Source of the DNA: Actinomycetota bacterium
GTDB lineage: Bacteria > Actinomycetota > Acidimicrobiia > Acidimicrobiales > AC-9
Length of the DNA stretch: 33,204 bases
NCBI GenBank assembly: GCA_005888295.1
Contig: VAWP01000067.1
Location: 1 to 33,204, forward strand
Reading direction: 5' to 3'
This document shows positions 1 to 33,204 of this stretch, in pieces. The first letter of the stretch is position 1. The number at the start of each line of letters is the position of its first letter. The notes beneath the pieces are model-generated. The model was not told the DNA's origin. It saw nothing but the letters and a program-made list of their open reading frames with translations, and did no database searches. Position numbers and translations under genes: made by a program.

Positions 1-708
1 CTGAGTGGTGTGCCGCCGCGCGACCGGGAGACCCGGGTGCGCCAGCTCCTGGCCCAGGTCGGCCTCAACCCGGAGCACATCAACCGCTTCCCGCATGAGT
101 TCTCCGGGGGTCAGCGCCAGCGCGTCGGCGTCGCCCGTGCCCTGTCGGTCGATCCCCGGCTCATCGCGCTCGACGAGCCCGTGTCGGCCCTCGACGTCTC
201 GATCCAGGCCCAGGTGATCAACCTGCTCGACGACCTCCAGGACGACCTCGGGTTGTCCTACGTCTTCGTGGCCCACGACCTGAGCGTCGTTCGGCACGTG
301 TCGGACCGCATCGCCGTGATGTACCTCGGAAAGCTGGTCGAGCTCTCGCCGGCCGAGGAGCTGTACTCCCGGCCCGTGCATCCCTACACGGCCGCGCTCT
401 TGTCGGCGATCCCGATCCCGGACCCCGAACGCACCCGGTCCCGGCACCGGCTGTCCGTCTCCGGTGAGCCCCCCAACCCTCTCGACCCGCCGCCCGGGTG
501 CCGGTTCCACACCCGCTGCCCCCGTGCGACCGAGGTGTGCCAGAACACCGAGCCGCCGCTCACCGCCTACGCCGGCGGGCACCTCGCGGCCTGCCATCAT
601 CCGCTCGACGTGACGCCGGTCGAGCTGGCGGGGGCGACCCGGTCACCGCTGAGCCCGCTCACGGCCGGCGACCCACCCCCCGCTCCGACCCCTACGCTGG
701 GAAGATGA
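1..708 (+). CDS. Oligopeptide/dipeptide ABC transporter ATP-binding protein (OppF/DppF type), 5'-truncated by window edge
   Basis: Frame open from base 1 ([17 protein letters not shown]...); ABC signature [15 protein letters not shown], Walker [14 protein letters not shown]-loop FVAHDLSVV, and C-terminal oligopeptide-transporter Cys region [15 protein letters not shown]...ACHH. Confidence 0.95.
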
Positions 709-998
709 CGGCGCGCGAGGTCCAGGCCCAGCTCCTCGCCGAGCTGCAACAGCAACTCACCAACCTGGAGGGCCAGCGCGGCGACACCGCCGTCGTCACG
801 TCAGTCAGCGGGCTGATGCCAGCCGAGCGGGTGCTCCTGCTGGCGCGGGCCTACCGGCACCTCGCCGGCTCGGGCGAAGGCCGCGCCCCCGAGGCCGTCA
901 TGGAGCTCGTCCTCGACGCCATCGGCAAGGAGACGTCCGAGCCGCGCAATGCGGAACAGCTGGCGGCGGCGTTCGACCTGCTCGCCGGGCCGCCCTAG
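705..998 (+). CDS. Small hypothetical protein (97 aa), translationally coupled to the ABC ATPase
   Basis: ATG at 705 overlaps the upstream TGA (ATGA); helical, charged sequence [27 protein letters not shown]...; same frame as ORF 498..998. Confidence 0.6.
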
Positions 999-1204
999 AG
1001 GCCCGATCGGACGGCCCGATCGGCGAGTACCCCGCTCGCGCAGACCCGGGCTGTGCCGGCACAATGGGGTGGATGCCGCTCCGTAGTCACTCGAGCCGGG
1101 CACTGACAGGCGCCCCCGGCGACCCCGTCGAATCCCTGGACCCACCAGGTTGCGACACCGCCGCGCCTGATAGAGACTCGATCGAGCGCACGAGGGGGTA
1201 GTCC

Positions 1205-2308
1205 ATGTCAGTGCGCCGGGTCAGCCCGCGGCTGCGACCCTCCGCCTCCGGGCTCACCATGGCGCTGGTCCTCGGCAGTTGTCTGGGCTCTATGGCCGTG
1301 CTGAGCAGCGTCGGCAACGAAGCAGCAGCGGCGGACCCCGCGCCGCCCTCGTCGACGACCTCGACCACGTCCGCGCCGCCGACCACCACGCCGGCCACCA
1401 CCACACCGCCCAGCACGACCACCACCAGCGCGCCGGCGACGACCACAACGAGCAATCTGCCGCGGACGGCGGCGCCCACCACGACCACGGCGGTACCCCA
1501 GACCACCGGCCTTCCACCGACGAGCACGACGGCGCCGCAGAGCCAGTCGGGGTCAAGCGGCCCGGTCGCCCTGGCGGTGGTGGTGAGCACCGGGGACGGG
1601 CTGGTGGTACAGAGCACCGATGGGACCCAGAGCCCGGCCCAGGTGGGACAGAGCCTGCAACCGGGCGACCAGCTGAGCACGACCGGCACGCCGAGCTCGT
1701 CCTCCGCCGCCCATCCGGCCACCATCCGATGGCTGCAGGGCGGCACGACCGACATCTACGACGCCACGCCCCGGATCTTCGTCCGCGGCCACCGGTCCGT
1801 GCCCCCAATTGCCACCACGATCGTGATCAACGCCGATCCCACACCGACGCTCAAGGTGAGCCAGGGGTTCGCCAGGTTCTGGTTCTCGTCCGGCGAGAAG
1901 GGCTGGTACAGCTTCGTGGCGTCGACCGAGGCCGTCGTCGCCACCGTGAGGGGCACCGACTTCACCATCGGCGACGACGCGTCGACGCGGACGAGCACGG
2001 TCGGAGTGACCCAGGACGCCGTGGAGGTGGCGCCGGTCAACCCATCGCTGCAGCCGTTCCAGCTCTCCGCCGGCAGCCAGGTCCAGGTCACCCCGGATCG
2101 GGTGGGTCCGATCACCCCTTTGGCCGACCAGTCCGCCAACAGCGCCAAGAGGCCATCGGCACGGTCGACCACGACGACGTTGGTGCTGTGGCTGGTCGGC
2201 CTCCTGCTGACCGTCGCCGTGGCCTCGGCGGCCGTCGGCCTGACGAGCCTGTGGCCCGAAAGCGTCGTCAGGCCCCGCCCGTTCCTGCTCTCCCGCCTCG
2301 CCCGGTAG
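1205..2308 (+). CDS. FecR-domain protein with N-terminal hydrophobic segment, Thr/Pro-rich linker and C-terminal TM helix
   Basis: FecR-like pattern 'VQSTDGTQSPAQVGQSLQPGDQLSTTG...ATIRWLQGGTTDIYD...VVATVRGTDFTIGDDASTRTSTVGVTQDAVEV'; low-complexity TTTTS/P linker; C-terminal LVLWLVGLLLTVAVASAAVGL. Confidence 0.8.
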   Translation: MSVRRVSPRLRPSASGLTMALVLGSCLGSMAVLSSVGNEAAAADPAPPSSTTSTTSAPPTTTPATTTPPSTTTTSAPATTTTSNLPRTAAPTTTTAVPQTTGLPPTSTTAPQSQSGSSGPVALAVVVSTGDGLVVQSTDGTQSPAQVGQSLQPGDQLSTTGTPSSSSAAHPATIRWLQGGTTDIYDATPRIFVRGHRSVPPIATTIVINADPTPTLKVSQGFARFWFSSGEKGWYSFVASTEAVVATVRGTDFTIGDDASTRTSTVGVTQDAVEVAPVNPSLQPFQLSAGSQVQVTPDRVGPITPLADQSANSAKRPSARSTTTTLVLWLVGLLLTVAVASAAVGLTSLWPESVVRPRPFLLSRLAR

Positions 2309-2661
2309 TGACGCCCGACCTGTCCTTCGCCCACGCCGGACCGCCGGGGGCGACGGGATGGGTCACGCTCCCGTCGGGCCCGTCGGGGGAGGTGACCGAG
2401 CCCGTGCCGGAGACGCGGTCCCCATCGGCGAGCGGGTCGGACGGGCAGTCGGCGTGGGAGCCGACCCACCGGGTGCCCCCGGAGGGCATGAAGGCGAGGG
2501 CCATCCCGGTCGCCGCCGCAGGCGACGTGGCCAGCCTCGACCCCGACCTGGCGGTGCGCGTGGTCGAGCACCGAGGTGACTGGGCCAACGTGCTGTCGGC
2601 CGACGGGTGGTCGGGATGGGTGGATGCCCGCAAGCTGCGAGAAGGGCCCGACTCGAGCTGA
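2308..2661 (+). CDS. Small protein with SH3-like C-terminal domain, coupled to the FecR-domain gene
   Basis: GTG at 2308 overlaps the upstream TAG (TAGTG); C-terminus 'MKARAIPVAAAGDVASLDPDLAVRVVEHRGDWANVLSADGWSGWVDARKL' resembles a bacterial SH3-like domain. Confidence 0.6.
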   Translation: MTPDLSFAHAGPPGATGWVTLPSGPSGEVTEPVPETRSPSASGSDGQSAWEPTHRVPPEGMKARAIPVAAAGDVASLDPDLAVRVVEHRGDWANVLSADGWSGWVDARKLREGPDSS

Positions 2662-2672
2662 GCCGACCTCGC

Positions 2673-3836
2673 CTATCCCTGGCCCGGTAGCTGCGGGCCC
2701 ATGAGGTCGGCGAAATTGTCGCAGTAGAAGCGCTGCTTGGCCTGCTCGGAGACGCCGGCGAGTGACGCCTCGAAACGCCCCAGTGGATTGCGTCCGCCCT
2801 CGACGTGCGGGTAGTCCGACGAGAACAGGCAGACATCGTCACCGGCGTTGTCGATGATCCACCCGGCGTCCTCGTGTGGGTACGGCGTCACCCGCACCTG
2901 CCGCCGGACGAACTCGCTGGGCTTGAGGGACAGGCGCTGCAGCCGCTCCTCGTTGCGCACGAAGGCGGTGGCGGCCGAGTCCATCGACCGCATCCAGCCC
3001 GGCACCCAGGACGCGCCCTGCTCGATCACACCCACCTTGAGCTCCGGGAACCGGTCCAGCACGCCGTCGATGATCATGGTGGCGAGCGTCTGCATGGGCG
3101 GATAGGGGATGGCCATGTAGTCGACGGAGCGGAAGTTGCCGTCACCGCCGTGGAAGTCGGGCACCGGCGGCAGCCCGTTCTCGAAGTAGCTGGGATCGAG
3201 CAGCCGTCCACCCCCGCCGACGTGGAACACGATCGGCACCTGCGCCTCCTGGGCCTGGGCCCAGACGGGGTCGAGGGCGACGTGGCTCGGGCTGTGGCCA
3301 GGTGGGCAGGCCGAGGGGATCATGAGCGACTTGCAGCCCAATCCGATGGCCTCGGCCGCGGTGGCCCTCGCCTGCTCGAAGTCGACCAGAGGCACGTACC
3401 CCACGGCCAGCAGCCGGCGGTCGACCGAGCAGAAGTCGACCATGGCCCGGTTGTGCGCACGGGCCAGGCCGTAGGCGTACTCGACGTCGTCGCCGTGCTC
3501 GACGCGCACCAGCTCCTTGTTGGTGAAGGTGTTGAACACCAGCTGACTGGCGAAGCCGAGCAGGTCGAGTGCCCGGGAACGGTCCTCGGCGATGAGCGAC
3601 CCGGTGGCCCGCCAGTTCTTGCGCAGCCAGACCTGCTGGCCCTCCTCGGCGCGGTAGGCCGGGTCGGCGTGCAGCCCCTGGTGCCGATCCAGCTCCTCGC
3701 GCTCGGACCGATTGAGGTCGTAGGCCGGCCGCAGTCGGGCCCGGAGGCCGGGGTCGGCATATGGCACGTACCAGTCGGGCGTCTCCATCACGTGGGAGTC
3801 GGCGTCGTGGACCACCGGGAGCGGGAGCGCGGTCAT
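2673..3836 (-). CDS. Amidohydrolase family protein (TIM-barrel metal-dependent hydrolase)
   Basis: N-terminal VVHDADSHVMETPDWY, 'VPIVFHVGGGG', C-terminal 'CLFSSDYPHVEGGRNPLGRFEASL' typical of amidohydrolase_2 proteins. Confidence 0.9.
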   Translation of the reverse strand: MTALPLPVVHDADSHVMETPDWYVPYADPGLRARLRPAYDLNRSEREELDRHQGLHADPAYRAEEGQQVWLRKNWRATGSLIAEDRSRALDLLGFASQLVFNTFTNKELVRVEHGDDVEYAYGLARAHNRAMVDFCSVDRRLLAVGYVPLVDFEQARATAAEAIGLGCKSLMIPSACPPGHSPSHVALDPVWAQAQEAQVPIVFHVGGGGRLLDPSYFENGLPPVPDFHGGDGNFRSVDYMAIPYPPMQTLATMIIDGVLDRFPELKVGVIEQGASWVPGWMRSMDSAATAFVRNEERLQRLSLKPSEFVRRQVRVTPYPHEDAGWIIDNAGDDVCLFSSDYPHVEGGRNPLGRFEASLAGVSEQAKQRFYCDNFADLMGPQLPGQG

Positions 3837-3861
3837 GTCGTCACACTACGTCCGTTTTACA

Positions 3862-3927
3862 CCGGCCTCCCGGGCCTGCTGTGCTCCCTTCGAGCCGGCC
3901 TCCCGGGCCGGCTGTGCGCCCCTCGAG
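3862..3927 (-). repeat. Hairpin-repeat locus A: two tandem 33-bp units CCGGCCTCCCGGGCC(T/G)GCTGTGC(T/G)CCC(T/C)TCGAG
   Basis: Copies 3862-3894 and 3895-3927; minus strand reads CACAGCCGGCCCGGGAGGCCGG, matching units at 22285-22348 and 26895-27044; lies between ccdA stop and amidohydrolase start. Confidence 0.9.
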
Positions 3928-3939
3928 CCGGCACGGTGC

Positions 3940-4746
3940 TCACCCGAGGGAGACGAGGCGGCCCAGCCCGACAGCCTCGAGCGCCGACTGGAGCTGCGTG
4001 GTCACCCAGGTGAGCCGGTCGAGAGCGAGCAGGACCCCGAAGCCGGCCAGGACCACCGCTGACGAGAACGTGAGAACGGTGAAGTGCCGCCTGACCCAGT
4101 CGAAGGCACCAGCGAGCCGGCCCAACGCCAGCCCGGTGGCGAGGAACGGCACGCCGAGGCCGAGGGAGTAGCAGGCCAACAAGGCAGCGCCTTGGAGGGC
4201 CCGTCCCTGGGTCGCGGCGATGGCCAGCACCGAGGCCAGGATGGGACCGATGCACGGGGTCCACCCGAAGCCGAACGCGGCACCGGCCACCGGGGCGGCG
4301 AAGGGCCCGAACCGCGACGGGCTGGGGTGGAAGCGGGCCTCGGCGTACATCCACCAGGCCCGCAGCCGGGCCGGACGACCGGCTCGGGAGCTCAGCACGA
4401 GCGAGCCCACCAGGAAGGCCGCCATGACCAGTACGGCGACGCCCGAGAGCCGGGTGAGCAGGACGTGGTTGCGGAACAGGACCTGGCCGACTGCCGTCGC
4501 CGACAGCCCGAGCAGGATGAAGACGGCCGAGAAGCCGGCCACGAACAGGGTCGTGTCGCGGGTGATGCGGCCGAGATGGTGGCGGGGGCCGGAGCGCACC
4601 TCGGCGACATCGAGGCCGGTGACGACCGACAGGTAGGCGGGAACGATCGGCAGCACGCACGGGGACGCGAACGAGACGAGGCCACCGCCGAACGCAGCCA
4701 GGTAGCTCACACCTTCGACGCTCTGGGACATGGTCGGAACCGGCAT
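3940..4746 (-). CDS. ccdA: Cytochrome c biogenesis protein, CcdA/DsbD transmembrane type
   Basis: Multi-TM protein with 'GLVSFASPCVLPIVPAYLSVVTG' and 'FGFGWTPCIGPILASVLAIA' CcdA Cys-Pro motifs. Confidence 0.93.
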   Translation of the reverse strand: MPVPTMSQSVEGVSYLAAFGGGLVSFASPCVLPIVPAYLSVVTGLDVAEVRSGPRHHLGRITRDTTLFVAGFSAVFILLGLSATAVGQVLFRNHVLLTRLSGVAVLVMAAFLVGSLVLSSRAGRPARLRAWWMYAEARFHPSPSRFGPFAAPVAGAAFGFGWTPCIGPILASVLAIAATQGRALQGAALLACYSLGLGVPFLATGLALGRLAGAFDWVRRHFTVLTFSSAVVLAGFGVLLALDRLTWVTTQLQSALEAVGLGRLVSLG

Positions 4747-4801
4747 GCTAGCCCTGCGACCTGCCCAGACGCGAATCGAGCCGGGTCGGGCAGACCCTCG
4801 G

Positions 4802-5632
4802 TCAGCAATCGAGGTCGAGTCGCCCGGGGTGGCTGTACACGTTGGCCCGCTGGCCGCGGATGAAGCCCACCACGGTCATGCCGAGGTCGCGCGCCGTCGT
4901 CACCGCCAGGCTCGAGGGAGCCGACACGGCAGCGAGGATGGGGATACCCGCCAGGGCGGCCTTCTGCACGATCTCGAAGCTCACCCGGCCCGAGACCACC
5001 AGCACCCGGTCGTCCCGCGGTAGAGCTCCGTCGAGCAGGCCCCGGCCCACCAGCTTGCCCACCGCGTTGTGACGGCCGACATCCTCGCGCACGGTCAGCA
5101 GGTTGCCTTCGGGGTCCGACAGCCCGGCGGCGTGGAGACCTCCGGTCTGCTCGAACAGCCGCTGGCAGCTGCGCAGGGCGTCCGGCAGGGTGAGGACCGT
5201 CGACATGGCCACGCGTGGGCCCGGTCCCAGGACGTCGCACCGGCGCCGGAGGTGCTCGAGGGTCGCCGTACCGCAGATGCCGCAAGCCGCCGTCACCGAG
5301 AACGTCCGCTGGACGCCCTCCAGCGCCGCCGGTCGGGCGAGACGCACCGTGACGATGTTGTAGCGCTGCGCCTCGCCCGGCGGCACGTCGCAGTAGCGCA
5401 CGGACGCCACGTCCACGTCGGACGTGACGACACCCTCCGAGCGCAGGAAGCCCACGGCCAGCTCGAAGTCGTGCCCTGGTGTACGCATGGTGACGCTCAC
5501 CGCCGTGGGCTCGTCGCCGGGACCGCCGACGCGGATCTCCATGGGCTCCTCGGCGGCGAGGCGGTCGGGAAGCTCGAGGCGGCGATCGCCGCGCACGGCG
5601 ACCACGTTCGTCGGCGTCACCAGCCGGCTCAT
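4802..5632 (-). CDS. fdhD: Formate dehydrogenase accessory sulfurtransferase FdhD
   Basis: 'ACGICG' loop, 'TGGLHAAGLSD', 'REDVGRHNAVGKLVG', 'VSGRVSFEIVQKAALAGIPILAAVSAPSSLAV'; start chosen at MSRLVTPTNVV (5632); ORF continues to 5734. Confidence 0.93.
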   Translation of the reverse strand: MSRLVTPTNVVAVRGDRRLELPDRLAAEEPMEIRVGGPGDEPTAVSVTMRTPGHDFELAVGFLRSEGVVTSDVDVASVRYCDVPPGEAQRYNIVTVRLARPAALEGVQRTFSVTAACGICGTATLEHLRRRCDVLGPGPRVAMSTVLTLPDALRSCQRLFEQTGGLHAAGLSDPEGNLLTVREDVGRHNAVGKLVGRGLLDGALPRDDRVLVVSGRVSFEIVQKAALAGIPILAAVSAPSSLAVTTARDLGMTVVGFIRGQRANVYSHPGRLDLDC

Positions 5633-5708
5633 CCCCTCACCAGCCTCAGCCGGGCCGGACCGGCGGGTGTGTCCAGGTCGGCGAAGGCGCTGCCCCGCAT
5701 GGGAGTCC

Positions 5709-8580
5709 TTATTCCCCTCGCCTGGTCGCATCATCGGCTACGTCGAGGAAGCGCTCGATCAGCTGGGCCAGGTGCACGGCCCGCCGGCCCGTGCCGTGCT
5801 CGATCTGGGTGCGGCAGCTGAAACCGTCGGCCACCACGATCGTGGCCGGATCGGCGCGCCGTACGGCCGGGAAGAGCGCCCGCTCGCCGATCGCCATCGA
5901 CAGCTCGTACTTGTCGGTCTCGAAGCCCCACGACCCGGCCAGGCCGCAGCACCCGGTGTCCGGCGTCTCCCAATCGACGTGCAGCCTGTCCAGCAGCGCC
6001 TCGTCGGCGTCCAACCCCATCACGGAGCGCTGGTGGCAGTGCCCCTGCACGAGGACCTGGGCGTCACCGGCGGGGAGCTCCCAATCGGGCGCGTGGGTCT
6101 GGAGGAGCTCACCGAGCGTGTGGGTCTGGGCGGCGAGGCGCGCCGCGTCGGGGTCGTCGGCGGTCAGCTCACCCAGCTCGTCCCGGAGCGACGCGCAGCA
6201 ACTGGGCTCGGCGACCACGACCGGCATGCCCGCCCGGACCATCGGTCGCAGCGCGTCGAGCATCCCGGCGTGCATGCGGCGTGCAGCGGTCAGCATGCCG
6301 TAGTCGAACAGCGGTCGTCCGCAACACACCACTGTCGGCGGAACGAGGACCTCGAAGTCGGCGGCTTCGAGGACGGTGACCACGGCGCGGTCGACTTCGG
6401 GATGGAAGTAGTTGCTGAAGGTGTCGGGAAGGAGCACCACCGGCCGTCGGCCCGGCTTCCAAGCCGGCCTCGGGCGGCGGGCGAACCAGTGACGGAAGCT
6501 CTCGGCGGCGAAGGTGGGCACGGCCCGCTGCGGAGCGACCCCGGCCATTCGCTTGACGGCGTCGGCCGTACCAGTCGTACGCATCGCCAGGTTGACGAAC
6601 CGCGGCGCGGCGGACGCGAGCCGGGCGCCGTACATGATCAGCCCCATGGCGTAGGCCGGTCGGGGCCGTACCCGTCGCTCGTAGTAGTGGGACAGGAACT
6701 CCGACTTGTAGGTGGCCATGTCGACGCCCACCGGGCATTCGCTCTTGCAGCCTTTGCAGGACAGGCAGAGGTCCAAGGCGTCGAACACCTCACGCGACCG
6801 CCAACCGTCGGTGATCACGTCTCCCTGGAGCATCTCGAACAGGAGGCGGGCCCGGCCGCGGGTGGAGTGCTCCTCATCGCGGGTCACCATGTAGCTGGGG
6901 CACATGAGCCCGCCTTCCTCGCGCCGGCACTTGCCGACGCCCTCGCAGCGGAGCAGGGCCCGATCGAGGCGCCCGCCGTCAGGAGCAAGGCGAAAGTTGG
7001 TCGCAGGGGCCCAGCGGGGCCAGCCGGCACCCAGCCTGAGATTGTCGGTCGGGCCGAGCACCCGTCCGGGGTCGACGATCTTTCCAGGGTTCATGCGCCC
7101 GTCGGGATCCCAGATGGCCTTGAACTGGCGGAACGCCTCGACCAGTTCGGGACCGAACATCCTGGTGAGCAGTGCACCTCTCTGCTGGCCGTCTCCGTGC
7201 TCGCCCGACAGCGAGCCACCATGGCTCACGACGAGGTCGGCCGCATGATCGAGGAAGGAGCGGTATCGGTCGACACCGTGCGAGGACACGAGGTCGAAGG
7301 TGATCCGGGCGTGGACACATCCCTGGCCGAAGTGGCCGTAGATGGCGACGTCGTAGCCGTGGTCCTGACAGAGGCCCGACGCGCTCCGGCGGGACCGCCG
7401 AGTCCTCCCAGCCCGGCCAGAAGTCGCCACCGGGGAGACGGGCGATGGCGCCCACGGCGGCTTCCCGGACGGCCCAGATCCGGGACCGGGCGCGCTGGTC
7501 CTCGAAGACCCTGGCCCGCGGTGGACCCTCGAGGGACGCCACCAGGGACCGGGCCCGCGCGCCAGCCTCGTCGGCGCTGTCGGCACCCATCTCGACGACG
7601 AGGAACGCGCTGCCCTGAGGCAGCATCGCCAGCGCCTCGCCTCGGCCGCCCGTCCGGCGCAGCGGCCCGAAGAGCGCACCGTCCATGCCCTCGAGGGCGA
7701 TTGGACCGTGATCGATGATCTCCAGCACGTGATCCGCCGCCTCGCACAGGTCCCGGTACCCGACGACGACCACGGCCCGGTGTGGGGGACTGGCGATCAG
7801 CCGCACCACGGCCTCGAGGACCGTCACGCAGGTCCCCTCGGTGCCCACCAGGGCCCGGCCCACGTTGAAGCCGTTCTCGGGGAGAAGCTCGTCGAGGTTG
7901 TAGCCCGAGACCCGACGGGGAATCTGCGGGAAGCCACGCCGCACCTGATCGGCATATCGGTCGCGGAGATCCCGCAGGGCACGGTAGATCTCGCCCCGCC
8001 GGCCCCCGGCCGTGATGATCGCCTCGAGCGCCGCCGGTGCCGTCGCACCGACCGTGAGGCGCGTGCCGTCGTAGAGGAGAACGTCCAGGCTCTCGACGTT
8101 GTCCGACGTACGGCCGCCGATGACCGAGTGCACGCCGCAAGAGTTGTTGCCGATCATCCCGCCGAGGGTGCAGCGATCGTGGGTGGCCGGGTCGGGGCCG
8201 AAGGTCAGGCCGTGCCCGCCAGCCCGGTGCTGCAAGGCGTCGAGCACGGCTCCCGGCTGCACCCTGGCCGTCCGCCGTGCCGGGTCGAGCTCGACGACCC
8301 CGTTGAGGTACTTCGAGGTGTCGATGATCACGCCCGCGCCCGTGGCCTGGCCGGCGAGGCTGGTGCCGCCGCCGCGCATGGTGATGGCGGCGCCGTGCCG
8401 GCGGCATCCGTCGACGGCAGCGACGATGTCCCTGGTGTCCCGGGGGAGGACCACTCCGGCCGGGACCTGGCGGAAGTTCGAGGCGTCCGTCGACCACGCC
8501 GCCCGGGTCCCGCTGTCGAAGCGAACCTCGCCGCTGACCGCTCCTCGCAACGTCGCCTCGAGCGCGCCCGTGTCGGTCAC
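5709..8580 (-). pseudogene. FAD-binding oxidase fused to Fe-S/CCG domains (D-lactate/glycolate dehydrogenase-like), disrupted by internal deletion and frameshift
   Basis: ORF 6979..8580 gives the FAD_binding_4 half (...GGDFWPGWEDSAVPPERVG) and ORF 5709..7679 gives the continuation (LCQDHGYDVAIYGHFGQGCVHARITFDL... CxxCxxC and CCG motifs); frames change at about 7375-7385. Confidence 0.85.
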
Positions 8581-8590
8581 TCCATGAGGT

Positions 8591-9364
8591 CTAGCTCACC
8601 CGGACTTCGTCGGCCGACGGAACCCGGGTGGGGCGCAGTCCGGCACCCCGGCCCGTCGTCGCCAGGACCGTGGCGTCTCGCACTGCGCAACAGCGCTCGT
8701 CGTTGTTGAAGAAGGCGAAGGTGTCGGCGTCGGACCCCCAGACCTCGGCGAGCCGGCGGGCCCAGCTGGACAGCGCGGTACGCCCATAGCACGGCCGAGG
8801 AGTGGCCCGCCCCTCGTGGAAGCGGACATAGGCCCAGTCGGCCGTGCGCCACAGCGGCGTGCGCAGCCGGGGCCCGTCGGCCAGGCAGAGAGCAGCACCG
8901 TGGTCGGCGAGCAAACCAGCGGTCTCTTCGGTGAACCACGACTCGTGGCGCAGCTCGACGGCGACCCGCACGTCGGACGGAAAGCAGCTCAAGGTGGCGT
9001 CGAGGGCCCCGGTATCGGCCCGCAGCGTCGGCGGCAGCTGGAGCAGCACGGGGCCGAGCTTGGCGCCCAGGTGACGAGCCCGCGAAAGGAACAGCTGCAC
9101 CGGCTCGGCCGGCTGGTGAAGCCGACGGACGTGGGTCAGGTAGCGGCTCATCTTCACCGCCACCACGAAGTCGTCCGGGGTGCGTCGGGCCCAGTCGGCG
9201 AAGGTCCGGGCCTCCGGGAGACGGTAGAAGGCGTTGTTGACCTCCACCGTCTGGAAGCGGGCGGCGTAGTGCTCCAGCCAGCGGGCCTGGGCCACTCCGG
9301 ACGGGTAGAAGGTCTCCCGCCACGACCGGTACTGCCATCCCGAGGTCCCGATCAGCAGTGGCAT
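8591..9364 (-). CDS. DUF72 domain-containing protein (YecE-like)
   Basis: 'LIGTSGWQYRSWRETFYPSGVAQARWLEHYAARFQTVEVNNAFYRLP', 'YVRFHEG', 'FAFFNNDERCCAVRDA' typical of DUF72. Confidence 0.93.
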   Translation of the reverse strand: MPLLIGTSGWQYRSWRETFYPSGVAQARWLEHYAARFQTVEVNNAFYRLPEARTFADWARRTPDDFVVAVKMSRYLTHVRRLHQPAEPVQLFLSRARHLGAKLGPVLLQLPPTLRADTGALDATLSCFPSDVRVAVELRHESWFTEETAGLLADHGAALCLADGPRLRTPLWRTADWAYVRFHEGRATPRPCYGRTALSSWARRLAEVWGSDADTFAFFNNDERCCAVRDATVLATTGRGAGLRPTRVPSADEVRVS

Positions 9365-9466
9365 GTCGATGTCGCTGCGGGCGGCCGGTCCCGATCGGCG
9401 CCGGCGAGGGTACGCGTCCGGGCGCCCCCGGTCCGCGCTGTCGCCGGAGCGGCCTCCAGCGCGTCT

Positions 9467-9616
9467 CTACGCGAAGCGTCGGCCGGCCATGGCCGCCAGG
9501 GTGTGCTCGCGGCACAGCTCGGAGAACCCGACTGTCTGGCGGCCGCACTTCGACACGTCGCAGGTGGGCTTGCCGAGGAATGCCGTGTTCACCCGACGGA
9601 ACAGGTACCGAATCAT
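9467..9616 (-). CDS. Small Cys-containing protein (49 aa), possible zinc-binding microprotein
   Basis: MIRYLFRRVNTAFLGKPTCDVSKCGRQTVGFSELCREHTLAAMAGRRFA; good SD (AAGGAG) about 8 nt upstream of ATG at 9616; C-x5-C...C-x2-H arrangement. Confidence 0.55.
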   Translation of the reverse strand: MIRYLFRRVNTAFLGKPTCDVSKCGRQTVGFSELCREHTLAAMAGRRFA

Positions 9617-11443
9617 GTGTGGCGCTCCTTCGACTGTCGGAAGCGACATCGGCACGCGGCGACCGCAGCGCGATGTGCCTACCCCTGGCGCGGTCTCGGC
9701 AAACTATTCGCCGGCCCGGACCACGGCTCCTTCCGTGCCGGCGAGCGAGTCCCCGGGGCCATCGCCCCGCTCCGCTCGTCGGCCGGGCGGGCCGAGCGCT
9801 TCTTGCCGCTGGAGGCGGCCGGCTAGGGTCAGATCTTCGTAGCACGAACCGTCGAGCGTGCTGGGAGGGGTGGTCGTGACCGACTGGAACTTCGCCGACG
9901 CCTACGAGACCGTGGCGACGAAGGTGCCCGATGCTCCCTGTCAGATCCAGGGGAAGCGCACGATGAGCTGGGCGGAGGTCGACCGGCGAGCCAACGGGCT
10001 GGCCCTCGATCTGCGCGACGCCGGTCTCGGGCACCAGGCCAAGGTGGCGGTGTACCTCTACAACGCCCCCGAGTACCTCGAGAGCTACCTCGCTGCCTTC
10101 AAAGCGGGGATGGTCCCGGTGAACACCAACTACCGCTACGGGCCCGAGGAGATCGCCTATCTCTTCGACAACTCCGACGCGGAAGCGGTGGTGTTCCACA
10201 CGTCGTTCACCGAGCTCCTGGACAAGGTGCGCAGCCGCCTGCCGAGGGTGCGGCGGTGGTACGCGGTCGATGACACGGGCGCGGCTCCCGACTGGTCGAC
10301 GTCCTACGACGAGGTCGTCGCGGTCGGCCGGGCCGAGCCGGTTCGCGGCCCGTGGGGTCGCTCGGGCGACGACCTGCTCCTGCTCTACACCGGGGGGACC
10401 ACGGGGATGCCGAAGGGTGTCATGTGGCGCCAGGACGACCTGTTCAACGTGCTCGGAGGCGGTGGCAACCCGGTCCTCGGCCAGACGCCGGCCAAGGATC
10501 TCGACGACTACGCCTCCCGGATCACCGGGCCGGGGTTCGTCACCCTGCCCGCCTGTCCGCTCATGCACGGCACCGGCCAGTTCGTCGCCTTCGTGACCCT
10601 CAACGGAGGAGGCTGTGTCGTGACCCTCGAGGGTCGCAGCTTCGATCCGGCCGAGCTGTGGGAGGCGGTCCAGCGCCATGGGGTGAACGGGATCGCCATC
10701 GTCGGCGACGCCTTCGCCCGACCGATGCTCGCCGAGCTCAGGGAGAATCCCGGTCGCTACGACACCTCCAGCGTCATGTTGATGACGTCCTCGGGCGTGA
10801 TGTGGAGCCAGGAGACCAAGGCGGCTCTGCTCGAGCGGATCCCGCAGGCGGTGTTGTTCGACTCGCTGGGCTCGTCCGAGGCCGTCGGCCTGGCCGCGAG
10901 CATCTCCGCCGGCGACAGCGCGACCGACACCGCTCGGTTCCAGCTCGGCGAGCGCGTGCACGTGTTCACCGACGACGGTCGCGAGGTTCTCCCCGGCTCG
11001 GACGACGTCGGCATGGTGGCCATCAGCGGTTTCATCCCCCTCGGCTACTACAAGGACGAGGCCAAGACGGCTCGCAACTTCCGTACCTTCGACGGCGTCC
11101 GCTACTCGATCCCTGGTGACTACGCCCAGGTCAACGAGGACGGGAGCCTGCATCTCCTGGGGCGAGGGTCGGTGTGCATCAACACCGGTGGCGAGAAGGT
11201 CTATCCCGAGGAGGTCGAGGAGGTCCTCAAGGAGCACCCGGCCGTGGCCGACGCGGCCTGTGTCGCCGTTCCCGACGAGCGCTTCGGTGAGTCCATCTGC
11301 GCCGTCGTGGAGCCATCGACAGAGATGGCCATCGACGAGGAGGAGCTCAGACACCGGGTGCGGACGCGGTTGGCGGGATTCAAGGTCCCGAGATCGTTCG
11401 TGACCGTGCAGAGCCTCGGTCGCAGCCCTGCCGGCAAGGTCGA

Positions 11444-13374
<1,931 letters not shown>

Positions 13375-13378
<4 letters not shown>

Positions 13379-14592
13379 CGGACCAGCTCCCCGCCCTCGA
13401 TGCGGCCAGCCCGGCCCGCAGCGCCATCGAGCCGCCGTCCCGAGCCGGGGTCGCCGAACCGCGCCGGCGAGAAGGGCGTGACGTCCTCCTCGAGCCGCCC
13501 CGTCGCCAGATAGGTCGCCATGGCGTCGGCGGTGACGGGCGTGAGCAGCACGCCGTTGCGGTAGTGGCCGGTCGCTATGACCAGTCCAGGAAGCGAAGAG
13601 GGGCCGAGCAGCGGGGCGTTGTCGATCGATGCGGGCCGGAGACCGGCGTGCGTCTCGGCGAGCTCGAGCTCGAGGACACCCGGCAGCAGCTGGTGGGCGT
13701 CACGCAACAACGTGTACACCGCCTCTGCGGTGATCGCGGTGTCGTAGCCCTTCTCCTCGACCGTCGCTCCGAGCACGACACGCCCGTCCTGGCGCGGCAC
13801 GAGGTACACCTGTGAGCCCTGGGCGACGCCGCGGAGGTTGCGGGACAGGAAGGGTGGGTGCGCCGGTCCGCGCAGGTGCACGATCTGTCCCTTGACGGGT
13901 CGCAGGGCGGGGAGCGCGCCGGTTGGAGGGCCCGGTATCGAGCCCGACCAGCACCCCGCCGCCAGCACGACGGTGCCGGCGTCGAGTACCTCCCCGCCCT
14001 CCAGTCGCACCCCACTGGCCCGGCCGTCGGTCACCACCACCTCGACCACGGCCGTCCGCCGGATCGCCACGCCTCGACGCGTCGCCGCCGTGACGAGCGC
14101 GGGCGCGAGCCGCCTGTTGTCGACCTGATGGTCCCCCGGGGCGAGAATGCCGCCCCTGATCCCCGGGGCGAGCATGGGCTCGAGCGAGCGGCACTCGCGC
14201 CCGGACAGGACATGGACCTCGAGGCCGAGCGACTGCTGGAACTGGTGCAGCTCCTCCAGCACGGCCCGGTCGCCGCTGTCGGCCGCCACGAACAGGGTGC
14301 CGCACCGTCGGTACCCCACGGTGGTCTCGGCCTCCCGTTCGAGCTCGGCGACGAAGGACGGATAGCGCGCGGCCGAGGTGAGGTTGAGCCGAAGGAGGTC
14401 CTCCTCGCCGTAGTGGACCTCCGTGACCGGAGCGAGCATGCCCGCCGCCGCCCACGACGCGCCCGCGCCGGGATGCGGATCGGCCAGCGTGACGCGCAAC
14501 CCTGCGCGGGCTGCTCGCCAGGCGGTGCCCAAGCCGATGCATCCGCCGCCCACGATGACCACGTCCGGTTCGTCGCCTCCGGGATCGCTCAC
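13375..14592 (-). CDS. thiO: Glycine oxidase ThiO
   Basis: 'DVVIVGGGCIGLGTAWRAARAGLRVTLADP', 'WAAAGMLAPVTE', 'THAGLRPASIDNAPLLGPS...VIATGHYRNGVLLTP'; start chosen at GTG 14592; overlaps thiS by 4 bp. Confidence 0.93.
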
Positions 14593-14739
14593 CTGCGGGC
14601 CGTGCGCATGCGGGGGCCGCTCGTGGGGGTCCTTCACGGGGTCGCGCCCCAACGCGGCCTCGAGCCGGAACCGGCCGGTGGGGCTGCTCGCATCGTCGCT
14701 CCCGTCCTTCGTCCAGGGCAAGAGGGCGGCCACGAGCAC

Positions 14740-14824
14740 TCCCTGCGCCGGTATTACCCGGATCAGGTCCGACGGTCGGGAGCTGTCAGCTCACCCTCTC
14801 AGCCTGGTCACACCAGGCTCCCGT
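14740..14824 (-). promoter_or_regulatory. TPP (THI-box) riboswitch upstream of thiO
   Basis: Minus strand: CACGGGAGCCTGGTGTGACCAGGCTGAGAGGGTGAGC...GGACCTGATCCGGGTAATACCGGCGCAGGGAG, with the canonical CTGAGAGGG and ACCTGATC..GG.TAATACC.GCG.AGGGA blocks. Confidence 0.95.
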
Positions 14825-14836
14825 GTGGCCTCCACG

Positions 14837-16051
14837 TTAGCCGCCGGCCCAGGGGAACGATGCCAGCGCCCCGTACTCGTCGCCGTTCATCCCCTGCCAG
14901 CTCCAGAAGGAGGCCCCGAGCGCCCCGTCCGAGCGGGCCACGGAGAGGAACCTGAGGATCTCGCCCGAGCTCGGCGACACCGCCCGCCCGCCTTCGTCGG
15001 CCATGTTGTAGGCCTGCCCGATGAGGTGCACGGGCGCCATCGGCTCGAGGCGCTCGAGCGCCACCTGCGCGTACGCTCCGGGCTCGTTGCAGCCCCAGTA
15101 CATCATGGGGGCGAAGGCGTCCACGTACGGCGCCATCGGGCGGTAGGGAATGCGGGCCTGGTTGGAGTCGGTGGGCGGGAACACCGTGGCTACCAGGGGA
15201 CGGCCCTGGGCCGCCGGTCGGACCAGTCCCAGGTACGTGGTCGCCCTCCGGGCCGAGAGCGCCGTGCCCTCGGAAGGAGTCTCGATGTCGGCCGCGAAGC
15301 CGTCGAGGCGGCTGCCGTCCGGGCCGCGCCAGCCGAGTGCCTGCTCGGTCCAGGCGGCGTCGCCGACCGGGTCGTACAGGTAGGGAAAGGCCCAGCCCAT
15401 CACGGCCAGCCCCGCCCGGTGGGCAGCCGGCACCAACGCGGCGAGCTGCCCTGGGGCGTAGAAGCCATCGCGCGAGTCGGCGACCCGCACCCAGAGCTGG
15501 TGGAGGCCGGCCTGGGTCGACCTGGCGATCATGGCGCCGACGTCGCCGTGCTCGGTGGCCGACAGCTGCCAGATCCACAGGCCCTTGCCCGACAGGGCGG
15601 GCGTGGTCGAGAGCCGGGCGGCCGGAGGCGGAGGAGTGGGCAGCGCAGCCTCGGGAACGAGGACGGCCGGATGCCACGGGGTCGACGGCGTCGGCCGGCC
15701 GGGCGGTGGCGCGGGCGGCGGACAGCCGGCCAGGGCGACCGGCGGCAAGGGAGCTGGCGGCGCAGGCGGCGAGGACGAGGGGTTGGCGGCCGGGGCGGCG
15801 GCGATGTGGGCCCGCGTGCCCTGTCCGGCCCGGACGCCGGCCGTCGCCGCCACGCGTTGAGCCAGGGGGCGATGGGGAGGAGCGACGCGTGCCGACCGTG
15901 TCGTGAGGCCCAGGGCCGCGCCAGCGACCAGTACGGCGGCCAGCACGCAGACCATCGTCGCCCGCGAGCGGGGCACGGGCGCTCCTCGGGGCGCCCCCCC
16001 GACGATGCGCCTCCACCAGGCGCGTGTGCTGTCCTCCGCGTGAGCCGCCAA
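14837..16051 (-). CDS. Secreted/membrane-anchored TIM-barrel glycoside-hydrolase-like protein with Pro-rich linker
   Basis: N-terminal TM (TMVCVLAAVLVAGAALGL), Ala/Pro-rich linker, then 'GKGLWIWQLSATEHGDVGAMIARSTQAGLHQLWVRVADSRDGFY...GFAADIETPSEG...VDAFAPMMYWGCNEPGAYAQ...GASFWSWQGM'. Confidence 0.65.
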   Translation of the reverse strand: MAAHAEDSTRAWWRRIVGGAPRGAPVPRSRATMVCVLAAVLVAGAALGLTTRSARVAPPHRPLAQRVAATAGVRAGQGTRAHIAAAPAANPSSSPPAPPAPLPPVALAGCPPPAPPPGRPTPSTPWHPAVLVPEAALPTPPPPAARLSTTPALSGKGLWIWQLSATEHGDVGAMIARSTQAGLHQLWVRVADSRDGFYAPGQLAALVPAAHRAGLAVMGWAFPYLYDPVGDAAWTEQALGWRGPDGSRLDGFAADIETPSEGTALSARRATTYLGLVRPAAQGRPLVATVFPPTDSNQARIPYRPMAPYVDAFAPMMYWGCNEPGAYAQVALERLEPMAPVHLIGQAYNMADEGGRAVSPSSGEILRFLSVARSDGALGASFWSWQGMNGDEYGALASFPWAGG

Positions 16052-16171
16052 GCCGTCCGACCCCCCATCCGGTCTCGACTGCGTCCGCTGGAATAGGAGT
16101 TCGGCGTCGGACCCGCCCGCGCCTCTCTGGCGCGACCGGGCCGTCCGGGTCGCCGTCCTCAGCCGGGGCGA

Positions 16172-16657
16172 TCAGCCCCCGTAGTAGCCCGACCCTCCCG
16201 AGCCACCGGTCGTGGCCGCGACCACGATGATGATGACCTCGAGGACGATGCCGACGCCCCCGAGCACGATGCCGGCCATCGCCATCCCGCCACCGCCCTG
16301 CGCGCCTCCGGACCGCTGGATCTGCGACCGGGCGACGAGGCCGAAGATCAGGGCCAGCACGGCGAACAGGAGGCCCACCAGCACCAGGACGGCCGGTATG
16401 CCGATGATGCCGAGGACCAGCGCGGCGACGGCAAAGCCGTTGGTGGAGGCTCGGTACTGGGATGCCGGTGCCTGTGCCCATGGACCCGGCGTGGACGAGC
16501 TGGGCGTCCCCCAACCCGAACCTGACCCCCCCGGCGGGCTGGACCACCCGGCGCTCGCCGCCTCCGGAGGTGGCGGGACGCCGGGCCTGGCGTCAGGCGG
16601 ATACCACCTACCGTCGGACGCCTGCCACCATCCGGACCCCTGCGCTGTGTCGCTCAT
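16172..16657 (-). CDS. Small membrane protein with N-terminal GWW-x-ASDGRWYPP motif and DUF4190-like TM region
   Basis: MSDTAQGSGWWQASDGRWYPPD...; two TM helices; 'FAVAALVLGIIGIPAVLVLVGLLFAVLALIFGLVARSQI'. Confidence 0.8.
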   Translation of the reverse strand: MSDTAQGSGWWQASDGRWYPPDARPGVPPPPEAASAGWSSPPGGSGSGWGTPSSSTPGPWAQAPASQYRASTNGFAVAALVLGIIGIPAVLVLVGLLFAVLALIFGLVARSQIQRSGGAQGGGGMAMAGIVLGGVGIVLEVIIIVVAATTGGSGGSGYYGG

Positions 16658-16735
16658 CGCGGGGCTCCCCTTGTCGTCCCGTTCACGACGGTAACAAAGC
16701 AGACCCGGGCGCGCCGCTGAATGGAGGAAGCGGAG

Positions 16736-17663
16736 TCAGCCCGCCCCGGAACCGAGGATCTTCCTCGGGTTGTCGATCAGCATCTGCCGGAGATGCTCGT
16801 CTGTGACGCCCTGGGCGCGCAGGGCGGGGATCACGTCGTCGGATATGTGGGTGTACCGCCAGTTGGGCTGCACGGCGGCCACCACCTCGTCGTCGAACCA
16901 GTCGTTGTGACAGGCGGCGTCGTGCGACAGGACCATACGGTCGGCGTGCCCCAGCTCGCACATCCTGGCAACTGTCGACACGCGCTCCTCGAACGAAAGG
17001 AGGGCGTCCACGCCGAACCGGTCCATCCCGATGTACGAGCCGTTGCCAACGAGCTCCTCCCCGCTGGAGGTCGACGCCCTCCTTGGAGAAGATGCGCTGC
17101 TGCTCGAGGCCCTGCCGCGTGGGAGCATGGGTGTGGGTCGATATGGGTGCGCCCGTCTGCAGGTGCGCCTGGGCGACCGCCAACAGGACCCGTTCCACTC
17201 CCGGGGTCACGCCTGCCTCGTCCGTGGCGCACTTGAGCACCCCCGCCTTCACGCCGGTGTCGGCGATGCCGATCTGGAGGTCCCGCACGAACATGTCGAT
17301 CATCGGCTCCGGACCGTCCAGCGGCGTCCCTGGGCCTCGGAAGCTGAAGTACAGCGGGACGTCGTTGTAGGTGTACAGGCCCGTGGCCACCACGATTTGA
17401 AGCTCGGTCCGAGCAGCGATGGTGGCGATGCGCGGCACGTAGCGACCGAGTCCGAGCACCGTGAGGTCGACGATCGTGTCCACGCCGCGACCTTTCAGCT
17501 CGCTGAGACGCCCCACGGCGTCCTCGATCCGTCGGTCGTCATCCCAGCCGAGCGGGTAGTTCTGCTGGACGTCCGGGCTCAAGATGAAAACGTGCTCGTG
17601 CATCAGCGTCGTGCCGAGAGCAGCGTCGTCGATCGGTCCCCGCACCGTGTTGACCCGTCCCAT
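16736..17663 (-). pseudogene. Phosphotriesterase-family metal-dependent hydrolase, disrupted by internal deletion and frameshift
   Basis: N-terminal part in ORF 16683..18173 (MGRVNTVRGPIDDAALGTTLMHEHVFI...GAPISTHTHAPTRQGLEQQRIFSKEGVDLQR); C-terminal part in ORF 16736..17128 (EELVGNGSYIGMDRFGVDALLSFEERV...VLSHDAACHNDWF...LIDNPRKILG); frames join near 17060. Confidence 0.85.
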
Positions 17664-17730
17664 CGGCACCCCCGAGCTCGTCGTCCGCAGGTCCCCGGAT
17701 CGTAGTGCTGCCCCCGGACGCCGGGGAACG

Positions 17731-18315
17731 TCACCGTTGTCCGGTCCCCGCGGCCGCGCCGTAGGACGACGCCAGTGACAGGACCTGCGCCACGTAGTCG
17801 GAGGAGTGGTTGTAGGCGTAGATCGCCGCGGCGACGGTCGAAGGGTCACCTCCGCCGTCGACGCACAGCAGGTGCGCGGCGGAGTACACGGCGTCCACGG
17901 GGTCGTAGGGACTCGGTGGATCGGCGCCACCGGGCCCGACCACTGCGTACGAGGAGAAGGTGGACGGCTCGAACTGCATCGGCCCCTCGGCGCCGGCGAA
18001 GTTGGCGCCGCTCCGGACGCCCGCCGCGCTCGATTGGCCGTTGTCGCTCTCGACCGTCCCGATGCCGGCCAGCACCGTCCACGGCAGGCCTGGACACGTC
18101 GCCGCGGCCTGCCGGTAGAGGTCCAGCCACGTTGGTGGGATGGACGCGAGCGCCCGGCCCGACGCCCGAGCATCGGCGGCCTCGCCTGTCGCCGTCTGGC
18201 CTCCTGACTGCCCGCCTCCCGGTACCGCCATCCCTGCGACAGCGGCGGCGAGCACCGCCGCCCCCAGGGTGGAGATCACAAGGAGACCGACGAGCAGCAG
18301 CATCGCCCGCCTCAT
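17731..18315 (-). CDS. Secreted/membrane-anchored lytic transglycosylase (SLT-like)
   Basis: N-terminal TM, 'IPPTWLDLYRQAAATCPGLPWTVLAGIGTVESDNGQSSAAGVRSGANFAGAEGPMQFEPSTFSSYAV...DPVDAVYSAAHLLCVDGG...AIYAYNHSSDYVAQVL'. Confidence 0.87.
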   Translation of the reverse strand: MRRAMLLLVGLLVISTLGAAVLAAAVAGMAVPGGGQSGGQTATGEAADARASGRALASIPPTWLDLYRQAAATCPGLPWTVLAGIGTVESDNGQSSAAGVRSGANFAGAEGPMQFEPSTFSSYAVVGPGGADPPSPYDPVDAVYSAAHLLCVDGGGDPSTVAAAIYAYNHSSDYVAQVLSLASSYGAAAGTGQR

Positions 18316-18851
18316 CTGGACGAGACCTCATCGAGCACCCGGAACGATAGCCTATTTCATGCTATTACACTAACTGTGAGCGCTCTCCACGCCGAACCGG
18401 CGATCGAGGACTGCGGCGACGGCGTCACGTTGGAGCCTGGCCCCGCCTATGGGTGGTCGACACCCCCCAGTAAGGGGAAAGGCGTCGCCATTTCCCTCAC
18501 GAGGCAGGCGTTGCGAGCCCTGGGGCGAATCAAAATGACCACCCGAGCAATGAACATCGCCGGCGGGACCGATGACCCGTAACATGGGTAGAGCCCTCGT
18601 CGGGACAATGTTCAAGGCGTACAGTGCAGGCGATGTCCTTGGGGGAGGGCTGGATGGCAACCGGGCAGGATTGGCAGGTGGCCGGCCGTGAAGGTCGGCT
18701 GCGGCCGGGGCGGTCAGTGGAGCGCGTTCACCTCGTGCCCCGCGCTCGCGGCGGCGACAGTGCGGGCAACGGGGCAACGCGGCGACCGACCTCGGTATCG
18801 AGGCGGCGTGGCGGGCCTCCGACTGGCTCTGCGTCCAGGCGGTCCGAGGCG

Positions 18852-19565
18852 ATGGTGGATGTCTCCCCGTCCACTGCACGCCCCGAGACCGTCGACGGCA
18901 GGCTGGTGGAGGATCACCTCGGTCTGGCCCGGTACCTGGCTCGACGCTTCTCCCACCGGGGCGAATCGCTGGAGGACCTGGTACAGGTGGCGTCCATGGG
19001 TCTCGTCGAGGCGGCCACCCGGTACGACCCCGACCTCGGCACCAGCTTTCCCGCCTTCGCCACGGCCACGATCGTCGGAACGCTCAAGAAGCACTTTCGC
19101 GACCGCGGTTGGGCGGTACGGGTCTCGCGCCGCGTGCAGGAGCTCTACCTCGAGACCCGTGACGCCGCCGACCGCCTGAGCCAGTCGCTGGGGCGCTCGC
19201 CGACCATCGAGGAGCTGGCCGAGCATCTGGGCGTCGGTGCGAGCGACGTCATCGAGGCCATGGAGGCCGGTCGCCTCTACCGCACGGCGTCACTGAGCCA
19301 GGCGCTGGACGACGACACGACGAGGGCCCTCGAGACGCGGGTCGGCGCCGTTGATCCGGGTGTGGGCATCGTCGACCGTCGCGATCTCGTGCGCGACCTG
19401 ATGAGCCGCCTGCCGCCGCCGGAGCGTCGTGTGGTGCTCCTGCGGTTCCAGGAGGGTTTGAGCCAGGCCGAGATCGGCTCGCGGGTCGGCGTGAGCCAGA
19501 TGCAGGTGTCGCGTCTGCTGGCCCGCGGCCTCGAGCGCATGCGGGCTTGGGAAGCCTGCGCCTGA
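18852..19565 (+). CDS. RNA polymerase sigma-70 factor, SigB/SigF/SigG subfamily
   Basis: 'LVEDHLGLARYLARRFSHRGESLEDLVQVASMGLVEAATRYDPDLGTSFPAFATATIVGTLKKHFRDRGWAVRVSRRVQEL' (regions 2-3) and 'LPPPERRVVLLRFQEGLSQAEIGSRVGVSQMQVSRLLARGLERMR' (region 4). Confidence 0.95.
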   Translation: MVDVSPSTARPETVDGRLVEDHLGLARYLARRFSHRGESLEDLVQVASMGLVEAATRYDPDLGTSFPAFATATIVGTLKKHFRDRGWAVRVSRRVQELYLETRDAADRLSQSLGRSPTIEELAEHLGVGASDVIEAMEAGRLYRTASLSQALDDDTTRALETRVGAVDPGVGIVDRRDLVRDLMSRLPPPERRVVLLRFQEGLSQAEIGSRVGVSQMQVSRLLARGLERMRAWEACA

Positions 19566-19783
19566 GTCGCACTGGCGACCTCATCGCACGCCGATCAAAG
19601 GCGGAACGCCCGCCCGGCGATCGGAGGAGGTTGGCCCGCCGGCGGATGGGGGAGCATGGGGCAGGGGGGGAGGGCGCCGCCATGATCTTCCCCCAAACCG
19701 CCGGCGTTGCGGCCTGGCATTGTGTTACCCGGTCGTAGGTTGTCCAAACCGCCTCTGTCGACGATCTCGGAAAAAAACCGGCG

Positions 19784-20044
19784 TCAGTGCCCGACCACCG
19801 GACCGAGGCCGCCCTCGGGCTGCTCCCGCCGTCCGGACACGAGCAGTCGCCCGAGGACCACGGCGGCCACGACCGGGACCTCCACGATCTCCTCCAGGGC
19901 GAGGACGCCCAGCATCGGGTACCAGACCACCGGATGGGAGAACGGCATCGAACGCCCTCCGAGCAGAGGAACGCCCGTCGTGCGGCCCGCTGGTGCCGAG
20001 CCGGTTCCACTGGGATCTCGTGCGTCGGGTCCCATCCGACTCAC
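19784..20044 (-). CDS. Small hydrophobic membrane protein coupled to YihY
   Basis: 86 aa with TM segment YPMLGVLALEEIVEVPVVAAVVLGRLLVSG; start overlaps yihY stop by 4 bp (ATGA). Confidence 0.6.
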   Translation of the reverse strand: MSRMGPDARDPSGTGSAPAGRTTGVPLLGGRSMPFSHPVVWYPMLGVLALEEIVEVPVVAAVVLGRLLVSGRREQPEGGLGPVVGH

Positions 20045-21081
20045 CCCCGTTCGCCACGACCGGCGTCGACCGTACCGGACGTTGCCGCCGGGCCGGCAGC
20101 CTCGCCCGCTGGGGATCGTCCAGTGTCGAACTCGACCTCGACCCGCTGCTCCGGCCGCCGCTCACCCACCTTGGCGATGTCGGCGAGGACCCGCTGGTCG
20201 GCCGGGGTCAGCGGAGGCTGGACGATGCTGCGGGGGTACAGGCGGCGGGCGCGGACGACGTTGAGCTCGGCCGCGTAGAGCGTGATCTGGGACGCCAGGT
20301 ACAGGAAGCCGATGAGACCGAGGATGCTGGCGAAATAGCCGTACACCTGGCTGCTGTGCCGGAGCTGATGGCCGACCAGGTAGCTGCCGACGTACTGGAG
20401 CATCGCCCACGCGACCCCCGCGATCACCGCACCCGGGAGGAGTGCCCGCCGGCTGATCGACGGGGGGGTGAGGATCCGAAAGGCCACGACGTAGAGCCCG
20501 ACGTCGGCCACGAGGGAAACGATCACGGCGGCCACCCGCACCCCGACGGAGTGGCCTCCGAACGAGGCGAAGCCGGCGACGACGGTGATCACCACGACAT
20601 CCAGACCGAGCACGCCGACGAAGGCGACGCTGCGGATCATCCTCGGGACGAACCCGGGCCGGTCCACGGGAGGAATGTTCCAGACCTCGGCCATGGCCCG
20701 CTGGGCGGCCTGGGTGACACCCAGCGAGCCCCAGATGAGCACCAGCAGGCCGATGGCCAGTCCGGCCACGCTGCCCGCCCTGAGCGAGTGGACGCCGTGC
20801 GGGCCGGCCAGCTGGTTCCCCACGATCGGGAACTGCGAGAGCGCCGAGTTCACCACCCGGTGCTGGAAGCCCGGGTCGTTGGCGAAGACCAACCCGAGCA
20901 CCGTGATCAGGACCAGGAGCAGGGGGAACAGGGCCAGGAAGCCGTAGTAGGCGATCAGGGCGGCGAGCGATCCGGCCGAGTCGTCGCCGAACTTCTTGAT
21001 GACGGCGACGAGGAAGGCCAGGGGCGGTCGCCCCTGCTGGAAGGCGTCGAGCCTGCGGATCACCCGCTCGACGGGATTCAT
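20041..21081 (-). CDS. YihY/BrkB family inner-membrane protein
   Basis: 'FQQGRPPLAFLVAVIKKFGDDSAGSLAALIAYYGFLALFPLLLVLITVLGLV', 'WNIPPVDRPGFVPRMIRS', multi-TM. Confidence 0.93.
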   Translation of the reverse strand: MNPVERVIRRLDAFQQGRPPLAFLVAVIKKFGDDSAGSLAALIAYYGFLALFPLLLVLITVLGLVFANDPGFQHRVVNSALSQFPIVGNQLAGPHGVHSLRAGSVAGLAIGLLVLIWGSLGVTQAAQRAMAEVWNIPPVDRPGFVPRMIRSVAFVGVLGLDVVVITVVAGFASFGGHSVGVRVAAVIVSLVADVGLYVVAFRILTPPSISRRALLPGAVIAGVAWAMLQYVGSYLVGHQLRHSSQVYGYFASILGLIGFLYLASQITLYAAELNVVRARRLYPRSIVQPPLTPADQRVLADIAKVGERRPEQRVEVEFDTGRSPAGEAAGPAATSGTVDAGRGERG

Positions 21082-21103
21082 GGTGTCCCTCGATTCCCCC
21101 GTT

Positions 21104-21126
21104 CAGCCGGCCTCCCATGCCGGCCG
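21104..21126 (-). repeat. Hairpin-repeat locus B: single degenerate copy CAGCCGGCCTCCCATGCCGGCCG
   Basis: Minus strand GCCGGCATGGGAGGCCGGC; differs from the core GCCGGCCCGGGAGGCCGGC by two bases; upstream of yihY start. Confidence 0.65.
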
Positions 21127-21309
21127 ATCTCTGGCGCCGGGCTCAGACCCGAACCGGCGTGTCCGCCGGGGAGCCGCCCGGGCATCCAGACCACGAAGGT
21201 ATGTACCCGATCGTCCGTTCGAGGCAACTTCCCGCACCCCAGAGACGTCGGAAGGGTGACGTCGCGGCCGGTTCGACGTTTCGGCCGCCATGGGCTCGGG
21301 TAGCGGAAG

Positions 21310-21660
21310 ATGCTGCTAGACGGGATCGACCTCCAGGAGGCGGGGACCGCTGTGATCGACGATGCGCTGACCGCCCCTGCCGATCTCCAGGCCGACACCA
21401 GCTGGCGAGCTCGTGCCGCCTGCCGCCTCTGTCCGCCCGAGCTCTTCTTCCCCAGCGGCACGACCGGCATCGCCCTCGAGCGCATGGAGCGGGCCAAGCA
21501 GGTCTGCCGGGAGTGCGAGGTGCGACCCGAGTGCCTGCGGTTCGCCCTCGAGACGAGGCAGGAGTTCGGCATCTGGGGGGGCACCGACGAGAAGGAGCGG
21601 GCCCGCCTCCGCCGCAAGGGCCGGGTGTCCGCCCTCGTCGCCCCCCTGCCCACCCGCTGA
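21310..21660 (+). CDS. WhiB family transcriptional regulator
   Basis: 'WRARAACRLCPPELFFPSG...AKQVCRECEVRPECLRFALETRQEFGIWGGTDEKERARLRRKGR' with WhiB Cys pattern and G[I/V]WGG turn. Confidence 0.96.
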   Translation: MLLDGIDLQEAGTAVIDDALTAPADLQADTSWRARAACRLCPPELFFPSGTTGIALERMERAKQVCRECEVRPECLRFALETRQEFGIWGGTDEKERARLRRKGRVSALVAPLPTR

Positions 21661-21693
21661 TCCCCGCCCACCGGGAAGTCCCGTCGCCCCGGA

Positions 21694-22104
21694 CTAGCCC
21701 GCCCGGTCGGGACCGGCCCGATCGATCGTGATCCGCAAGAGGAGCCGGCGGTCCCGCTCCATGGCCCGGCGGTAGTCGTCCCAGTCGGGGTGCTCACCGC
21801 TGACGGACCGGTAGTAGGCGACCAGCTCGTCCATGGCGTCGGGGAGCTCCAGGAGGTCGACCGGCCCCTCCACCTGGACCCACGGACCGAAGAACTCGTC
21901 GCTCACCACGCACAGCGCCGCCCACGGGCGACGGCGTACGTTCACGGTCTTCATGGCGCCGGCTCGGGTGCTGACCACGGCCCGACCCCCACCGTCGATG
22001 GCGGTCGTCACCGGCGACAGCTGCGCACGACCGTCGCTTCGGGTGGTGGCCAGCACGCCCCGATGGTGCGAACGGATGAACCTGCGGGCATCCTCGGCGT
22101 CCAT
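21694..22104 (-). CDS. Pyridoxamine 5'-phosphate oxidase-fold protein, probable F420-dependent oxidoreductase
   Basis: 'MDAEDARRFIRSHHRGVLATTRSDGRAQLSPVTTAID...VVSTRAGAMKTVNVRRRPWAALCVVSDEFFGPWVQVEGPVDLLELPDAMDELVAYYRSVSGEHPDWDDYRRAM'. Confidence 0.88.
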   Translation of the reverse strand: MDAEDARRFIRSHHRGVLATTRSDGRAQLSPVTTAIDGGGRAVVSTRAGAMKTVNVRRRPWAALCVVSDEFFGPWVQVEGPVDLLELPDAMDELVAYYRSVSGEHPDWDDYRRAMERDRRLLLRITIDRAGPDRAG

Positions 22105-22120
22105 GACGAGCGAGGCTACC

Positions 22121-22242
22121 GTCTCGCCGGGCCAGCCTCCCGGGCTGGCCGTCTCGCCGGGCCAGCCTCCCGGGCTGGCCGTCTCGTCGGGGCCAGCCTC
22201 CCGGGCTGGCCGTCTCGTCGGGGCCAGCCTCCCGGGCTGGCC
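22121..22242 (-). repeat. Hairpin-repeat locus C, left array: four tandem 30-31 bp units GTCTCG(C/T)CGGG(G)CCAGCCTCCCGGGCTGGCC
   Basis: Units 22121-22150, 22151-22180 (identical), 22181-22211, 22212-22242 (identical); minus strand core GGCCAGCC-CGGGA-GGCTGGCC. Confidence 0.95.
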
Positions 22243-22284
22243 CATGCCAATCGTGTGGTCCCTGTACGATCCCGGCGGAGCCGC

Positions 22285-22348
22285 GCAGCCGGCCCGGGAG
22301 GCCGGCCCGAAGGCACGCAGCCGGCCCGGGAGGCCGGCCCGAAGGCAC
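22285..22348 (+). repeat. Hairpin-repeat locus C, right array: two identical tandem 32-bp units GCAGCCGGCCCGGGAGGCCGGCCCGAAGGCAC
   Basis: Units 22285-22316 and 22317-22348; opposite orientation to the left array; same core as loci A and D. Confidence 0.95.
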
Positions 22349-22365
22349 GGGAGGTGGGCGCCAGC

Positions 22366-24006
22366 ATGCTGAGCACGATGCAGGACAGACCGCTGACGAT
22401 CAGCGCCATCCTTCGCCACGGCCAGCAGACGTACGCCGACAGCGAGGTGGTCACGCATGGAGACGACGGCCGCCGCAGGGCCAGCTTCGCGACCGTGGGC
22501 GACCGAGCCGAGCGCCTGGCCGCCGCCCTGCGTGACCTGGGCGTGGAGCGGGGCGACCGGGTCGGTACCTTTTGCTGGAACGAGCAGGAGCACCTCGAGG
22601 CGTACCTGGCCGTTCCGAGCATGGGCGCCGTCCTCCACACCCTCAACATCCGGCTCTTCCCCGAACAGCTGAGCTACGTCGTGAACCACGCCGAGGATCG
22701 CCTCGTGCTCGTCGACGCGTCCTTGGCTCCCGTGCTGGCGCGGGTCGTCGGCGAGCTGAAGACGGTGCAGCACATCGTCGTGATCGGCGAGGGGGACGCC
22801 AGCCCGCTGGGCGAGACGCTTCGATACGAGCAGCTGCTCGCCGCCGCGGACACCGGCTTCGATTGGCCCGAGGTGGACGAGCGCGAGGCCGCTGCCATGT
22901 GCTACACGAGCGGCACGACGGGGAACCCCAAGGGGGTCGTGTACAGCCACCGGTCCACGTTCCTGCACAGTCTCGCCGTGACCTCCGCGGCCAGCCTCGC
23001 CGTCAACGAGCGCGACCGCGTGTTGGTCATCGTGCCCATGTTCCACGCCAACGCGTGGGGAATGCCCTATGCGGCGTGGCTGGTGGGGGCCGACTTCATC
23101 TTCCCGCAGCGCTTCGTCCAGCCCGAGCCGCTGGCGAGGATCATCGCCGAGGAGCGGCCGACAACGTCGGAGGGGGTACCGACGGTCTTGAACGACCTCC
23201 TCCACTACGGAGAGGACCACGATCTCGACCTCTCCTCGCTGCGCCTGGTCACGGCGGGCGGGTCGGCCGTGCCACGAGCCCTCATCGAGCGCTACCGGGA
23301 CCGCTACGGGGTCTGCATCGTGCAGGGCTGGGGGATGACCGAGACGAGCCCGCTCTGCGCGTTGTCCTTCCCGCCCAAGGGCGCGGCCGAGGACGAGGAG
23401 GTGGACTATCTGGCCCGCAGCGGCCGGGTGGTCCCCGGAGTCGAGGTTCGCGTCGTGGCCCCCGACGGCTCCGTGTTGCCACGCGACGGGAGGTCGGTCG
23501 GGGAGTTCGAGGTGCGCGGGGCCTGGATCACGGGCTCGTACTACGGCGACCCGTCACCCGAGCGGTTCCACGACGGCTGGCTGCGAACGGGGGACGTCGG
23601 GACGCTGGACGGCCGCGGGTACATGCAGATCACCGACCGCACCAAGGACGTCGTCAAATCGGGTGGCGAGTGGATCTCGTCGGTAGAGCTCGAGACCGCG
23701 CTCATGTCCCACCCCTCCGTGTTCGAGGCCGCCGTCGTCGGGGTGCCCGACCCCCGGTGGGACGAACGCCCCCTGGCCTGCGTGGTGCCCTGCGAGGGCG
23801 CCGACCCCGATCCGCTCCAGCTGCGGCGCTTCCTCGCCGACCGGTTCGCCAGGTTCTGGTTGCCAGAGCGCTGGGCGATCGTCGAGGAGGTGCCCAAGAC
23901 CAGTGTCGGCAAGTTCGACAAGAAGGTGCTGCGGGCCCGCTTCGCCGACGGTTCCCTGCACGTCGTCACGGCCGGCGACCCCGCGCAGCGCCCGGCGGGC
24001 GATTGA
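22366..24006 (+). CDS. Long/medium-chain fatty acid-CoA ligase (AMP-dependent synthetase)
   Basis: '[20 protein letters not shown]', '[11 protein letters not shown]', '[40 protein letters not shown]', '[13 protein letters not shown]'; SD GGGAGGTGG before ATG 22366. Confidence 0.95.
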
Positions 24007-24074
24007 GCCACGGCCCGGTGGCGGGCGTGGCGTCCGGCGAGGCCGCCTGCAACAGCGCGAGGCAGACTGGTGGG

Positions 24075-25508
24075 GTGACGGATGCGTTAGCGGCCGAGCT
24101 GTCGGCGGCGATGGCACCCGACAGGGTCCGTAGCGGTCCCCTCGAGCTGACCCTCTACCGACGGGACGCGTCCCTCCTCGAAGGCCAGCCGGGGGTGGTG
24201 TGCTTTCCGTCCACCACCGACGAGGTGCAGGCAGCAGTCACGATCGCCCGGCGACACGGTCGGGCGGTGGTGCCGCGGGGATCCGGAACCGGGCTGGCGG
24301 GCGGCGCCGTCCCGGTCGGGGTTGACGGAGCCGAGCCGGTCGTCATCGTGACCACCAAGATGGATCGCGTCCTCGAGATCGACGCGGACGCGCGGGTCGC
24401 ATGGGTCCAGCCCGGCGTGCTCAACCTCGACCTGTCGCGCCAGGTCGCTCACCTCGGATTGCATTTCGCGCCCGACCCCTCCAGCCAGCAGTCGTGCTCG
24501 GTCGGGGGCAACGTCGCCAACAACTCGGGTGGTCCGCACTGCCTGGCCTACGGCGTCACCAGCGCGCACGTACTGGCCCTCGAGGTCGTGCTCCCCGACG
24601 GGTCGCTGGCGCTGCTCGGTGACCTCGACCCGGAGCCTCCCGGCTACGACCTGCGGGGCGCGTTCGTCGGTAGCGAGGGGACGATGGGCATCGCCGTGCG
24701 CATCGCCGTGCGCCTGTCGCCCGACCCCCCAGCGGTGCGGACGGTGCTGGTCGACTTCGCCTCCATCGAGACCGCCGCCTCGACGGTCACCGGCATCATC
24801 GCCGCCGGCCTGGTACCCGCCGCCCTGGAGATGATGGACGCCCGGATCACATCGGCGGTCGAGGACTACGTGCATGCCGGCTTCCCGCGCGACGCGGCGG
24901 CCGTGCTGCTGGTGGAGCTCGACGGGCTGCCGGCGGGCGTGGAGGCCGCGACACAGATCGTCGCCGACGTCGCTGCTGCGAACGGCGCCCGCGGCGTGCG
25001 TGTGGCCGCGGACGAAGCCGAGCGGGCGCTGCTGTGGAAAGGCCGGAAGTCGGCCTTTGGTGCCATCGCCCGGATCGCCCCCGACTACTACCTCCACGAC
25101 ACGGTCGTGCCGCGCACCCGCCTGGTGGAGGTCCTCTCGGAGGTCTACGAGATCGCAGCCCGGCACCGGCTGCTGGTCGTGAACGTGTTCCACGCGGGGG
25201 ACGGCAACCTCCATCCGCTGCTGGTGTTCGACCGGAGGGAGCCCGGCGTGATGGCCCGGGTGCTCGCCGCCGGTACCGACATGATCGCCGCCTGCGTCGC
25301 CGTCGGCGGAGTGCTCTCCGGCGAGCACGGCATCGGTCTCGAGAAGCGGGACCACATGGGGCTGATCTTCTCGGACGACGACCTCGACGCCCAGAGGCGC
25401 CTCCGACTGGCTTTCGACCCCGAGCAGGCGTGCAACCCCCACAAGGTGCTGCCGTCGGGCTCCGGCTGCGGCGACCTGCAATCGGTGCCGGCGGGGGCCT
25501 GGATATGA
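24075..25508 (+). CDS. glcD: Glycolate oxidase subunit GlcD-like FAD-binding protein
   Basis: '[19 protein letters not shown]', '[39 protein letters not shown]', '[18 protein letters not shown]', '[14 protein letters not shown]'; GTG start. Confidence 0.92.
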
Positions 25509-26446
25509 CGGGACGGCCACAGACAGCGGCGCGCACTGACAGGCCGCTGGAGGACTTCGCCGCCGAGATCGGGACCAGTGACCCCGTTGTGGTGGTCGGC
25601 GGGCGCACGCAGTGGGGGGTGGGCGGCGAGCCCGACCCGACGGCTCGGGAGGTGCACGCTCCACGAGGCGTGGTGGCGCACGAGCCGGCGGAGATGATCG
25701 TGCGGGTTCGCGCCGGCACGACGGTGGCCGAGCTCGACGCCGTGCTGGCCGAGGGCGGACAGACGATCGCCCTCGATCCCGCCCACCCCGAGCGGGCGAC
25801 GGTGGGCGGCGTCCTGGCCGTGGGGCAGAGTGGGCCTCGCCGCCTCGGCTGGGGCCCGGTTCGTGACACGCTGCTCGAGGCGCGGTTCGTGTCCGCCGAG
25901 GGCCGGCTCATCCGCGCCGGCGGACCGGTGGTGAAGAACGTCACCGGGTTCGACCTCTGCCGTCTCCTGGTCGGCTCGCTCGGGACGATCGGCTTGCTCG
26001 CCGAGATCGTCCTGCGGGTGCGACCCCGTCCTCCGGTAGCCGTCTGGCTTCGCGGCGCCGCCGATGACCCCGACCGCCTTCGCCAGGCCCTGTTCCGCCC
26101 GTCATCGATCCTGTGGGACGGCATCGACTGCTGGGTGCTGCTCGAAGGTCACCCGGCGGACGTCGAGGCCGAGATCAAGGCCATCGGGCCGGGCTTCGAT
26201 CCGGTCGCGGAGCCCCCGCCCCTGCCGAGCGGCGGCCGGTGGTCGATGAGCCCTTCGGCCGTCCGCAACGTCGTCGCCACACTCGAGCCGGGCACGTTCG
26301 TCGCCGAGGTCGGCGTCGGCATCGTGCACGAGTCGACGGCTCCGCCGTCGCGTCGGGTGCAGCCGGCGACGGCCGCTCTGCATCAGCGCATCAAGGCCAA
26401 CTTCGATCCCACCGGGCGTCTGAACCCGGGGCGGATGGTGACATGA
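25505..26446 (+). CDS. glcE: Glycolate oxidase subunit GlcE-like FAD-binding protein
   Basis: 'RVRAGTTVAELDAVLAEGGQTIALDPAHPERATVGGVLAVGQSGPRRLGWGPVRDTLL', 'GGPVVKNVTGFDLCRLLVGSLGTIGLLAEI', 'NFDPTGRLNPGRM'; overlaps glcD by 4 bp. Confidence 0.92.
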   Translation: MTGRPQTAARTDRPLEDFAAEIGTSDPVVVVGGRTQWGVGGEPDPTAREVHAPRGVVAHEPAEMIVRVRAGTTVAELDAVLAEGGQTIALDPAHPERATVGGVLAVGQSGPRRLGWGPVRDTLLEARFVSAEGRLIRAGGPVVKNVTGFDLCRLLVGSLGTIGLLAEIVLRVRPRPPVAVWLRGAADDPDRLRQALFRPSSILWDGIDCWVLLEGHPADVEAEIKAIGPGFDPVAEPPPLPSGGRWSMSPSAVRNVVATLEPGTFVAEVGVGIVHESTAPPSRRVQPATAALHQRIKANFDPTGRLNPGRMVT

Positions 26447-27741
26447 GACTGGCCGTCGCCGACGAGGACCTGTCGGCCTGCGTGTCCTGCGGCCTGTGCC
26501 TTCCGCACTGCCCCACGTACCGGGTAACGGGGGAGGAGTCCGCTTCGCCGCGGGGTCGGATCGCCGCCATGCGGGCGACGCACGCCACGGACGCACCTGC
26601 GGGACCGGAGTTCGCCGAGTTCATGGACCTGTGTGTCCAATGCCGCGGGTGCGAGGTGGCGTGCCCGTCGTCGGTACCCTTCGGGCGTCTCATGGAGGGT
26701 GCACGCGCGACCCTCGCCCGCGAGACGGCGTACCAACCGCGCCGGCGACGGATGGGCTACGCCGTGCTCGGCCACCACCGCCTCCTGCTCCTCGCCTCGT
26801 CGGCCGCTGCGGTGCTCCAGCGCCTGCACCTGGTTCCGGCGCGGCTCGGCCTGCCCCGGTTGCCCCTGCGACGCCCGCGGCTGCGACCAGGAGATACAGC
26901 CGGCCCGGGAGGCCGGCCCATCGGTACAGCCGGCCCGGGAGGCCGGCCCATCGGTACAGCCGGCCCGGGAGGCCGGCCCATCGGTACAGCCGGCCCGGGA
27001 GGCCGGCCCATCGGTACAGCCGGCGTGGGAGGCAGGCCCCCGGAGCCCGACGCCTGGCTGTTCACCGGCTGCGTCATGGACGCCTGGATGCGCCCGACTC
27101 ACGCCGCAGCCCTACGGGTGATGCACGCCACGGGCGCCCGCGTGGCATTGCCCGGTCCTGGCGGCGACTGCTGCGGTGCCCTGCACGTGCACGCCGGGCT
27201 CCGCCGCCAGGCCGAGGCGTTGGCCCGCCGCGTCATGGCGTCCATGCCCGGTGACGCCCACGTGGTGGTCGACTCGGCCGGGTGCGGTGCCGCGCTCAAG
27301 GACTACGGAGCGCTGCTCGGGACCGCCGAGGCACGACGATTTTCCGACCGGGTGCTCGACGTACACGAGTGGCTGGCCGCCCGCGCCGGCCGGTTGCCGG
27401 CCGCCCGGCGGCGGCTCACCGGCCCGGTCGCGGTCCAGGACCCGTGTCACCTCCGCCACGTCCAGCAGGCCCATCAGCACGTGCGAACCGTGCTCGCCCC
27501 CTACGCCGACCTGGTCGAGCTGGGCGACGACGGCCTGTGTTGCGGAGCGGGCGGAGCCTACGCCGGTATCCACCCAGCGATGGCCCAGGAGATCCGGGCC
27601 CGAAAGGTCGCAGCCATCGCCGCGACCGGGGCTCCCGTCGTCGCCAGCGCCAACCCAGGGTGCATCGTGCACCTCGCCGGAGCGGGGCTCGACGTTCGCC
27701 ATCCGGTCGACATCATCGCCTGGTCGCTCGATGGCGGCTGA
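26443..27741 (+). CDS. glcF: Glycolate oxidase iron-sulfur subunit GlcF-like, with in-frame hairpin-repeat array
   Basis: Two CxxCxxCxxxCP clusters (CVSCGLCLPHCP, CVQCRGCEVACP) and CCG motifs (FTGCVMD, GDCCGALH, DPCHLRH, GLCCGAGGAY); the interdomain linker carries (TAGPGGRPIG)4. Confidence 0.93.
   Translation: MRLAVADEDLSACVSCGLCLPHCPTYRVTGEESASPRGRIAAMRATHATDAPAGPEFAEFMDLCVQCRGCEVACPSSVPFGRLMEGARATLARETAYQPRRRRMGYAVLGHHRLLLLASSAAAVLQRLHLVPARLGLPRLPLRRPRLRPGDTAGPGGRPIGTAGPGGRPIGTAGPGGRPIGTAGPGGRPIGTAGVGGRPPEPDAWLFTGCVMDAWMRPTHAAALRVMHATGARVALPGPGGDCCGALHVHAGLRRQAEALARRVMASMPGDAHVVVDSAGCGAALKDYGALLGTAEARRFSDRVLDVHEWLAARAGRLPAARRRLTGPVAVQDPCHLRHVQQAHQHVRTVLAPYADLVELGDDGLCCGAGGAYAGIHPAMAQEIRARKVAAIAATGAPVVASANPGCIVHLAGAGLDVRHPVDIIAWSLDGG
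26895..27044 (+). repeat. Hairpin-repeat locus D: four identical 30-bp units TACAGCCGGCCCGGGAGGCCGGCCCATCGG plus one degenerate unit, inside glcF
   Basis: Units 26895-26924, 26925-26954, 26955-26984, 26985-27014, degenerate 27015-27044 (TACAGCCGGCGTGGGAGGCAGGCCCCCGGA). Confidence 0.97.
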
Positions 27742-27934
27742 CCTCGACGACATCCGCAGCCGCCTCGAAGCCATCGCCGAGGAGCTCGCCGACATGGCCA
27801 TGGAGGCGTTGCGCGACGCCATCGAAGCCGGCGAACAGCGCCGGCCGGCCGAGGAGCGCCGCCTCACCCAGGCACGCCGCTCGGTGGAGCGCGCCGCTTC
27901 GTTGCTCCAAGCAGAGGATGACGTGGGCGGGTGA
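27731..27934 (+). CDS. Small coiled-coil-like hypothetical protein (67 aa), overlaps end of glcF
   Basis: MAADLDDIRSRLEAIAEELADMAMEALRDAIEAGEQRRPAEERRLTQARRSVERAASLLQAEDDVGG; ATG at 27731 inside the glcF 3' end. Confidence 0.65.
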   Translation: MAADLDDIRSRLEAIAEELADMAMEALRDAIEAGEQRRPAEERRLTQARRSVERAASLLQAEDDVGG

Positions 27935-28012
27935 GGAACCGGCACCCGTCGCCGGCCGTCAGTCGCCAGTGGGCCGACCGAAGGCGAGGCCCCGGAGCAG
28001 GGGAGCTCCCCC

Positions 28013-28073
28013 CGTTCCAGATTGCGTCGAAAACGACCCGAACTCCCGTCCGTTTTCGACGTGATCTGGAACG
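28013..28073. repeat. 23-bp inverted repeat (two mismatches, 15-nt spacer) between convergent genes; candidate terminator or 3'-end hairpin
   Basis: CGTTCCAGATTGCGTCGAAAACG (28013-28035) / CGTTTTCGACGTGATCTGGAACG (28051-28073). Confidence 0.85.
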
Positions 28074-28169
28074 ACGGTTGTATCCGAAGGCGCCCCCCCG
28101 TGCGGACTCGTCGGCGCGGCAGACAGGCCGAGACGCTCGGCCGGATCGCCAGCGACAAACGGAGACGCC

Positions 28170-29207
28170 TCAGTCCCGGTTCAGCGCGTCGATGAGCTGG
28201 CGGAGGCGGCCGTAGTGGATGCGGTCGAAGTGCAGTGCGATGCGCGGCAGGTCGACGTTGTCCCGGCCGGCGCGCTCCTGCGGCAGCGGGTCGGTGCGGT
28301 GGATGTCGCCATGGGCGCAGATGTCGGCGAACTCGCGGTTGAGGAGGGCGAGCTTGTCGTCCGATGGTGCCGTGCGCAGCCTGATGACCGACAGGTCACC
28401 GACCACCCGAAGCGAGTGGTAGGTGCGGTAGAAGTCGAGGACCTCCTGCGCCGCGCAGGCGACGTCGTCGGTGATGCGGTACAAGGCGGTGTCGTCGGGC
28501 GAGACGAGGCCCCGAGCGCCGAGCTCCTGGGTGACGAACCGTTCCCACGCCCGCCAGTAGCTGCCTTCGGGCACGTCGACGAAGACCAGCGGTGACGGCT
28601 CGGCCTTCCCGGTCTGGAGCAGGGTCAACAGCTCGAAGGACTCGTCCAGGGTGCCGAAACCACCGGGCAGGACGGCGTACCCGTCGGACTCCTTGAGGAG
28701 CATCAGCTTGCGGGTGAAGAAGTACTTCATCTCCACCAGCTTGGGGTCGCCGGAGATGAAGGCGTTGGGCGCGTCCTCGAACGGCAACCGGATGTTGATC
28801 CCGAAGGCCTTGTCCGGGCCTGCGCCCTCCAAGCCGGCCGCCATGATCCCCGGCCCAGCGCCCGTCACCAGCATCCACCCGGCCCGTGCGAGGTTGGCCG
28901 CCAGCTCCCTCGCCTGGGCGTAGAGCGGATCGTCGGCTCGCGTCCGGGCCGAGCCGAACATGGTCAGCTTGGGGACGGACCGGTAGGGTGCGAAGACGGC
29001 GAACGCCTCCGCCATCTCCTTCACCGCTGCGTTGGTGATCTTCAGATCCAGGCGGTCGGCCCCGTTGCTCGCCATGCGGATCGTCGTGGCCAGGATCTCG
29101 AACAGCTGATCGCGGTTCGCCTGGGCGCCCGCAGCATCGAGGAGCTCCTCGATGCTGCGATCGATCTCGGGTCGGCCGGTTCGACGTCGCCGGGTGCGCT
29201 CGGCCAC
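28170..29207 (-). CDS. LOG family / TIGR00730-like Rossmann-fold nucleotide-binding protein
   Basis: 'VPKLTMFGSARTRADDPLYAQARELAANLARAGWMLVTGAGPGIMAAGLEGA', 'YAVLPGGFGTLDESFELLTLLQTGK'; GTG start at 29207 chosen, exact start uncertain. Confidence 0.88.
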   Translation of the reverse strand: MAERTRRRRTGRPEIDRSIEELLDAAGAQANRDQLFEILATTIRMASNGADRLDLKITNAAVKEMAEAFAVFAPYRSVPKLTMFGSARTRADDPLYAQARELAANLARAGWMLVTGAGPGIMAAGLEGAGPDKAFGINIRLPFEDAPNAFISGDPKLVEMKYFFTRKLMLLKESDGYAVLPGGFGTLDESFELLTLLQTGKAEPSPLVFVDVPEGSYWRAWERFVTQELGARGLVSPDDTALYRITDDVACAAQEVLDFYRTYHSLRVVGDLSVIRLRTAPSDDKLALLNREFADICAHGDIHRTDPLPQERAGRDNVDLPRIALHFDRIHYGRLRQLIDALNRD

Positions 29208-29218
29208 TCGGGCCCTGC

Positions 29219-31531
29219 TCAGGCTGGCGCCGGCACCCGCTCGTACAACGTGGTTCGCTGCTCGAGCCGGCGCCCGATGGGTTCGACGATCGCCCGGAAA
29301 CCCTCCTCGTCCATGGCCTGCCCGTGGCTGGCGCCAGCAGCCCGGGAGATGTTCTCGTCCATGAGGGTGCCGCCGAGATCGTTGACCCCGGCCATCAGGG
29401 CCTGGCGCACGCCGGCAGCACCCATCTTCACCCAGCTCACCTGAATGTTCGGTACCCACGGGTGATAGGCGATGCGGGCCACGGCGTGCATGAGCAACGC
29501 CTCGCGGAAGGTCGGGCCCGGCCTGGCTCTGCGCTGGAGGTAGATGGGCGCGGCCATGTGCACAAAGGGCAGGGGGACGAACTCGGTGAAGCCGCCCGTC
29601 TCCTTCTGCAGCTCCCTGGTGCGCACGATGTGGCGGGCCCAATGCACCGGGGACTCGACCGAGCCGAACATGATCGTGATGTTCGACCGGAGCCCGACCG
29701 AGTGGGCCACCCGATGGGCCTCGAGCCACTCCTCGGTGTTGACCTTGTCCGGGCACAGCACGGCGCGAACCTCGTCGTCGAGGATCTCGGCGGCCGTGCC
29801 CGGCAGCGTCTTGAGCCCCGCGTCCATCAGCCGTCGCAGGTAGGAGTCGAGTGGCTCCCCCAGACGCCGGGCCCCCTCGGTCACCTCCAGGGCGGTGAAC
29901 CCGTGGATGTGGATGCGCTCAGAGGCGGCCCGCACCGCCCTGATGACCTCCAGGTAGTAGTCGCCGTCGAAGCTCGGGTGGATGCCGCCCTGGAGGCACA
30001 CCTCGGTCGCCCCGAGCGCCTCCGCCTCGGCCACCCGTCTCGAGATCTCGTCCAGCTCCAGCAAGTATGGGCTACCGCGCAGGCTGAGGGAGAGCGGCCC
30101 CTTGGAGAAGGCGCAGAAGCGGCATTTGAACGTGCAGACGTTGGTGTAGTTGATGTTGCGGTTGTTCACCCAGCTGACGGTGTCTCCCACCGCCTGCCGC
30201 CGGAGCTCGTCGGCCACCTCGGCCACCGCAGCCACGCCCGGACCACGGGCCGCGAAGAGCGCGGTGATCTCCTCGACCCCGGTCTCCTGTCCCAGCTGCA
30301 CCCCGGCCAGCACCTCGGACAGGGCGCCCTCGGCACGGGCGGCTGATACAGCGGATGCGGCGGTACCCGTCGCACCGACAGCGGCACCGGCGACCCGTCC
30401 CGCTGGCGCGTGCACGGCGGGCGGATCGACGGTCCCGCCCGACGCCCACCGGTCGTCCCGGCCCAGGCCCTCGGCGTCCGAGCGGTCGAGAACAGGAAAG
30501 CGCATGGCGGGATCGAGCCAGCGGTCGGGAGCGAGGGCGTACTCGGGATAGATCGTCAGGCGCGGGGCGAGGACGAAGCCCCGCTTCTCGGTCGTGGCGC
30601 GGAGGGCCTCGACCGCCGGCCACGGACGCTCGGGGTTGACGTGATCGGCGGTGACCGGCGAGACCCCTCCCCAGTCGTCGATGCCGGCGTCGAGGAGGGC
30701 ACCGAAGTCGTCCGAGAGGTTGGGCGGCGCCTGGAGATGGATCTCGGGAGGCAGCACGAGCCGGGCCACGCCAACCGACCACAGGTACTCCTCGGGCGGA
30801 CACGGGGGGTGGGCGTGCATGGCGGTGCCCGCCTTGGGCAGGAAGTTCTGGACGATCACCTCCTGCACGTGGCCGTGGCGGGCGTGCGAGGCGGCGATGG
30901 CGTCCAAGGCGGCGAGTCGATCGGCCCGGCTCTCGCCGATACCGACGAGGATGCCGGTCGTGAACGGGATCGCCAGCTCGCCCGCGGCATCGAGCGTGGC
31001 CAGCCGACGCGCCGGCGTCTTGTCCGGGCTGCCCCGGTGACAGTCGAGGTCGGCGAGGGTCTCGATCATCATCCCCTGGCTGGCCGAGACCGGCCGCAGG
31101 CCCGCCAGCTCGTCGCCATAGAGGGCCCCGGCGTTGGCGTGGGGGAGCAGGCCGGTCTCGTCCCTGACCAGGGCGGCTGCCGCCTCCAGGTACTCGAGCG
31201 TCGAGCCGTAGCCCTCCGCCGCCAACCACTCGCGGGCCGCCGGGTACCGCTCCTCGGGCCGCTCACCGAGGGTGAACAGCGCCTCGTGACAACCCGCGGC
31301 GGCCCCGGCGCGAGCGATGGCGAGGACCTCCGGGAGGGAGAGGTAGGCGGCGGTGACGCGGGCGGGGGCGGTGGCGAAGGTGCAGTATGCGCAGCGGTCC
31401 CGACACAGCCTGGTCAGGGGAACGAAGACCTTGGGGGAGTAGGTCACCCGTCGGCCGTGGGCACGGTCGCGCACCTGGCTCGCTGCCGGCAGCACCTCCT
31501 CGAGGGGTGCACCCACGAGCTCCGATCGCAT
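29219..31531 (-). CDS. fbiC: FO synthase, CofG-CofH fusion (F420 biosynthesis)
   Basis: Two radical SAM motifs (CRDRCAYCTF and CTFKCRFCAFSKG), 'YSPKVFVPLTRLCRDRCAYC', 'EVCLQGGIHPSFDGDYYLEVIRAV', 'GGFTEFVPLPFVH', 'NDLGGTLMDENISRAAGASHG'. Confidence 0.97.
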   Translation of the reverse strand: MRSELVGAPLEEVLPAASQVRDRAHGRRVTYSPKVFVPLTRLCRDRCAYCTFATAPARVTAAYLSLPEVLAIARAGAAAGCHEALFTLGERPEERYPAAREWLAAEGYGSTLEYLEAAAALVRDETGLLPHANAGALYGDELAGLRPVSASQGMMIETLADLDCHRGSPDKTPARRLATLDAAGELAIPFTTGILVGIGESRADRLAALDAIAASHARHGHVQEVIVQNFLPKAGTAMHAHPPCPPEEYLWSVGVARLVLPPEIHLQAPPNLSDDFGALLDAGIDDWGGVSPVTADHVNPERPWPAVEALRATTEKRGFVLAPRLTIYPEYALAPDRWLDPAMRFPVLDRSDAEGLGRDDRWASGGTVDPPAVHAPAGRVAGAAVGATGTAASAVSAARAEGALSEVLAGVQLGQETGVEEITALFAARGPGVAAVAEVADELRRQAVGDTVSWVNNRNINYTNVCTFKCRFCAFSKGPLSLSLRGSPYLLELDEISRRVAEAEALGATEVCLQGGIHPSFDGDYYLEVIRAVRAASERIHIHGFTALEVTEGARRLGEPLDSYLRRLMDAGLKTLPGTAAEILDDEVRAVLCPDKVNTEEWLEAHRVAHSVGLRSNITIMFGSVESPVHWARHIVRTRELQKETGGFTEFVPLPFVHMAAPIYLQRRARPGPTFREALLMHAVARIAYHPWVPNIQVSWVKMGAAGVRQALMAGVNDLGGTLMDENISRAAGASHGQAMDEEGFRAIVEPIGRRLEQRTTLYERVPAPA

Positions 31532-31570
31532 GGGCGTCACCTTAGTGACAGCGGTCGGGGCCACCGGACG

Positions 31571-32239
31571 TTATCTGGGTGCCGCCTCCCGATCGACGAG
31601 CCAGACCACGCGCTCGGCCTCGACCCGCGCCGCCGGCAGGTCGGCGCCGTCCACGACGGCCTGGAGGGCCTCCCGCTTCGACGCACCGGCGACGGTGAAC
31701 AGCACCAGCCGGGAGCGGGCGATCCCCGAGAGGGTGAGGGTCATCCGAGGATGCGGATTGCGCGAGTTGGGATCGGAGTTCAAGCAGACGAGGCGCCCGG
31801 GGTCGGCGTCCAGGGCGGGAGACCCGGGAAAGAGCGAGGCGGTGTGGCCGTCGGGTCCCAGGCCCAGGTGGGTGACGTCGAACCTGCCGACCTCGCCGAC
31901 CCGCAGCTGGTACGGATCGGGCCCTTCCTCGCAGCGCATGGGGTAGACGGCGTTGGCGGCACCAACCCGCTCGAGGAGCGCCTCCCGCACCAGCCGTTGG
32001 TTCGAGTCAGGGCTGTCGGCCGGAACGCAGCGCTCGTCTCCCCAGTACACGTCGACGGCCCACCAGTCGATGCGCTGGGCGCCGTCGGTCGCCAGCCGCT
32101 CGTAGCACTGCCGGGCCGTGTCCCCGCCCGAGAGGGCGAGCGCGAACGACTCGCCGGGGCGGGACGAGAACGCCTCGATGACGCGGGCCGCGAACTCGCC
32201 CGGGACGTCGTCGACCACCACCAGCTCACCGTGCATCAA
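31571..32239 (-). CDS. pgl: 6-phosphogluconolactonase
   Basis: 'FALALSGGDTARQCYERLA', 'VDVYWGDERCVPADSPDSNQRLVREALL', 'VTHLGLGPDGHTASLFPGSPAL', 'RMTLTLSGIARSRLVLFTVAGASKREAL'. Confidence 0.96.
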   Translation of the reverse strand: MMHGELVVVDDVPGEFAARVIEAFSSRPGESFALALSGGDTARQCYERLATDGAQRIDWWAVDVYWGDERCVPADSPDSNQRLVREALLERVGAANAVYPMRCEEGPDPYQLRVGEVGRFDVTHLGLGPDGHTASLFPGSPALDADPGRLVCLNSDPNSRNPHPRMTLTLSGIARSRLVLFTVAGASKREALQAVVDGADLPAARVEAERVVWLVDREAAPR

Positions 32240-33204
32240 CGGACGCCCAACGCAGCTTCTATGGCGCTCTCGTATACCCGGTCGTGGCTGTGGCGTGTCA
32301 ACGCCTCGGCCAGGGCCGCGACTGTCGGATCTCCGTCGGTGGCGACCGTCGACTGGCGCCGCTGCCCACCGTCGACCTCCGCCAAGGCCCGAACCAGTCG
32401 GCCATCTCCCTCACCTTCGACGCTGAACCGTCCGGTGGCTCCTTCGTACCGAGCGGTCAGCAACGCGGCACACTCCGCGGCGGGTCGCCGAGCCACGGAG
32501 GACGCCTCGAGGCCGAGTCGGTCCGCCAGCCACCCGGCGAGGAGCAGGGCAGAGCCGGACGGACCGGATACCTCGGCCGACTGCACGGCATGCACGAACG
32601 GTCGGTACGCCATCACGTCGAACAGGTGGGTCAGCATCTGGCGCCAGGGGTTGAGCCGCAACCAGGTCAGGTCGGCGACCGGTCGCCGCTGGGCGAGATC
32701 CACGAGGGACGACAGCACGCCGCGGTTGCCCTCGACGCCCGCGGAGGCCCCCGGGGGGGCCGGTTCGACCTCGCCGGCCGGCGACTCGACCACGACCGTT
32801 CCAGCGGTTCCGACGAGCGGTTCGGCCGGATCGGGGATCGATGACGCGTACCACAGGGTGACGGGCATCTCGCCGAGCGTCAGGGGCTCGACCAGCGAGT
32901 CCAGGTGGCCGCACACGGGCCCCCCGACGACGATGCGGACCTCCTCCCACCACACCTGGCGCGAGTCGACCGTGGCCGTGTGCAGGTGGACGTCGGCGTC
33001 GATCGAGGGCTCGGACCGAGGATGCGGGATCACGACCACTGTTCGCCCCGGGTTCTGCCGCCCCAGCTTGCGCATGGCGCGACAGGCGCGATCTGCGCCA
33101 CCGTTGTCCGTCGCCACCACGACCAGGTTGATGGTGCTGATGCGCGTCGCGGCGCGCTCCTCGCCGCCACGCAGCGCCATCAGGGCGTCGTTGACGTCAC
33201 CGAT
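32236..33204 (-). CDS. opcA: Glucose-6-phosphate dehydrogenase assembly protein OpcA, 5' end beyond window
   Basis: 'ATRISTINLVVVATDNGGADRACRAMRKLGRQNPGRTVVVIPHP', 'CGHLDSLVEPLTLGEMPVTLWYASSIP', 'WLRLNPWRQMLTHLFD'; overlaps pgl by 4 bp; frame open to window edge. Confidence 0.93.
   Translation of the reverse strand: MGDVNDALMALRGGEERAATRISTINLVVVATDNGGADRACRAMRKLGRQNPGRTVVVIPHPRSEPSIDADVHLHTATVDSRQVWWEEVRIVVGGPVCGHLDSLVEPLTLGEMPVTLWYASSIPDPAEPLVGTAGTVVVESPAGEVEPAPPGASAGVEGNRGVLSSLVDLAQRRPVADLTWLRLNPWRQMLTHLFDVMAYRPFVHAVQSAEVSGPSGSALLLAGWLADRLGLEASSVARRPAAECAALLTARYEGATGRFSVEGEGDGRLVRALAEVDGGQRRQSTVATDGDPTVAALAEALTRHSHDRVYESAIEAALGVR

Follow-up and report, generated by a model that had tools for sequence, protein, structure and literature searches.

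Mycobacterial interspersed repetitive units (MIRUs) insert in such a way that their internal open reading frame overlaps the following gene at -4 nt and is coupled to it (Supply 1997, as summarized in PMC12548453). Rickettsia palindromic elements (RPE) and CGTC-type REPs are short palindromes that occur in frame inside conserved genes and for which no dedicated transposase is known, and REPs are short palindromes that are mostly located near gene ends, with some copies inside genes (PMC3733652). Here, we analyze a hairpin repeat, the A-hairpin, found in a 33,204-nt stretch of contig VAWP01000067.1 from an uncultured member of the Acidimicrobiales, the order that its best protein relatives also suggest (the stretch is referred to as the window). 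What had looked like a regulatory curiosity between two divergent genes turned out to be a single site within an extensive family of repeats that favors the sense strand. We consider it quite probable that the A-hairpin is a translation-compatible interspersed repeat, resembling MIRUs and RPE, that has been expanded locally in tandem, rather than a two-way switch. Literature searches yielded no description of repeats of this kind in Acidimicrobiia.

The divergent gap and its orthologues

The gap is flanked by a leftward gene on the minus strand (21694-22104, ATG at 22104), the product of which has a PNPOx_N fold of the F420/FMN-type oxidoreductase family (Pfam PF01243, E 3e-15), and by a rightward gene on the plus strand (22366-24006, ATG at 22366) coding for an AMP-binding acyl-CoA ligase (Pfam PF00501, E 5e-82). 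The left array consists of four minus-strand units with the sequence GCCAGCC-CGGGA-GGCTGGC, at 22131-22149, 22161-22179, 22192-22210 and 22223-22241, and the right array of two plus-strand units, GCCGGCC-CGGGA-GGCCGGC, at 22288-22306 and 22320-22338. The preliminary description, which had reported four leftward and two rightward hairpins, with the CGGGA loop on the coding strand of each nearer gene, was thus accurate in units, orientation, coordinates and divergent geometry. Whichever way a unit points in a divergent gap, it will be in sense with one of the two genes. That the leftward gene extends N-terminally across its array, from an in-frame ATG at 22245, is unlikely, because the spacing of 30, 31 and 31 nt does not hold a single reading frame and there is a stop in sister species G001.

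Two -10-like boxes were also found where they had been described. TACGAT (22265-22270, plus strand) does not differ between the three species of this genus for which the gap was compared, and its end is separated from the ligase start codon by 95, 61 and 62 nt, respectively. TAGCCT (22113-22118, minus strand, read 22118-22113) is likewise conserved in the three species and lies 8 nt 5' of the leftward ATG. This conservation makes the earlier promoter assignments reasonable guesses, but does not prove them, and a promoter scan of the gap found no sigma-70-type promoter. The sequence GGAGG at 22350-22354 (plus strand) is the probable Shine-Dalgarno of the ligase gene. The right-hand units probably lie in the transcribed leader of the ligase gene, whereas the left-hand units probably coincide with a near-leaderless promoter or are located upstream of it. 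The arrays may affect expression of the PNPOx-fold gene or the ligase; in our best reading of the sequence, any such effect on the two genes would be incidental.

Alignment of the orthologous gaps from this genome, G001 and G002 gave 4, 1 and 0 left units and 2, 1 and 1 right units, respectively; these genomes are fragmented, MAG-like assemblies, so that tandem copy numbers are open to misassembly. The first right-hand unit (22288-22306) has an orthologue in all three species, with loops CGGGA, CGGGA and TTGGA, whereas the second is a 32-bp tandem duplication present in this genome only. Judged from this alignment, only the TACGAT box and one right-hand unit are ancestral in the gap. Because the sister gaps hold one unit on either side, or a single right-hand one, the arrays as such are this genome's own, produced by recent tandem duplication of the hairpin with its local spacer. 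The retained right unit apart, the arrays are missing from the orthologous gaps and so are not conserved alongside the genes. A special two-sided regulatory design, as read from the arrays in the preliminary description, is not supported: among nine sampled divergent gaps, this one alone contains units in both orientations, and copies of the unit are also found within numerous coding sequences and behind stop codons. The locus probably arose when one unit landed 3' of the TACGAT box before the three species split, and one on the other side, after which both sides were multiplied in this genome by tandem duplication. The right-hand unit that was kept in three species could nevertheless have a function, which argues against a purely incidental repeat.

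A rival explanation is a dedicated cis-regulatory RNA, in which the CGGGA hairpins of each 5' leader would be bound by a CsrA-like or some other protein, or would gate ribosome access, with the number of units setting the strength. Several properties of the hairpin fit this. Stem pairing has been kept by compensatory changes at stem pairs 1 to 5, and on the loop strand G-U pairs outnumber A-C combinations by 17 to 3. This excess fits pairing within a single strand, the loop strand, although a transcription-linked C-to-T bias could contribute to it as well. The loop and the closing pairs are invariant owing to the way units were selected. GGA motifs are present in the loop and in the spacers, the right unit and the TACGAT box are conserved, and 8 of 10 units in divergent gaps are nearer to the gene with which they are in sense (p 0.11). 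However, no CsrA gene was found in the genus, which excludes a CsrA sponge or CsrA-bound leader based on these GGA motifs. Moreover, copies reside inside enzyme genes and after stops, orthologous genes have zero or one unit, and the conserved right unit has weakened pairing in G001 and an altered loop in G002. Folding of the right leader is no better than that of shuffled sequence (z 0.46); the left leader does stand out against shuffles (z -2.95), owing to its perfect tandem palindromes. Taken together, we regard regulatory RNA as a quite unlikely explanation.

Abundance, strand and reading frame of the repeat family

The A-hairpin has the consensus [A/G]CCGGCC-CGGGA-GGCCGG[C/T]CC. With up to two mismatches, the 19-nt pattern matches 213 times in this 3.7-Mb genome compared to 7 times for the reversed control, and two sister species gave 228 and 171 matches. 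For the exact 17-nt core, this genome has 80 copies versus 0 for the control. Of 299 genomes from the order, 16 contain this core, none of them in the control orientation, and it is abundant nowhere but in this genus and one further family. The hairpin is therefore a genome-wide dispersed family, far above chance. The window itself contains further copies on the minus strand, namely two units between codirectional minus-strand genes (3861-3912) and a single diverged unit with the loop variant ATGGGA (21106-21124) just 5' of a Pfam-assigned BrkB-family gene. On the plus strand, four units with a period of 30 nt are in frame inside the gene for a GlcF-like Fe-S protein (26899-27007, or to 27034 with a decayed fifth unit), where they encode TAGPGGRPIG repeats; these are shared with G001, whereas G002 has a clean empty site. 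An Rfam search of the window gave no match to the A-hairpin. The sole family found was a TPP riboswitch at 14723-14834 (minus strand), 5' of a thiO-thiS-thiG cluster.

To describe the placement of the family, we surveyed 55 stretches (506 kb) around matches, which together contain 68 arrays or single units. This is a sample drawn from the strongest matches, in which genes were called with a home-made codon model and detection of a unit needs the core motif. Within coding sequences, 24 arrays are in sense and 6 antisense, and in codirectional gaps the figures are 12 and 2 (combined p 2.5e-5), so that 36 of the 44 informative arrays are on the coding strand. Sense orientation is thus a property of the whole family. 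Among the Pfam-confirmed hosts are glutamate synthase, CarA, UvrD-like and DSHCT helicases, GlcF, ROK and TetR; the antisense hosts are genuine genes too, for example that of DNA polymerase III alpha.

Between genes, the units keep close to reading frame ends. The distance from stop codon to unit is 0-19 nt in 17 of 22 cases, and for other intergenic arrays some 20-60 nt typically separate the last unit from a start codon. It could be argued that the hairpins act at 3' ends, as terminators or mRNA stabilizers, and that the divergent gap is an accident. About half of the intergenic arrays indeed begin 0-19 nt past a stop codon in the sense orientation, 10 arrays lie in convergent gaps, and a second strong hairpin often comes next. 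However, U tracts are absent, a scan of the gap having detected no U-tract terminator; copies in the middle of genes would truncate essential enzymes if they terminated transcription, and leader copies are located 18-31 nt before start codons. This makes a 3'-end role very improbable. The second hairpin, which is more variable and often of the form GGCGC..GCGCC, is found about 10 nt after many A-hairpins and gives composites of 51-55 nt, as in L099, L102, L114, L117, L123, L126 and L136.

Inside genes, reading frame is strictly respected. All 31 in-gene unit spacings are multiples of three, compared to 16 of 36 other intervals (p 2e-7), and the frame encoding AGPGGRP is preferred (17 of 24, p 2.5e-4). 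Since the periods come close to 3 and 5 turns of the helix, the units might suggest operator sites, but this reading was dropped because of the in-gene spacing in multiples of three and the strand bias of the units. In the large subunit of glutamate synthase (L126:3993-4101), a 40-residue insert, (KARPGGGSED)x4, sits between the central and the Glu_synthase domains and is absent from both sisters, G001 and G002. Likewise, the ThiO C-terminus of G002 carries two in-frame units just before the ThiS start (L096:3484-3532), which the other two species do not have. Orthologous genes, those of essential enzymes included, thus provide a graded insertion series of empty, single and tandem states. Bases of the 5' flank recur exactly 30 nt downstream, even at single units (z ~4.5), which may reflect duplication of roughly 9 nt of the target (21 + 9 = 30).

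The RTGA form and comparison with MIRUs, RPE and REPs

In G030, which belongs to a different family within the order, ACCGGCC-CGGGA-GGCCGGT forms the head of elements of 50, 65 or 68 nt. At 20 of 23 of their 5' junctions, RTG precedes the hairpin and makes up RTGA with its first A. The TGA of this RTGA ends a long upstream frame at nearly all of the 20 junctions. In 17 of them, the RTG also serves as the start of a mini-ORF that runs into the following RTGA, element spacings of 50, 65 and 68 nt corresponding to mini-ORFs of 54, 69 and 72 nt. The insertion targets are ATGA/GTGA stop-start overlaps, and in the sister genome G115 three of the G030 sites are empty and show a plain ATGA overlap.

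This form resembles MIRUs in its insertion at overlaps, its mini-ORF coupled at -4 nt, its lengths of 3n + 2 and its tandem copies, and the family as a whole in consisting of small, sense-oriented repeats with empty sites in relatives. Most copies in the window's genus are different. RTGA is found near the 5' end of only 4 of 68 arrays, and at neither array of the divergent gap; the genus form is 30 nt, and the arrays in the gap, with spacings of 30-32, have no mini-ORF. The 30-nt form is consequently tied to the RTGA element only by the hairpin core and by the reading frame, the T-G-P-G-G-R frame of G030 being that of the in-gene copies in this genus. In the Mycobacterium-group genomes searched, the exact 17-nt core did not occur and hits with one mismatch were at background level, and as far as this core search reaches, the A-hairpin sequence appears unrelated to MIRU. 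With this family, MIRU-like systems, clean empty sites included, would extend beyond the mycobacteria.

The in-frame copies in conserved genes that are absent from orthologues (GlcF, glutamate synthase and the ThiO C-terminus of G002) are reminiscent of RPE. The A-hairpins differ from RPE and CGTC-type REPs in their head-to-tail arrangement, invariant CGGGA loop, 19-nt hairpin, 30-nt period and the RTGA form in a relative. Placement of palindromes near gene ends, and sometimes inside genes, is shared with REPs and BIMEs as well (cf. PMC3733652), so that the A-hairpins might be REP elements of the classical type, with a RAYT transposase as their mobilizing enzyme. However, they have a strong strand bias, their arrays run head-to-tail, and no fixed GTAG or CGTC tag adjoins the hairpin: the flanking bases at -4 to -1 vary, and GACG, the complement of CGTC, adjoins some arrays, including the left one in the window, without being a fixed tag. 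Of the four carrier genomes checked, three (G000, G002 and G030) have no Y1/RAYT gene and G001 has only a sub-threshold fragment, whereas RAYT-rich genomes of the order lack A-hairpin copies. We therefore think it highly doubtful that this is a RAYT-driven system. For the record, the relatives G034 and G022 gave 27 and 7 Y1_Tnp (RAYT-type) matches, respectively, and contain no A-hairpin copies.

In the MIRU/RPE-like reading that we prefer, the dispersed A-hairpin would be a mobile-like palindrome that propagates within transcribed DNA, in sense orientation, where translation survives, its mobility being deduced from the empty sites. The genus form is located directly behind stop codons, within 5' leaders and, as inserts of 30 bp (10 codons), in frame inside genes, and in the related family the hairpin heads the larger RTGA-overlap element, whose mini-ORF would keep neighboring genes translationally coupled. 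Against this reading stand the six antisense inserts in coding sequences and the fact that no mobilizing enzyme was identified. A bolder version, which we put forward tentatively and rate as rather unlikely, is that the repeat is an undescribed actinobacterial translated module, (T/A)-G-P-G-G-R-(S/P), that spreads only where ribosomes read through. It would do so by two routes: as in-frame inserts of 10 codons in one family, composed of the 21-nt hairpin and a target duplication of about 9 nt, and in the other as mini-cistrons that occupy stop/start overlaps in the manner of MIRUs. If true, the strand bias would imply an insertion process linked to transcription, translation or RNA, and not to a transposase of the classical type. 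The family makes two questions testable, how stop/start overlaps are chosen in a MIRU-like manner without a known transposase, and how proteins can accommodate in-frame decapeptides in several copies.

The stop/start overlap may be a common target of several unrelated families. At L174 (G240:C160), which is orthologous to site 2 of L167, a different RTGA-bounded tandem element was found, with a unit of about 100 bp (GTGAGTGGGCACGCC...), which occupies the same stop/start overlap as the A-hairpin element of G030.

Follow-up and report, generated by a model that had tools for sequence, protein, structure and literature searches.

The glcF locus and its hairpin array

The stretch of DNA analysed here (the window, 33,204 nucleotides in full) belongs to the genome G000, which forms, with its congeners G001 and G002, a set of three congeneric genomes. 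Within the glcF gene of the window, four identical 30-bp units and a degenerate fifth occupy positions 26895–27044 in frame:

26443..27742, plus strand: glcF open reading frame, 432 aa, with Fer4_8 and two CCG stretches, array in frame
26895..26924, plus strand: hairpin unit 1 (core 26899–26917)
26925..26954, plus strand: hairpin unit 2, identical (core 26929–26947)
26955..26984, plus strand: hairpin unit 3, identical (core 26959–26977)
26985..27014, plus strand: hairpin unit 4, identical (core 26989–27007)
27015..27044, plus strand: degenerate fifth unit, TAGVGGRPPE, the fifth 10-residue step relative to the orthologs

The identical unit, present in four copies, is TACAGCCGGCCCGGGAGGCCGGCCCATCGG. 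TRF delimits the array to 26895–27039 (period 30, 4.8 copies, 97% matches), and a repeat search returns four 100% identical 30-bp units, starting at 26895, 26925, 26955 and 26985, and a degenerate one from 27015. Both confirm the composition given in an earlier note on this DNA, with a unit number that, in an assembly fragmented into 198 contigs, could be off by one. The unit length keeps the frame, as that note also stated: 30 bp make ten codons, and the glcF reading frame runs uninterrupted through the array, which is translated as four copies of TAGPGGRPIG followed by TAGVGGRPPE (residues 152–201, 50 residues).

The Fer4_8 domain of GlcF (4Fe-4S dicluster) covers residues 10–78, two CCG stretches lie downstream (the best at residues 329–411), and the FTGCVMD segment begins at residue 207. 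The array lies in the interdomain linker, between the 4Fe-4S and the first CCG domains. An AlphaFold2 model built with 35 orthologs in the alignment has a mean pLDDT of 87, with residues 157–192 below 50; in this model the Gly/Pro linker described earlier is predicted to form a disordered loop, and the remainder of GlcF to be well folded. When the whole array is folded as RNA, the units pair with one another and the fold is moderately better than that of shuffled sequences (z −2.4). At this modest score we propose single hairpins, not one specific long RNA structure.

Orthologs and the history of the insertion

The GlcF linker, measured from LPRLPLRR to FTGCV, is 25–35 residues long in all 79 Acidimicrobiia orthologs from outside G000 and G001 (a few rows represent a duplicate genome), and 25 or 26 residues long in 62 of them. 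None of the 79 carries the array. The earlier proposal of a clean in-frame insertion into the interdomain linker is borne out, and distant orthologs with the same repeat linker, the finding named as evidence against it, were looked for and not found. The linker has 75 residues in G000 (25+50), 65 in G001 (25+40) and a plain 25 in G002. The arrays of G000 and G001 are inserted at the same codon, between ..T and DAW, and add exactly five and four units. The predicted variation in length is thus seen between species, at five, four and zero units, numbers that may be off in three fragmented assemblies. Among named relatives, those closest to GlcF come from Acidimicrobiales and Acidimicrobiia metagenome assemblies. 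Judged from the ortholog sequences, the glcF array is a recent insertion comprising an exact multiple of the unit, not an old linker.

The G001 units read TAGPEGRPSD (twice) and TAGPGGRPRD (twice), with a spacer unlike that of the window. These whole-unit differences, and the spacers peculiar to each array, indicate that the arrays have been homogenised within each species. In the GlcF tree, G001 and G002 are sisters (support 93/79), and their nucleotide identity is 86.8%, against 83.0 and 81.9% for the other congener pairs. It follows that the array either existed in the common ancestor, with a precise loss in G002, or arose twice at one codon, and the need for one of these events counts against the explanation preferred below.

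Two separate insertions in G000 and G001 would agree with this branching order, by tree and by nucleotide identity alike, and with the differing spacers. However, the codon position is exactly identical in the two genomes, and spacer differences are also compatible with one origin, since arrays homogenise. The same distribution, with G000 and G001 carrying the element and G002 lacking it, recurs at a further site, which also speaks for one old insertion. We consider two insertions possible, if somewhat unlikely.

The further site (L131/L191:3000/L239) holds a single intergenic unit in G001 and a degenerate one in G000. In G002 the site is cleanly empty, with a possible direct repeat, GTCG, on its flanks.

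A genus-specific family of CGGGA-loop hairpins

The glcF units share the core GCCGGCC-CGGGA-GGCCGGC with a family dispersed through the genome. At up to two mismatches, this core has 148 matches in the window genome, as compared to 2 for a reversed-pattern control; at up to one mismatch, it has 131, 137 and 97 matches in the three congeneric genomes and 0–3 in each of 56 further members of the order. A hairpin search over the window and 120 stretches returned 262 with the CGGGA loop, and 0–9 when the loop was permuted. The unit, about 30 bp long, comprises a GC stem of 7–8 bp around an invariant CGGGA loop, followed by a short 3′ tail rich in purines, and 30-nt units fold into the 7–8 bp stem.

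The stems covary while the loop stays fixed. On matches picked without a pairing requirement, 42 compensatory stem changes are counted, against 14.6 in shuffles (the maximum of 500 shuffles being 26), and one compensatory pair is seen in up to 12 arrays. Stem variants include GCCCGC/GCGGGC, GCCAGC/GCTGGC, GCCGGT/ACCGGC and GCCGAC/GTCGGC.

The arrays are direct head-to-tail tandems with a commonest period of 30. Core spacings equal 30 in 66 of about 120 cases, and spacings of 31–33 and of 51–55 also occur. The range of 30–33 bp given in the earlier note therefore stands for part of the family and falls short of its full range. The 51–55 bp subclass (L138:2958, L168:2980, L178:2943, L180:2928, L204:2985 and others) contains a second small hairpin, GGCGC-nnn-GCGCC, between the cores; inside open reading frames its spacing is 51 or 54. 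Three further arrays lie in the window itself:

3862..3932, minus strand: family array, intergenic, period 33, one full and one degenerate unit
22119..22242, minus strand: family array, intergenic, four units, stem variant GCCAGC/GCTGGC, periods 30, 31 and 31
22276..22349, plus strand: family array, intergenic, two units, period 32, next called gene 16 bp on

The CGGGA hairpins are best read as a new genus-specific family of palindromes resembling REPs and Rickettsia palindromic elements (RPEs).

Two features of the window stand apart from this family. A TPP riboswitch (Rfam RF00059, 63.4 bits against a cut-off of 54.3) lies at 14723–14834 on the minus strand, upstream of minus-strand genes. 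At 28013–28073 there is a second, unrelated palindrome, with 23-nt arms that are 91% complementary and 15 nt apart. Its arm motif, CCAGATNNCGTCGAAAACG, has 13 matches in the genome at up to two mismatches, against 0 for the control, and the palindrome possibly represents another small dispersed family.

Copies inside other genes

Family arrays were collected from the stretches around arrays in the three genomes and from the window, a sample of 156 that covers many, not all, of the copies. By the approximate calls of a home-made gene caller based on codon usage, 65 of the 156 arrays lie in predicted open reading frames: 21 are internal, flanked on either side by coding signal, 33 are near the C terminus and 11 near the N terminus. 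The internal class had 25 members at first, four of which were chance stem-loops and were dropped before the statistics. The suggestion that a frame-compatible length is selected or tolerated only in glcF does not survive these counts.

The intragenic copies are biased in strand and in frame. The core is in sense orientation in 58 of the 65 arrays, and in 19 of the 21 internal ones. Frame 0, which encodes AGPGGRP, is used by 39 of the 58 sense arrays (p=2e-7) and by 14 of the 19 internal ones, frame statistics that carry a partial ascertainment effect, in that a frame-shifting copy would end the reading frame and not be called inside one. In reading frames, 54 of 55 spacings are divisible by 3, compared with 35 of 65 in intergenic arrays (p=4e-9). 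Arrays flanked by co-directional genes likewise mostly have the core in sense orientation (38 versus 11), and among 50 such arrays in the loci examined, none was seen to interrupt a gene found whole elsewhere.

The proteins that carry arrays include a DnaE-type polymerase, CarA, UvrD-like helicases, acyl-CoA dehydrogenases and a CoA-transferase, as well as MerR, DivIVA, YchF, a Zincin_2 protein and a DSHCT helicase. CarA of the window genome reads NHPVRRLESNGVAGPGGRPGGVEITSQNH, where 20 relatives, both congeners among them, have NHPV......VEITSQNH or a close variant. The insert is exactly ten residues, i.e., one unit, lies within the glutaminase domain and is unique among the 21 genomes. YchF has a core-bearing insert in G001 and G002 that is missing from G000 and from nearly every other relative; the insert at that place in G010 is of a different sequence. 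A FadD-like protein differs from that of G001 by an exact 30-bp insert, and L189/L210 differ in unit number, three versus one, in frame.

In the DnaE-type polymerase gene, L158:2991 (G000) and L197:3012 (G001) carry the core at the same place on opposite strands; close to the N terminus, L197 holds one more copy.

Origin and maintenance of the glcF array

The array in glcF is probably one of some 100 or more copies per genome of these genus-specific dispersed palindromes, locally amplified and kept where frame and fold permit. This explanation builds on direct observations, namely the insertion, the family, the stem covariation, the biases in frame and strand, and the whole-unit differences between species. 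A unit would have landed in frame between the two GlcF domains in an ancestor of these species, and the array would then have grown in whole 30-bp steps by tandem duplication and homogenisation, to five units in the window and four in the congener; slippage or unequal recombination may have driven this growth. The ten-codon unit, stop-free in the glcF frame, encodes a small flexible Gly/Pro/Arg peptide (TAGPGGRPxx), and the host protein would tolerate the added disordered loop, with a presumably near-neutral effect on GlcF. Ten stop-free codons and a small flexible peptide would explain this tolerance, and purifying selection would eliminate copies that disrupt frame or fold.

Spread may depend on an enzyme that acts in trans on the hairpin, as for a REP-like non-autonomous element. 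In a profile search with PF01797 (Y1/RAYT transposase), G000 (about 92% complete) and G002 have no match, and G001 has one match of 34 positions, below threshold. RAYT-driven REP spread was rejected, as no Y1/RAYT passes the cut-off in the three congeneric genomes. A consistent target-site duplication was not found at the empty sites, some of which have possible direct repeats of 4–6 bp that vary in length. The exact 20-mer core occurs in just two viral contigs, one copy each (L251:5290–5309 and L252:6770–6789), which may reflect either coincidence in GC-rich sequence or phages that infect related hosts, and a plasmid search with the array region gave no match. On these two results, spread by phages or plasmids was also set aside.

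The core contains no stop codon on either strand in any frame, and stop codons therefore do not explain the sense bias. The bias reads as a sign of an effect at the level of insertion or of RNA. One possibility is that the hairpins are primarily RNA elements (terminators, or hairpins for mRNA stability or processing) selected at gene ends, with the intragenic copies, that of glcF included, as spill-over. The sense bias between co-directional genes would fit, as would the many arrays that begin 1–10 nt past the upstream stop codon, the stem covariation with a fixed loop, and the proposal that hairpin clusters near stop codons act as terminators (PMC8355165). However, intergenic arrays are commoner between co-directional genes than in convergent gaps, no T-run terminator is called at the arrays in window positions 21600–28200, and presence and unit number vary among the three species at many sites, as would not be expected of conserved regulatory elements; strong termination within carA or glcF would moreover be harmful. 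We judge this reading unlikely. Ordinary T-run terminators, tried as a candidate for window positions 21600–28200, were rejected for lack of any at the arrays, and an Rfam 15 scan of the window gave no family above the gathering score there.

More speculatively, the CGGGA-loop element might be inserted by preference in the sense of transcription and, within genes, in a single reading frame, through a single-strand, transcription-linked mechanism, generating ready-made Gly/Pro linkers in conserved enzymes; we hold this stronger form to be quite doubtful.

The array could also be a selected linker of tunable length that sets the spacing of the GlcF domains through slippage. Two species keep it with differing unit numbers, and the peptide is flexible, with disorder predicted, but G002 and 78 other orthologs outside G000 and G001 have 25–35 residues, and copies of this element occur across many unrelated proteins, which makes such a role very unlikely. 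An artefact of short-read metagenome assembly is barely credible: the 198 contigs and four identical 30-bp units near read length might raise the suspicion, but the independently assembled G001 has a differing four-unit array with its own spacers at the same codon, and 156 family arrays with array-specific spacers occur across three genomes.

Comparison with known palindromic repeats

Palindromes inside genes are already on record. Rickettsia palindromic elements lie in frame within protein genes of many unrelated kinds, and also have extragenic copies (PMC10969869). The likeness to them drawn in the earlier note is supported, as in-frame insertion into unrelated protein genes is shared (here ortholog-checked for GlcF and CarA). 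RPEs are about 150 bp long and encode a conserved peptide, whereas the unit here is a 30-bp, tandem, GC-rich one with array-specific spacers, in Acidimicrobiia; the distinction from the RPE families is drawn by length, not by sequence comparison.

GTAG/CGTC REPs share with the present family stem-loops of 20–40 bp, high copy number, a location mostly after coding regions and intragenic copies, among which are clusters that encode 43–82 aa in Thauera and R. conorii (PMC3733652). CGTC REPs, with a stem of 8–9 bp and a loop of 4–5 nt, have hairpins like those described here (PMC3733652). That survey nowhere uses the word Actinobacteria. Among 282 units, no unpaired GTAG/CGTC tag has a conserved position within 10 nt of the stem; upstream/downstream counts are 8/1 for CGTC, 8/1 for GTAG and 40/34 for GACG (the reverse complement). 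In addition, REPs occur predominantly as head-head or tail-tail dimers, in contrast to the direct head-to-tail tandems found here, and GTAG-REP genomes have a RAYT gene, which is not found over the cut-off in the three congeneric genomes.

PARCELs are tandem coding repeats of variable number in DNA with dyad symmetry (PMC2996958), all of which the present arrays share. Their units are amphipathic motifs of 25 residues in reading frames of no assigned function, whereas the units here are ten-residue Gly/Pro/Arg segments, predicted to be disordered, inside conserved metabolic and repair enzymes. The hairpin clusters proposed as intrinsic terminators are made up of one hairpin or more shortly downstream of stop codons (PMC8355165) and have no sequence conservation, in contrast to the one dispersed sequence family here, which also enters genes.

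A literature search of partial coverage turned up no earlier description of a family of this sort from Acidimicrobiia. The family is new, while palindromic repeats in proteins are already known as a kind; its distinct traits are that it is actinobacterial, untagged, arranged as head-to-tail 30-bp units, and biased in sense and frame.

In sum, an actinobacterial, untagged, RAYT-less, head-to-tail family joins the few palindromic repeats that enter proteins. It provides many natural in-frame insertions, some of them in central enzymes such as CarA, and the three congeneric genomes offer empty sites. The intragenic sense-strand bias calls for a mechanism. How a 30-bp palindrome spreads with no evident transposase, and whether new protein linkers can originate from short repeats, thereby become testable questions.
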